64,000 nucleotides of DNA from Nitrosomonas sp. (GTDB taxonomy: Bacteria; Pseudomonadota; Gammaproteobacteria; Burkholderiales; Nitrosomonadaceae). The stretch spans positions 1-64,000 of the forward strand of contig JAJFJJ010000095.1 of the NCBI GenBank assembly GCA_021774195.1, written 5' to 3'. The notes under the pieces are model-generated. The model was not told the DNA's origin and searched no databases. It saw nothing but the letters and a program-made list of their open reading frames with translations. Below are positions 1 to 64,000 of the stretch, piece by piece (positions within the stretch are counted from its first letter, which is position 1; each line of letters begins with the position of its first letter). The position numbers and the translations under genes are program-made.

Positions 1-418
1 TCGCAGTTGTCTAGAAGTTACGGAATCTATCAATTTTTTTCTCATCGTCAATTTTTTCTCACAATTAATTGAGTATCAAGGAGTTTACATCAATTTCACA
101 AAAACCTTCTTGTCCAGTACTGCCAGCAGCCCATGTCATGCTGGTGCCAATTAAAGTATAGCGCTTTTCTTTATCCCCACAGTAGCGTTCCAAAATTAAC
201 ATCGACTTCTCTTAGGGTCAAACTTTATTCGCCCATCTGTAAATCAAAAAATTAAATGAATGGCACTTAGTCGAAACTCAAACAAACGCACCCATAGGTT
301 TTGACTCTAAAACAGCTCCCCCCTTCAGCTTCATCAGTATTGACAAAACCAAATTCTATTAGAAGATCGCAAGCAAATTTTCACATAATTATGTGACTAC
401 ACCTCAAAAAATATTCCA

Positions 419-1216
419 TTAAATCGTTGGAACAATTCGGTTTTTACCTGTTCGCTTAGCCTGACATAATGCCTGATCAGCTCGAGTAGTCACTGAATCT
501 TGATGTTCTCCAAATAAACGAATAGCCACGCCCGCACTAAATGTTATTGGAAAACTCTGGCTATTTCCTTGCACCCAGCTGACCTTAGACAAATTCTTCT
601 GCAACCGATGCATCACTGAAATTGCTTCATCCATTTCTAGATCGGACAACAGAATAAAAAATTTTTCATCATCAAGTCTTGCCACAATGTCACTAGGCCG
701 TAACGTATCTTTTGCGACTGATACTAACTTTATAAGCACATCGTCACCAAATTGGCGACCAAATTTTTTGTTAACCTGTTTAAAGTCATCAACATCAATC
801 AGAACTATACATAATGATTGTGCATACCTATCAGCCCTTGCAGCCTCGCGGCAAAAAACTTCATTCAACCCACAACGATTAAGTGCGCCGGTCATTTGAT
901 CAATTTGAACAGAAGCCTTAAGCTGCTCTAATTCTCGCTTCATTAATTCAATTTTGCACTCAGCAATTTTAACCTGCTCTTTTGCCGCACACACCTCATC
1001 ACTAAACTGCAGCCCCTTCGTTTCTGACAGTACGATGTCAAGTATATCGATAATTTCATCGGCACTATCTGCTTCTCGGATCTGATGCGCATATTGCTCA
1101 ACTTGCTTATAATACTCATGTGAGCCAATTGATGACTGCCCTATTTTCAACTTTCCATTTGCTGTTGACCTTACAAGTCTGAGCGAATTTTTTTTTCTGC
1201 CACCTTTCGCTTGCAT
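419..1216 (-). CDS. GGDEF-domain protein with degenerate active-site motif
   Basis: DQMTGALNRCGLNEVF...IDVDDFKQVNKKFGRQFGDDVL...ARLDDEKFFILLSDL; the GGDEF signature is replaced by DDEKF. Confidence 0.85.
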   Translation of the reverse strand: MQAKGGRKKNSLRLVRSTANGKLKIGQSSIGSHEYYKQVEQYAHQIREADSADEIIDILDIVLSETKGLQFSDEVCAAKEQVKIAECKIELMKRELEQLKASVQIDQMTGALNRCGLNEVFCREAARADRYAQSLCIVLIDVDDFKQVNKKFGRQFGDDVLIKLVSVAKDTLRPSDIVARLDDEKFFILLSDLEMDEAISVMHRLQKNLSKVSWVQGNSQSFPITFSAGVAIRLFGEHQDSVTTRADQALCQAKRTGKNRIVPTI

Positions 1217-1722
1217 ACTTCATCTCCAAGAAAAACTTTTATCTATCACTTTTTGATCGAGAATAATTCGCTTGATTGCAAAAGATGAACCCGTACCGAT
1301 GTGAAATGCTAATTTAATGTAAATAAATTAACAGAACACACCAGAATTGAATAATGGAATACATGGGAAAATTACCGTTATTTATAATGATTATAAAGTT
1401 TCGGGATGGAAAAACTCTTTCAAAAACGAGTAAAATCTAACCGGTGACGACTAAAGGTGCCGATTTATATCAACAGGACTATATGATATTTTTTATACCC
1501 CCCAAAAAATACCAGACTAAATCAAAAAAATCATATGTTTTATACATCTATTCTCCATTAATGCTTATTCAACGGGCAACAAGATATATCTTTCACAGTC
1601 AGTTAGTAAGCACATACATTAAACACGGACTTTCGTGATCATCAGATTACAAGTATAATTTATAAGATTTTCCCCATACATAGCCAAACTCTCAAAATGG
1701 CGACCTCTCGAGGATTGGAAAA

Positions 1723-2706
1723 ATGAAACCGCCTATTCGTATTGCTATTACTGGTGCTACTGGCCAGATTTGTTATAGCCTGCTATTTCGTATTGCAGCA
1801 GGAGATATGCTTGGAAAGAGCCAACCTGTTATATTGCAATTGCTCGACATTCCAGATGCACAACAATTGTTTGATGGCATCTTAATGGAATTGCAAGATT
1901 GCGCTTTTCCGCTACTAACTGAGGTTATCACTACCGATAATCCCAGTATTGCATTTAAAGACGCTGATATCGCCTTACTAGTAGGCGCACGTCCGCGTGG
2001 AGAGAATATGCAGCGCAACGATTTATTAACAGCCAACGGTCCGATATTTATCGAACAAGGCAAAGCACTGAATGCAGTAGCTAGTAGAACAGTTAAAGTT
2101 CTTGTGGTTGGCAACCCTGCGAATACTAATGCCTACATTGCCATGAGGAACGCGCCTGATCTCAGTCACAATAATTTCTCTGCCATGTTGCAGCTTGATC
2201 ACAATCGAGCTTTATCGCAGGTCGCTCAAAAAGTTTCCAAACCGATCGCAAGTATCAAGAAAATAATTGTTTGGGGCAATCACTCCAACACACAATATCC
2301 TGATTTAAATCATGCAACGGCAGACGACGTGCCTGTGACAACGCTGATCGATGACCTATGGGTAGAGAATGACTTTCTCCCCACAGTACAAAATAGAGGG
2401 ATGTCGGTTATCGAAGCGCGTCATGGCAGGTCTAGTGCGGCCAGTGCAGCCAATGCTATTATAGACCACATGCAAAATTGGTTTTTTGGCACTCAAGAAA
2501 ATGACTGGACATCCATGGGCGTTCTATCTAACGGGAGTTACGACATCCCAGAAGGCGTTTTTTACAGCTTCCCTGTTACCTGCCATGACGGACAATACAA
2601 AATCGTTGAAGGGTTGAAAATAAGCGTGACAGACCAAGAAAAAATGCGAAGAAGTTATCAAGAACTCATCGCTGAACAAGACACAATTAGACATTTGCTT
2701 TCTTGA
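1723..2706 (+). CDS. mdh: malate dehydrogenase
   Basis: [56 protein letters not shown] motifs. Confidence 0.95.
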
Positions 2707-2780
2707 ATCACATTCAATCGATTAATTAGCAACTCATTACTGACAACTATAATCGTACAAAACCAGAAACAAGATTGATT

Positions 2781-2993
2781 TCATTGTGCAAATAACTTAT
2801 CTGCTGGTTTAAAACTCCGAACAGCGCTGACTGCTGAAAAGCCTCTACAAATTGCTGGTTGCGTAAATGCCATTTCAGCACAGATGTACAAACAAGTTGG
2901 ATTCAAAGCTATCCACCTTTCCGGCGGTGGCGTTGCTGCTGACTCGATTGGCGTACCCGACCTTGGCATTACAACACTAGATGACATCTTTAC
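2781..2993 (+). pseudogene. N-terminal fragment of 2-methylisocitrate lyase (PrpB-like), truncated at a repeat boundary
   Basis: + strand reads LRTALTAEKPLQIAGCVNAISAQMYKQVGFKAIHLSGGGVAADSIGVPDLGITTLDDIFT and stops where CCTAAAATCCTCAGTTGATCGC begins. Confidence 0.8.
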
Positions 2994-3024
2994 CCTAAAA
3001 TCCTCAGTTGATCGCTTCAGAAAT
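2994..3024. repeat. MITE-A end fragment
   Basis: CCTAAAATCCTCAGTTGATCGCTTCAGAA matches the end of full copies at 30662 and 46925. Confidence 0.75.
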
Positions 3025-3075
3025 GTCTATTGAACCACATCAAAATATAACCTGCTAGTGCAATATTCGAGCAAC

Positions 3076-4491
3076 CTACGTCCGCCGATAATTGTCCTCA
3101 AAGCGAACAATATCATCTTCTCCCAGATAAGAACCCGATTGCACCTCAATGATGTGTAGCGGCACCTTGCCGGGATTTTCCAATCGATGCGTCGTTCCCA
3201 ACGGAATATAAGTCGATTGATTCTCCATCAGAATTTCTTCAACATCATTACGAATAACACAGGCAGTACCAGAAACAACCACCCAATGTTCCGCACGGTG
3301 ATGATGCCTTTGCAAAGAAAGCCTCTCGCCTGGTTTAACCATGATTCGCTTAACCTGAAACCGCTCACCCATATCGATGCCTTCGTACCAGCCCCAAGGT
3401 CGAAACACACGGGTATGGAATTCATGCTCTCTACGACTGTTTTTCTTCAGGAAGTCAGTCACTTTCTTTACATCTTGGGCACAGTTTTTATCAACAACCA
3501 ACACCGCATCACTGGTTTCCACAACAAGTAGATCTTTAACACCAATTACTGCAACCATTCGGGACTCTGCACGAACTAAGCTGTCACTGACATTATCAAC
3601 ATAAACATCACCACGTACCACATTGCCACCGTCATCCTTGTCGCCGACTTCCCACAACGCTGACCAAGCACCGATATCATCCCAACCAATATCCGTTGGG
3701 ATTACAGCTGCATTTTCAGTATGCTCCATCACCGCATAATCAATAGAATCAGCAGGACAAGCAGTAAACGCAGCAGTGTCTAGACGATAAAAATCAAGAT
3801 CATCCGACCCTTCATCCAGAGCCTGCTCACAGGCTTTGAGAATATCCGGGCGGAATTTTTTCAGCTCATCAAGGAATTGCTGGCAAGAAAACAAAAACAT
3901 ACCGCTATTCCAAAAATAATCACCGCTGGCAATAAAACGCTCAGCACTGTCAAGATCCGGTTTCTCGACAAATCGGGTTACACGATGCACGCCACCCTGA
4001 TTAAGTACCTCTCCAAACTGTATGTAGCCATAACCGGTTTCTGGTGCATCTGGGACAATACCGAAAGTCGCCAGAGACCCCTCTTTAACGGCCTGCAAAC
4101 CGACATCAATCGCATGGTGAAAAGCCACCGTATCGCGTATCAAATGATCTGCTGGCAGCAGTAACATGACCGCATCCGGGTCTCGTTTGAGTAATGCCAA
4201 TGCAGCGATAGCAGCAGCTGGCGCAGTATTTCTGCCAACTGGCTCAAGATAAATACCAATCGGCGTCACATCAATTTCACGCATTTGCTCAGCGATTAAA
4301 AAACGATGATCATTATTACAAACGATCAGCGGCTGACCGACCTGCGCATGACCAGCGAGACGCTGCACGGTATCTTGCACCATAGTACACTCGGAAGCCA
4401 GCGCCAGCAGCTGTTTGGGCAACGCAGTGCGAGACATAGGCCACAGGCGGGTACCGGACCCACCAGAAAGAATAACGGGGTAAAGAGTCAT
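3076..4491 (-). CDS. manC: mannose-1-phosphate guanylyltransferase/mannose-6-phosphate isomerase (copy 1)
   Basis: PVILSGGSGTRLWPMSR, FVEKPD, cupin-type PMI domain at C-terminus. Confidence 0.95.
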   Translation of the reverse strand: MTLYPVILSGGSGTRLWPMSRTALPKQLLALASECTMVQDTVQRLAGHAQVGQPLIVCNNDHRFLIAEQMREIDVTPIGIYLEPVGRNTAPAAAIAALALLKRDPDAVMLLLPADHLIRDTVAFHHAIDVGLQAVKEGSLATFGIVPDAPETGYGYIQFGEVLNQGGVHRVTRFVEKPDLDSAERFIASGDYFWNSGMFLFSCQQFLDELKKFRPDILKACEQALDEGSDDLDFYRLDTAAFTACPADSIDYAVMEHTENAAVIPTDIGWDDIGAWSALWEVGDKDDGGNVVRGDVYVDNVSDSLVRAESRMVAVIGVKDLLVVETSDAVLVVDKNCAQDVKKVTDFLKKNSRREHEFHTRVFRPWGWYEGIDMGERFQVKRIMVKPGERLSLQRHHHRAEHWVVVSGTACVIRNDVEEILMENQSTYIPLGTTHRLENPGKVPLHIIEVQSGSYLGEDDIVRFEDNYRRT

Positions 4492-4541
4492 AGAGTCAAA
4501 ACCAAAAAATCACAGGAATTTATATTAAATTACAGAACATC

Positions 4542-4664
4542 ATGACTGATCCCGATCAAGACCTAGCGATAACTGATGAGATCAAAGCTAAGCTTCAGTT
4601 ATCCTTGGACTCCACTGACCGGATTTCTCTCCAGGAAGTGAAAGACCAGCTAAAGTTCGCTTGA
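4542..4664 (+). CDS. small ORF of 40 aa, unknown function
   Basis: ATG...TGA reads MTDPDQDLAITDEIKAKLQLSLDSTDRISLQEVKDQLKFA; not in supplied track. Confidence 0.3.
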   Translation: MTDPDQDLAITDEIKAKLQLSLDSTDRISLQEVKDQLKFA

Positions 4665-4749
4665 ACTATCACGTTCATTCACCCCGTGTTAGTAACGCAC
4701 TAACACCAAGCGCTGGCTCCATAGCAATTTAATTTCCGCCTGTTAAATT

Positions 4750-4990
4750 CTATTTTAGAAACTGGAAAGTAAAATTCATTTTACCGTGCAAGACACGAAC
4801 AAGATAAATGGATTTATTCTCGATACGGTAAATCATTACATGTTCACGCACCGCCAATGCATAAGCCATCAGGTATATCAGGTCAAGCGTGACCGGAAAA
4901 GGGATTACCCAATAATTGAGTAATCCCCTTATCCAGATCATCATAGGCTTCACTGGAAAGTTCTAAAATATATTCAGAGTTTAACTTCAC
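4750..4990 (-). pseudogene. ParE/RelE-type toxin, broken by stop and frameshift
   Basis: One frame reads VKLNSEYILELSSEAYDDLDKGITQLLGNPFSGHA*, another continues VREHVMIYRIENKSIYLVRVLHGKMNF. Confidence 0.75.
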
Positions 4991-5264
4991 TTTTTACAGG
5001 CTCTCCAGCTAGTGCAGCTTGCTTCCCTTTTTCAGAAATCTCAGTCATCAAATTGGGTGTATAACGGACCGACCGCCCAGCCTGAATATTAGCCTCACCT
5101 TTTGCAATAACCGCACTGATCGATGAGAGACGTAGTTTTTCATCTTCCACCATTTGTCTATAAATAGCATTTTCTGCAGCAGCCGTCACTGAACTGAAAA
5201 GGCCGGCATCAACTAAACTTTTAAGATAGTGTTCGTAAGAACCATTAATATCAATTCGTGCCAT
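4974..5264 (-). CDS. ParD-like antitoxin
   Basis: MARIDINGSYEHYLKSLVDAGLFSSVTAAAENAIYRQM..., directly upstream of the ParE relic. Confidence 0.75.
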   Translation of the reverse strand: MARIDINGSYEHYLKSLVDAGLFSSVTAAAENAIYRQMVEDEKLRLSSISAVIAKGEANIQAGRSVRYTPNLMTEISEKGKQAALAGEPVKSEVKL

Positions 5265-5430
5265 AATTCTACCTCCTTTTTCAGAAAGTATCAGATATCA
5301 CCGTATAAGCACAGTAATACTACAGTAACGCTTTGCGTAATATTAATTCACATGCAGAATCGGTTTTTTTGAATCCCTCTTTCAAACAACTCCGCCAAAT
5401 GCCGCTACTTATCCTGAAATGCATCTCTCT

Positions 5431-5510
5431 TCATGGTTTGACATCCAGACGCATGGCATGCGCATACGCAATTGTTTGGAGCGGTGTTAGTTCTGTATTC
5501 CGCACATGAA
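5431..5510 (-). pseudogene. C-terminal relic of an MNT-family nucleotidyltransferase
   Basis: VRNTELTPLQTIAYAHAMRLDVKP matches the tail of the MNT at 11858-12220 at protein and DNA level. Confidence 0.7.
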
Positions 5511-5775
5511 CCACCAGGTTGGGAATTTTGTGAGTGTACACCCAAGCCGTATGGCTGGGTCTATGCTGTTGCGTTGTGCTGCGCCAAGACTTTGAACGGT
5601 GGCAGCGCGTTGACCGGCGCGTTCCGATTCGACAAAGAGCTAGTGCTTTTTGTCGACGGCTATGGGACGAATTACATTTTCTAATGGGTTGTTGTCGATC
5701 GGTAGGTAACCGGTGTGTGCGTAGCGTACCAGAGCGGCCATCGTTTGAGCGTGTAGTCGAGTGCTTTGGCGGATG
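5511..5775 (-). pseudogene. IS66-family transposase (TnpC) C-terminal relic
   Basis: - strand reads AKALDYTLKRWPLWYATHTGYLPIDNNPLENVIRPIAVDKKH*LFVESERAGQRAATVQSLGAAQRNSIDP. Confidence 0.75.
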
Positions 5776-5947
5776 CGCCACCGTTTGCAGTTTGCACACG
5801 AGTTTGCATCAGCCAATCGTGCAAGGCATCAACAACGCTTTGTAGCCCTGACCCTAATGGCGTTTTTCCAAATAGTCAAACCTCATAATCTAGTCAGCCG
5901 TAATCAATAACCATCCTGGCAGTTAGTTTTACAGTGTATAACACTAT

Positions 5948-6466
5948 TTACAATCCCAGCTCACTATGCGAACCAAGACGAACAAGCTGCAACACTTCAT
6001 CATCGGGTTTGCGATAGATTAAAACCAGATCTGGTTTGATATGGCAATCTCTGCAATCTTGCCATTCTCCAGTAAGTGAGTGATCTCTGTATTTTTCCAA
6101 CAAGATTTCATCGTTTAGCAATACCTGCAGCACTTCAACCTAGAATCCTCAGTTGAACGTGCCCAAGTGTCTGGTTTTCAGGTTGGCTGGCAAGGCGCAA
6201 AGAGGCGCATGGTCACTCCCTGCAACGATGAGCAACGCAGCCAGATGACCTAAAAACCATACAATCGAGTGCGTAGCGATTTCACCCATTTGGTAAGTAT
6301 GGCTGGCGGTATAAAATCAATATCTACGGGACATTTAAACACTGAGGTGCGGTCAACTGAGGAATCTAGGTTCAACCAGAGCAGCTTCTAATGTTTTACG
6401 GTGACGGCCTTTAAGTATTCGACGATAATTTCGCTTAAATTGATGCGTACGCTCAATCTTTCGCAT
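5948..6466 (-). pseudogene. yafQ: YafQ-family toxin interrupted by a 232-bp MITE-A
   Basis: N-part MRKIERTHQFKRNYRRILKGRHRKTLEAALVE (6466 to about 6371), then VLQVLLNDEILLEKYRDHSLTGEWQDCRDCHIKPDLVLIYRKPDDEVLQLVRLGSHSELGL after the insert. Confidence 0.88.
6139..6370. mobile_element. MITE-A copy A1
   Basis: CCTAGAATCCTCAGTTGA...TCAACTGAGGAATCTAGG with TTCAA duplicated on both sides. Confidence 0.85.
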
Positions 6467-6722
6467 TCAAGTCATTAATAAGCTCATCAACACTATCAAA
6501 AGATTTTACTTTGCCCTTACGTGCTTCTTTAACTGCTGCAATAGTCTCAGCATTCGGAACCAATGGCTCGAATGGCAATGCTTTTTCTGTAGCAATACGG
6601 GTTAACATCATTCTAAAAGCATCGGAAACCGTTAAACCCATGCTAGCCAATACAACAGAAGCTTCTTCTTTGATACGCTCATCAATTCGCGCTCGAACGA
6701 CAGTATTCGCGGCCATAATCAT
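6453..6722 (-). CDS. dinJ: DinJ/RelB-family antitoxin
   Basis: NTVVRARIDERIKEEASVVLASMGLTVSDAFRMMLTRIATEKALPFE. Confidence 0.9.
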   Translation of the reverse strand: MIMAANTVVRARIDERIKEEASVVLASMGLTVSDAFRMMLTRIATEKALPFEPLVPNAETIAAVKEARKGKVKSFDSVDELINDLNAKD

Positions 6723-6777
6723 TCCCCACTAAACACAATTATATTGGGCCACATCGTAGCACATAAGGAGCATGGGA

Positions 6778-6820
6778 GGGCCAGGTCTAGAATCGTAGCC
6801 TACATATCTAGACCTGGCCC
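6778..6820. repeat. MITE-D/REP-like hairpin D1
   Basis: GGGCCAGGTCTAGA-N15-TCTAGACCTGGCCC perfect 14-bp arms, followed by TGTTTTGCTG. Confidence 0.85.
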
Positions 6821-6908
6821 TGTTTTGCTGATTTTTCTAGGATAAATTGACATGCCAATCGAGCGTATTACAATAGGTCATACATTAATCTGTTAGAGGG
6901 AGTACAAA

Positions 6909-7148
6909 ATGATTACACTGAGACTTGACCCCGAGTTAGAACAGACCATCAGCAACATTGCCCATCAAATGGGGCTAAGCAAATCTGAACTAATAAGAAG
7001 AAGTATTACAGAATATATTGATAAATTAGAAAAGCCCTCTGCATGGGAATTGGGCCAAGACGTTTTCGGCAAGTATGCCAGTGATAATGTTAATTTATCA
7101 AAAGATAGGAAAAAGCTTGTCAAAGAAAAAATCAGGATAAAGGGATGA
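6909..7148 (+). CDS. ribbon-helix-helix (CopG-type) antitoxin
   Basis: MITLRLDPELEQTISNIAHQMGLSKSELIRRSITEYID; 4-bp overlap with downstream PIN gene. Confidence 0.85.
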   Translation: MITLRLDPELEQTISNIAHQMGLSKSELIRRSITEYIDKLEKPSAWELGQDVFGKYASDNVNLSKDRKKLVKEKIRIKG

Positions 7149-7552
7149 CAAAGATCTTAATTGACTCTGGTCCATTAATCGCTTTATTCAACTCCAAAGA
7201 CAAGTATCATGCAGTATCTATCAAATTCGTAAAAAATAATCATAGTGAATTAATAACAACATTAGCTTCTGTTACTGAAACACTCCATTTGCTTGATTTC
7301 AACAGAAATGCTCAAGCAGACTTTTTAAATTGGGCAAATGCTGGCGCTATCACTATAGAACCCATCACCCTCGGTGATTTTTCAAGGATAAGAGCGCTAA
7401 TGTTGAAATACTCAGACCTGCCAATGGATTTTGCAGACGCCTGCCTTGTATTCTTAAGTGAAAAACTAAACATCAGTGAAATTGCAACAATCGATAGAGA
7501 TTTCGATGTGTACCGAACAAAAACCAAGAAGCCATTTACGATACTTTTATAA
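7145..7552 (+). CDS. PIN-domain toxin
   Basis: MTKILIDSGPLIALFNSKDKYH...LPMDFADACLVFL...IATIDRDFDVYR. Confidence 0.88.
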   Translation: MTKILIDSGPLIALFNSKDKYHAVSIKFVKNNHSELITTLASVTETLHLLDFNRNAQADFLNWANAGAITIEPITLGDFSRIRALMLKYSDLPMDFADACLVFLSEKLNISEIATIDRDFDVYRTKTKKPFTILL

Positions 7553-7564
7553 GAGCGAGCGAGA

Positions 7565-7607
7565 GGGCCAGGTCTATATTCGTAGTCTACATATCTAGAC
7601 CTGTCCC
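7565..7607. repeat. MITE-D/REP-like hairpin D2
   Basis: GGGCCAGGTCTATATTCGTAGTCTACATATCTAGACCTGTCCC; diverged copy of D1. Confidence 0.75.
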
Positions 7608-7733
7608 TGTTTTGTTCCTGTTTTGTTTCAAGTTATTGGGAATTTTCAGACAAACCCAATATTCAAAGATCTGCCACGCTTGCTAGCAATGATGGCACAT
7701 GCTAGCATTACTGTAGTGACATTATAATTATTA

Positions 7734-7979
7734 TTGGAGAGAATTATGGCAAGCTTGAGCGTCAGAAAACTTGATGAGGATACCTATGAACGCTTGCGGG
7801 TTCGAGCTGCAAAACATGGCGTTTCAATGGAAGAGGAAGCCCGCCGAATCTTAAAACAAGCAACTTCGGCACCAGAACGGATAGGCGATTTATTCCTGGA
7901 TTATTTTGGCCCCTCCAATGGGGCAATATTGGAACTTCCGACTAGGGAACCACACGAACCATTGACTCTCTCGCAATGA
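7734..7979 (+). CDS. FitA/StbC-like antitoxin
   Basis: MASLSVRKLDEDTYERLRVRAAKHGVSMEEEARRILKQA. Confidence 0.85.
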   Translation: MERIMASLSVRKLDEDTYERLRVRAAKHGVSMEEEARRILKQATSAPERIGDLFLDYFGPSNGAILELPTREPHEPLTLSQ

Positions 7980-8395
7980 TCATTCTTGACACCAACATCA
8001 TTTCGGAAATGATGAAGCCGTCGCCCAAAAAATCAGTATTAGATTGGCTTAACGATCAAGAGTCGGCATCATTGTATTTAACAACGATTAGCGTCGGAGA
8101 AATTGGCTATGGTATTCGGGCCTTACCGGCTGGCAGACGACGCCAGTTACTATCAGAGAGCTTTGAAGCGCTGCTGGTAGCCGCTTTCGAGAACCGAATT
8201 CTGGGTTTTGATGAAACCGCAGCGCGACAATATGGCGAAACAATGAGTAACCACAAAGAAATGGGGCGTCCACTGAGCTGTTTAGATGGACAGATCATTG
8301 CCATAGCTCGAACCAATGCCTGCGCTATCGCCACGCGGAATGTCCGGGATTTTGAGTGCTGTGGGTTAACGATCATCAACCCTTTCGACGCATAA
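7976..8395 (+). CDS. FitB/VapC-like PIN toxin
   Basis: MIILDTNIISEMMKPSPKKSVLDWLNDQ...IAIARTNACAIATRNVRDFECCGLTIINPF. Confidence 0.92.
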   Translation: MIILDTNIISEMMKPSPKKSVLDWLNDQESASLYLTTISVGEIGYGIRALPAGRRRQLLSESFEALLVAAFENRILGFDETAARQYGETMSNHKEMGRPLSCLDGQIIAIARTNACAIATRNVRDFECCGLTIINPFDA

Positions 8396-8416
8396 CCACT
8401 TCAAGCTCATGCACTG

Positions 8417-8714
8417 CTATTCGTAATAGGCCACAAGATCGGAGGCGTCTTTTCTATGCCCGTATTCAAAAATCAAGTGCACGTGGGAGGGCCAGGTCTA
8501 GAATCGTAGCCTACATATCTAGACCTGGCCCTGTTTTGCTGTATGAGCCTATTCTAATACGCCAAACATCTCTGCCAGATAGTTTTTTGCTTCCTTGGGG
8601 AAACGGATCATTTGATAAATTTTTTATCTTGGCAATAATACTTTCTTGATATTTGGAGGGGATCCTTGCCAAAGATCTCTGAGCGCTTTTTTTAATCTTT
8701 ATGGCATAAGTCAC
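8417..8714 (-). pseudogene. RelE-family toxin interrupted by hairpin repeat D3
   Basis: MTYAIKIKKSAQRSLARIPSKYQESIIAKIKNLSNDPFPQGSKKLSGRDVWRIRIGSYSK, then repeat-encoded TGPGLDM*; beyond the repeat, frame VHLIFEYGHRKDASDLVAYYE* resembles a RelE C-terminus. Confidence 0.65.
8489..8531. repeat. MITE-D/REP-like hairpin D3
   Basis: Same 43-bp palindrome as D1. Confidence 0.85.
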
Positions 8715-8917
8715 TTGACAATGCCAGCTTTGATTTCATCTACCGCTTGTTCAAATGGAATAGTCTCTTCTTCCTCCAACTTTGATGCGTCGTAAGCTCT
8801 AATATCATCAAGTTCTTCCATTTCTTCAAGGATACTGTTCCACTCATCAATAAGTATTACTACAGCTTTCTTATTTGATCTTTCGTCAACAATATATTCT
8901 GGATGGAATTCAATCAT
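8711..8917 (-). CDS. Phd/YefM-like antitoxin
   Basis: MIEFHPEYIVDERSNKKAVVILIDEWNSILEEMEELDDIRAYDASK; ATGA overlap with RelE. Confidence 0.75.
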   Translation of the reverse strand: MIEFHPEYIVDERSNKKAVVILIDEWNSILEEMEELDDIRAYDASKLEEEETIPFEQAVDEIKAGIVK

Positions 8918-8941
8918 GGCTATCTCCTAAATACAATTTAA

Positions 8942-9169
8942 CCTAGAATCCTCAGTTGGATGGTGCTTAGAATGCATTGTTGTTTATTTCTGGCAAGGCG
9001 CAGTGAGGCGTGAACTAGTTCACAACGAATTGCAACGCAGCAAAAGATAAAGAACAGTGTGCTATAAGCATCATAGCGTGGTTCACCTTTAGGGCGTGAC
9101 ATCTGACAAAATATTTGTTCCATTTCATAAGACTGGCCAATGTCGAAGCGATCAACTGAGGAATTTAGG
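8942..9169. mobile_element. MITE-A copy A2
   Basis: CCTAGAATCCTCAGTTG...CAACTGAGGAATTTAGG; flanks TTTAA/TTCAA. Confidence 0.85.
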
Positions 9170-9357
9170 TTCAATGTAAAATCCTTAAAAAAGCACCGAA
9201 TAATTCCGGACCAAATGAATGATGAGATAAAATTTTTCAAATTGAGGCACTAATTACTGATAAAGCCAGTGTGCCATCAACTTTATATTGACACATATGA
9301 TGGACTGTTAGCCCTGCCATCTATCGCTTTTCATGGAATACGCAGATTTACTCCAAC

Positions 9358-10773
9358 CTACGTCCGCCGATAATTATCCTCAAAGCGAACAATATCATCT
9401 TCTCCCAGATAAGAACCCGATTGCACCTCAATAATGTGTAGCGGCACCTTGCCTGGATTTTCCAATCGATGCGTCGTTCCAAGCGGGATATACGTCGATT
9501 GATTTTCCGTCAACAATTCTTCAACGTCATTACGAATGACACGAGCCGTTCCAGAGACAACCACCCAATGTTCCGCACGATGATGATGCATTTGTAACGA
9601 AAGCTTCTCCCCCGGTTTAACCATGATTCGCTTGACCTGAAACCTTTGCCCCATATCGATACCCTCATACCAACCCCAAGGGCGAAACACACGAGTATGG
9701 AATTCATGCTCTCTACGACTATTTTTTTTCAGGAAATCGGTCACTTTTTTTACATCCTGAGCACGGTCTTTTTCAACAACCAACACCGCATCACTGGTTT
9801 CCACAACAAGCAAATCTTTGGCGCCAATCACGGCAACCATACGCGACTCTGCACGAACCAGACTGTCGTTAACATTATCAAGATAAACATCACCGCGCAC
9901 CACATTACCACTATCATCCTTATCGCCGACTTCCCACAACGCCGACCAAGCACCGATATCATCCCAACCAATATCCGTTGGAATTACAGCCGCATTCTCA
10001 GTATGTTCCATCACCGCATAATCAATAGAATCAGCAGGACAAGCAGCGAATGCATCCGAATCTAGGCGACAAAAATCAAGATCATCCGACCCTTCATCCA
10101 GAGCCTGCTCACAGGCATTTAGAATATCCGGACGGAATTTTTTCAGCTCATCAAGGAATTGCTGGCAAGAAAAAAGGAACATACCACTGTTCCAGAAATA
10201 ATCACCGCTAGCAAGAAATTTTTCAGCATTATCAAGATCCGGTTTCTCTACAAATCGATTCACGCGATGCACACCACCCTGATTAAGCACTTCACCAAAC
10301 TGTATGTAACCATAACCGGTTTCTGGTGCATCTGGGACAATACCGAAAGTCGCTAGAGACCCATCTTTAACGGCCTGCAAACCGACATCAATCGCATGAT
10401 GAAAAGCCACCGTATCGCGTATCAAATGATCTGCTGGCAGCAGTAACATCACCGCGTCCGGGTCACGTTTGAGTAACGCAAGCGCAGCGATAGCGGCAGC
10501 TGGTGCAGTATTCCGCCCAACTGGCTCAAGATAAATACCAATCGGCGTCACATCAATTTCACGCATTTGTTCAGCGATTAAAAAACGATGATCATTATTA
10601 CAAACGATTAACGGCTGACCGATCTGCGCATGACCAGCGAGGCGCTGCACGGTATCTTGCACCATAGTACGCTCAGAAGCCAACGCCAGCAGTTGTTTTG
10701 GCAACGCAGTACGAGACATGGGCCATAGACGAGTACCAGATCCACCAGATAGAATAACGGGATATAGAGTCAT
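9358..10773 (-). CDS. manC: mannose-1-phosphate guanylyltransferase/mannose-6-phosphate isomerase (copy 2)
   Basis: Same length and near-identical to 3076-4491. Confidence 0.95.
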   Translation of the reverse strand: MTLYPVILSGGSGTRLWPMSRTALPKQLLALASERTMVQDTVQRLAGHAQIGQPLIVCNNDHRFLIAEQMREIDVTPIGIYLEPVGRNTAPAAAIAALALLKRDPDAVMLLLPADHLIRDTVAFHHAIDVGLQAVKDGSLATFGIVPDAPETGYGYIQFGEVLNQGGVHRVNRFVEKPDLDNAEKFLASGDYFWNSGMFLFSCQQFLDELKKFRPDILNACEQALDEGSDDLDFCRLDSDAFAACPADSIDYAVMEHTENAAVIPTDIGWDDIGAWSALWEVGDKDDSGNVVRGDVYLDNVNDSLVRAESRMVAVIGAKDLLVVETSDAVLVVEKDRAQDVKKVTDFLKKNSRREHEFHTRVFRPWGWYEGIDMGQRFQVKRIMVKPGEKLSLQMHHHRAEHWVVVSGTARVIRNDVEELLTENQSTYIPLGTTHRLENPGKVPLHIIEVQSGSYLGEDDIVRFEDNYRRT

Positions 10774-10889
10774 AGTATCAGACCAAAAAAATTACAATAA
10801 TTTAGATTTAGTTACAATGTCTTACCTGAATCACATCTCTATTTCTCATTAACAAACTAAGACGTGTCATTTTAATAGAGATTTTCGGA

Positions 10890-11849
10890 TCACATCATGG
10901 ACGCTTGATACCAGCGATACGCATCCTCAAGACCTTCACGAAGTTTGATTTTCGCTTGCCAGCCCATGTTCGTCAATCGTGACACATCCATCAATTTACG
11001 CGGTGTACCGTCTGGTTTGCTTGAATCAAACACAATGCTTCCAGAAAAACCGGTTATTTCCGCAATTAATCCGGCAAGCTCGGCTATCGTCACATCCTGC
11101 CCCGTACCAACATTAATATGCGACAACATCGGCTGTGTATTCGCTTCGTAATCCGCCAATGGCAAATCCAATACAAAAAGCGATGCCTCAGCCATATCAT
11201 CTACATGCAAAAATTCACGGTAAGGCTTGCCACTCCCCCAGATCACAACTTCCGGCGCTCCTGTCGCTACAGCCTCGTGAAACCGTCGTATCAAAGCTGG
11301 TACCACATGACTATTTTCCGGATGAAAATTATCGCCCGGCCCATATAAATTAGTCGGCATAACACTACGGTAATCCACACCATACTGCCGGTTATAGCTT
11401 TCACATAGCTTAATACCGGCAATCTTAGCGATTGCATATGGTTCGTTGGTTGGTTCCAGCATTCCTGTTAGAAGGCTATCCTCACTCATTGGCTGCGGGG
11501 CAAGTTTGGGATAAACACATGAACTTCCCAGCAATAACAAACGATTCACCCCTGCCTCCCAGGCCTGATGCACAACATTACATTCCATCATCATGTTCTG
11601 GTAAATGAATTCAGCGGGATACGTGTTATTCGCATGGATTCCACCAACCTTTGCCGCAGCCAGTATCACCACATCAGGACATTCACTTGAAAAGAAATCT
11701 CGTACTTGAGCTTGTTCAATTAGATCTAGTTCAGCGTGCGTGCGGGTAATCAGTTCAATTGCCTCACCACTTTCTTGCCTTGCTTGCAAACGCCGTATAA
11801 TGGCCGACCCAACCATACCCCTATGTCCTGCCACATAAATCTTTGTCAT
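10890..11849 (-). CDS. fcl: GDP-L-fucose synthase
   Basis: [17 protein letters not shown]...[17 protein letters not shown]...[27 protein letters not shown]. Confidence 0.95.
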
Positions 11850-11857
11850 TATTTAAC

Positions 11858-12220
11858 CTATAAAAAAAGAGGTGCAACGCTGAATGGCTTGACATCCAAA
11901 CGTGTCGCATCTGTATACGCAATGGTTTGGAATGGCGTTAGCTCAGTGTTCCGCACATAAACCAGAATGTCCACCGTCAAACCAAGTGCTTGCTCCAGTC
12001 CCATTTTTATTTTTGCCTGTTCGATTCTGAGAAGCCGCCGATCCACTTCAAGCAGAATATCAACATCCCCACCTCTAGCCTGGTCGTTCAAACGGGAGTC
12101 AAACAAATATACCGCCGCAGTATCACCGAAAGAGCGTGATACAACCTGGGTGATAATTTGGACTTGTTTTGTTGTCAGTCGCATATTGCGGTTCAATCCA
12201 CCTGGATTCGCTTCACCCAA
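11858..12220 (-). CDS. MNT-family nucleotidyltransferase without HEPN partner
   Basis: VYLFDSRLNDQARGGDVDILLEVDRRL; usual GSR is DSR. Confidence 0.75.
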   Translation of the reverse strand: MGEANPGGLNRNMRLTTKQVQIITQVVSRSFGDTAAVYLFDSRLNDQARGGDVDILLEVDRRLLRIEQAKIKMGLEQALGLTVDILVYVRNTELTPFQTIAYTDATRLDVKPFSVAPLFL

Positions 12221-12293
12221 ATTTCTGATAATACACCGTATGGATTCTGCTAATTCATGATCAATAGGGTTTTGTCAGAATATTAGAGGCCAC

Positions 12294-13241
12294 TTACATT
12301 GAATCAATCATCCTGCTTAAACCATCTTCTATCGTATAAGGCGCCTTAAATCTCATGGACTGAAGATTTTTTGTTTCCACAACTGTGCTTGCACAAAATT
12401 TCTTAATTCGAACACTGCTCAAAGGTAACTTCTTTCCTGATACAAGAGCTAATACGTCAAAAAAATATCCAGCAACCAAGCCTAAAGTATAAGGAATCGT
12501 AATATTACCCTCTGATTTAACGCCTAATTTAGTTTGCAAAAAACCAACTAATTCCTTCGTCGAAAGATCAGGTTTATCCGCATAGTTAATAAGTTGTAAA
12601 GAAACAGGAAGATCAGCACAATCCATTAGAAACTTTGTGATATTCCCAATATAAGCCATAGATTTTTTATTTTTCCCGTTCCCAACCATAAAAAATCTTT
12701 TCTTTCTAATCTGGTCAATTAAGTTAAATACATTACCAATATTATTTTCACCAAAAATTACTGATGGTCTGACAATAATCAATGCCCTATCTTTACCCCT
12801 TTTATACCACTCACAAAAAACCTTTTCAGCTTGCAGCTTACTTTTACCATAATCATTAAACGGAGCAACAATACTATCCTCCTTAGTACTTTTAGCATTC
12901 AATGGATATACTGCAACAGAGCTAATAAATATTATTTTTTTTATATTGTTATGTTCAGTAGCGTAAGTAAGATTTTCTGCCCCCCCCACATTGACATCAT
13001 AATAAAGACTCACAGGTGAAACATCATCTCGATGCTCAGCTGCAAGCATATAAACAATGTCTATTCCATCAAGCGCTTTAACTAAGTCTTCTTTTTTTCT
13101 AACATCACCAATAATTGTTAGCGAAGGATAGGCCTCACTTTTTACTTTATCGTAAATTTGAACTTTATGGCCTGCTTTCAACAATGTGCCAACTAATCTA
13201 GTACCAACAAAGCCACTTCCTCCAACTATCAAACATTTCAT
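12294..13241 (-). CDS. NAD-dependent epimerase/dehydratase
   Basis: MKCLIVGGSGFVGTRLVGTLLKAGH...YGKSKLQAEK. Confidence 0.9.
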   Translation of the reverse strand: MKCLIVGGSGFVGTRLVGTLLKAGHKVQIYDKVKSEAYPSLTIIGDVRKKEDLVKALDGIDIVYMLAAEHRDDVSPVSLYYDVNVGGAENLTYATEHNNIKKIIFISSVAVYPLNAKSTKEDSIVAPFNDYGKSKLQAEKVFCEWYKRGKDRALIIVRPSVIFGENNIGNVFNLIDQIRKKRFFMVGNGKNKKSMAYIGNITKFLMDCADLPVSLQLINYADKPDLSTKELVGFLQTKLGVKSEGNITIPYTLGLVAGYFFDVLALVSGKKLPLSSVRIKKFCASTVVETKNLQSMRFKAPYTIEDGLSRMIDSM

Positions 13242-13244
13242 GCT

Positions 13245-14474
13245 TCACACCCTCTCAATCAAGTTTCTATATTTTTCAGAAATCACATTTAGTGTGTATT
13301 TATCGTCAAATGCTTTTCTCGCATTTAGCGACTTACAACGAAGCAAATTTGTATCGGCTGAATACATTAGAATCTTCTCTGCCAACTGTTTACAATCGCC
13401 CGGATATACATTTTCGCCGCAATCATTTTTTATAATTTCACGAGAAGTCTCCGTTTTCTTATCAGCAATACTGATAACCGCCTTTCCAGAAGCCAATACT
13501 CCATAAAGCTTACTAGGCACACACAAGCCTGTTATTTCTTCTTTAAGCGAAATTAAGGCCAAATCACAGGCGGTTAAAGTAAGAGGGAGTTTTTCAAATG
13601 GCTGGAAAGGTTTTAAAGTAATATTTTTAAGTTTATGTTTATCAATCACATGCTGAATATTTGGTAATTGACCTCCTTCACCAATAAATAAAAAATGCAC
13701 TTTTTTATTATCTTTTAATATTTTTGCTGCTCCAAGCATAGTTTCAAAGTCGTGGAATAAGCCCAAATTACCAGAATACTGAACAACAAACTTATCATTT
13801 AACCCCCACTCGATTAATTGAGGATGATTTTCTCTTGGATATGGCTTGATGAAGTTACCATCCGCCCAATTCTCTATCACTTCAATTTTTTCTTGATGAT
13901 GCTTGCTTATTTCAGCGTCAATAACTGCCTTCATACAGGAACCAAGAACAACAATTTTTGAAGCCCTTGCATATGAAAACCGATTTAATTTTTTCCACAA
14001 TTTCTCAATCATCGACCCCTCTTTAATCTTTCCAAGCTTGACTGCCACATCGGGGTAGACATCATGAATAATCAGAACATATTTTGTTCCACGTATCAAA
14101 TTATTGACACATGCAACCCAAAGCAAAAGAGGAGGGTTTGTTACTGTAATAAGGACATCAGCCTGACGTCTGAAAAGAAGATTAAATAATGCTGATAATG
14201 TAAAGCTAGCTGTGTTTATTATTCGACCTATTGTCGTATTTTTATTTAACTTTGTTGACCAAACTCTTTTAATACAAACACCATTATGTTCAACCATTTT
14301 AGGCAGCAATTTTTTTACCAATAAGTAAGCTGGTTGCCCAGCCAACCCATCAACCATGTACTCTGCTTGTTTTAGCTTAAATGCAATCCCTGAGAGCAAA
14401 ACAGATGTTGCCATTTCTTCAGGCCAGAAATAATGCGACAAAAATAGAATTGATTTTTTTTCTTGTTTTTTCAA
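13245..14474 (-). CDS. glycosyltransferase (GT4-like, WbuB type)
   Basis: ILFLSHYFWPEEMATSVL...VQYSGNLGLFHDFETMLGAAK...CVPSKLYGVLASGKAVI. Confidence 0.88.
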   Translation of the reverse strand: MKKQEKKSILFLSHYFWPEEMATSVLLSGIAFKLKQAEYMVDGLAGQPAYLLVKKLLPKMVEHNGVCIKRVWSTKLNKNTTIGRIINTASFTLSALFNLLFRRQADVLITVTNPPLLLWVACVNNLIRGTKYVLIIHDVYPDVAVKLGKIKEGSMIEKLWKKLNRFSYARASKIVVLGSCMKAVIDAEISKHHQEKIEVIENWADGNFIKPYPRENHPQLIEWGLNDKFVVQYSGNLGLFHDFETMLGAAKILKDNKKVHFLFIGEGGQLPNIQHVIDKHKLKNITLKPFQPFEKLPLTLTACDLALISLKEEITGLCVPSKLYGVLASGKAVISIADKKTETSREIIKNDCGENVYPGDCKQLAEKILMYSADTNLLRCKSLNARKAFDDKYTLNVISEKYRNLIERV

Positions 14475-14553
14475 TGTGATTACCTACGAAAATATATCAT
14501 TAGATAAATTTGAAACTCGCGATTACAGCATTAAAATTTTTTTAACCCATAAT

Positions 14554-15489
14554 CTACCATTCATCATTACTATAGAAACAAGATGAAATTGGTTCAACGG
14601 CAGCCCTAATATAATTTATATCTTCTGATGAAAGCTTTCTTTTCCATGCATAAGCATTAGCTTTACTATCCCTTTTATGTGTGTGAACACTCCGCGCATC
14701 CCGAGGATTAGATGAGCTAGTCGTTTTCAAAAGTACTTCTCTTGTTTTCTCACCATATTCAATTTGCATATGCTGAAAAACGATTGAGAAATTATGAAAT
14801 GGATCTATTGACAAGTCTTCATGTTTGACAAATAACCATTCATTGTGATGTTTCTCTTTCAATTTGTTTATTTGAGAATGTGTGATTTTCCATAACAGAA
14901 TCGCTTGATCTAATAAAGATTTTTCTTTTATTGAATACTCATATATTTCATCATGAAAGTTAACAAGTTCATTTTTCATAAGTAAATCTTGCATTAGAAA
15001 ATGAGAAAATGGATGCCCCCATCCAACTCTAAGGATGCTATTTACAAAAGCTGCAGGATGCCTAATTAACACCAAAACATCCGAATTAAATGTTGAATAA
15101 AACCATTCACTAGAAAAAAGAGCCAATGGGTCTTTGATTATTGTTCTGTATTCATCACGCCTCATAATCTGCGCGGTCATATTTAATTTCGCGTATTTAA
15201 AAAAACGTCCTAGTGATTTTATTGAGTTAACCATTTGCAACGCTTTCGAATAGTTAAACGAAAAAGAAATCATTTGCTCCAACAACTTTTTACAATTCAA
15301 ATCACCGGTATCGCTGATACAATAATACCAATAAGGAAAAAGACCAAGATTAAATGGATTATTAATATTAAATGGCTCTTGCAGGTAGGATGTTCTAGGT
15401 GCAGATGCTACTACTTTCCCGACCCAAGTTGTACCCGATCGATGTGCCCCAACAATAAGTATTGGTTTATTTAAGCTCACCTTATTCAA
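14554..15489 (-). CDS. sulfotransferase family protein
   Basis: PILIVGAHRSGTTWVGKVVASAPRTSYLQEPFN; VLIRHPAAFVNSILR. Confidence 0.85.
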   Translation of the reverse strand: MNKVSLNKPILIVGAHRSGTTWVGKVVASAPRTSYLQEPFNINNPFNLGLFPYWYYCISDTGDLNCKKLLEQMISFSFNYSKALQMVNSIKSLGRFFKYAKLNMTAQIMRRDEYRTIIKDPLALFSSEWFYSTFNSDVLVLIRHPAAFVNSILRVGWGHPFSHFLMQDLLMKNELVNFHDEIYEYSIKEKSLLDQAILLWKITHSQINKLKEKHHNEWLFVKHEDLSIDPFHNFSIVFQHMQIEYGEKTREVLLKTTSSSNPRDARSVHTHKRDSKANAYAWKRKLSSEDINYIRAAVEPISSCFYSNDEW

Positions 15490-16630
15490 TTCAATTTATT
15501 GAGTTCTAAAAATCGCCAGAAAGTAAAGTATCACAGCATCCTGGTGCAGTCTGGCGCAACTAATAATATCAAGTTCACTCACAAACAACATTGACATAGC
15601 AGTTACCCTTCCAGGACAACCATGATTTTACAATGCATTTCTGAATTCATTGTAGATTAATACACTTTATGTATTTATCCATTGCCCATCCGACTCTTGC
15701 GTAAATAAAGACCTATATCATCAACACCATATTTGCCTGACCCAATTACCGAAAGTCTTACAGTCTGCACTTAAATTTTGTACCAGCTCAGTTAGAAGAC
15801 AAACCAAACTTAATGCCAAGACTACCATTACATCTTTGGTTTCTTGATTGTACTTTTTCATCTTCCTAGTTCTTTTATTTTTAAATCAATAGGATTCCGT
15901 TAAAAAACATTGTCATCACATAGTACGCAACTAACATAAGCATAGGAGTTTAACAACATACAATACAAGTCAAGATATGCAGAAATATTGTTTTATGCAA
16001 AGATCCATCATGAACAACATATTCATAAATGGTTGAGAACTAACGCTACATCTCAATTAATAATCGTAACTACTCACTCCACATTTCCTAAGCCTTGCTT
16101 GCCAAAGTAATTCAGACTGTATTCGACGGGCTTAGTAAGACTTTAACTTTATATATCTTCTTCTTTACGATAAAATTTTGCTAACTCTTATAAACCTATC
16201 CTTTCATTCTAATAAAAATTTGGGCTAAGTAATGTGAGAAAACTCACAGACAAAGTATGAAAAATCATCCTGAATGAATGGACTTTAGACGAAGAAAGCC
16301 GACACTTGGCTTACTTAATCGCTCAGATCGGAGCAACAATATATCAGCCACGAATATTACGGTAACCTGTCTATTATGAAAATGGAGCAGAGCATAAGCC
16401 AAAAAGGAAATTGCTAGGATAACTCCCCGACAGAATGAATCGCCCCGGGTTTACAGGAGACACTATTTCTTGAGAGGATAGTGTTATGGGCACCTCTAAA
16501 AATTCAAGTTGCAAAAATGGTTCATCCGGTAAACGCGTACTTATACCCTCAACCGACTGGAGCTGAAGTGGTACCGCAAAATTGGACAAGTTGTTAAGCT
16601 CTGATATGTGATAAATAGAGAGAGACAATC

Positions 16631-16912
16631 ATGAGCAAGAAACGCACACAATATTCACAAGGATTCAAAGCCAAAATAGCGTTGGCGGCAATACGTGGAG
16701 AAGAGACGGTACCGCAATTAGCCGCTCGTTATCATATCCATCCCACGCAGATTAATAGCTGGAAACGTCAATTAATTGAAAAAGCCGGTGATCTGTTTGG
16801 CAAGAATAATGACGCCAATAATAAAAGCGGTCACAGTGCCGACGACTTACATCGCGTGATTGGGCAATTGACGGTAGAACGTGATTTTTTAGCCAGAAAG
16901 CTCGATCATTAA
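16631..16912 (+). CDS. IS3-family transposase OrfA
   Basis: MSKKRTQYSQGFKAKIALAAIRGEETVPQLAARYHIHPTQINSWKRQ. Confidence 0.92.
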   Translation: MSKKRTQYSQGFKAKIALAAIRGEETVPQLAARYHIHPTQINSWKRQLIEKAGDLFGKNNDANNKSGHSADDLHRVIGQLTVERDFLARKLDH

Positions 16913-16932
16913 GTGTTGCCAAGCGCAAAACA

Positions 16933-17760
16933 ATGATTGGGCGCCACGGAAAACTAAGCCAATCCCGTCAATGCCATTTACTGGGTGTTGCACGCTCGAC
17001 GTATTATTATCAGCCACACCCCACAGATGAGGGTGAATTGATTTTGCTGCGTCAAATGGATGAGCAGTATTTGAAAACACCGCAGTATGGTTCACGCAGT
17101 TATGCTACGTGGTTCAGGCGTCAGGGAATTGTGATAGGTCGTAAGAAAGCAACTTCAATGATGAAGATGCTGGGCATTATTAGCACAGCACCAAAGCCCA
17201 AAACCAGTATTGTGGCCAAGCAACACAAGAGGTATCCCTATCTGCTCAAAGGCAAGGCCATCAATCGTCCCAACCAAGTTTGGGCGACTGATATCACCTA
17301 CGTGCCGATGGCAAAAGGTTTTGGTTATCTTGTGGCCATCAAGGACTGGTATTCGCGTAAAGTACTGAGTTGGCGCTTATCTAACACACTGGACGCTGAT
17401 TTCTGTGTCCAGGCTTTGGAGGCTGCCATCCAGGATCATGGCTGTCCACAAATCATGAATAGTGATCAAGGTGTGCAGTTTACCAGTGAGGCATTTACAT
17501 CAACACTAAAAGCCAATGGTATACAGATCAGCATGGATGGCAAGGGCTGCTACTATGACAATATTTTCGTTGAACGACTATGGCGTACAGTCAAGTATGA
17601 ACACCTATACACTCAGGAGTTCAGCAATCTAAAGGAGGTAAGGAAAAGTTTAAATGTTTGGTTCAACTGGTACAATCAGGAGCAATTTCATCAAAAGCTT
17701 GATGATCTAACACCAGATGAAGTTTACTATCAGAAACATGCAATTCCTCAGGCTGCCTGA
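16933..17760 (+). CDS. IS3-family transposase OrfB (DDE integrase core)
   Basis: RPNQVWATDITYVPMAKGFGYLVAIKDWYSRKVLSW...NSDQGVQFTS...DNIFVERLWRTVKYE. Confidence 0.95.
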   Translation: MIGRHGKLSQSRQCHLLGVARSTYYYQPHPTDEGELILLRQMDEQYLKTPQYGSRSYATWFRRQGIVIGRKKATSMMKMLGIISTAPKPKTSIVAKQHKRYPYLLKGKAINRPNQVWATDITYVPMAKGFGYLVAIKDWYSRKVLSWRLSNTLDADFCVQALEAAIQDHGCPQIMNSDQGVQFTSEAFTSTLKANGIQISMDGKGCYYDNIFVERLWRTVKYEHLYTQEFSNLKEVRKSLNVWFNWYNQEQFHQKLDDLTPDEVYYQKHAIPQAA

Positions 17761-17828
17761 GCTTGATTAACCAACCATGTTAGAGCTTAATTTATCTTCA
17801 GGTTGTCTCGTTAAAGGGAACCACTTCA

Positions 17829-17876
17829 GTATATTTTCTCTTAACTGGGGTGTCCGGGTCTATTAGACCATGTCAA
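17829..17876. repeat. IS end relic
   Basis: TATATTTTCTCTTAACTGGGGTGTCCGGGTCTATTAGACCATGTC; same end at 37185-37216. Confidence 0.6.
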
Positions 17877-18235
17877 TATTGGCTTTAACTGCGAACCAAA
17901 TGATGATCCTGGCGACTTAAAAAACAACCAGGCAAGTCTTAAAAATAGAATTTAAAGCACACCCTAGGAAAATTACGCCTTAAAATTGGTAAAATCTCAG
18001 GAATGACCATATAAAATTATAAAAATGCTGATATTTGAGCGTATTTGGATTTAAATTTAGCTTAATTCGATTTGCCGCCACTTACGTGCTTGGTCTTAAC
18101 GGAGTTTTGCAAGAGGCTCGGGTGTTAAAAGTTTGAAATATTTACTTGTGATTCTGCATAAATGCCATCTAGTTAAGATTATTTATGACAATCATTGTGA
18201 TAACAAATTGTTTAAAATTAGCGTGATTATAAATA

Positions 18236-19072
18236 ATGCGAAAAATTAAAAAATACTTGCACTTCATTAAAGGGCAGCTTCTTACATACTGGCCAAATGA
18301 AACCAGACGTTTGAATAAAGGCAATGAGTTTGTGCTGGTACTTGCTAGTGCTCATAAAGTGGGGAGTACCTGGTCTTATAAAATGATCTCTGATTTAAAA
18401 ATTTTCCGTCAATGGATTGTTCCGCATACATTTCGGGCGAATATCAGAAATAAAGGGCTATTAGATCTACATAAAAATAATGTTGATAGCTATTTGAAAA
18501 AATTTAAGCACTATCGGCTTTTTAAATCTCACTCTTTACCACCATCCTGGCATTCAACATGTAATGTGAAATTCCTTACGGTTTTTAGAGATCCTAGAGA
18601 TGTCGTTATATCGAATATATTTTACCTGGCTAATCTTGATTCAAGGTTAGGTGGTTGGCCAGACTTGATAGATATGCCTCTTAAAGATCGAATTGCTGCA
18701 TATCTAAATAAAGGTATATATGACCTTCAATTAATGGAAAAGTGGTTTTTATATAATGACTGTCACAAGATATTTTATGAAGAAATGCTTGAAGATCCAG
18801 ACGGCGTTATGAAGAAAGTATTTGAGGATATGAATTTAATTGTATCGTCGGATGAACGTTGCAGAGTGGTGAGTAAGAATGATTTTAAAAAACTGTCTAA
18901 AGGAAGGAAGACAGGCCAAGCTGATACCAAATCCTTTTTTAGAAAGGGCGTAGCAGGTGACTGGAAAAATTACTTTGGTGAAGAAGAAAAGGATTTATTT
19001 AAAACTCAATGCAATGGACGATGGAATAAATTGTTGCTTGATTTGGGTTATGAAAAAGATGAAAACTGGTAA
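18236..19072 (+). CDS. sulfotransferase domain protein
   Basis: FVLVLASAHKVGSTWSYKMISDL...LTVFRDPRDVVISNIFYLA. Confidence 0.8.
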   Translation: MRKIKKYLHFIKGQLLTYWPNETRRLNKGNEFVLVLASAHKVGSTWSYKMISDLKIFRQWIVPHTFRANIRNKGLLDLHKNNVDSYLKKFKHYRLFKSHSLPPSWHSTCNVKFLTVFRDPRDVVISNIFYLANLDSRLGGWPDLIDMPLKDRIAAYLNKGIYDLQLMEKWFLYNDCHKIFYEEMLEDPDGVMKKVFEDMNLIVSSDERCRVVSKNDFKKLSKGRKTGQADTKSFFRKGVAGDWKNYFGEEEKDLFKTQCNGRWNKLLLDLGYEKDENW

Positions 19073-19172
19073 ATTAATCAAATTTTTCAAAATATGGCTA
19101 TAGGAAAAATAAACCACCTTTTCCATGAGTTTTGAATGAACTGAAAGTAGGCTCGGTTGACAATGTAATGAT

Positions 19173-19282
19173 CAAGCAAAACCGGGCACTTTTTTAGCAG
19201 CCTTTCTATAAAATACATGTTCAAATTCTAACAGCGATTGGTAGCCTAATTTTGAGTGCGTACGTTTTTCATTGTAGGAAAC
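19173..19282 (-). pseudogene. IS3-family OrfB C-terminal relic
   Basis: - strand reads VVSYNEKRTHSKLGYQSLLEFEHVFYRKAAKKVPGFA*. Confidence 0.75.
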
Positions 19283-19284
19283 AA

Positions 19285-19328
19285 CCAAATAGTCGCCTCT
19301 GAATAGTTATTCAGGGGCGACTATTTGG
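19285..19328. repeat. 44-nt near-perfect inverted repeat
   Basis: CCAAATAGTCGCCTCTGAATA-GT-TATTCAGGGGCGACTATTTGG, one mismatch in 21-bp arms. Confidence 0.9.
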
Positions 19329-20627
19329 CCATGGGAAGATCGAAATTTTAAGTTCTCTCCATACTAATAACATTGCAATTAAATTCTGCGTGGAAAGTAT
19401 AAGTGCTGCTGCAACTGCAGCACCTAAAATTCCATACTCAGGAACTAACCATGAATTTAATAATAACCCAAGAATTACACAAAACAATAAATTATTACGC
19501 ATGAGTCGCTCATTCCCTGTCATCATCAATAAGTATCCTACAGAGCCCGTTGCCACATTAATAAATTGACCAATTGCCAGAATAATCAGAACTGTAGATC
19601 CTTGCTTAAATTGGTCGCCAAATATAGACAGTATCCATTCTGGAAAAAATATAAATAACAATAATACAGGGGATGCTAACAGTACCATGAGCTTAGCTGA
19701 GTTGCGTGCCACCGATCCTAACGCTTCCATTTCCCCTCGCTGGTATAGTGCCGAGAATTTAGGTGCTGCAATACTATTGACAGCTATCAATACAAAACTG
19801 GTCAACATCGCAGTCCTGCTAGCTGCATTATATACCCCAACATTTTCACTACTTTCCCACACTCCTAGAAACAATATGGGCGACAAGGTTATAAACATAT
19901 TCATAACCACAATACCAAAAAGAGGCATACTGGTAGTTAACAATTCACCACTACTAAACTCAGGGGAATTGTTCTTAAACAACAATGTTGCTTTTTTCCA
20001 GAACCGCCACCCAAACAGAAAAGTCATAGTAACAGCAAATATATAACCCCAAACTGATGCATCAATACCATAATTAGGCACAAACAGTATAGCTACCACA
20101 CAGGTGAGCAATGGCACACAAATACTTAGAATAGAAACTGAGGCAGCAATTCTCTTTAGTCCCTGCAAAGCTTTGGCATGTAAAGTGAGAAGTGCCAAGG
20201 GTACAACACCGATGGTCATGATGCTCAAAGGGCGAATCAATTCTGGTTTAGCAAATATCACATCACTAATCCACGGTGACAGCAGATAGATAAATATGGA
20301 TAGAATTGATGAAACCACTAACGAAAAAAGCATCGCTTTTTGATAAATTCCCAATACTTTATTGGGCTGTTCAGATGCAATATTGGCAGCTATAAACCTA
20401 ACCAATGCATTTTCCATTCCGACTCTTCCTATTGCAGCGACTATCGTCACAATGGTAAGTGTCAAAAAGAAAATTCCGGAACCTTCAGCACCGAGAAGCC
20501 TTGCCAATACCACATTCAAGGCAAAAGCAAGCCCAGCTGCAAGCACCTTGAGCACAAAAGCGATTGATGCGCCATGCAGCAACTCCTGCATGTGGTCATC
20601 AAACCCAATCAGTATTTTTTTAATCAC
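19311..20627 (-). CDS. polysaccharide flippase (Wzx/MATE-like)
   Basis: Multi-TM; GASIAFVLKVLAAGLAFALNVVLARLLGAEGSGIFFLTLTIV. Confidence 0.88.
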   Translation of the reverse strand: MIKKILIGFDDHMQELLHGASIAFVLKVLAAGLAFALNVVLARLLGAEGSGIFFLTLTIVTIVAAIGRVGMENALVRFIAANIASEQPNKVLGIYQKAMLFSLVVSSILSIFIYLLSPWISDVIFAKPELIRPLSIMTIGVVPLALLTLHAKALQGLKRIAASVSILSICVPLLTCVVAILFVPNYGIDASVWGYIFAVTMTFLFGWRFWKKATLLFKNNSPEFSSGELLTTSMPLFGIVVMNMFITLSPILFLGVWESSENVGVYNAASRTAMLTSFVLIAVNSIAAPKFSALYQRGEMEALGSVARNSAKLMVLLASPVLLLFIFFPEWILSIFGDQFKQGSTVLIILAIGQFINVATGSVGYLLMMTGNERLMRNNLLFCVILGLLLNSWLVPEYGILGAAVAAALILSTQNLIAMLLVWRELKISIFPWPNSRP

Positions 20628-20864
20628 TTTTATACATCAAAAAAAAACCCTATTAAACCGCTTGATACAATATGCCCATCTGTAGCCCACCCCCATAAAT
20701 CGACTAATTCGCAATTCAGGATTACCCGGGTATTCATACATAATTAATATGTCGACATTTATTTAGGTTTTACAAAGTTTTTTAGGATTAACATCGGCAC
20801 ACCCTCAAGCAACGATCTTATTTCAAAATGCTAAGCAGTTTTCTCAGCTTCTTTGATACAATTA

Positions 20865-21704
20865 CTATCTGAATTTCAATTTTATCATTTTATATATCTC
20901 CTCATCTTCTCCTGCACCAGCACAGTCAAATGTGCTACAAGTATGAATTCCTCTTTTAACATTTATTTTCCACTTTTCCTCTTTTTTTACGGTAAGATCT
21001 CCTGCAACCCGTAGTTGCAAACACAGGTCTATATCCACCTGTTTAAGTGCCAAAAAGTTCATTATGGAACCAAGTACCGCATGAGGGTCTCTACATAATT
21101 CTTCGTATGTTACTAAATGGTGGTTGGTTGGATCATGCGTACAATAATATTGGCTTCTTTTAATATCCCTACGCCACTGTTTATTTACAATTCTCTTTGG
21201 ACGAGAAAAATAATCCAGTTTATATTTTAAGGATGCTTTTTCCCATGAATGAAAAACAGCAGGAAACCTCCTTATTAAATGAACAAACTTTGCTTGATGA
21301 GATATTTTTTTTATAACTGGGATTCTTCTTAGATGGACAGTTGATTTTTCTGACCAGGTGTTTTTGTTTGCGTGAAGTGCTGCTTTATCCATTTTAGCCA
21401 TCCAATAATGATCCATATCACTACTATATGAAATGGAAGATAATTCGTCATAACTATATTGTATTTGGTTTTCATCGAAAAAACGCCGGATAATTTTACG
21501 GTCAAATCTGGGCCTTCGAACAAAAAAAACATCGGATAACGGAACGGACAAGCCCAGCTTATCAAATGGACAAATATATCGATGAAAAAAATAGTGTGAT
21601 TCAGTAAAGCCCATTACGTCAGGATGTGATGCAATTACAGATTGCAGAAGCGAAGTTCCAGACCTTGGAAATCCTACTACAAAAACTTGATTAATCTTTT
21701 TCAT
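20865..21704 (-). CDS. sulfotransferase family protein
   Basis: MKKINQVFVVGFPRSGTSLLQSVIASHPDVMGFTESHYF; start trimmed from ORF track. Confidence 0.85.
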   Translation of the reverse strand: MKKINQVFVVGFPRSGTSLLQSVIASHPDVMGFTESHYFFHRYICPFDKLGLSVPLSDVFFVRRPRFDRKIIRRFFDENQIQYSYDELSSISYSSDMDHYWMAKMDKAALHANKNTWSEKSTVHLRRIPVIKKISHQAKFVHLIRRFPAVFHSWEKASLKYKLDYFSRPKRIVNKQWRRDIKRSQYYCTHDPTNHHLVTYEELCRDPHAVLGSIMNFLALKQVDIDLCLQLRVAGDLTVKKEEKWKINVKRGIHTCSTFDCAGAGEDEEIYKMIKLKFR

Positions 21705-22875
21705 TACAAAGCGTAGCAATAAGCTCATCACCATACTTCGAAAACTCCAGCTTTTCATTGTGTAGCCGTAGTGCTTCAGATTGGTACATCTCATAATTAC
21801 CAGATATTTTTGCTAATGCAATATGAATATTCCTAATATTATCAATTGCCACACCACATCTAAATTCGTCAAAGATTTCTTTAAATGTAAACTGACCTGT
21901 TGTTATAGTCGGTTTGCCATATTTCATAAACATATTAAATTTTCCAGAGGAGAAGCCCATATATTCGATATTATCTCCCCCTGTAGGCAAATCATAATTC
22001 ACGTAGATAGCAAGCCCCACATACGATGATGCGTATAAATACTTAATTTCCTTATAAGGCACAGGTCTTGACGAGAACACTATTTTTTCATCTATCTCAT
22101 CAAGTACAACATTCATTTTTCTGCCAGCATGAATAACAATTACATATTCCTCCGATAGTTGTCTTGCAACAAAATTGAGATCTACAATCATCCTTTTTGC
22201 AAAACCAATCGACCCAGGATGCAAAAGTATTTTTTTCTCTCTACTAATCCCTAGCTTATCATGCAGATAAAAACTTTCACTGATTTTTGCTTTTCCAGAC
22301 TCAGCATTTGGTAAAAGTAATATCTTATCAAGAAATAAATTATTTGCTGACTTTAATAACCCCCTCCTCCATTTGTCCTGTGTGATCACCAAACTGACTC
22401 TCCTACTTATAAAAGCTTCTAATTTCTTATATAACTTCCAGGCCGGGTTCTTCAATTCGGAGCCAATTAGTACCTCAAGCGATAGATAAATTATTTTCGT
22501 CCGAGTGAAAAAAGAAATAAAGTAAACTTCAAATAAACTAAGTGGTTCAATAGCAATAACATATGAATATTTCTTTCCTTTCATTTTATTGATTAGAAAA
22601 AAAATTGTTGTCGACAGGGAGGATAATAATCGTAAAATACTTTTCCCTGCATAAGTATCCATTGGAAACAAGCTGATATTGTCCCCCTTTACCACATTCT
22701 CATTATAACCAGGGTATTTTGCAAAAAATATATCCACCTTGTATCCTGCACTTGTTAAAGTCCGAATTAACTCATGTTCAATCGGATGAATGCAAAAAAA
22801 CGAACTATGTTTAATAACCCCAATTATTTTCATGTTTTCATCACTCCTTGTCTCAATAATAGTCTTCGATATCAT
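21691..22875 (-). CDS. glycosyltransferase
   Basis: IGVIKHSSFFCIHPIEHELIRTLTSAGYKVDIFF...LLHPGSIGFAKRM. Confidence 0.75.
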   Translation of the reverse strand: MISKTIIETRSDENMKIIGVIKHSSFFCIHPIEHELIRTLTSAGYKVDIFFAKYPGYNENVVKGDNISLFPMDTYAGKSILRLLSSLSTTIFFLINKMKGKKYSYVIAIEPLSLFEVYFISFFTRTKIIYLSLEVLIGSELKNPAWKLYKKLEAFISRRVSLVITQDKWRRGLLKSANNLFLDKILLLPNAESGKAKISESFYLHDKLGISREKKILLHPGSIGFAKRMIVDLNFVARQLSEEYVIVIHAGRKMNVVLDEIDEKIVFSSRPVPYKEIKYLYASSYVGLAIYVNYDLPTGGDNIEYMGFSSGKFNMFMKYGKPTITTGQFTFKEIFDEFRCGVAIDNIRNIHIALAKISGNYEMYQSEALRLHNEKLEFSKYGDELIATLCNEKD

Positions 22876-23012
22876 TCCTGCCCCTTCCGGATTCTTATAC
22901 CTTCGTTACATTCTCGTTGTTTAATACGATAGCGCTTTATGGGGGGAATCATTCCATGACCCTTCAATTTTCCAGTTTTCGCTCCAAAACATAGAAAACA
23001 TATCCCGAGAAA

Positions 23013-24185
23013 TTAAAGATAATCTTTTTTTCGATTTTTATTGATCTTGTTATTTTTAGATTCAAACCAGAAAAATGATGCTATGGCACATGCAATAACC
23101 AACCTGTCAAAACCAGATAAAGCCAGAAACAATCCCCCATACAAGAAATAAAAGCAGAGAAATACCATAAGAATTAATTCAGGCTGTGAACGCAGAAATC
23201 TATGTTTCCAACATTTGTACAACAAAACTAATACAAAATAGGCTAGCAACAGATAAAACAAAGCTCCCAATTTCCCAGCCTCGTAAGAGGCAACCAAAAA
23301 ATACCCATGAATTAGTGTTGAACCTTCCTTTTCCTTTTCAAAAGCTTCACTGCCAACATATGGCACAATGTGGTTTTTCGCAAACGCACTATGTCCATTA
23401 CCAATCATTTTTGCTTCAATAAAATCATTAAATACAGTCATCGTAATGGCTGCACGGAGAGTATTGGACATATCTCGCCTATTCCCAGATGTTTCATCTG
23501 TATATTGATAAATAGCAATAAATGAATAAACCACAAAAGGGATAATTGCTAACATTAATATTTTGTTTATGTTTAGTTTACTCGATGAATGGGACATATA
23601 TGAATAGCAAAACACTATTAACATGACTAATGCCAATCCACGAAAATCAAAAAAAACATTAATCACCACCAAAACAAATATCAATAGATGAGTAAGTCGA
23701 ACAGGAAAAAGTAACGCGCTCAGAGCAACTATGGCAAAAGATACCCCTTCTCCAATCCCTAGCCGCCAAAATTTATACGCACTTAAAAAATCTTCATAAA
23801 CCACACTAAGAAGAATGGTATTACACACTCCATATCCAATAAAAACAAATGGAAGGAAAGATGGGTACTCAGAATGTTTTGCGAGAAAGATTGCTAACAG
23901 AAGTAATGAAAGTAATTTCAACACATCATAAATTATCTGCCTCAGCAACTCATTAGCAGCGATATCACTTACAATCTGAGCAAATATATAAAGCAAGAAA
24001 ACCACTAACAATAGCGAAAACTTCTTCGGTACATAGATAACGCTATTCCCTTTTCTAATAGAGTCATAAAAAAATGATAGTGGGATGAATATTAATGCGA
24101 AAAGCTCCGTAAGCGACATCCCACCAAACGCCTGTATAGACAACCCACACCCCAGTGAGAAAAAATAAATATTTTTTAACCACAT
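23013..24185 (-). CDS. O-antigen/EPS polymerase-like membrane protein (Wzy-like)
   Basis: Multi-TM protein, position within EPS cluster. Confidence 0.6.
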   Translation of the reverse strand: MWLKNIYFFSLGCGLSIQAFGGMSLTELFALIFIPLSFFYDSIRKGNSVIYVPKKFSLLLVVFLLYIFAQIVSDIAANELLRQIIYDVLKLLSLLLLAIFLAKHSEYPSFLPFVFIGYGVCNTILLSVVYEDFLSAYKFWRLGIGEGVSFAIVALSALLFPVRLTHLLIFVLVVINVFFDFRGLALVMLIVFCYSYMSHSSSKLNINKILMLAIIPFVVYSFIAIYQYTDETSGNRRDMSNTLRAAITMTVFNDFIEAKMIGNGHSAFAKNHIVPYVGSEAFEKEKEGSTLIHGYFLVASYEAGKLGALFYLLLAYFVLVLLYKCWKHRFLRSQPELILMVFLCFYFLYGGLFLALSGFDRLVIACAIASFFWFESKNNKINKNRKKDYL

Positions 24186-24240
24186 AAACTTAAAGCTACT
24201 GAGTTTATCCCATTAAGAAAAAGGATTGGTACCGTCGTAT

Positions 24241-25371
24241 CTATTTAGCACTTATCAACACTTGCTTTACCGCATTCACTACTTTCTTGACATCACTTTC
24301 TTTAAGAGCGAGTCCGCTGGGAAGATAGAGCCCTCTTTTATACAATCTTTCTGATACTGGATGACTATCACCGATAAAAAGACCTTCTCTGTTGAATATT
24401 GGCTGCTGATGCATTGGATAAAAAAAAGGGCGAGTCCCAACCCCTTTCTCCCCCAAACGCGACATAAAACCTCGTGCATCAATCGGAAAAGAATCTTTCA
24501 GAACAATTCCAAATACCCAGAATAAGTTATCTGCATAGTCAGTTCTTTCCAAAGGTAACTCTAATTCATCAATTTCTTTTAGCGCTTCCAGATACCAAAG
24601 GCCAATACTCCGTTTGAGTTTTAAGTGAGTTGGCAACTGTTCAAGTTGCGCAAGACCAACAGCCGCTTGTAGATTTGTCATTCGGTAATTCCATCCTAAT
24701 TCGTAATGGACGAATCTCTCTGAGTTAACAAAACATAGATTCCTCAGGCTACTGCAACGCTCAGCAAGAATTGGGTCATTTACTGACACCATCCCCCCCT
24801 CTCCAGTAGTAATATGCTTATTCGGATAAAAACTAAAGACACTTACATCCCCAAATCCTCCACAAGGCTTTTCTTCATACTCTAATCCAATCGCTTGAGC
24901 AGCATCCTCAATGACGCTGATATTATATTTCTTAGCTAAAGCCATTAATGGATTCATATCAACAGGAAGTCCGTATATGTGAACAGCCATAATTGCTTTA
25001 GTTTGCTCTGTGATAAGAGACTCTATTTCCCAAACATTCATATTCCATGTATCGGGTTCACAGTCTACTAGTATTGGAGTTGCACCTGCTCGATATATAG
25101 CAGCAGCACATGAGATAATTGTAAAAGTAGGCATAATCACTTCATCACCAGCCCCAATCTTCAAGGCTGCTATCGCCACATCCAATGCTGCTGATCCATT
25201 GCATACAGCTACACTACTTTTACGACCAACGACTTCTGAAAAGTAATTCTCAAATTTGGAGACAAATGGCCCTTCTGATGAGATCCAACCTGTATCTATA
25301 CATTCTTCAAGATATTTTTTTTCATTTCCTGCCAGCAACGGTTCATTGACTGGTATAAATTCTTTGGTCAT
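24241..25371 (-). CDS. DegT/DnrJ/EryC1/StrS aminotransferase
   Basis: FIPVNEPLLAGNEKKYLEECIDTGWISSEGPFV...VIEDAAQAIG...FSFYPNKHITTGEGGMV. Confidence 0.95.
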   Translation of the reverse strand: MTKEFIPVNEPLLAGNEKKYLEECIDTGWISSEGPFVSKFENYFSEVVGRKSSVAVCNGSAALDVAIAALKIGAGDEVIMPTFTIISCAAAIYRAGATPILVDCEPDTWNMNVWEIESLITEQTKAIMAVHIYGLPVDMNPLMALAKKYNISVIEDAAQAIGLEYEEKPCGGFGDVSVFSFYPNKHITTGEGGMVSVNDPILAERCSSLRNLCFVNSERFVHYELGWNYRMTNLQAAVGLAQLEQLPTHLKLKRSIGLWYLEALKEIDELELPLERTDYADNLFWVFGIVLKDSFPIDARGFMSRLGEKGVGTRPFFYPMHQQPIFNREGLFIGDSHPVSERLYKRGLYLPSGLALKESDVKKVVNAVKQVLISAK

Positions 25372-25803
25372 TTAGCTTTCATCCCCTAAGTTATCTATTC
25401 CAGAGAACCTAGTCTTATCATTTTCTCCTGCATACGGCCCCTGCTTAACCTCGATCATTTCCACATTATCTAACACTGAAAAACCGTGACCACCACCGGA
25501 TAACAGAATCGTATCACCTGCACAAAGAACCCTGCTATCCAAATAGACTTTATCATCATCATAAAAATCTACTTTCAAACGTCCAGATCGAATAAATAAT
25601 ACTTCATGAGTATAGAGCACCTCCCTAACCACTAGGTTATGGATATGCGGTTCAATCACCTTGCCCTTGGGATGCTTCATGTATGCCACTTGTTGAGAAA
25701 GATGATTTTCTGTAAAAAAATGGATTCCATCTTTCTGAAATGAAGCTCTTATTATAATCGCGAACAACTTGCCATTATGTTTGACTTCTTCAGTATCATT
25801 CAT
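25372..25803 (-). CDS. cupin-fold protein
   Basis: HPKGKVIEPHIHNLVVREVLYTHEVLFIRSGRLKVDFYDDD. Confidence 0.8.
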   Translation of the reverse strand: MNDTEEVKHNGKLFAIIIRASFQKDGIHFFTENHLSQQVAYMKHPKGKVIEPHIHNLVVREVLYTHEVLFIRSGRLKVDFYDDDKVYLDSRVLCAGDTILLSGGGHGFSVLDNVEMIEVKQGPYAGENDKTRFSGIDNLGDES

Positions 25804-26034
25804 ATTTAGACCACCCTAATCTTGTAGTTAAAGCCAGTATCTCTAGCTTCTCTGAATATGCATGTTGACAACTTGCCACAAATTTCCTCCAGCACGCTCA
25901 ACACAGATTTCTTCTTAATTTGGCAACAAGCTATTAATACTCAAAAACCCTTTTATTGAATGATACCTAGCTGCTATATGTTGCAAAATATCTTCAATTA
26001 CAATCTAACATCAACAGAAATAGAGGATCATATG

Positions 26035-26330
26035 TTTCATCGCCATCAACCCAATATTTTAGTTTCCGATGTTAGTGCGCATTCGCAGTGACAAGAATAC
26101 GACTCTCTTTCAGAGAACAACAACTTGTAGGATACCTGTGTAGAAAACAATTCCTTACATCACATGCTCTACCGGCCACAATTAAGAATGTGCATATTCA
26201 AGTCATGATAGCATTCTTGGCACCCTCCAACTCCTGCCTCGCAACATTGGAGATTTTGACGTACAGCATGCTTTCTTAAATATTTCTTCCATTAGTATGC
26301 CATGCAGCGTTCCTTTCCGATATATTCGAA
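26035..26330 (-). pseudogene. degenerate RelE/ParE toxin plus antitoxin 3' end, empty-site paralogue of 28230-28830
   Basis: Nucleotide similarity throughout to 28230-28535 and 28782-28830, without MITE-B. Confidence 0.8.
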
Positions 26331-26705
26331 TCAAGGGGGAGGGGGGGGCAGACACCATTGTTTCTGTTTGTCAAAAGATCATATGTAACACGATTGACGC
26401 CTTTTAAATTACACTTTCAGGGTGTCTCTAAAGAATCCATATTTCATCCCTACTGCTGTGTTACGGAAATAACTTCTTACTTAAATACCGACCCTACGCT
26501 GCACTGTTAACTATCTCCACCCCTTGCATCTGAATAAACTCTAGATCTTTAAAAGTATCTTCAAATACGTTCTCAATTCTTTCGGTTTCAACACACAAAG
26601 GCCAAGAAAGATACAAAAAAATTGCTAGTCTGTGTCAAAAACCGCATCTCTTAATTGATTGTGACATTTTACAGTTTATCCCTTAGCTTCATTGCGACGC
26701 ACTAT

Positions 26706-27797
26706 CTATCCCTTGTAATCATGTACACTGTATCCTTGTTGCTTGACTAGCCTATACTTCTCAGCCGATTTCAAGTCTTCTCGCATCATCTCTGCAACTA
26801 ACTCTTCAAAACTAATCTCAGGCGTCCAGCCCAATTTCTCCTTAGCCTTGCTTGGATCACCCAGCAAAGTTTCCACCTCTGCCGGACGAAAATAACGTGG
26901 ATCTACTCGAACAATCACATCACCGTTCTGATCAGTACCCGTTTCATTCAGGCCTTCACCATGCCATGTGATTTCTATACCCACTTCTTTCGCTGCAATA
27001 TTTACAAAATCACGCACGGAGTATTGCACACCAGTCGCGATGACAAAGTCTTCCGGCTCATTTTGCTGCAACATCATCCATTGCATCCGTATGTAATCTT
27101 TAGCATGCCCCCAGTCACGCTTGGCATTCATGTTTCCTAAATACAAGCAATCTTGCAGTCCCAGCTTTATACGCGCTAATGCACGTGTGATTTTCCGGGT
27201 AACAAAGGTTTCGCCACGATTGGGAGATTCATGATTAAATAAAATGCCATTACAGGCATAGATGCCGTAGGACTCACGATAATTCACGGTTATCCAATAA
27301 GCATATAATTTCGCTGCTGCATAGGGTGAACGCGGATAAAATGGTGTTGTTTCAGATTGCGGAATTTCCTGCACTTTGCCGTACAGTTCAGAAGTTGATG
27401 CTTGATAAAAGCGCGTTTTCTTTTCCATACCAAGGATACGAATGGCCTCAAGCATGCGTAGTGTGCCAATGGCATCTGAATCAGCTGTATATTCCGGTTC
27501 TTCAAACGACACTGCCACATGTGATTGAGCTGCCAGATTATAAATCTCATCGGGCTGCACCTGCTGGATAATGCGAATCAAACTGGATGAATCCGTCATG
27601 TCGCCGTGATGCAAAACAAAGCGTAAATCTTTTTCGTGGGGGTCTTGGTAGAGATGATCGATACGGTCGGTATTGAATAGAGACGTGCGGCGTTTGATAC
27701 CGTGCACTTCATAACCCTTTTCCAGAAGAAATTCGGCCAAATAAGCGCCATCCTGACCTGTTACGCCAGTAATCAGCGCTTTTTTATTCTCGGACAT
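26706..27797 (-). CDS. gmd: GDP-mannose 4,6-dehydratase
   Basis: [46 protein letters not shown]. Confidence 0.97.
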
Positions 27798-28229
27798 CGG
27801 AAAACCTTTTTATCATTATTCTTAAATAACTTAACTTCAAACATCTACAGATGAGGATCTAAAATACACCACACAGTATTTGTTTCACAGCATCCCTTCT
27901 TGCTTCAGAATGAAAATAATTGCAACGAACAGCTAGATAGCATCTCCTACAATCACCCTAAAACTTTCACTGCATTTCTACCTAACCTTACTCAAATACA
28001 TCTCCAAACTTTAGACTGCCGCGTACAAAAACCAAGAACAATACAAGATTAAAATTCACCTGTCTGTGATAAAAATCACATCTTCAAATACCGAATGATG
28101 GTAATTTTTTTTTGATTACGCCCATGCTGTCATCAAAAGATCAGACACCATTAAACCTCATTAGATTAAATTATTTAGTAGGCAGCTCATCATCTATGCC
28201 ACTTTCTGACATCAACTGGAATCGGTTCA

Positions 28230-28529
28230 TTATGTTTCATCGTTACCAACCCAGTAGTCTGGTTTCCGATGCTGGTGCGCAATCGCAATGACAAGAATAT
28301 GATTCTCTTCCACTGAATACATCAATTTGTATGGAAACTTGTGAAGAAGACACTTCCTCACATCGCCACGCTCTATCGACCACGCTTGAGGGTGCACGGC
28401 GATTCGTAACGCGGCCTTCCGCACTTCCTCCTTAAAGTTTCTTCCAAGCCCCGCATATTCGAGTTCATAGTAGCGGATAGCATCTTCCAATTCCTGCCTC
28501 GCAAAGCTGGTGAATATGACACGCATCAT
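28230..28529 (-). CDS. RelE/ParE-family toxin
   Basis: MRVIFTSFARQELEDAIRYYELEYAGLGRNFKEEVRKAALRIAVHPQAW...VIAIAHQHRKPDYW. Confidence 0.9.
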   Translation of the reverse strand: MMRVIFTSFARQELEDAIRYYELEYAGLGRNFKEEVRKAALRIAVHPQAWSIERGDVRKCLLHKFPYKLMYSVEENHILVIAIAHQHRKPDYWVGNDET

Positions 28530-28540
28530 TTTCCCTTAAA

Positions 28541-28781
28541 CCTAGATAAATCAGTTGAACACAGAATTTGCATTGAACATAAGGCTACAAGGCAAGGCGC
28601 CGTTCGCAGTCAATGGCCGTACCCCTTGGCAAGAGCGGCAACACAGTATTATGGCCTTAGATTCAATGCAAAACTGTGTCGCGTGATTATAATCACCTTC
28701 ATGGTGTGCAAAACACTTGATCTCTACATTTGTTATTCAGTCGCACATATGCGGTTCTAGCAGTCAACTGATTTTTCTAGG
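28541..28781. mobile_element. MITE-B copy B1
   Basis: CCTAGATAAATCAGTTGA...TCAACTGATTTTTCTAGG with TTAAA on both sides. Confidence 0.85.
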
Positions 28782-29044
28782 TTAAATATTTCCTCCATCG
28801 GAATACCATGCAGCTTTCCTTCCCGATATGCTCTGAGCCTATTTTCTGCCTCTTCCGCCCAAATCTCATCTAGTTCTTTGTCCGGCTCGTCTAAGCTCTT
28901 TATCAAGCCCTCAAGCAAGACAAACCGTTCCTCAGGTTTTAATTTCATTGCTTGATCTAATAGTTCTTTAGTACTCACGGTATGCTCCTCAAATTTTATA
29001 AAACATAACGAATTGTAACGTAACGCTAGGTCAAACCAGCCCAA
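28757..29044 (-). CDS. addiction-module antitoxin; C-terminal residues encoded by MITE-B
   Basis: TKELLDQAMKLKPEERFVLLEGLIKSLDEPDKELDEIWAEEAENRLRAYREGKLHGIPMEEIF + NLEKSVDC; true start probably the internal V/M of VSTKELL. Confidence 0.82.
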   Translation of the reverse strand: MGWFDLALRYNSLCFIKFEEHTVSTKELLDQAMKLKPEERFVLLEGLIKSLDEPDKELDEIWAEEAENRLRAYREGKLHGIPMEEIFNLEKSVDC

Positions 29045-29048
29045 CGTT

Positions 29049-29125
29049 TAAATCCCAGTAACTGATGCAACATACGGGTTAATATATTGAAGGTAATCAA
29101 GCAGCCTTTTCTGGTCTCGATTCAT
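29049..29125 (-). pseudogene. truncated N-terminus of the partner gene (DUF86/HepT-like)
   Basis: ATGA overlap then MNRDQKRLLDYLQYINPYVASVTGI*. Confidence 0.45.
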
Positions 29126-29412
29126 ATCGGAATAGATTCACGTAATATTTGTTCACGAAATGCATCAGGCAAACCGTTTGGCGTTAGAACATCAACATCA
29201 ATACCCAGCAAAGCTTTTATCTCAAACCGAATTGCCCCAATATCCATTAATGTTGTTTCAGGTGTTGGGTCAACTAGCAAATCCAGATCGCTATCATCCG
29301 TATCTTCACCACGAATAACAGACCCAAATACGCGAACATTGGTTGCATGATGGGCTATAACAACTGATATTATTTGCTCTCGGTGAATTTGTAGGGCTTC
29401 AGAAGGACGCAT
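29122..29412 (-). CDS. MNT-family nucleotidyltransferase
   Basis: NVRVFGSVIRGEDTDDSDLDLLVDP. Confidence 0.9.
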   Translation of the reverse strand: MRPSEALQIHREQIISVVIAHHATNVRVFGSVIRGEDTDDSDLDLLVDPTPETTLMDIGAIRFEIKALLGIDVDVLTPNGLPDAFREQILRESIPI

Positions 29413-29551
29413 AGTTTTCCTCTAATGAATCAAAGAAATAAGACACCATTAAATTTCCGTTTCCAACATTTACTCTAAAATTCTCACGGCAGCTCGGCCT
29501 GGTCACATTTTCCATTCTTTAAATTCCTGCGCACAGGATGATCCAACAACT

Positions 29552-29959
29552 TTATGAGGTTGCCACCCAATTCTCTAGCTTCAAACCTTTAATACGTTCA
29601 AACTCACGTGTATTATTTGACAACAAAATCATATCTAATGACAAGGCAATCGCGGCAATTTGAATATCATAAGATCCTATTGGTGTCCCCTGTTTTTGTA
29701 ACGTATCACGAACACAAGCAGCTTTTTTTGCCGCTTCTAAGTTAAAATCTACCACTGTTAACGGCGCTATAAAATTCTCTAAAGCAGTCAAATTACGTTG
29801 ATGAGAGTTGTTTTTTTGAATTCCATAGTGAAGTTCATACACTGTAACTGTAGAAATATGTAACTGCTTAAGCTGTATTTGTTGAAAACGCTTAAAAACC
29901 TCAGGTGGACATTTCTTGATCAAGTAAATACAAATATTAGTATCCAGTAAATATTCAGT
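29552..29959 (-). CDS. vapC: VapC PIN toxin
   Basis: EYLLDTNICIYLIKKCPPEVFKRF...GSYDIQIAAIALSLDMILLSNNTREFERIKGLKLENW. Confidence 0.93.
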   Translation of the reverse strand, partial: TEYLLDTNICIYLIKKCPPEVFKRFQQIQLKQLHISTVTVYELHYGIQKNNSHQRNLTALENFIAPLTVVDFNLEAAKKAACVRDTLQKQGTPIGSYDIQIAAIALSLDMILLSNNTREFERIKGLKLENWVATS

Positions 29960-30188
29960 CACACCAATCGCGCTCCTGTGTTTCGAGTTGCTCACGCACG
30001 TTTGTCATACAATCATCTGAGAACTGGTTTATCGCCTCAAACCATTGCTCCCAAGAGTCTTCTATCGGCTCTAAGATAATTTTATTACCTTGTTTAGAGA
30101 TTTTAACCTCATTACCCGACAGTCTAAACGCCTTAGGCAAACGCACCGCTTGAGAACGACCGTTTTTAAACAACTTTGCTGTTTGCAT
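29955..30188 (-). CDS. vapB: VapB antitoxin
   Basis: MQTAKLFKNGRSQAVRLPKAFRLSGNEVKISKQGNKIILEP. Confidence 0.93.
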   Translation of the reverse strand: MQTAKLFKNGRSQAVRLPKAFRLSGNEVKISKQGNKIILEPIEDSWEQWFEAINQFSDDCMTNVREQLETQERDWCD

Positions 30189-30211
30189 GATGAAATCTCC
30201 CCAAATTTAAC

Positions 30212-30234
30212 GGTATAGCTTTTAAGTATATACC
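30212..30234. promoter_or_regulatory. candidate VapB operator (inverted repeat)
   Basis: GGTATA-N11-TATACC upstream of vapB. Confidence 0.4.
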
Positions 30235-30251
30235 ATGTCACTGGGAAGGTG

Positions 30252-30503
30252 CTAGTACGCAATGACAAGAATATGATTCTCTTCCACTGAATACATCAAT
30301 TTGTATGGAAACTTGTAAAGAAGACACTTCCTCACATCGCCACGCTCTATCGACCACGCTTGAGGGTGCACGGCGATTCGTAACGCGGCCTTTCGCACTT
30401 CCTCCTTGAAGTTTCTTCCAAGCCCCGCATATTCGAGTTCATAGTAGCGGATAGCATCTTCCAACTCCTGCTTTGCAAAGTTGGTGAATATGACACGCAT
30501 CAT
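30252..30503 (-). pseudogene. second RelE/ParE copy, C-terminally truncated, no antitoxin
   Basis: Near-identical to 28230-28529 but ends ...HILVIAY*. Confidence 0.75.
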
Positions 30504-30514
30504 TCTCCCTTAAA

Positions 30515-30992
30515 CCTAGAAAAATCAGTTGAACACAGAATTTGCATTGAATCTAAGGTTACAAGGCAAGGCGCCGTTCGCAAACAATGGCCGTAGTCCT
30601 TGGCAAGAGCGGCAACACAGTATTGTGGCCTTAGATTCAATGCAAAACTGTGTAGCATTATCCTAAAATCCTCAGTTGATCGCTTCAGAACTTACTAGCC
30701 TTATGAAATAAAACGAATATTTTGTCAAATGTTACGCACCCTAAAGGTGAACCACGCTATGATACTTATAGCGCACTGTTCTTTATCTTTTGCTACGTTG
30801 CAATTCGTTGTAATAACTCGTTCACGCCTCTTTGCGCCTTGCCAAAAATAAACAACAATGCACTCTAAACATCATCCAACTGAGGATTTTAGGATTATTA
30901 CAGTCACCTTCATGGTGTGCAAAACGCCTGATTTTAACGTTTGTTATTTAGTCACTTATAAACAGTTTTAGCGGTCAACTGATTTTTCTAGG
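30515..30992. mobile_element. MITE-B copy B2, carrying nested MITE-A A3
   Basis: CCTAGAAAAATCAGTTGA...GTCAACTGATTTTTCTAGG with TTAAA flanks. Confidence 0.85.
30662..30893. mobile_element. MITE-A copy A3, inside B2
   Basis: CCTAAAATCCTCAGTTGA...CAACTGAGGATTTTAGG with ATTAT duplication. Confidence 0.9.
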
Positions 30993-31201
30993 TTAAAGCA
31001 TTTTTTTATATTCTGTAACAACAATACGGAAACCAGAAACCAAACAAACTCAGCTTTACATCCTTGCCGAAATAACTGCGGGAAAGACTTTAGGGCGCCT
31101 TTAGAAATTCACCTATATTCTTGTGAGATCTTCTTTCGTGATTTAGGATATTTTCCTTCTGACAAATTTGTGAGTAGTCTGTATGTTATAAAACACGTTT
31201 A

Positions 31202-31322
31202 GTAACTATTCAACTTACTTCTAGAATTCACTATTTCTGCGTTACAAAATGATCATTTACACGTGTAAACTCACATTTTGCGCCTTGAACTGATGAAGTC
31301 TAGAGGCAATCAGAACAGTTAC
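31202..31322. repeat. MITE-F copy F1 (121 bp)
   Basis: GTAACTATTCA...TTTACACGTGTAAA...CAGAACAGTTAC. Confidence 0.85.
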
Positions 31323-31333
31323 TGCATTATAAT

Positions 31334-31565
31334 CCTAAATTCCTCAGTTGATCGCTACAAAAACAACCAACATTATGAAATTACAAATAATATTTTTAAT
31401 ATGATGCATACCTTTTTGGTGAGCCTCGCTATAATGTTTATAGCACGCTATTCTTTCATTTTAGCTGTGTTGCAATTCGTTGCAATAACTCGTTCACGCC
31501 TCATTGCGCCTTGCTAAAAAGAAACAATATCGCACTCTAAACACCATCCAACTGAGGATTTTAGG
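31334..31565. mobile_element. MITE-A copy A4
   Basis: CCTAAATTCCTCAGTTGA...CAACTGAGGATTTTAGG with ATAAT duplication. Confidence 0.9.
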
Positions 31566-31656
31566 ATAATCCGTTGTGATGCTGTCAATGAATGATTTGT
31601 GTGGCGCTGTTTTCTTCAATACGCCGATTACGTCTTCTACTCATTTTTGTAGAAAA

Positions 31657-31724
31657 TTGAGAAAACCACTGGCAATCTTCTCAAAAAAACGTATTATTGA
31701 GAAAGTAGATTTAAAGCTTCTCAA
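31657..31724. promoter_or_regulatory. four-half-site operator-like array upstream of fic
   Basis: TTGAGAA at 31657 and 31697, TTCTCAA at 31678 and 31718; start spacings 21/19/21. Confidence 0.55.
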
Positions 31725-31726
31725 AA

Positions 31727-32816
31727 ATGCAGGATTTAGAGAATATGAGCACCCTAGAATTAAAACCACTACCACCTGAAGGAATAATAGAAACAGCAGA
31801 TGTTCTTCGTGAGCTTGTCCAAGCACACCGGTATCTTGCCGAATTGAAAGGTGTGGCTAAGACAATCCTTAATGAAAATATATTGCTTTCTACATTGCCT
31901 TTACAAGAAGCCCAGAGCAGTTCTGAAATTGAGAATATCATCACGACGCAAGATGCACTGTATAAACACCAGCTACAAACGAGTATAGCTGATCCCATTA
32001 CAAAAGAAGTTTCACACTATGTTGATGCGCTGCATTTCGGATATCAGAAGGTCAAAAAAAAATGCGCTGACATTAAATACTATTCTTGAAATCCAGGGAA
32101 TTTTGGAGGGTAATCGTGCAGATTTTAGAAAAACACCTGGCACTGTCCTTAAGAATGAAAAAACGGGAGAAATTGTGTTTGAGCCACCTTCTCCTGAGAA
32201 AGTAACGGAATATATGTCAATGCTAGAGCATTTTATAAACGATGAGTCGGAAATCGACCCTTTAGTAAGAATGGCGCTGATCCATCACCAATTTGAAACA
32301 ATACATCCTTTTTATGATGGAAATGGAAGGACAGGCCGCATCATAAATATTTTGTATCTCGTGCAAACAGGTTTGCTCGATACACCCATACTTTATTTAA
32401 GCCGGTATATTAACCAAACAAAAGACGAATATTATTCAAAACTGCAAAATACTCGAGAACACTCCGGTTGGGAGTCATGGGTTATTTATATGTTACGCGG
32501 TGTCACATTGACAGCAAAACATACAACGAGCCTGATTGAAAATATCCGTGATTTATTAATTGCCCAAAAGCAGCATATACGTAAAAAGCATAAATTTTAC
32601 AGCCAGAATCTTATCAACAATCTGTTCCGTCATCCCTATACAAAAGTTGCGTTCCTAGAAAATGATCTTCAAGTCTCACGCGCAACAGCAACCCGATATC
32701 TTGATGCTTTGGCAAAAGATGGCGTGTTGCAAAAATATAAGCTGGGAAGAGAAAATTTTTACATTAATCATGATTTAGTCGATCTGCTTTTTAAGTTGCC
32801 TGAGTTGCGAAAATAA
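31727..32816 (+). CDS. Fic-family protein with C-terminal winged-HTH-like region, frameshifted at an A9 tract
   Basis: HPFYDGNGRTGR Fic motif; SSEIEN fits (S/T)xxxE(G/N) inhibitory motif; two ORFs join as ...QKVKK/NALTLNTILEIQ. Confidence 0.88.
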
Positions 32817-32987
32817 AAAACTGTCATCCGTCACGAAGCGAAATTCGAACAAACGAAGTGTGAGCAGGTGCACAAATTTTTACTTTTGCTGTGACTTTAG
32901 GATAACTGCAAGATGTGCGTTGTTGTACTACAAAATGTACCATTTCCTAGCCCTGCCCCTGCCGAAATAACTGCGGAAAAGACTTTA

Positions 32988-33127
32988 GGGCGCCTCTAAA
33001 AATTCGGATTTCTAAACAAGACAAGGCGAGAACAAAAAATATTGACGCAGCATATAACTGATATGTAAGGAAATATTTTTTTGAGTAACGCAGTATTGTG
33101 ACGAAATATGGATTTTTAGAGGTGCCC
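32988..33127. mobile_element. MITE-E copy E1
   Basis: GGGCGCCTCTAAAAATTC...GATTTTTAGAGGTGCCC; TTTA flanks. Confidence 0.85.
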
Positions 33128-33285
33128 TTTAGAAATTCGCCTATATTCTTGTAAGATCTTCTTTCGTGATTTAGGATATTTCCATTCAGACAAATTTGTG
33201 AGTAACCTGTATGTTATAAGACACGTTTATTTGTAATACTTTTAGCAACACTTGCCAATACTGTATGTGGTGGTAATATACTTTT

Positions 33286-33597
33286 ATGATTGACTGGACA
33301 CAAATAGTTGGCTTTGACTGGGATGAAGGTAATTCTCGCAAGAACATAGAGAAGCACGACGTCGGACAACCCGAAGCGGAACAAGTGTTCTTTAACCAGC
33401 CAGTCCTGATTTTGGCAGATTCTAAGCATAGCCAAAGGGAAGTGCGTTACCATGCTCTTGGCATCACTGATGATGCTCGGTTACTGCACATTACCTTTAC
33501 ACTACGAAATAGCAGAAAATTGATCCGAATAATTTCCGCTCGTGACATGCACCGTAAAGAGAAAGTTTTCTATGAACAAAACCCGAAAGATTCCTAA
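33286..33597 (+). CDS. brnT: BrnT-family toxin
   Basis: GFDWDEGNSRKNIEKHDVGQPEAEQVFF...RYHALGITDDARLLHITFTLR...IRIISARDMHRKE. Confidence 0.92.
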   Translation: MIDWTQIVGFDWDEGNSRKNIEKHDVGQPEAEQVFFNQPVLILADSKHSQREVRYHALGITDDARLLHITFTLRNSRKLIRIISARDMHRKEKVFYEQNPKDS

Positions 33598-33844
33598 ATT
33601 TAAAACTGAAGCTGATGAACGAGCTTTCTGGGAAAGCCATGACTCCAGCGAATATGTTGACTGGATTAAGGCTCAACCAACTTCTTTTCCCAATCTAAAA
33701 CCATCTACTAAAACAATTTCGCTCAGACTACCTGAAGCTTTGTTGGACCGCATAAAGATTGAAGCAAATAAGCGCGACATGCCATATCAATCTTTGATTA
33801 AAGTATGGCTTGCCGATGATGTAGAAGAAAGCCGTCGCTCTTGA
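33572..33844 (+). CDS. brnA: BrnA-family antitoxin
   Basis: MNKTRKIPKFKTEADERAFWESHDSSEYVDW...ISLRLPEALLDRIKIEANKRDMPYQSLIKVWL; start trimmed. Confidence 0.9.
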   Translation: MNKTRKIPKFKTEADERAFWESHDSSEYVDWIKAQPTSFPNLKPSTKTISLRLPEALLDRIKIEANKRDMPYQSLIKVWLADDVEESRRS

Positions 33845-34414
33845 ACGTGTCAACTTCTCGCAAGCAATTGATCCGGCCACTCGTCAATCGAGATACGCGT
33901 GCGCGCATAAAGACTGTTATCGGCTTCAATTTTTTTCCTTGTTTTTTAATACCCGGAAAATGCATATTGATATATTTCTGTACTGATTGGTGCAACACGC
34001 TCATCTGTGACGCTCCCGCCATAAACCGATTGATCGCACTAATCCGCATTTCTGGGTCATCTGGATATTCGTGCGCAATGGCATTTCGGGAAACGCGGAG
34101 TTTTTTCCACCCTTCTGCAGATGGTATTGCACCAATACGCTCAAGCCGATTTAATTTTTCTACAAATGTAGCGTTCGCGGCTACCGGTTCTTGTGCCAAA
34201 ACTAGTATCAAAGGCGAGACCTTTTCACCCATTGAGTCCTGCAATTTGGCAAAACGATAAGCGATTTGATCAAGAATCCTCAGGGCATCTTTATCTATTT
34301 CGACCTTGATGGAAAAAGGCAGGCATTTTTGACTATCCAGTAAGCTATATTTTAGCACTTCCGCATGAATTTCACATTCTGCCAAATAATCCGCATTGAT
34401 TGTTCTGGGTTCAT
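33840..34414 (-). pseudogene. HEPN toxin HEPN1 (1-nt deletion near start; C-terminus fused to HEPN relic)
   Basis: RNAIAHEYPDD (R-x4-H); 5' end MNPEQSMRI then out of frame relative to HEPN1' at 42795. Confidence 0.8.
33844..33905 (-). pseudogene. relic HEPN 3' tail, HEPN2'-type
   Basis: Reads NSLYARTRISIDEWPDQLLARS*, cf. NDYARKRISVAEWPGLLPVRE in HEPN2'. Confidence 0.65.
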
Positions 34415-34722
34415 ATTTGCACACCCTCTTGCATAGCAATATGAAAAATTGGCATATCAAAAGACGATTGTTGGCGTTTTATAATGATGTCAATTTTTTC
34501 ATCCTCGAATGGTCCACTACTTTGCAGCTGCGTAATCATGTCGATTTTGCACGAAATGATTTCGTCTGGATTGGTGAGGGATGTTTCAATTAAGAAGTCA
34601 TAATCGCCGCCTTTTTTCTCATCATCAACGCGGGAACCGAATAACCACAGCTTTGCATCCTTTCCAAAATATCTGAGCGAAAGGGTCTTCACAAGGCTCA
34701 GTTGATCGGCGTTGATTCTCAT
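34411..34722 (-). CDS. MNT nucleotidyltransferase antitoxin MNT1
   Basis: LWLFGSRVDDEKKGGDYDFLIET. Confidence 0.92.
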   Translation of the reverse strand: MRINADQLSLVKTLSLRYFGKDAKLWLFGSRVDDEKKGGDYDFLIETSLTNPDEIISCKIDMITQLQSSGPFEDEKIDIIIKRQQSSFDMPIFHIAMQEGVQI

Positions 34723-34837
34723 GAGAACGCAGTAATGTACAACTGAGATACATTAATCAAAACTTTGAGTCTTGTATTTCTATTTTCTCTATTCTTCATG
34801 AAAAAAATCATTTTAGTTTACATATCCAACAGCATTA

Positions 34838-34905
34838 TGAGATTGCCACCCAATTTTCTAACCTCAAACCTTTAACATATTCAAACTCACGCGTATTGTT
34901 TTCCC
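34838..34905 (-). pseudogene. VapC C-terminal relic
   Basis: NNTREFEYVKGLRLENWVAIS, cf. VapC end at 29552. Confidence 0.65.
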
Positions 34906-35029
34906 ATTAAGCGGTAATATGCCATTTCGGTTCTTACCTTACATGTACGCTGAAAATTTAGCATCACATCTTGTGCATCGGAAAAACAAAGGGATAAGAT
35001 ATCATCCATCTCTTATTCCTGTCTTGAAA

Positions 35030-35105
35030 GAAGTTTTGTGAAAGGGATATTTAAAAAATCCAAAACAAAACAATACTGTTTGTTCTTAACTGATGAGAAT
35101 ATAGT
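35030..35105 (-). pseudogene. relic HEPN 3' tail, HEPN3-type
   Basis: AAGGGATATTTAAAAAATCCAAAACAAAACAATACTGTTTGTTCTTA aligns to AAGGGTATATTTAAAAACTCCAGCACAAAACCATATTGTTTCTTTCTGA in HEPN3. Confidence 0.65.
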
Positions 35106-35119
35106 TTGCAGTATTCAGG

Positions 35120-35605
35120 TTAAGCAGTTATCCAACCTCTGGATTGCAAATCCACCAGTATTCTGGCTGCGTCCTCTGTTAGCATCGAGACATGCTCATG
35201 CCCTTTATTTAGCGCTTCTGACAGTTTATCCAAATCTTCCATGTACTCATGCACCATTTGATTACGCAAAACACGTAATGTCATCCATACTTCAGCAGAG
35301 CCAATCAAGCCAAGCTTTTCTGCTCGATTCAGATTATCCACTGCAGGTCCAATTGTTTCACCGACTGCGTTCAAATAATTCGGTAGCAATTTATCTCCCA
35401 CAGTATCTTGTAACCGGCCAAAACGACTCACAAAGGCATCCACACGTTCAGCAAGATCCACATCCTTTTCTAACTGCTTTATTTTTTCATGGGTGAAAGG
35501 AACATCAAAGAGGCGTTGATCTGTTAGTTGCAGATAATACATTTCCTTGAGTATTACCCTTGCCAGAAATTGTAATCGAAGCTTTTGTTCAGGGTGAATA
35601 CTCAC
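35120..35605 (-). CDS. HEPN toxin HEPN2
   Basis: RNQMVHEYMED; 4-bp overlap with MNT2. Confidence 0.88.
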   Translation of the reverse strand: MSIHPEQKLRLQFLARVILKEMYYLQLTDQRLFDVPFTHEKIKQLEKDVDLAERVDAFVSRFGRLQDTVGDKLLPNYLNAVGETIGPAVDNLNRAEKLGLIGSAEVWMTLRVLRNQMVHEYMEDLDKLSEALNKGHEHVSMLTEDAARILVDLQSRGWITA

Positions 35606-35901
35606 AATACTATTCCCTCTTTTTGCGCTACATGGTGGATAGTTGAGTATTCTAAATTAGGCGCAAGTAATATTACATCGACCTTTTGGCCATCCAGTAA
35701 ATAACTTATTCGTCCTGATATTTTTGCACTTAACCAAGCTGAATCTACCACCGCATGCGGGATCTCGACAAGTAGATCAATATCCCCGCCGCGTGCATTG
35801 TCATCTGTACGAGAACCAAACAAACGTACCGTTGCATCTTTTCCCGCCAGCTCAAAAACAGCGTGTTGGATAATATTGATTTGCCGCGGACTCAGTCGCA
35901 T
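35602..35901 (-). CDS. MNT nucleotidyltransferase MNT2
   Basis: VRLFGSRTDDNARGGDIDLLVE. Confidence 0.93.
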   Translation of the reverse strand: MRLSPRQINIIQHAVFELAGKDATVRLFGSRTDDNARGGDIDLLVEIPHAVVDSAWLSAKISGRISYLLDGQKVDVILLAPNLEYSTIHHVAQKEGIVL

Positions 35902-36062
35902 AAATAATTAGGGTCTATTATGTAATGAAATTAAATACTTTGGCTGAAGCAAATTGATTTATTCTTCTCAAGCTCAGAACAAACGGAAAAAAGTCAGAAG
36001 ACCCGTTTGATGCATAAACATTGCTCATATAATTCTTATTGCTTAGCTGAGAACTCTTCAAC

Positions 36063-36500
36063 TTAGGTTCCTTCTGCAAGTAACTGAGAAAAGGGTATAT
36101 TTAAAAACTCCAGCACAAAACCATATTGTTTCTTTCTGACTATAGTTTTAACAAGTGCAATGTCGAGTTTCATATATTCATGAACGATCGTATTTCTCAG
36201 GCCAACAATTTTTTTCCATTCCTGTAGCACTTTATCATCTATGGCTCCAATGGTTTTCAGTTGTTCGAATAGATCATAAGCGCTAATCGGCACCTTCTCA
36301 TTTTTTGCTTTTAATAGATGCCTCGCCTTACCAATGGCATTTTCAATAATAATTTGTAACGTATGCAGCATAGCCTGTTCTTCCATCGTGGATAGCTCTG
36401 CCGTTTGCACAAGTTTGTCATGCAACTCATCTAGTAATTTACCATTTCTTTCCGCAAGTTTTTCTGTCTCTTTCTGATACAGCTCAAGATACATGATCAA
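36063..36500 (-). CDS. HEPN toxin HEPN3
   Basis: LRNTIVHEYMKLD. Confidence 0.88.
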   Translation of the reverse strand: MIMYLELYQKETEKLAERNGKLLDELHDKLVQTAELSTMEEQAMLHTLQIIIENAIGKARHLLKAKNEKVPISAYDLFEQLKTIGAIDDKVLQEWKKIVGLRNTIVHEYMKLDIALVKTIVRKKQYGFVLEFLNIPFSQLLAEGT

Positions 36501-36909
36501 GGTTCCAGTAGTAGTCTTCCAGGTTGGCCCATATTCTCTGGTAAAACATTGCCAATGCTAAACTATTCTGACCAGTAAGTGGAATTCCTTCATCAACAAC
36601 GGTGGCGCAAATACTAAGCCCACCACGATATAAATCTACAAGGTCTATCTTGTCGTCGTTAACAGCCAAGGCTTGTGAAAGTAAGTGTCGAACCTCCTCT
36701 TGCTTACCTAAATTATCCCAACCGTTGGTATTATCTCTAAATAAAATGGCGATATCCCAATCACTCTGCTCATGATGATTATCCCTCGCTCTACTTCCAA
36801 ACAGAAAAGAGAGCGCTATATCATCGCGCAAGCTTAAGAACTCCTGCAAAGTTTGCAGATTACTACCAACTAATTCAAGTGACAAATTGTTTTGATTCAT
36901 GTTATCCAT
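36484..36909 (-). CDS. MNT nucleotidyltransferase MNT3
   Basis: LSFLFGSRARDNHHEQSDWDIAILF. Confidence 0.92.
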   Translation of the reverse strand: MDNMNQNNLSLELVGSNLQTLQEFLSLRDDIALSFLFGSRARDNHHEQSDWDIAILFRDNTNGWDNLGKQEEVRHLLSQALAVNDDKIDLVDLYRGGLSICATVVDEGIPLTGQNSLALAMFYQRIWANLEDYYWNLDHVS

Positions 36910-36944
36910 TTACAGCTTAACCGAAAGCACATTTCCGATCGACA

Positions 36945-37216
36945 TGGTCTAATAGACCATGTCACCTCCTGCTCCAGTGTTAACTTTCCTTTACCTCGAA
37001 ATGCCTGCCCATCATCCGCCTGATATTCCTTGATCCAGTACATCAACATGTAGGCATAATCTCAAAACTTCGTGCCTCTGCTGCAGCTGTATAACCCTGA
37101 TCCAATACCAGGCTTACTGCATCTAATTTGAATTCTTTTGTACATAGTTTTTTTGTTACCATTTCTGCCTCAGTTAAGATATTTCTCTTAACTGGGGTGT
37201 CCGGATCTATTAGACC
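36945..37216 (-). pseudogene. internally deleted IS3-family element (OrfA relic, both ends)
   Basis: TGGTCTAATAGACC...GGTGTCCGGATCTATTAGACCA; - strand reads VTKKLCTKEFKLDAVSLVLDQGYTAAAEARSFE. Confidence 0.75.
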
Positions 37217-37229
37217 ATATCATACTAAC

Positions 37230-37560
37230 TCTGTGCTGTAGCACGGTAATTCTCTTTGATGCGCCTTCATGCCACAAAGTAACTGATAGCAAGGATTACG
37301 TTCCCACTGCACGACAATCACCTTATCACTTAGATTCTCCAATTGTTTCAGAACCAGCAATCCAACCATCAGGCGTATTGGCTTACTCGGTGCGCCTATA
37401 GCTTCTTTGTAATGGTTTGGGAAAACTTCTTTAAGAGATGTCAGGGTATGGCTGTGGATAATTTGATCAATGGATCATTCGGATCAAGCTGTAAAAGCAA
37501 ATCAGTACCGAAAAGATTCTTTTGATGGATAGAACTACTTTGAGTGAGCATTTTTGCTAA
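37230..37560 (-). pseudogene. IS5/IS1182-type transposase N-terminal relic
   Basis: - strand reads RLMVGLLVLKQLENLSDKVIVVQWERNPCYQLLCGMK. Confidence 0.65.
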
Positions 37561-37676
37561 CCATTTCGACCAGAGAACAAGGACTCATCTTACCATTTCC
37601 GATCGAAATATTCACCTAAAATACACTCTTTATTCCACATTATCAGTCAGTTGTATAGTTATTCAGGGGTGACTAC

Positions 37677-40130
37677 TTACTTACGCAGCATGTCAGCCAG
37701 CGCAGCAAAGGTATCTGCCAGCTGGCGGGTGGTCTCAGGTGGTGGAACGGGAATTTTTAAATGACTGTTCCCAGATTGCTGGTCGCGTTCAACCCAGGGA
37801 TGCGCAGGTGCATCAGGATTATGTGCCGATGCCAGTGCTGCAATAAGCTGCCCACCAACTTGAGCAATCGCCTGCCAAGGATCGCTAACAGTGGACTCAG
37901 TTGTTGCTGATGCTTGAATTGAATCGACCTCTGCAACTTCTTTGCGGCGGTCTTCTTTTGACTCTGAAATATTTTCTTGTCGTATTGGCGGCTGTTCAGC
38001 TTGATCAAGTGGATCACTCTTGTTCATATTGCTTGTCACATTTTCCACATCTTGCATAAAGCGCTTCAAACGTGATCCGCCTAACGAAACTTCCGTACTG
38101 CCGCCATCCAAAATACCGGCTGATAACGAGCGCTTGAACGACAACAATGACAACATACCTTCTTCTATCGTGCCTTTGGCAATAAAATTAATCGCCTGAA
38201 CTTTATCCGGCTGCCCCATACGGTGAATACGGGAAATCCTCTGTTCCAACAAGGCTGGATTCCATGGTAGATCCATATTTACTAGCGTGTTGGCAAACTG
38301 TAAGTTCAATCCGGTTGCGCCTGCGTCTGTTGATAAAAATACCTTGCAATCATTTTCTTTTTTAAACTGCCGAATCAATTCTGGGCGCTTTTCAGACGCA
38401 ATGCCACCGTGGAAACTGACATAGCCGATACCTCGTTCCTTGAGACGACGAATCAAAATATCTTGAGTACGCGTCCACTGACTGAACACCACCACCTTGT
38501 TTTTTGGGTGTTCAAACAACTCATCAAGTAGCACCATCAGTTCATCGGCTTTCGTGCCATGATCAGTTTCTTGATCTAACAAATAAGTGCTGTTACACGA
38601 CATACGCATATTCTGCAGTGCACAAGTCATTCGACGCTGATCGGTCTCTGACAGATATTTATTCTGACGCCAACGCGCCACAATACGTGCGACGACTTCG
38701 GCATTTTCCTGATGCCACTGCTGTTGCTGTAGCGTCATCGGCAACAAAATATTCTGGTCTGACCGCTCAGGCAACTGCATCAGAACCTCAGATTTCAATC
38801 GGCGTATCATTACTGGAGCAAGCGTATTGGCTATTTTGTCCAAGCCAACGTAACCGATAACCTTGCCGGCTTCATCTTTTTGCTGGTGTTCGTACAACAA
38901 TTTCCAAGTCGGCCCTAGGCGATATTGATCGACAAACTGCACCAGAGAGATCAGTTCTTCCAGTTTATTTTCCAGCGGTGTGCCGGTCAGCACCACCGCA
39001 TAAGGGCTGTTAATTCGTTTGAGTGCACGCGAGGCAATGGTGTTCCAATTTTTTATTCGCTGCGCTTCATCCACAATGACCAGTTCCGGCGCCCAATCTT
39101 CTATCAAATCCAAATCGGCATTCAGCTTTTCATAGTTAGTAATTTTGCAGAAATCGGATTGTTGATATTGTTTGCGGCGTTTGGCCGGGTTGCCACTGAT
39201 CACTAAGGTTTCTCGCCCAGCAAAACGTTTGTATTCGCTCTGCCACTGATATTTCAATGAAGTCGGACATACCACCAACACTTTGCTAACACCGAAATAA
39301 CGTGCCAGTATCTCTGTAACCGCAATTGCCTGTATGGTTTTACCCAGTCCCATTTCATCACCGATCAAAGCGCGACCGGCCCGTACCGCATATAACGCGC
39401 CCTCTTTCTGATACGGATAAAGCGGCGCATTTAGCAGTTTCTCCCATTGCTGGTCCTCTATCCCCAGTGGAAAGGTCTGATTTAATAATTGCAATCGCTT
39501 CTCTGCGTCACGTAAACCGGCAATATAATCCAGCGCATCGTCATAAGCACGCAACTCATGCGCGCATTTAACCGCTGCTTTAATAAATTTATCTAATTCT
39601 GCATAGCGTTGTGGCGCCAGACACCAATTTGCTTCTTCATCAAACAACTTGCGCGCCTTACCTAACAGTCTTTCCGGACAATCGGCCCCGGGACGAAAAT
39701 GTACTGTTCGTCCGTCTTCGTTACGTAGATATAACTCTGAGAAAACAGGTTGATAACCACGAGAAAATGCCGTTTTAAAACCGCGCACTTTCTCCAGTTT
39801 TGCGAGCACAAATTCGATATGCTTACATGTACCCAACTCATTAGTGGCATAATCCGGACAGGCACAAAAATTATCACCTGGCCGCAAACCACGAATCGCA
39901 ACCCGATAACCGCGGTTTGAGACCGGATTAACAACCTTAAAATCCGAAAAGAATTTTTCTGTTCCTTGGTTTATGAGATCAAATTGTTGCACCCGGCCAA
40001 ACTGCCGCCGCAGCCCTCGCTGCCATTCCACCGCTGTTAAACCGTCAGGCACATGCGTGCGTGAAAGCTTAAGTTCAGCCTTGGGCTTGCGTCGTAATTT
40101 TTTTGTGGTTTTACGGGTACTAGCTGTCAT
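37677..40130 (-). CDS. SNF2-family DEAD-like helicase with SWIM-type zinc finger
   Basis: CACPDYATNELGTCKH; LIGDEMGLGKTIQAIA; VDEAQRIKN; LTGTPLENKLEEL. Confidence 0.93.
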   Translation of the reverse strand: MTASTRKTTKKLRRKPKAELKLSRTHVPDGLTAVEWQRGLRRQFGRVQQFDLINQGTEKFFSDFKVVNPVSNRGYRVAIRGLRPGDNFCACPDYATNELGTCKHIEFVLAKLEKVRGFKTAFSRGYQPVFSELYLRNEDGRTVHFRPGADCPERLLGKARKLFDEEANWCLAPQRYAELDKFIKAAVKCAHELRAYDDALDYIAGLRDAEKRLQLLNQTFPLGIEDQQWEKLLNAPLYPYQKEGALYAVRAGRALIGDEMGLGKTIQAIAVTEILARYFGVSKVLVVCPTSLKYQWQSEYKRFAGRETLVISGNPAKRRKQYQQSDFCKITNYEKLNADLDLIEDWAPELVIVDEAQRIKNWNTIASRALKRINSPYAVVLTGTPLENKLEELISLVQFVDQYRLGPTWKLLYEHQQKDEAGKVIGYVGLDKIANTLAPVMIRRLKSEVLMQLPERSDQNILLPMTLQQQQWHQENAEVVARIVARWRQNKYLSETDQRRMTCALQNMRMSCNSTYLLDQETDHGTKADELMVLLDELFEHPKNKVVVFSQWTRTQDILIRRLKERGIGYVSFHGGIASEKRPELIRQFKKENDCKVFLSTDAGATGLNLQFANTLVNMDLPWNPALLEQRISRIHRMGQPDKVQAINFIAKGTIEEGMLSLLSFKRSLSAGILDGGSTEVSLGGSRLKRFMQDVENVTSNMNKSDPLDQAEQPPIRQENISESKEDRRKEVAEVDSIQASATTESTVSDPWQAIAQVGGQLIAALASAHNPDAPAHPWVERDQQSGNSHLKIPVPPPETTRQLADTFAALADMLRK

Positions 40131-40226
40131 ATTTTTCTCTTTGATCGCAACAAAATGTCGATTTTAACAAGGCAACAGTAATACCACGAGCAAGGTTGTC
40201 CGAGTCTGTAGAATACCTACAATTAA

Positions 40227-40367
40227 GGGCACCTCTAAAAATCTATATTTAGTCACAATACTGCGTTACTCACAAAAAATATCTCCTCACATATCAGCTA
40301 TATGCTGCGTCAATATTTTTTGTTCTCGCCTTGTCTTGTTTAGAAATCCGAATTTTTAGAGGCACCC
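40227..40367. mobile_element. MITE-E copy E2
   Basis: GGGCACCTCTAAAAAT...GAATTTTTAGAGGCACCC, TTAA flanks. Confidence 0.88.
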
Positions 40368-41552
40368 TTAAGAAACTTCCTGTAGTTTCATCAATAATTT
40401 TTTCAAGGCAATGACAACAGTGCCATTTCCGATTGGAAATTCATCTGTTCCGCCATAGACTACAAATTTTTGGCTGGCTCTAACATCCTCACAGGCAAGA
40501 TGAAACCCTTTTTTTATTTTGGGCGCAACGCTGTTTTTTATTTCTATTGCCCATAACTCTTTATTAGATAATTTAAGTAGCAGGTCAATTTCGGCACCTG
40601 CTGCTGTACGATAGAAATAGGCTTCCGCCTGTCTCGGTAAAACCGAAAAAATATTTTCAATCACAAATCCTTCCCAGCTTTTGCCAAGAACAGGATTAGA
40701 AAGTAAGGAATCATAATTATTGATACCGAGTAGTCTGTGCAAAATACCGCTATCACGGATATAGAAATGAGGTGATTTAATAAAGCGTTTTTTGACGTTC
40801 GCATGCCACGGCTCAAGACGGCGTACCAGCAGTAAATCAACCAGGATATCAATGTAACTGGCTATTGTTTTTCCATCAACTTCGAGATTGCCGCCTAATT
40901 TGGAAAAATTAACACTTTCACCTTGTAAATGGGCTAACATTGTCCAAAGCCTGCGTAATCGCACCGCTGGAACACGAAAACCCATTTGAGGCACATCGCG
41001 CTCGAGATAGGTGCGTATCAAGTTTTCAAGCCAATCCATACTGATTGAATCGGTTGTTGCTAAATAACTTTCAGGAAATCCACCGCGAAACCATAATCGA
41101 TGAATATCTTCTGGTTTTGAGGATGGCACTTCTAGTATGTTTAATCCGGACAGTTCGATATAACTGATGCGGCCAGCCAGACTTTCCGATGATTGCCGAA
41201 GTAAATCGATTGAAGCAGAACCCAAAAGAAGAAACTGTTCACCCTTGCGCCCCATCCTTCTGTTCTTATCAATCAAGCCACGCAGCACCATGAATAAATC
41301 AGGAGAACGCTGTATTTCATCTACGATAACAAGCTTGTCACTATGCATGGATAAAAATGCATAAGGATCACTCAACTTCAGCAAATCTTCAGGATTCTCA
41401 AGATCCAAATAAAGTGCTGGCCGGTTTTCGGCTAGTGTCTGTGCAAGTGTCGTTTTTCCAACCTGACGCGGCCCCAGCAAAGCAACTGCTGGCGTGTGCT
41501 GCATAGTTCGTTCAACTTTGTCTGAAATCCACCTTTTTAACATACCTTGCAT
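40368..41552 (-). CDS. AAA ATPase with DUF4143
   Basis: AVALLGPRQVGKTTLAQTLAENRPALYLDLENPED; VDEIQRSPDLF. Confidence 0.9.
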   Translation of the reverse strand: MQGMLKRWISDKVERTMQHTPAVALLGPRQVGKTTLAQTLAENRPALYLDLENPEDLLKLSDPYAFLSMHSDKLVIVDEIQRSPDLFMVLRGLIDKNRRMGRKGEQFLLLGSASIDLLRQSSESLAGRISYIELSGLNILEVPSSKPEDIHRLWFRGGFPESYLATTDSISMDWLENLIRTYLERDVPQMGFRVPAVRLRRLWTMLAHLQGESVNFSKLGGNLEVDGKTIASYIDILVDLLLVRRLEPWHANVKKRFIKSPHFYIRDSGILHRLLGINNYDSLLSNPVLGKSWEGFVIENIFSVLPRQAEAYFYRTAAGAEIDLLLKLSNKELWAIEIKNSVAPKIKKGFHLACEDVRASQKFVVYGGTDEFPIGNGTVVIALKKLLMKLQEVS

Positions 41553-41822
41553 TATCGTATACTAACTCCGAAAATACAATGTAGACTCCATGTTAGATAA
41601 GCGTTCTAATTAACTATTAGTAAATTAGAAACTTTGATAATAGCAAGAGGGAAAAAAGGTGCCAGGCCCAACATTAATACATATCGATTATTATTGGAGT
41701 GTTGATCTTGGACACCTTTTGCGTAATTACGCGACAACGAGGAAAAGAGCTAGATCCCTATTTTTAAACTACCGGACACCTCTAAATAGCGATTTATATC
41801 TATTCGCACTAAGCCTATTACT

Positions 41823-42496
41823 TCAAATTTGCACAGACAAAGGCTTGCCCAATACAAGCGCTGGATGTTCAATTTTTAGTTTCTGTTCTACTCTCGCAAG
41901 TATTTCATACATTTCTGCAGCTGCTTCACGGGCTAGATTAATTAATGCGGAATTTCTATCCCAGTCATCGGGATAATCATGAGTAAACTTGTTGCGCGTT
42001 ACACGAATGTTTTGCCATACATCTGCGCTCTGAATATACCCTAGCTTTTCTAACCGATTGAGCTTGACAGGAGGCTGTCCGAGAATAGAATGATCTACTG
42101 CGAGAAAGCTATTTTGGTCAGATTTCTCGATCATTTTTGTTAAATAGAACAACTATTCGCCTCAAATGATCAAGAATTCTGCCTCAAAACTACTTCCCCT
42201 CGCTACGACCACTATTCTCGGACAGCCTCCTGCATTGGGCGCTCTCCATATTGCTCTTGTAGGTGATCCAGAATAGCCGGAAACAGACGTCCACCCATGG
42301 CATCCTGCAATTTTGTGAAGCGTAGGATGAATTGATCTAGCGCTTGAACCTGTGCATCAGTTAGATGTTCGAATCTTTTTGCAGTCATTGGCAGAATCGG
42401 ATCAAGTGATGTTAATGCCGTTGACAAATAATATATATGACGTTCACATTCTCGCCATGCATCTTGCAGCCGAAGTATTGAAATATCGTCGTTCAT
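41823..42496 (-). pseudogene. HEPN toxin HEPN4, interrupted by MITE-C
   Basis: N-part MNDDISILRLQDAWRECERH...GERPMQ; C-part VKLNRLEKLGYIQSADVWQNIRVTRNKFTHDYPDDW. Confidence 0.85.
42069..42231. mobile_element. MITE-C copy C1 (163 bp)
   Basis: AGGAGGCTGTCCGAGAATAG...CTATTCTCGGACAGCCTCCT. Confidence 0.9.
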
Positions 42497-42798
42497 AACA
42501 AAATACCTGTCTGCCTGGCAATGGCAAAAATTGGCGGACGTTTTTTTCGTGATGGATAATCCAGCAACACATCAATTTTTTGCTCGCCCATTTTCATTTG
42601 AATCTTCGTAAGGAGCGCAATTTCAGCTCGCGCTATTGCAACGACATCAACCTGCTCTGTTTCAATTAAGAGATCAATATCTCCCCCTCGCTGACTGTCA
42701 TCCACTCTTGAGCCGAACAACCATACATTAGCATCTGCACCAAAGGTTTCTGTAACGGCTGTGCGGATTATGGTCTGTTGCTGTTCTGTTAGTCTCAT
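42493..42798 (-). CDS. MNT nucleotidyltransferase MNT4
   Basis: VWLFGSRVDDSQRGGDIDLLIETEQ. Confidence 0.93.
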   Translation of the reverse strand: MRLTEQQQTIIRTAVTETFGADANVWLFGSRVDDSQRGGDIDLLIETEQVDVVAIARAEIALLTKIQMKMGEQKIDVLLDYPSRKKRPPIFAIARQTGILL

Positions 42799-43283
42799 AT
42801 TTTATGTGGCTTTTTTGAAAGTAGAGAATGCGCACCGATATATTCATACACTGTTTGATAAAGCACACTCATCTGCAATGCGCCTTCCATAAACCGGTTG
42901 ATAGCACTAATTCGCATTTCTGGGTCATCTGGGTATTCGTGCGCAATGGCATTTCGGGCAACACGAAGTTTTTTCCATTCTTCTGTCGATGGAATTGCAC
43001 CAATACGCTCAAGCCGATTTAGTTTTTCTGCAAATGTAGCACTCGCGGCTATTGGTTCCTGTGCTAGCACCAGTATCAAAGGTAGAACCTTTTCACCCAT
43101 TGAATCCTGCAACTTGGCAAAACGATAAGCGATTTGATCAAGAATCCGCAGGGTATCACTGTCGATCTCGACTTTAACGGAAAAGGGCAAGTATTTCTCT
43201 ATATCCAGCAAGCCTTTATTTAGCACTCTCGCATGAATGCCACATTCAGCCAAATATATCCGCATTGATTGTTCCGGATTCAT
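42795..43283 (-). CDS. HEPN toxin HEPN1' (intact)
   Basis: MNPEQSMRIYLAECGIHARVLNKGLLDIEK...RNAIAHEYPDD. Confidence 0.92.
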   Translation of the reverse strand: MNPEQSMRIYLAECGIHARVLNKGLLDIEKYLPFSVKVEIDSDTLRILDQIAYRFAKLQDSMGEKVLPLILVLAQEPIAASATFAEKLNRLERIGAIPSTEEWKKLRVARNAIAHEYPDDPEMRISAINRFMEGALQMSVLYQTVYEYIGAHSLLSKKPHKI

Positions 43284-43591
43284 ATTTGCACACCTTCTTG
43301 CTTGGCGATATGGTAGATCGGCATTTCAAAAGACGATTGTTGGCGTTTTACAATGATGTCAATTTTTTCATCCTCGAATGGTCCACTACTTTGCAGCTGC
43401 GTAATCATGTCGATTTTGCGCGAAATGATTTCGTCTGGACTCGTGAGGGATGTTTCAATTAAGAAGTCATAATCGCCGCCTTTTTTCTCATCATCAACGC
43501 GGGAACCGAATAACCACAGCTTTGCATCTTCTCCGAAATAGCTGCGGGACAGTTTTCTCATGATTCTCAGTTGGTCATTGGTAATTCTCAT
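43280..43591 (-). CDS. MNT nucleotidyltransferase MNT1'
   Basis: LWLFGSRVDDEKKGGDYDFLIET; near-identical to MNT1. Confidence 0.93.
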   Translation of the reverse strand: MRITNDQLRIMRKLSRSYFGEDAKLWLFGSRVDDEKKGGDYDFLIETSLTSPDEIISRKIDMITQLQSSGPFEDEKIDIIVKRQQSSFEMPIYHIAKQEGVQI

Positions 43592-43623
43592 ACGCCCATT
43601 GTTTCATTATTTTCCGCACCTCA

Positions 43624-44150
43624 TCAGCTTCCTTTCTCAACTTCTCTCACAGGCAACAGACCCGGCCACTCGGCAACTGAAATACGCTTGCGTGCGTAAT
43701 CATTAATGGCATTGTAAGTAGCAACCAGCAATGTCACCGAAACATGAGCTTGATTCAGTGTTAGGGCAAATTTCTCTGCATCGACCATGTACTCATGTAC
43801 CATTTGATTGCGCAAAACACGTAATATCATCCATATTTCAGCAGAGTCAATCATCCCAAGCTTTTCTGTTCAATTCAGATATCCACTGCAGGCCCAACCG
43901 TCTCACCGACTACACTCATATAATTCGGCAGTAACTTATCTCCCACAGTATCTTGTAACCGACCAAAACGGCTCACAAAAGCATCCACACGTTCAGCAAA
44001 ATCAACATCCCTTTCAATCCGCTCTATTTTTTCACGGGTGAAGGGAACATCAAAGAGGCGCTGATCTGTTAACTGCAAATAAAGTATTTCCTTACGTACC
44101 ACCCTTGCCAAAAATTGTAATCGAAGTTTTTGTTGAGGGGAAATACTCAC
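43624..44150 (-). pseudogene. HEPN toxin HEPN2' with 1-nt deletion
   Basis: ORFs 43875-44150 and 43624-43854 join; CAGAT-ATCCAC versus CAGATTATCCAC in HEPN2. Confidence 0.85.
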
Positions 44151-44446
44151 AATACTATTCCCTCTTTTTGCGCTACATGGTGGATAGGGAAACGCTCTAA
44201 ATTAGGTACCAACAATATTACATCGACCTTCTGACCGCCTAGCAAATAACTTATCCGGCCCGATATTTTCGCGCTCAACCAGGCTGAGTCTGCCACTACA
44301 TGCTGGATCTCGACAAGTAGATCAATATCACCACCGCTTGCATTGTCGTCTGTACGAGAACCAAATAAACGCACAATTGCATCTTTCCCCGCTAGTTCCG
44401 TAACAGCGTGTTGAATAATGTTGATTTGTCGCAAATTTAGTCGCAT
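44147..44446 (-). CDS. MNT nucleotidyltransferase MNT2'
   Basis: VRLFGSRTDDNASGGDIDLLVE. Confidence 0.93.
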   Translation of the reverse strand: MRLNLRQINIIQHAVTELAGKDAIVRLFGSRTDDNASGGDIDLLVEIQHVVADSAWLSAKISGRISYLLGGQKVDVILLVPNLERFPIHHVAQKEGIVL

Positions 44447-44504
44447 AAGTCTAAAACCTTAAGATGGTTGCTGTAATAATAGCTAACTTAATGAAAAAAC
44501 AATA

Positions 44505-44644
44505 GGGCACTTCTAAAAATTGCTAGTTCGCCCAGATTCAAGATACGGGAAAAATTTTGCAGCGCTGCATATGATTCATATCTATGAGAGAGGGATTCGC
44601 CGTAACACAGCGGTTGGAATGGAACTTTTATTTTAGAAGCACCC
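44505..44644. mobile_element. MITE-E copy E5 (diverged)
   Basis: GGGCACTTCTAAAAATTG...TTTTAGAAGCACCC. Confidence 0.75.
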
Positions 44645-44945
44645 TATAGAGGTACCTGAACTTACAAAAGTCAATTGAACAAAGTTCAGCGCTTAAATTC
44701 CGATAATTGGATAAAATTCGGGCTAGCTCATATGTTGCATCAGTGACAGGAGTTTATACATAGGGCCGGTTTGAAAAGGGTGTAGGTGCGTACAATTCAA
44801 ATCAGCACAAGTTTAAAACCGGTAAGCAACCTTCCGAGTACAAATTGTATTTTTTGTGATCCTCTGAAACAAAGTTAGCGCAAGCATTTCAGGCCAAAAT
44901 TAAGCGTACTAGTGCAATATGCGGGCTAGCTTCCTGATTGAGTAT

Positions 44946-46518
44946 TCATGGCAAGATACCTGTCATCACCGGACAGCGCGGCATGCCGTGAGTAACTTCA
45001 AATGCAAGCACTTGGGAACCCAGTCTATGCTGATCCGAGATGCGTCGATTCAAGGCACGTCGATCCGAATTTCGTCTGTCATCAGCACGGGTTTCACCAG
45101 TAGTACTACGCCGTTTATTTTTTCGTCGATCAGCATTATCGTAATCACGCGAAACAAATTGACGCAGATAGATGCCCTGCTGCTGTTCCAACTTTTCCTG
45201 AAGGAGTTCAACTGCTTGGATAATCTCTTCGTCCAAAGACTCGGCATCTTTTGGTAGCCGGACATTAAGCGCAACCGCATAACGCTTTCCAGAAATGTTG
45301 TTCGTTGGGTGCTGCTCGAAAATCTTTACCCAATAATTCAGGTCGGCCCCAAGCTCTTTACTAATTATACTAACCAATCTTTCGGCGTCTTTGGTTATGT
45401 AGTCTCCGAGGAAGACCCCTCTGTTGGCAGTAACTGTTAATCCCATTCGAGTATGAATACGGCGCAAAATCGGCACAAATCGCCATGGGCGTAATGTCAG
45501 GCTGAAGTAAGCAAAATATGCCAGAAGAAAACCAAGCAGCATGATAAATTCAGGAACACCCAAATAGAAAGCTGTAATTCCGATTATGCCAAGCAACAAA
45601 TGTAATATTGCCATAACAAAGACCACTTCTTCGACACGAAATCCTGCACTCAATAATATGTGATGCAAATGATTATGATCCGGCGTAAATGGAGACTTAC
45701 CCAACCTCATCCGGCGGTGCATTACACTAACAATATCCATCAATGGAATAGCGAGCAACCAGATTGCCACCACCGGTTTCATGGCTGGATTATCTCCTTG
45801 CGAGAGGTCAATCAGCAACAAGGCGACGATGAACCCTATCAACATACTACCGTTATCACCCAAAAACACCCGCGCACTACTCTGTCCGGGGTGACGAAGA
45901 TTAAAATACAAGAAACCCGCCACACCACCCGCCAACGCTGTAACTAACACAACATTATGTATGTCGCCTGAGATGAGTGCTACAACACCAATTAAAAATA
46001 GAGTCGCCAGGGAAATAGCGCCCAAAAGTCCGTCGATACCATCGATCATATTAAGCGCATTGATACCACAGATAATGGCGAGAATAGTGAAAGGCGCCGA
46101 AAACGGGCCAAGTTGCAGCGAAAAACCAAAAAGCAGTCCACCGAGATCATCAATAAATAGTTGCCCTATCGAAATCATCAAGAGCCCGGCAATAGCCTGA
46201 ATAATCAGACGTGATTTATAACCCAATTGGAAAAAATCATCTACCAAACCAGTGATATATATAATGGCCGAACAAACTCCCAAAGCAATCCATTGCGCCA
46301 TTAATTCAGGATACGCATTAACTAACACAACCAATGCAACGCACAGCGCGGAAAAGACGCCTACTCCACCCACAAAGGGTGTATTAACATCATGCATTTT
46401 GTGTTCGCCGGGATCGTCGGTGATATTCCGAGATAGCGCAAAGTTAATCGATAAGTTGATAACAACTATTGACAATATGACACAAGTTACAAATAAAACG
46501 ATTCCATCCATCATGATT
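44946..46518 (-). CDS. WecA-like undecaprenyl-phosphate sugar-1-phosphate transferase
   Basis: DDPGEHKMHDVNTPFVGGVGVF; NALNMIDGIDGLLG; FLGDNGSMLIGF; basic C-terminal tail. Confidence 0.9.
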
Positions 46519-46804
46519 CTAAACAACACTCCCGGCAACAACCATTGAAGAAGAAACACAAGTTTTTGACAACTTACGCACGAAACGAACTCAAAGTGCC
46601 TTTCCAAAACAACTCAAACTGACAAGTACAAAAACAATAATAGCAAAGATAACGTGAAATTGATTAAATCTCTGTGATAAAAATCACATACAAACATTAT
46701 TTTTTAGACTAATCGGTCTCAGGTTGATAGCTAATATAGCGTGAGTAGTGCTATTGAGACGGCGGGGAATGGTTTACATCAAAAAAAAGAATTGAAAATA
46801 TAAT

Positions 46805-47204
46805 CCGAAAATCTTCAGTTGACCGCTAAAACTGTCTACAAGTGACTGAATAAAAGATGTGAGACACAAGCGTCTTGTTTAACTTGAAGATGATTGCAAT
46901 AACGCTACACAGTTTTGCGTTGAACCTAAAATCCTCAGTTGATCGCTTCGGCATTGACCAGTCTTATGAAACGAAACAAATATTTTGTCAGATGTCACGT
47001 ACCCAAAAGGCGAACCACGCTATGATGCTTATAGCACACTGTTCTTTATCTTTTGCTGCGTTGCAGCTCGTTGTAATAAATAGTTATTACTCCTCACTGC
47101 GCATTGCAAAAAAAATAAACAACAATGCACTCTAAGCACCACCCAACCGAGGATTCTAGGTTGAATCTAAGGACACAATACTGTGTTCAAGTGATTTTTC
47201 TAGC
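46805..47204. mobile_element. MITE-B copy B3, diverged, carrying nested MITE-A A5
   Basis: Ends TCCGAAAATCTTCAGTTGACCGC.../...AAGTGATTTTTCTAGC; interior matches B1 in reverse. Confidence 0.7.
46925..47160. mobile_element. MITE-A copy A5, inside B3
   Basis: CCTAAAATCCTCAGTTGA...CAACCGAGGATTCTAGG with TTGAA duplication. Confidence 0.9.
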
Positions 47205-47387
47205 TTTATACTTATTGGCTTTTAGGGATTTCGATGAAAATACAGCTTGATTCGAAACTTCACTTGCTGAGTTTTAACTTACCCTATTTTGAATAGAAGG
47301 CACATGCGCCCGTTAGCGCAGAATAGCTGCGTCTCCGGTAAAGAGGTACGCTCAATTTAAATAGCTCATCGTTTAAACTCCAGCGAC

Positions 47388-47550
47388 AGGAGGCTGTCCG
47401 AGAATAGTAATCGTAGCGAAGGGAAGCCATTTTGAGACAGATTTTTTGGTCATTTGAGGCGAATAGTTGTTCTATTTAACGAAAATTACAGGAAAATATG
47501 GCCATAATGGCTTTCCTGCAGTAGATTATTCTATTCTCGGACAGCCTCCT
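47388..47550. mobile_element. MITE-C copy C2 (163 bp)
   Basis: AGGAGGCTGTCCGAGAATAG...CTATTCTCGGACAGCCTCCT, opposite orientation to C1. Confidence 0.9.
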
Positions 47551-47627
47551 AGGGAATTTCAGGTTAAAAGCGCGTTAACACCGTGAGCCGTTCAAGGCGG
47601 TTGGCTTCATCACACACCAAGATTGGT

Positions 47628-49898
47628 TTATGATTTTGAGGATGTCGATTTCTTATAATCATATTGATAAACATACTTGCCATAGCCATAGCCATAGCGC
47701 GAAGACGATTCTGGCACATCATTAAATATGATGCCTTTTATGTTGATCCCAGTCTGGATAAGTCTTTTTTTACACTGTTCTAGCTCTTGTATTGGATGCG
47801 CTCCAGCTTTTACTACCATAAATGCAGCACTGGTCAAGCGGCCAATAATGGCTGAATCTGTGACTGCCAGAACAGGAGGTGAATCAACAATAACAAGATC
47901 ATAGTTTTCAGAGGCGTCTTCCAAGAAAGCACCAAAGCGTTCATGTAGCAATAATTCCGATGGATTTGGCGGTATCGCCCCTGTCGGTATGAAATCAAAG
48001 TTGGCCAGAGGAATCTCACGAATCGAATCCTTAACCGTAATAGTCTGTAAAATAATCTCCGACAAACCATTCTCTCGTCCCACACCGAGCAAGCTATGTA
48101 TCGTTCCTTTTCTCATATCACCATCGATTAACAATACTTTTTTTCCTGCATCAGCCATTACTGTAGCAAGATTAGCCGAAACAAAGGTTTTCCCAATCCC
48201 CGGGCTTGGACCCGTGATCAAGATAATATTATTTTTTGCTTCCAACATAGCGAAATGCATTGTCGTACGCAAACTGCGCAGACTTTCTATAGCAAGGTCT
48301 TCTTTATTTTCCAGCGCTAAAAGCGTTGATAAGCGGCCTTTAAAGTTACCTTCTTTACTATGCTTTGCATTAAGTTTTTCCTGGCCTTTACTATGAGGAA
48401 CAGTTGCGTATACAGGGATGTTCAATTGCTTCTCAATTACATTGGGATCTTCTACACCACGATGAAGAAATTTCCGCAAAAATACAGCCACAATTCCCAA
48501 AAACAATCCCATAATAAATGCGACACCGATAATCAGTATCTTTTTAGGCTTGATTGGTTTATCTGGCAATACCGCATAGTCGATAATCCTCACGTCACCT
48601 ACTGTTCCCGCTTTTGCCACTCGTAATGTCTGCGCGTTATTAAGTAAGGTGGTATAAAGGCTAGAACTAACTTGCACATCGCCAGCCAGCCTCATAATAA
48701 CTTGCTGCGTCTCCGGCAGCGTTTTTACCATATTGTCATCTGATTGCATTTGTCCCCTCAATCGGGAAATCTGCCGGTCAATAGCGATAACATTAGGGTG
48801 AGACTCGGTATATTTCTGCCGTAGCTCATCGCGTTTTTGCTGCAATAAAGTCGTTTGGGTCCTATTTTCCACCAACCCCTTTAAAATATTTTGTGTTTCC
48901 AGATCTAAATTAACCGAGCCTTTGCGGTTTCTATAATCATTCAGAACATTTGTTGCAGCTTCTAGCTGCTCTTTAAGTACAGGCAGCTGTTCTTCAAGAA
49001 ACCCCAAGGTTTTTTGCGACTCAGCAGACTTTTGTTCAACATTTTGCCGTACATATATATTGGCAATTTCATCTAAAACCTGCACAGCAGAGTCCCGCGT
49101 ATAAGATTCCAAGGTTAATTCGAGGATCCCTGTGCTCTTCCCTTTTTCAGCAACAGTTAAATTTTGTTTTAACTCGTTGATTGCTTGATTTAGCGATTTC
49201 CGTATCACGGAAAACTGAGTATCTGGGCGTGATTTTAATAGCGAAACAAAAATAGCGACTGTTTGTTGCGGATCATTCGCCAATTGTTGACTAACCAATT
49301 GACCAACTTCACCTTCAAGGATTACCTCATCATCGTAAATAAGCTGGAAGTAGCCTTGTTCGCCAGCCTGCAATATGAACTCCTTATCCTCCCAAGCAGC
49401 CGGTATTGTAAACGTATCGACTTGAATCGCTTCGCCGCCCCAAGCATAGTGAGACTGCCATAACAGCGGATTGGAAACAGCATCATCTTGCGTGCGTTGC
49501 TGGAACCGCCTGGAAATAGCTTCCCCAACAAGCGGGAAATATTTCGGTTTAGCGACAATATCCAAACCCAAATTTTTAATGGCTTCCCCTAATACCATCC
49601 TGGATTTAATCAGCTCTATTTCAGCCATTACCGGCATGTTGCTTTTTAAAATATCGGTCAATGGCTCCATCACTGCCATGGTTTGTGATTTTTCATTGAT
49701 CTGCAGCATGACATCAGACTTGTAAACTGGCTTATCAAGAAATGCTTTGGCAATACCAAGTGATAAAACAGCGAATGTAACTAGAATGATCAGCCATTTA
49801 CCATCCACCAATAGACCCAACAATTCCCCCAGATCAATTTCATCTTCATCTTGGCTTGGCGAAATAACGGAAGGATTTGTATTATCGATGTTTGGCAT
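47628..49898 (-). CDS. Wzc-type polysaccharide co-polymerase/BY-kinase
   Basis: ITGPSPGIGKTFVSANLATVMADAGKKVLLIDGDMRKG; tyrosine-rich tail YGYGYGKYVYQYDYKK. Confidence 0.95.
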   Translation of the reverse strand: MPNIDNTNPSVISPSQDEDEIDLGELLGLLVDGKWLIILVTFAVLSLGIAKAFLDKPVYKSDVMLQINEKSQTMAVMEPLTDILKSNMPVMAEIELIKSRMVLGEAIKNLGLDIVAKPKYFPLVGEAISRRFQQRTQDDAVSNPLLWQSHYAWGGEAIQVDTFTIPAAWEDKEFILQAGEQGYFQLIYDDEVILEGEVGQLVSQQLANDPQQTVAIFVSLLKSRPDTQFSVIRKSLNQAINELKQNLTVAEKGKSTGILELTLESYTRDSAVQVLDEIANIYVRQNVEQKSAESQKTLGFLEEQLPVLKEQLEAATNVLNDYRNRKGSVNLDLETQNILKGLVENRTQTTLLQQKRDELRQKYTESHPNVIAIDRQISRLRGQMQSDDNMVKTLPETQQVIMRLAGDVQVSSSLYTTLLNNAQTLRVAKAGTVGDVRIIDYAVLPDKPIKPKKILIIGVAFIMGLFLGIVAVFLRKFLHRGVEDPNVIEKQLNIPVYATVPHSKGQEKLNAKHSKEGNFKGRLSTLLALENKEDLAIESLRSLRTTMHFAMLEAKNNIILITGPSPGIGKTFVSANLATVMADAGKKVLLIDGDMRKGTIHSLLGVGRENGLSEIILQTITVKDSIREIPLANFDFIPTGAIPPNPSELLLHERFGAFLEDASENYDLVIVDSPPVLAVTDSAIIGRLTSAAFMVVKAGAHPIQELEQCKKRLIQTGINIKGIIFNDVPESSSRYGYGYGKYVYQYDYKKSTSSKS

Positions 49899-49919
49899 TG
49901 TATAAAGTCTGATTAATGG

Positions 49920-51125
49920 CTAAGGAAATGTTGTCAATGGTTGGACTCTTAATGACCCGTCAAACAAGTTCAACAATTGAACCGTCGGTTGGATCTGCGC
50001 GATAATCTGGTTCCAACGAATGCCTTCGGCACGATCAACAAATATCACATCACGGGGCTGTAGCGGAAAACGTTCTGCCAATAAAAATGAGTCCGGCGAT
50101 TTGGCATCTAAATGATATATTTCTGATTTACCCAAACCCGTCCTAAAAACGAAAACTCTGGCTGCATCAGACGTCTCTTGATCAGGTCCACCACCCTCAC
50201 TCAACGCTTCTGTTAATGTCATGCGTGCTTTATTCATCAGAACACTTCGCGGCCTCCCCACACCAAAACCACGACCAAAAGTTGTTTCTCCAAACACAAA
50301 TACTTTGTTGAACATATTGTCCGGCACATTTAGCACATCACCATGTTTAAGTAGCACATTTTGACTTGTATCCCCGCCTTCATAAAGACTCAGCAAGTTA
50401 ATACTAAAAGTTTTATCCTCTCGTGTTAATGTGATGTTCCGTAGATCCGCTTCAGGCTTTACTCCACCAGCACTATTGATCGCTTCCAGAACAGTCAAAG
50501 GAATATCTTTCACTAAATGAATTCCAGGCTGAACCACTTCACCTACAATATAAACCCGTTGACTTCGATATGCAGCCACACGCACATCAAGCTGAACTTG
50601 TTCAATATATTTAGATAGTTTTCTGGTCAAATCTTCACGAATTTCTTCAACGGTTCTACCAGCCGCTTGAACCACACCGGCAAAGGCATAGAAGAATGTA
50701 CCATCTTCACCAACAACACTACCAGCGGACTCTGCCGAACGAAATTCTCCTGCTGGAATGGTTAATTCAGGATGACCCCAAACAGTTATGTTCAATATAT
50801 CTCTGGGCCCGACGCGATACTGGCTATACGATTCTTCAATCGGCGTGCCTTTAATGGTTTTTGAACCGATACGATAGTCAAAGTAATGATTGGCAACATT
50901 ATTTGGATCTAAACTAAGATTACTAAGATCTTTCTCTAAATCAATAATCAACTGGGCATTAATTGTTTGAATATTGAGCCTTTTTAAAATAGTCTCATTG
51001 TCTTCGGTAACAGGCATTTCCACACTTGATTGCGTGGCAAATTGGCGCATATGTTGGCCAGGGATTAAAGTACAGGCTGCAAGTTGACTCAGTACTATAA
51101 GAATAATAAAAATTTTAATTCGCAT
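49920..51125 (-). CDS. Wza-type polysaccharide export lipoprotein
   Basis: LAACTLIPGQHM lipobox; YRVGPRDILNITVWGHPELTIPAG. Confidence 0.95.
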   Translation of the reverse strand: MRIKIFIILIVLSQLAACTLIPGQHMRQFATQSSVEMPVTEDNETILKRLNIQTINAQLIIDLEKDLSNLSLDPNNVANHYFDYRIGSKTIKGTPIEESYSQYRVGPRDILNITVWGHPELTIPAGEFRSAESAGSVVGEDGTFFYAFAGVVQAAGRTVEEIREDLTRKLSKYIEQVQLDVRVAAYRSQRVYIVGEVVQPGIHLVKDIPLTVLEAINSAGGVKPEADLRNITLTREDKTFSINLLSLYEGGDTSQNVLLKHGDVLNVPDNMFNKVFVFGETTFGRGFGVGRPRSVLMNKARMTLTEALSEGGGPDQETSDAARVFVFRTGLGKSEIYHLDAKSPDSFLLAERFPLQPRDVIFVDRAEGIRWNQIIAQIQPTVQLLNLFDGSLRVQPLTTFP

Positions 51126-51208
51126 TGATCCTGTATCTGCAGTGAATATTATTTGTAAAAAATTTCGATGGTTACTTAAAAGTCATTACCCTATTTTTAT
51201 TTCCTGAA

Positions 51209-51649
51209 TTACAGCTTCTCTAGCCAATGAGAAACACCTTGTTCGATTAATGTTAAAGACTTCTCAAAAAAAACCAGCTCCTTTCGATAGGGATCTTCAA
51301 TATCAAACTTTCCCCACTCGCCTAGTCTAAAAACTTTTCCTCTTGCACTTTGTTCACGTTCTAAAATTACAGCCTTTTGATCCAATTCCATCACAAGAAT
51401 AAGATCCGCTTTACGAATCATTTCAGTATTTAATTGGCAAGCACGATGACCTGAGATATCAATTCCCTTTTCCATCATCAGTTTGCAAGCACTTGGATCT
51501 GCTTGATGACCCACAAGTGCACCTAGTCCGGCAGAACTAACAAAGCAGTCCGTCTTTGTAGTTGCTGCCAACTTGTGCTTAAACAATCCTTCTGCCATTG
51601 GGCTTCTACAAATATTCCCGACACAGACAATAAGTATATTTCTAAACAA
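51209..51649 (-). CDS. low-molecular-weight protein tyrosine phosphatase (Wzb-like)
   Basis: ILIVCVGNICRSPMAEGLF; DPYRKELVFFE. Confidence 0.94.
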   Translation of the reverse strand: MFRNILIVCVGNICRSPMAEGLFKHKLAATTKTDCFVSSAGLGALVGHQADPSACKLMMEKGIDISGHRACQLNTEMIRKADLILVMELDQKAVILEREQSARGKVFRLGEWGKFDIEDPYRKELVFFEKSLTLIEQGVSHWLEKL

Positions 51650-52009
51650 TTTTAAATTTTTCTAAAAAATCTATGTCGTATTTAAATACTGAAAGTAAGA
51701 CGCAAACATGCGCAGAACAATTACAGTCTGCGCATGTTTGAGAATTCAATACTAACTATTAAAAGATAATGATGCCGCTTATACTTATTCACATCTTGTT
51801 AAGAGAACGGTTTTTAGTCAAAACGATAATTAAACCTAAAACCGGAATAGATAATCCGATGGCTCTGGAACAGCTCACTATTGATAAACTCCAAACCAAA
51901 AACTTATACAATCAAACAGATGAATTATATACAAACAGATTAATCAGTACATAATAACCTATCGCAACAACGAATTCTACTACTCATTAGTACAGATTAA
52001 CGTTGTTCA

Positions 52010-52110
52010 GGGCACCTCTAAAAATCCAGGTTTCATCCCAACTACTGTTTGGATAATTTTTTTCGCTTACCTATCAACCATATGCAGTGCTGAAAAAATT
52101 TCCACACTCT
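52010..52110. repeat. MITE-E relic
   Basis: GGGCACCTCTAAAAATCCAGG start; right end lost. Confidence 0.5.
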
Positions 52111-52205
52111 GCATTTGAGAAAACTTGACGATACAAATCAAATCAGACTAACAATCGCCAGACGGGATAAGGCGGATTAGATGACTGACCTGAAACTTTA
52201 GAATT

Positions 52206-53297
52206 TTACTGTTCCGCATTCATATAGTACAGTTCCATAAAGCCCAAGCCTGTATGGGACCCACTCACTTGAACAGCGCCTTCCCAATAAACATTATAAC
52301 TAGTCAACATCGCATCAAACTCGCTCTCTTTATTGATACTATTAATTTTAATATTGATACCCTTTTCTGGAATATCTATTGCCCATTCAATAGGATAAAC
52401 AATGTTTGATTGACTACTTTGCCATTCTTCTCCAGGAATGGTCTTGAATTCATCATCCAGAAGTGTTTCAGTTACCCCATTCTTACTGATACTGGCCGTA
52501 TAGAGCAGCGGCTTATTTGATTTGTCACGTAATTGATAGATCATCACGTCCACACCATCGTTTAATTGTAGGCTGAACCAGTCCCAGGATAAAAGGCCAA
52601 CTGAGAAATCACCCCATTGATGATCGAACCATGAAATTCCCGATACTTTTTCACTTTCACCGCCGATCGTTATCGTGCCAGAGATCGCCATACGGGTGCG
52701 CGAATAATAATAACTATCACCGGCGTCACCCAAAGAAATGATGCCGTCTCCTCCATGATAAACAGGATCTTGTTTGCTAACTAAATTAAGGGCAAAGTTA
52801 AAATTTTCCGTATTGACTTCTAATCGGTCATTTCCGTTTCCACCGGCCATAAGCCAGTCACCATGCTTAAAGTCAAAACCATTTTTTATGTTTTTTGAAG
52901 GATTCCCTCCCGTTCTCCGCTGGGCGGTATAGTGCTTTCCATTTTGATGGTCACTCAAAGAAACATGGCTAACCATATGGGTCGTTAAATTGCTGACCAA
53001 AAACACGGTATGGTGAAAACTATATCGCTTGCCAGATTCAGTCCGTAAATGTCCATTGTAGTACCACCATTCCATACTTGCTTGGTGTGTAGCATCGTCT
53101 TTAGGCAATGAAACTTTTCTATCAGCACTACCGCTAGCCTCATACCAATTATCGGCCGGCTTAATATACAAAACTTCATGAATTAACCATATGCCGACAC
53201 CACAGGCCATCATCAAGAAAATCCAGAAAACAGAAGATTTTTTTAAAGAACGTGACTTCTTCTTGTATTTACGCCGAGATTTTTTATTTTTCAACAT
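52206..53297 (-). CDS. lipocalin-like/AttH (CrtC-type) secreted protein
   Basis: ASMEWWYYNGHLRTESGKRYSFHHTVF; ISWFDHQWGDF. Confidence 0.85.
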   Translation of the reverse strand: MLKNKKSRRKYKKKSRSLKKSSVFWIFLMMACGVGIWLIHEVLYIKPADNWYEASGSADRKVSLPKDDATHQASMEWWYYNGHLRTESGKRYSFHHTVFLVSNLTTHMVSHVSLSDHQNGKHYTAQRRTGGNPSKNIKNGFDFKHGDWLMAGGNGNDRLEVNTENFNFALNLVSKQDPVYHGGDGIISLGDAGDSYYYSRTRMAISGTITIGGESEKVSGISWFDHQWGDFSVGLLSWDWFSLQLNDGVDVMIYQLRDKSNKPLLYTASISKNGVTETLLDDEFKTIPGEEWQSSQSNIVYPIEWAIDIPEKGINIKINSINKESEFDAMLTSYNVYWEGAVQVSGSHTGLGFMELYYMNAEQ

Positions 53298-53497
53298 GCC
53301 GAGTTATTAAACGATAAAACTACGTTCTAGGAAATGAATATTCAAAGCGCAACAGCTTCAGGGGTATATTCAAGCATTTCATCGGTCTATGATTAAGCTG
53401 TTTAACAATATTGTCAATCTGATTTTGTTTTACCGAATCTATGAACTGAATAGTTACTTGATATCTCCGGCAAAGCTGGAGATTCATAGTTTATAAT

Positions 53498-53578
53498 CCT
53501 AAAATCCTCAGTTAGATGATGCTTAGCGTGCATTGTTGTTTGCTTTTGGCAAGGCACAATAGGGCGTAAACTAGTTGT
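53498..53578. repeat. MITE-A truncated copy
   Basis: CCTAAAATCCTCAGTTAGATGATGCTTAGCGTGCATTGTTG. Confidence 0.75.
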
Positions 53579-53649
53579 GTCTTGAAATCTGCATATTTAT
53601 TGAGCAGCCATTAGTAGACACTAATAACACAATATATCTATAATCATAA

Positions 53650-53790
53650 AGGCACCTCTAAAAATCCATATTTCGTCACAATACTGCGTTACTCACAAAA
53701 AATATCGTCTTACCTATCCGCTGTAGGCTGCATCAATATTTTTTATTCGCGCCTTGTCTTGTTTAGAAATCCGAGTTTTTAGAAGCACCC
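53650..53790. mobile_element. MITE-E copy E3
   Basis: GGCACCTCTAAAAATCC...GAGTTTTTAGAAGCACCC, ATAA flanks. Confidence 0.85.
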
Positions 53791-53830
53791 ATAAGCAATA
53801 GATTGATTCAGAATGTAATAATAAACATCT

Positions 53831-54337
53831 ATGGAAAAAGACGAAAAGATAAAAGTACTATTTGTTTGCTTGGGAAACATCTGCCGGTCACCTACGGCTG
53901 ATGCTGTCTTCAAATATCAAGTGATTAATGCGGGACTTGAAAATATAATCCTGGTTGATTCTGCAGGTACGCATGCCTATCACATCGGCAAGCCGCCCGA
54001 CAAACGTGCACAAAGCACTGCTTTGAGTCGCGGATACAAAATGCATGATTTACGTGCACGCAAGGTTACATCTGACGATTTCATTACTTTTGATTATATT
54101 CTTGCGATGGATCATGAAAACTTATCAATTCTCAAGCAACGTTGCCCGGCTAAGGCGACAGCCAGAATTGACTTACTGATGAATTATAGTCGTAATAATA
54201 ACGCTGGTGATGAAGTAGCAGACCCTTACTTCGGTGGGCAAGATGGTTTTGACATGGTACTGGACATGGTGGAAGACGCTTGTCAAGGCCTGCTAGAACA
54301 CATTAACTCCAGAAAGAATAGCCCCCCGTCTTCTTGA
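53831..54337 (+). CDS. low-molecular-weight protein tyrosine phosphatase
   Basis: VLFVCLGNICRSPTADAVF; DPYFGGQDGF. Confidence 0.95.
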   Translation: MEKDEKIKVLFVCLGNICRSPTADAVFKYQVINAGLENIILVDSAGTHAYHIGKPPDKRAQSTALSRGYKMHDLRARKVTSDDFITFDYILAMDHENLSILKQRCPAKATARIDLLMNYSRNNNAGDEVADPYFGGQDGFDMVLDMVEDACQGLLEHINSRKNSPPSS

Positions 54338-54444
54338 TCATTCGAGGCAAATTCGGATTCTCGTCATTAGTAAATAAAGCTTAGACAAGATCCTCATTAT
54401 GCAAAATTGATCAAAACTTTCTTAATGAATGGGAACAACTAAAG

Positions 54445-55551
54445 ATGAAAACAAAAGCAGCTGTGGCTTGGCAAGCAGGTCAACCGCTTACTATTGAAAA
54501 TGTTGATCTAGATGGCCCAAAACCAGGTGAGGTTTTGGTAGAAATCAAGGCAACGGGTATTTGCCATACGGATTATTACACGCTATCCGGTGCTGATCCT
54601 GAAGGATTATTTCCTACTGTTTTAGGTCATGAAGGTGCTGGCGTCGTGGTAGAGGTCGGTTCTGACGTCAAATCTCTTCAAGTTGGCGATCATGTTATTC
54701 CACTTTACACACCGGAATGCCGCGAATGCAAATTTTGCCTCTCGCAGAAAACTAATTTATGCCAAGCCATCCGTAGCACTCAAGGTCGTGGCTTAATGCC
54801 GGACACCACATCACGCTTCTCATTAGACGGCAAGCCTTTATTCCATTATATGGGCACATCAACCTTCTCCAACTATACGGTTGTACCTGAAATTGCACTG
54901 GCTAAAATCCGTCAAGATGCGCCATTTGATAAAGTTTGCTACATCGGCTGCGGAGTCACTACTGGAATTGGGGCTGTTTTATTTACTGCCAAAGTAGAAA
55001 CAGGAAGCAATGTTGCCGTATTTGGATTGGGTGGTATTGGGTTAAACGTTATTCAAGGCGCTAAAATGGTCGGTGCCGATAAGATCATTGGTATTGATAT
55101 CAATCCAAAACGTGAAGCCATGGCACGTGATTTTGGCATGACACATTTCATCAATCCCAATGAAGTACCGGATATTACCGATGCTGTCATCCAATTAACC
55201 GATGGTGGCGCAGACTATAGCTTTGAGTGTATTGGTAACACGCAAGTGATGCGCCAGGCTTTAGAGTGCACCCATAAAGGCTGGGGGCGCAGCATTATTA
55301 TTGGCGTCGCCGAGGCTGGCGCAGAAATTAGTACACGCCCATTCCAATTGGTTACCGGCCGCAAATGGGAAGGTTCTGCATTCGGTGGCGCACGCGGTCG
55401 AACTGATGTACCAAAAATTGTCGATTGGTATATGGAAGGCAAAATTAATATTGATTCACTGATTACGCATCGATTAAAACTAGAAGATATTAATGAAGGC
55501 TTTGATTTGATGAAAGCTGGGGAATCAATACGTTCCGTAGTCATCTACTAA
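54445..55551 (+). CDS. frmA: S-(hydroxymethyl)glutathione dehydrogenase/class III alcohol dehydrogenase
   Basis: [48 protein letters not shown]. Confidence 0.97.
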
Positions 55552-56396
55552 TGTCAGCGCTTGAGATTCGTAGTGAGCATGTCTGTTTTGGTGGCCAGCA
55601 GACTTTTTATCAGCATCAGTCTGAAACCATTGGACTGCCCATGCGGTTTTCAGTTTACCAACCACCACAAGCCAAATCAGATCGTGTGCCGGTTATTTTC
55701 TTTTTGGCCGGGCTGACCTGCACAGAAGAAACGTTCATGATTAAAGCAGGTGCACAACGCCTTGCTGCTGAACATGGTCTCATGCTGGTTTCTATGGATA
55801 CCAGTCCACGTCAGACGGGAATTGAAGGTGAAGCTGACCACTGGGATTTTGGTGCAGGTGCAGGATTCTATCTGGACGCCACCGCTGCACCTTGGGCACG
55901 TCATTTTCGGATGGAAAGTTACATTACTGACGAATTAAGAAACATCATCGTCCAACAATTCTCAGCCGATGAAAATCGTATTGGGATTTTTGGTCATTCC
56001 ATGGGTGGGCATGGCGCACTAACTTTAGCCCTACGCCATCCGGATTTATATCGATCCGTTTCAGCCTTCGCGCCAATTTGCGCGCCGAGGCAATGCCCTT
56101 GGGGGCAAAAAGCTTTTGTAAATTATCTGGGAGAAAATCAGGAAAACTGGCGTAGCCATGATGCCAATGCTTTAATAGAAGATGGCTATCGCATAAGCAA
56201 AATCCTAATCGACCAAGGCCTCAATGACCAGTTCTTAACAGAACAGCTTTATCCTGATTTATTTGAAAAAACCTGTAAAGAAGCCGGACAGGAATTAACG
56301 CTTCGGCATCATGAAGGTTATGACCATGGGTATTATTTTATCAGCACATTTATGGCTGATCATTTAAAACATCACCGCGATATATTGTTCTATTGA
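55551..56396 (+). CDS. fghA: S-formylglutathione hydrolase
   Basis: MRFSVYQPPQAKSDRVPVIFFLAGLTCTEETFMIKAGAQR; IFGHSMGGHGALTLALR. Confidence 0.97.
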   Translation: MSALEIRSEHVCFGGQQTFYQHQSETIGLPMRFSVYQPPQAKSDRVPVIFFLAGLTCTEETFMIKAGAQRLAAEHGLMLVSMDTSPRQTGIEGEADHWDFGAGAGFYLDATAAPWARHFRMESYITDELRNIIVQQFSADENRIGIFGHSMGGHGALTLALRHPDLYRSVSAFAPICAPRQCPWGQKAFVNYLGENQENWRSHDANALIEDGYRISKILIDQGLNDQFLTEQLYPDLFEKTCKEAGQELTLRHHEGYDHGYYFISTFMADHLKHHRDILFY

Positions 56397-56413
56397 CACT
56401 GAAAGAAGATATA

Positions 56414-57013
56414 TCATGTATTATTTTTTAGTCGTTCTGCCAACTGTACTAACGCTTTACCGCGATGGCTAATTTGGTTCTTTTGTTCAGGCGAAAGTTG
56501 AGCGGCGGTTTTGTTAAATTCAGCCAAATAAAAATAGGGATCATAGCCGAACCCACCCTCTCCAAGAGGTTCTAGAATGATTTCCCCATGCCATGACCCA
56601 TCAACAATAATCGGTTGCGGATCTTCATGATGGCGCACTAAAACAATAATGCAATAATAATAGGCACTACGATCTGTTTGTGTGCGTAACGCCTCAACCA
56701 GTTTAAGATTATTACGTTGATCAGATCTTGGTTCCCCCGCATAGCGAGCAGAGGTGACGCCAGGCAAACCATTTAACGCATTAACGCAAATACCAGAGTC
56801 GTCTGCCAGCGCAGGCAAACCAGAACATTGACTCGCATGACGCGCTTTGATTAAGGCATTTTCGACAAAGGTACCAAAGGGTTCCTCTACTTCTTCCACA
56901 TTAAATTCAGCTTGTGGCATAGCCTTAATTTTCAATGGTTCAAGCAGCGCATTAATCTCGCGCAATTTTCCTTGATTATTACTGGCAATCACCAGTTTAT
57001 TAATTGACCGCAT
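56414..57013 (-). CDS. rdgB: dITP/XTP pyrophosphatase (Ham1/RdgB)
   Basis: KLVIASNNQGKLREINALL; LPALADDSGICVNALNGLPGVTSARYAG. Confidence 0.96.
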   Translation of the reverse strand: MRSINKLVIASNNQGKLREINALLEPLKIKAMPQAEFNVEEVEEPFGTFVENALIKARHASQCSGLPALADDSGICVNALNGLPGVTSARYAGEPRSDQRNNLKLVEALRTQTDRSAYYYCIIVLVRHHEDPQPIIVDGSWHGEIILEPLGEGGFGYDPYFYLAEFNKTAAQLSPEQKNQISHRGKALVQLAERLKNNT

Positions 57014-57016
57014 CCA

Positions 57017-57739
57017 TTAATCCGTCGTCAAGACTTGCTTCTGAATCAACACCAACTCCTTGATCCCTTTTTCAGCCAGGTCCACCATATCATCCAATTC
57101 TTTCCGATTGAATGAAACACCTTCTGCCGTACCTTGTACTTCTACAATGCCAGATTGTCCTGTCATCACGACATTCATGTCGGTATCACAGGAAGAATCT
57201 TCCTCATAGTCTAAATCTAATATGGACACACCGTTATGGATACCCACAGAAATAGCAGCAATATGATCCAAAATTGGCGTAGTTTCGATTAATTGTCGAT
57301 AAATTAAATTTTCAACCGCATCATGTAACGCCACAAATGCGCCGGTAATACTGGCGGTACGCGTGCCACCATCGGCTTGAATGACATCACAATCAATTTG
57401 TATGGTCCGCTCACCCAGTTGTTTTAAATCAACCACAGCACGTAATGACCGCCCGATTAACCGTTGAATCTCCATGGTGCGTCCAGATTGCTTACCTCGA
57501 GCCGCTTCACGTTGCATACGCGAATTAGTCGAACACGGAAGCATGCCGTACTCAGCAGTTAACCATCCCTGCCCTTGTCCTTTGAGAAACGGCGGTACTT
57601 TTTCACTCACACTGGCCGTGCAAATCACTTTCGTATCGCCAAATTCGATTAGTACTGAGCCATCAGCATGTTTGGTATAACCTCGAGTAATTGTTACCGG
57701 TCTTATTTGATTGCAGTCTCTGTTATTACTACGTGCCAT
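57017..57739 (-). CDS. rph: ribonuclease PH
   Basis: [48 protein letters not shown]. Confidence 0.97.
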
Positions 57740-57774
57740 AGTTTTATATGAACCAATTAATTGTTAAATTTAAG

Positions 57775-57895
57775 GTAACTATTCAGCTTACCCCTATAAT
57801 CCGCCATTTCGCTGTTACAAAATGATCATTTACACGTGTAAACTCACATTTTGTGCCTTGAACTGACGAATTATAGGAGCAATCTGAACAGTTAC
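57775..57895. repeat. MITE-F copy F2 (121 bp)
   Basis: GTAACTATTCAGC...TTTACACGTGTAAA...CTGAACAGTTAC. Confidence 0.88.
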
Positions 57896-57965
57896 TTTAA
57901 TGTGCTGAATAATTACAATTTAAGTAATTATTCAGTGTGTTGCGGAAACTATTCAGGTTACAGCC

Positions 57966-58766
57966 TTAAAAACGGTACTCTGGTTTAGGTGGCGCACCAT
58001 CTGAAAGTGTCAACACTTCATGGCCATCTTCGGTGACCAAAATCGTATGCTCCCATTGCGCTGATAAACTATTATCTTTTGTGGTGATTGTCCAGCCGTC
58101 TGGTAAATGCCGTATCGCTGCTTTACCGGCATTAATCATCGGTTCAATGGTGAAAATCATACCTTGTTTAATTTCTAAACCGGAACCAGCACGGCCATAA
58201 TGCAAAACTTGCGGGTCTTCATGGAATTTTTTACCAATCCCGTGTCCACAAAACTCTCTCACCACACTATAGCCCACACCTTCAGCTAATTTCTGAATGG
58301 CATGACCAATGTCACCTAGATGATTACCCGGTTTGACCTGGTCTATACCACGCCACAATGCTTCCCAAGTTAATTCACACAATCGACGAGCCTGAATAGA
58401 CGGCTCTCCAACAAAAAACATTCGGCTGGTGTCGCCATGATACCCATCACTAATCACTGTGATATCAATATTGACGATATCCCCATTTTTTAATTTCTTT
58501 TGCCCGGGCACCCCATGACAAATTTGATTATTGACTGAGGTACAAATCGACTTTGGATAGGGTGAATGGCCAGATGGGGCATAGTTGAGTGGCGCAGGAA
58601 TCGTCTTTTGCACATCAACCATGTAATTATGACAAAGTGTATCCAGTTCTTCAGTCGTCACGCCTGGCTGTACATATGGTGTGACGTAATCTAACACCTC
58701 TGAAGCCAAACGACCTGCGACACGCATTTTCTCAATTTCTTCAGGTGTTTTGATATGAATCTTCAT
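57966..58766 (-). CDS. map: type I methionine aminopeptidase
   Basis: IHIKTPEEIEKMRVAGRLASEVLDY; CTSVNNQICHGVPG; FCGHGIGKKFHEDPQVLHYG. Confidence 0.97.
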   Translation of the reverse strand: MKIHIKTPEEIEKMRVAGRLASEVLDYVTPYVQPGVTTEELDTLCHNYMVDVQKTIPAPLNYAPSGHSPYPKSICTSVNNQICHGVPGQKKLKNGDIVNIDITVISDGYHGDTSRMFFVGEPSIQARRLCELTWEALWRGIDQVKPGNHLGDIGHAIQKLAEGVGYSVVREFCGHGIGKKFHEDPQVLHYGRAGSGLEIKQGMIFTIEPMINAGKAAIRHLPDGWTITTKDNSLSAQWEHTILVTEDGHEVLTLSDGAPPKPEYRF

Positions 58767-58832
58767 AATGATTTTCTGAACCAACTAAAATAGCAGCGGA
58801 TTTAAGTAATGATAAAGCGATTGAACTGAGTA

Positions 58833-59429
58833 TTATAAGCGGTCACAAGACGCTTGTATCAACTTACTACCAATAAATTGCTGCTTTAAATGAGCCAATT
58901 TTACTTCAACATCCTCATCAGGTTCATGAATCACTATTTTTTTCTGTTGATTTTTTCTTGGCTTAATGGTCGCAGCAGCGACCCCTCTGAGTTTTAATTC
59001 GCTTAATAATTGCTGTGCTGAGACTTGATCCTGAAACATTTCTAGTGTGATTGCATTTAACCACGGTCCTTCTTCTTCGACTCGATAACTAGCGATTCCC
59101 AAATTCCTTAGTTTATTGACTTCACGATTTGCATCCTGCTGGTTCTTAAACGGCGGAATATGCACCCAATACATAGTATTAATATTGGACAATTCAATGC
59201 TTATAGTCTTTATTATCAGCTGGTTAGCAATGGAACTTTCAGCTTGTTGAACAACCGCATGATCAAAATCACCCCATTTCAAACAAGGGACCTGCTTTGG
59301 TAACAAAACAATTTTCTCTGGACTCATCAATGATGGAACCGTCCTATTATCTTGAACATTAGAACCAAGCTGGATGTAGGCAATGACCAGAATATTAATA
59401 ACCAGTAGTACGACAAAAACAATTTTCAT
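58833..59429 (-). CDS. SPOR-domain-like membrane-anchored protein
   Basis: N-terminal TM; YWVHIPPFKNQQDANREVNKLRNLGIASYRV. Confidence 0.7.
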   Translation of the reverse strand: MKIVFVVLLVINILVIAYIQLGSNVQDNRTVPSLMSPEKIVLLPKQVPCLKWGDFDHAVVQQAESSIANQLIIKTISIELSNINTMYWVHIPPFKNQQDANREVNKLRNLGIASYRVEEEGPWLNAITLEMFQDQVSAQQLLSELKLRGVAAATIKPRKNQQKKIVIHEPDEDVEVKLAHLKQQFIGSKLIQASCDRL

Positions 59430-59461
59430 TTAAAAATATAGTAACTATTCAGTGTATTGCG

Positions 59462-59582
59462 GTAACTGTTCTGATTGCCCCTAGAATCCATCAGTTCAAG
59501 GCACAAAATGTGAGTCTACACGTGTAAATGATCATTTTGTAACGCAGAAATGGTGAATTCTAGGGGTGAGCTGAATAGTTAC
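59462..59582. repeat. MITE-F copy F3 (121 bp, reversed)
   Basis: GTAACTGTTCTG...TACACGTGTAAA...GCTGAATAGTTAC. Confidence 0.88.
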
Positions 59583-59725
59583 TAAAAATATTTGTATTAA
59601 GAACACATCGATTCATTGAATTTTCTTGTTAACAATCCACTGCCTTGATAGAATGCGATGTTACGCTCATCAATAGAAAAATTACTAAATTTTAGTTAGC
59701 TTTATATAAAAACGGAATACGAAAT

Positions 59726-60448
59726 ATGAAAATGATTACGAGTTCTGCGTTGATAATTGCAATCGCATTATTATCTGCACCCATTTCAGCTGAAACTGAC
59801 GCCACTGTCGATCTTCAAGACGAAGAAACGGTTGATCAAGAGACTGTAGCCGAGGAAGCGGTAGTAGAGGCTTCAGAAGCAGTACCCGCTGCTCCGCCAA
59901 CCACTGAAGAAATTGCAGGCGGAATGTGTGCCGGTTGCCACAGCGCTGACGGCAACAGTATCATCCCCATTAATCCAAGTCTAGCCGGACAACATGCGGG
60001 CTATCTCACCAAACAATTGATGGACTTTCAATCAGTTGATGGTGAAACAGCTAAACGCAACAGTGCTGTAATGACCGCAATGGTTGCTGCGCTGACAAAA
60101 GAAAATATGCAAGAGCTAGGTGACTATTATGCGCGTCAAGAAGTCAACCATACCGCCACATCTGAAGCAGATGAAGAAGTAATCGCTGCGGGAAAGATAC
60201 TTTACCATGGTGGCAATTTAGACAGTAATGTGCCAGCTTGTGCAAGCTGTCATGGACCTACTGGTTCAGGCCTACCACCACATTATCCTGGTCTGGCAGG
60301 TCAGCATGCAGCCTATACTTTGACACAACTTGAGCTATTTAATAAAGGTGAACGTGCTAATGACAACGGCGTTATGCAAAAAGTATTATCTCGCATGAAT
60401 GCGCTAGAGAAAAAAGCAGTCTCTGAATATATTTCAACTATGCGCTAA
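59726..60448 (+). CDS. di-haem cytochrome c (c4-like)
   Basis: Signal peptide; MCAGCHSADGN and CASCHGPTGSG CxxCH motifs. Confidence 0.93.
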   Translation: MKMITSSALIIAIALLSAPISAETDATVDLQDEETVDQETVAEEAVVEASEAVPAAPPTTEEIAGGMCAGCHSADGNSIIPINPSLAGQHAGYLTKQLMDFQSVDGETAKRNSAVMTAMVAALTKENMQELGDYYARQEVNHTATSEADEEVIAAGKILYHGGNLDSNVPACASCHGPTGSGLPPHYPGLAGQHAAYTLTQLELFNKGERANDNGVMQKVLSRMNALEKKAVSEYISTMR

Positions 60449-60460
60449 TATTCTCTTTTA

Positions 60461-60497
60461 GCAATAAAAAAGGCGGCCATTGCCGCCTTTTTTATTG
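60461..60497. terminator. bidirectional rho-independent terminator between cyt c and hemL
   Basis: AATAAAAAAGGCGGCCATTGCCGCCTTTTTTATT. Confidence 0.88.
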
Positions 60498-60522
60498 CTC
60501 TAAAAACACCAGAACCAAAGGG

Positions 60523-61803
60523 TTACCAAGCAGAAAATATTTTATCGGCTGCTGAAACAGTTTGATTGATATCTTGCTCACTATGCGCCGATGAAACAAA
60601 ACCGGCTTCAAATGCTGATGGTGCAAAATAGACGCCTTCATCTAACATCGCATGGAAGAAACGATTAAAAGCGTCCTTATCGCATTCCATCACTTCAGCA
60701 AAGCTGGTTGGCACTCCTTTACGGAAATAAAACCCAAACATCCCACCAATTGATTGCGCCGTTAACTCAACGCCATGCTTGTTTGCCGCAGTAGTAACTC
60801 CGTCTATCAGTTGTTGCGTCTTAGCACCTAATTGCTCATAGAATCCTTCGGCCATGATTTGTTTCAGCGTTGCTAAACCAGCCGCAACAGCAACCGGGTT
60901 TCCTGACAGTGTACCTGCTTGATAAACAGAACCAATTGGCGCCAAACATTGCATAATATCCCGACGACCACCAAATGCAGCCATCGGCATACCGCCACCG
61001 ATCACCTTACCTAAAGTCGTCAAATCCGGCTGAATTTGATAAAGACCCTGCGCGCAACCTAAACCAACTCGAAAACCGGTCATGACTTCATCAAAAATTA
61101 ATACACTGCCATGTTGCGTACACAAATTCCGCAATGATGACAAGAACCCTTCGCTTGGCGCTACCAAATTCATATTGCCAGCAACCGGTTCTACAATCAC
61201 CGCTGCAATTTCATCACCAAACTGCTTGAACACCGCGTCCAATCCTGGCAAATCGTTATAATCCAAAACAATCGTATGCCCTACCGTCTCTGCCGGTACA
61301 CCTGCTGAACTTGGATTACCAAAAGTTAATGCGCCAGAACCCGCTTTTACCAGCAAAGCATCATCATGACCATGATAACAACCTTCAAATTTAATAATTT
61401 TGCTCCGACCCGTATAACCCCGTGCCAAACGAATGGCACTCATCCCTGCTTCGGTTCCAGAACTTACCAGCCTGACTTGTTCAATTGAAGGAAGCAATTT
61501 ACAGATCAGTTCAGCAATTTCTAATTCAGACTCAGTCGGCGCACCGAATGTTAAACCGTTTTGCACCGTATCCTGAACAGCCTTAACCACTTCAGGGTGC
61601 GCATGACCTAAAATCAACGGCCCCCAAGAACCCACGTAGTCAATGTAAGACTTACCATCAACATCCCATACATGTGAACCTTGTCCACGCTGAAAGAATA
61701 TTGGATGACCACCAACGGACTTAAAAGCCCGAACTGGCGAGTTCACACCACCAGGGATAACCTTCTGAGATTGTTCGAATAATTGTTGATTACGTGAAGT
61801 CAT
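60523..61803 (-). CDS. hemL: glutamate-1-semialdehyde 2,1-aminomutase
   Basis: [36 protein letters not shown]. Confidence 0.97.
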
Positions 61804-61847
61804 TTATAAATACTCGCTATATATTAATAAAACATTCAAAAACTTAG

Positions 61848-61968
61848 GTAACGATTCAGCTCACACCTAGAATTCACCATTTCTGCATTACAAAATAATC
61901 ATTTACACGTGTAAACTCACATTTTGTGCCTTGAACAGATGAATTCTAGGGGCAATCTGAATAGTTAC
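61848..61968. repeat. MITE-F copy F4 (121 bp)
   Basis: GTAACGATTCAGC...TTTACACGTGTAAA...CTGAATAGTTAC. Confidence 0.88.
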
Positions 61969-62065
61969 AAACTTAGACCCACCCAACAAGTGCCCGGCTT
62001 TAATACAGCAACCAAAATGACACTTATAAATGAATCATAGCCTTAACAGCTGGCTAAGCTATTTA

Positions 62066-62244
62066 GGGCACCTCTAAAAATCCATATTTGCGAGCATCCG
62101 CAAAGCGAATTGCCTGCTTACCCCGTTTCGTCACAATACTGCGTTATTCACAAAAAATATTTCCTTACATATCAGCATATGCTGCATAAATATTTTTTGT
62201 TCTGGCCTTGTCTTGTTTAGAAATCCGAATTTTTAGAGGTACCC
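62066..62244. mobile_element. MITE-E copy E4 with internal insertion of about 36 bp
   Basis: GGGCACCTCTAAAAATCC...GAATTTTTAGAGGTACCC. Confidence 0.85.
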
Positions 62245-62852
62245 TTAAAAAGTTTGGCAAAATATTCAGCTGTAGCTTGAATATCGTTTGCACAAAACAA
62301 GGCATTACTGACTGCAATAGCATCACAGCCATTTTCAATTAATACCTTTGCATTCCCTAGGTTAATGCCGCCTATACAAACAATAGGCAGTACAGTCTCC
62401 TGCCTCGCTTGACAAAGCAAGTCAATAGAAGCCTTAACCGTATCCGGTTTTGTGACTGATGTAAAAAAAGCACCGAACGCGACATAATCAGCGCCACTAG
62501 CTTGCGCTTGCAAGGCCAATTCCAAGCGGTTATAACACGAAACACCAATTATCTTGTCACGGCCAAATTGTTGGCGTGCTTGGGATAAAGGACTATCACC
62601 CTGTCCCAAATGAACACCATCAACGTCAAACTCAACTGCAATATCAAGATGATCATTAATGATCAACGGAATATCAAATTCACCACAAAGTTGACTCATG
62701 TGCCAAGCTTGTTCATTTAACAACACCCGATCGGCAAGCTTGTTGCGATATTGAACGATCCGCACCCCGCCTTCTATCGCCAATCTTGTCTTGCTAACAA
62801 GTTTTTTCGTATCAAGCAAATCCGGCGTAATTGCATATAACCCACTAATCAC
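62217..62852 (-). CDS. thiE: thiamine-phosphate synthase; C-terminus supplied by MITE-E
   Basis: GLYAITPDLLDTKKLVSKTRLAIEGGVRIVQYRNK; ends ...AKLFKGTSKNSDF*. Confidence 0.95.
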   Translation of the reverse strand: MISGLYAITPDLLDTKKLVSKTRLAIEGGVRIVQYRNKLADRVLLNEQAWHMSQLCGEFDIPLIINDHLDIAVEFDVDGVHLGQGDSPLSQARQQFGRDKIIGVSCYNRLELALQAQASGADYVAFGAFFTSVTKPDTVKASIDLLCQARQETVLPIVCIGGINLGNAKVLIENGCDAIAVSNALFCANDIQATAEYFAKLFKGTSKNSDF

Positions 62853-62893
62853 AGCACGCCTCGATCCGGACTCAACAACCCAATACTCCGTCT

Positions 62894-63718
62894 TTACTTA
62901 TTTGATTTTTTTGGCGCATATAAACGATCAGGGATATATTGCCCCATTCCAGGCCGGAAACCAGCCTTTAGTGTCTGCCAAGTATATTCCTGCGCTTTAT
63001 AAACACTCTCGTCTACCGAGAACCCTTTTGCCATTAATGCAGCAACGGCTGAAGACAAGGTACAACCAGAACCATGATAAGAATGCGCCAATCGTTCCCA
63101 CTCGTCTGAACGCAAAATACCTTTTTCAGAAAAAAGTGTATTCGTCACCTTGGCGGTATTCTCGTGTGTACCAGTAATTAAGACATTCTCGCAGCCCATA
63201 TATAACAATTTCTCGGCACACAAATTTAAATCTAATTTTTGCAAGCTCTCTTCTTCATTATCTTCATCATCCGACAGTTGCCTTGCCTCCAGACTATTCG
63301 GTGTCAACACGGTAACTTGAGGAAGCAACAATTCACGCAAAGCATCCATCATTTCATCGCTAGCAAGTTCATCACCGCGCCCGGACGCTAAAATGGGATC
63401 TAACACGAGTGGAATGGTTGGATAATCCGAAACGACCTCAGCAATAGCGGCAATAATTTCGACACTGCCCAACAAACCTATTTTAAACACCTGAACAGGC
63501 ATATCTTCTAAAACAGCCCTTGCTTGATCAACAACCCAATCCGGATCAAGTGGCAAAATATCCTCAACACCGACTGTATCTTGAATAGTAACAGCGGTCA
63601 TAACCGGCAGTGGATAACACCCAAGACTAGCAACAGTCAACGTGTCCGCCTGCATACCCGCCCCTCCACTGGGGTCATTTGCTGAGAAAGAAAGTACAAT
63701 TGGGGGTGGCTGTAACAT
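62894..63718 (-). CDS. thiD: hydroxymethylpyrimidine/phosphomethylpyrimidine kinase
   Basis: VLSFSANDPSGGAGMQADTLTVASLGCYPLPVMTAVTIQDT. Confidence 0.95.
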   Translation of the reverse strand: MLQPPPIVLSFSANDPSGGAGMQADTLTVASLGCYPLPVMTAVTIQDTVGVEDILPLDPDWVVDQARAVLEDMPVQVFKIGLLGSVEIIAAIAEVVSDYPTIPLVLDPILASGRGDELASDEMMDALRELLLPQVTVLTPNSLEARQLSDDEDNEEESLQKLDLNLCAEKLLYMGCENVLITGTHENTAKVTNTLFSEKGILRSDEWERLAHSYHGSGCTLSSAVAALMAKGFSVDESVYKAQEYTWQTLKAGFRPGMGQYIPDRLYAPKKSNK

Positions 63719-63758
63719 GCATTAATACCGTAAAATAGCATTTTAACCTAAAAGGAAG

Positions 63759-63959
63759 TTGCTATCTATCATGCCTACCGAAGAGAATCACGATTACAAT
63801 CGTTACATGTGTCTTATTTGCGGCTTTATTTATGACGAAGCCCAAGGATCCCCCGACGAAGGCATAGAACCTGGAACACGTTGGGAAGACGTACCCATCA
63901 ATTGGACTTGTCCAGAATGCGGTGCACGCAAAGAAGATTTTGAAATGGTGAAAATATAA
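63759..63959 (+). CDS. rubredoxin
   Basis: [47 protein letters not shown]. Confidence 0.96.
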
Positions 63960-64000
63960 ATGCGTATCTTGCATACCATGTTAAGAGTGGGTGATCTTGA

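Follow-up and report, generated by a model that had tools for sequence, protein, structure and literature searches.

Adjacent, co-directional and usually overlapping genes are typical of type II toxin-antitoxin modules, though not strictly defining, and it is widely assumed that the overlapping order keeps production of a type II toxin matched to that of its antitoxin. A Nitrosomonas locus within the 64,000-nucleotide stretch of DNA that was analysed (hereafter the window) raises the question of what becomes of such a pair when a mobile element comes to lie between its genes. Along the minus strand, an antitoxin gene (28978-28757) is followed by an element (28781-28541) and then by a toxin gene (28529-28230). 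The toxin and antitoxin genes are co-directional but 227 nt apart owing to the insertion.

The toxin gene, tox2 (28230..28529, minus strand), is intact and encodes a 99-aa ParE-type protein that matches PF05016 (E=6e-11, 43.2 bits against a cut-off of 23) and is up to 87% identical to homologues spread over many phyla. The antitoxin gene (28757..28978, minus strand) encodes 73 aa and matches both PF09720 (E=5e-16, 59 bits against a cut-off of 23.3) and TIGR02574 (37.4 against a cut-off of 31.9). By these family assignments the split pair is a putative type II toxin-antitoxin operon that combines a PF09720/TIGR02574 antitoxin with a PF05016 ParE-type toxin. Alignment with orthologues, which begin MSTKELL, places the antitoxin start most likely at GTG 28978 rather than at 29044, where the original prediction had it; homologues use ATG at this position. 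A search for PDB homologues of the toxin and antitoxin proteins returned no credible match for either, and a search for plasmid relatives of the locus found none.

We refer to the intervening element as copy W2 of MITE-B (28541..28781), a 241-bp non-coding sequence of IS1380 type. Comparison of element copies identified a TTAAA target-site duplication on both of its sides, at 28536..28540 toward the toxin and at 28782..28786 toward the antitoxin. These flanks and the terminal repeats bear out the earlier claim that a 241-bp element with duplicated TTAAA parts the antitoxin from the toxin. MITE-B ends consist of 18-bp inverted repeats, CCTAGA(A/T)AAATCAGTTGA, which agree at 17 of 18 positions in W2 and perfectly in most other copies; counted together with TTAAA, the W2 repeats extend to 23 nt at 91%. 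No open reading frame longer than 44 aa lies inside W2. MITE-B is a MITE in each defining respect: it is short, lacks a transposase, is present in multiple copies, ends in terminal inverted repeats and is flanked by a target-site duplication.

A search of the same Nitrosomonas genome (a 2.97-Mb assembly in 150 contigs, incomplete at 91%) gave 48 BLAST matches to MITE-B, or roughly 40 copies, a number that is a lower bound because many copies stand at contig ends, where the assembly broke at the repeat. Such terminal copies occur at the right end of contig C145 and on C79, C105, C125, C11 and others. Exact 5-bp AT-rich target duplications flank 18 of 20 full-length copies, and the duplicated sequences include TTAAA, TTTAA, TTAAT, ATAAT, ATTAT, ATAAA, TTCAA and TTTAT. 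Allowing at most one mismatch, a search for the MITE-B end sequence gave 71 occurrences in this genome. Of 84 other genomes of the genus, 78 lack the sequence and 6 carry it between 1 and 6 times each; the reversed pattern that served as a control matched once in total. Judged from its copies, ends and duplications, MITE-B is a real transposable family.

A candidate partner is provided by a sister Nitrosomonas genome (G004), which carries a 1,695-bp element with the same 18-bp ends, at one mismatch (C36:385-2079). A single long open frame in this element (505 codons) encodes a transposase that scores above the cut-off for PF13701 (68.7 bits; cut-off 34.7) and for which the best NCBIfam match is IS1380 NF033539 (1e-37, 129.7 bits), below the equivalog cut-off of 180; the latter score suggests a divergent IS1380 branch. 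This element is the single whole copy seen, and its flanks do not match (GTAAT and TTTAT); it may be rearranged. In the genome that holds the split operon, 91% complete as assembled, we found no intact transposase partner; it does contain decayed pieces of this IS1380-like transposase (L187, L188 and L189, on contigs C16, C122 and C124). L188, which spans 543 bp and has kept both ends, is a deletion derivative and as such stands between a complete element and a MITE. MITE-B is thus best described as a putative IS1380-type MITE, an assignment in which the identity of the transposase is taken from the shared ends, and the IS1380-like transposase of the decayed pieces probably mobilised it. The MITE-B ends, starting CCTAG, presumably resemble those of ISEcp1, a likeness that we treat as a lead only. 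These findings would add to Nitrosomonas an abundant and apparently undescribed MITE family linked to an IS1380-like partner.

What did the operon look like before the insertion? The original prediction pointed to an empty-site paralogue in the same window in which a single TTAAA joins the remnants of toxin and antitoxin, and such a relic is indeed present on the minus strand at about 26031..26331 (copy 1), with its single TTAAA at 26276-26280. It is heavily degenerate, carrying stops and a deletion, and for this reason homologues outside the window serve better as empty sites. Among homologues from named genomes and from the genus, 38 such operons have an antitoxin whose stop codon can be located with respect to the start of the toxin. 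The two genes overlap by 4 nt in 19 operons and by 1 nt in 14; one pair abuts, and the remaining four are spaced by 2, 5, 8 and 12 nt, with none beyond +12 nt. None of the 38 contains an insertion between toxin and antitoxin, and the stop-to-start spacing of 227 nt seen here is the sole exception to the pattern. The gap has therefore widened, as had been proposed, although the values differ from the suggested growth from near zero to about 240 bp: the ancestral state is a 4-nt overlap and the present spacing is 227 nt.

The sequences at the two junctions show what the insertion changed and what it spared. In close homologues the junction reads ATATTTAAGGAAGAATGATGCGC; here the element follows TTTAA, a second copy of which lies beyond it, and the toxin side still reads TTTAAGGGAAAATGATGCG. 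The toxin start codons were kept, as was a Shine-Dalgarno-like motif, AAGGG (28533..28537, minus strand), which precedes the first and second ATG codons by 3 and 6 nt, respectively, and occupies the position of AAGGA in close homologues. AAGGG was retained because the duplicated TTTAA supplies its AA.

On the antitoxin side, the last native codons were lost, and a NLEKSVDC tail and a TAG stop are read from the element, as had been foreseen for the tail. The C-terminus consequently reads MEEIF-NLEKSVDC, compared with MEEIFKEE in homologues. In the right end of most MITE-B copies, all three frames are closed by stops within 25 nt, so a gene entered from that side ends quickly. Among 20 MITE-B copies, W2 is the only one that clearly truncates a recognisable gene, and we accordingly dismissed the idea that MITE-B habitually cuts gene ends. 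The PF09720 match stops before the element junction. A structure model of the antitoxin (mean pLDDT 80, pTM 0.39) places the last helix at residues 61-70 and assigns low confidence to the tail (65, then 47). The tail is likely, on the basis of this model, a short extension rather than damage to the core.

Loss of the overlap bears on how the toxin is translated. Translational coupling is documented for kis-kid (PMC3920265). At the locus described here, coupling was likely lost, as the original prediction proposed. This is a reasonable reading of the sequence, since an overlap of 4 or 1 nt is found in 33 of the 38 homologues and ribosomes translating the antitoxin would now stop 227 nt short of the toxin start. 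A hairpin at the toxin start is present in close homologues, at a strength no greater than that of shuffled sequence (mean z -0.28). We therefore rejected this hairpin as an obligatory coupling device; ancestral coupling is attributed to the overlap alone, and we do not claim that it was obligatory.

A different possibility is that the element regulates the operon, either through cleavage of its hairpin, by RNase III for instance, or through a promoter at its end, with toxin and antitoxin now under separate control. W2 is predicted to fold into a hairpin of -85 kcal/mol (z -5.8), and a strong hairpin is common to all MITE-B copies by virtue of their inverted repeats. RNase cutting and regulation have been reported for other MITEs (PMC10969869) and proposed elsewhere (PMC5896051), and IS1380 members can carry outward promoters (PMC9330008). 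A consensus scan of W2, however, identified no promoter- or terminator-like site, including any promoter directed toward the toxin. The fold itself also gives no sign of selection: compensatory change affects only 2 of 82 pairs, with no covariation beyond the symmetry of the repeats, and on these grounds we dismissed selection on MITE-B RNA structure. A search of the element for known RNA families gave no credible match. We regard a regulatory role of this kind as unlikely. We assign slightly lower probability still to the idea that the hairpin and the new antitoxin tail together reset the toxin:antitoxin ratio and that selection kept the split arrangement. Were the element a working part of the operon, the locus would amount to a natural experiment on how much the overlap matters in type II toxin-antitoxin systems.

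The history of the insertion can be followed further through a third toxin copy, tox3 (30246..30503, minus strand), which together with its toxin-MITE junction was absent from the original prediction. tox3 is 93-94% identical to tox2 in amino acids and 96.8% in nucleotides, and adjoins a second copy of the element, W3 (30515..30992), through the same toxin-MITE junction as tox2. It has lost its C-terminus and has no antitoxin behind it, nor was one found when we looked beyond W3; tox3 is probably dead. W3 is interrupted by a nested element (30662-30893; 232 bp, ends CCTAAAATCCTCAGTTGATCG, ATTAT duplicated), and a further element similar to the nested one lies at about 31336-31568. Part of a separate, very abundant repeat of ~125 bp, partly self-complementary and present in at least 40 copies in the genome, occupies 31201-31330. 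The interval 29122-30188, between the two toxin copies, holds a VapBC module, in which NCBIfam VapB and VapC equivalogs score above cut-off, and a gene for an MntA-like nucleotidyltransferase-domain protein (29122-29412), forming a small toxin-antitoxin island.

The simplest reading of the two junctions is a single insertion followed by duplication of toxin and element to a place ~2 kb away. W2 and W3 occupy the same base in the same orientation and share two derived sites, 46 C->T, which is unique to them, and 52 A->G, which also occurs in a single other copy. Two independent insertions, in which W2 and W3 each struck the corresponding TTAAA beside a separate toxin copy, as at a target hotspot, would explain why the two elements differ by 11.3%, near the background between copies, and why a tree groups them with weak support (84/75). 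The shared position, orientation and derived sites nonetheless argue against two insertions, as does the left part of W2, which is nearest to W3 (7%) in a way that fits the toxin dS (8%); we consider a double insertion improbable. Recombination between copies was also considered as an origin of W3, the right part of which differs from W2 at 17 of 95 sites and the left part at 10 of 142 (P=0.012), and was not concluded because the right part is more variable in several copies. A third route to the same arrangement is one-ended transposition as a transposable module, by which IS1380 elements such as ISEcp1 or ISPme1 mobilise adjacent DNA (PMC9330008), and which could have carried off the tox3-W3 unit while leaving the antitoxin behind. 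That tox3 adjoins W3 and lacks an antitoxin would fit, but such a unit would have to be bounded by a matching TTAAA on the opposite side of tox3, and none is present there (30200-30260), so this route seems very unlikely.

If a single insertion preceded the duplication, differences between the two copies inform on how the toxin has evolved with the element beside it. W2 differs from the MITE-B consensus by 11.6%, W3 by 7.6% and the others by 0.8-6.2% among the copies aligned; that W2 is the most diverged of these suggests an old insertion. Neither this sign of age nor the conservation of the toxin had been noticed in the original prediction. tox2 and tox3 show 4 synonymous differences and 3 nonsynonymous ones (dS 0.081, dN 0.016, omega 0.19; P=0.04 against neutrality, on the small count of 7 differences). 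Across the adjoining elements, W2 and W3 differ at 27 of 237 sites, compared with 3 of 194 nonsynonymous sites in the toxin (P=3e-5), and this level of difference is not distinct from that at synonymous toxin sites (P=0.62). The pattern suggests that the toxin has been under purifying selection after the insertion, provided that the insertion came before the duplication.

These observations also bear on the alternative that the insertion broke the module, leaving the toxin silent and the locus to decay like copies 1 and 3. Two of the three toxin copies are relics, the antitoxin starts with GTG instead of ATG and the element hairpin is very stable, all of which would suit such an outcome. tox2 and the antitoxin are nevertheless intact next to the most diverged of the aligned elements, and the low omega between tox2 and tox3 also counts against decay. 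We find decay doubtful, if worth keeping in mind.

The explanation that we favour, and hold to be probable, is that an IS1380-type MITE split an overlapping pair and left it uncoupled but tolerated. In the ancestor, the genes overlapped by 4 nt, with the antitoxin TGA inside the toxin ATGATG. The element, 241 bp long and non-autonomous, then entered TTTAA, a few codons ahead of the antitoxin stop, and this 5-bp target was duplicated; an IS1380-like transposase would have acted on it in trans. The antitoxin thereby acquired NLEKSVDC and the stop of the element, and the toxin retained its start codons and AAGGG. Both genes are probably still read as one transcript, since the scan of the element detected neither a terminator-like site nor an inward promoter-like one. 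Termination-reinitiation coupling would have been lost, so that the toxin would be made independently and probably in a smaller amount relative to the antitoxin. The split pair appears to have been tolerated, a later duplication would have placed toxin and element at a second site about 2 kb off, and the toxin has seemingly been under purifying selection since. With the overlap abolished yet the toxin gene conserved, the coupling assumption becomes testable on an evolved rather than an engineered construct.

Described MITEs include one inside an operon (Chunjie), others at the 3' ends of genes (QMITE1/2) and some that form in-frame fusions (the Rickettsia elements) (PMC10969869, PMC5896051), and interplay between a MITE and a toxin-antitoxin locus has been described as recombination in Pseudomonas plasmids (PMC6354349). 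The literature that we searched, of partial coverage, contained no case of a MITE separating the partners of a type II module, nor any account of MITEs in Nitrosomonas. A MITE at the end of an operon gene is already known; one that splits a type II toxin-antitoxin pair seems to be a new case.

A comparison with known systems reveals where this locus follows precedent and where it departs from it. Like members of the IS1380 family (ISEcp1, ISPme1) and their MITEs, MITE-B has 5-bp AT-rich target duplications and a candidate partner whose transposase fits IS1380 models best; unlike IS1380-family elements, it has no coding capacity, and its partner falls below the NCBIfam equivalog cut-off. The Chunjie element of Geobacter uraniireducens is likewise a short MITE (235 bp) with many intergenic copies in its genome and one copy in an operon, in that case for phosphate uptake (PMC10969869), whereas MITE-B is another element and lies in a toxin-antitoxin pair, which Chunjie does not. 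QMITE1 and QMITE2 of Coxiella (PMC5896051) and the Rickettsia palindromic elements (PMC10969869) resemble MITE-B in replacing or extending the end of a host product, but here the tail has eight residues and the insertion separates two overlapping genes whose dosage ratio is important. Finally, the order of a PF05016 toxin downstream of a PF09720 antitoxin is that of ParE/RelE-superfamily toxins with TIGR02574 antitoxins, and the locus differs from the usual pairs of this type in having a 227-nt gap in place of an overlap.
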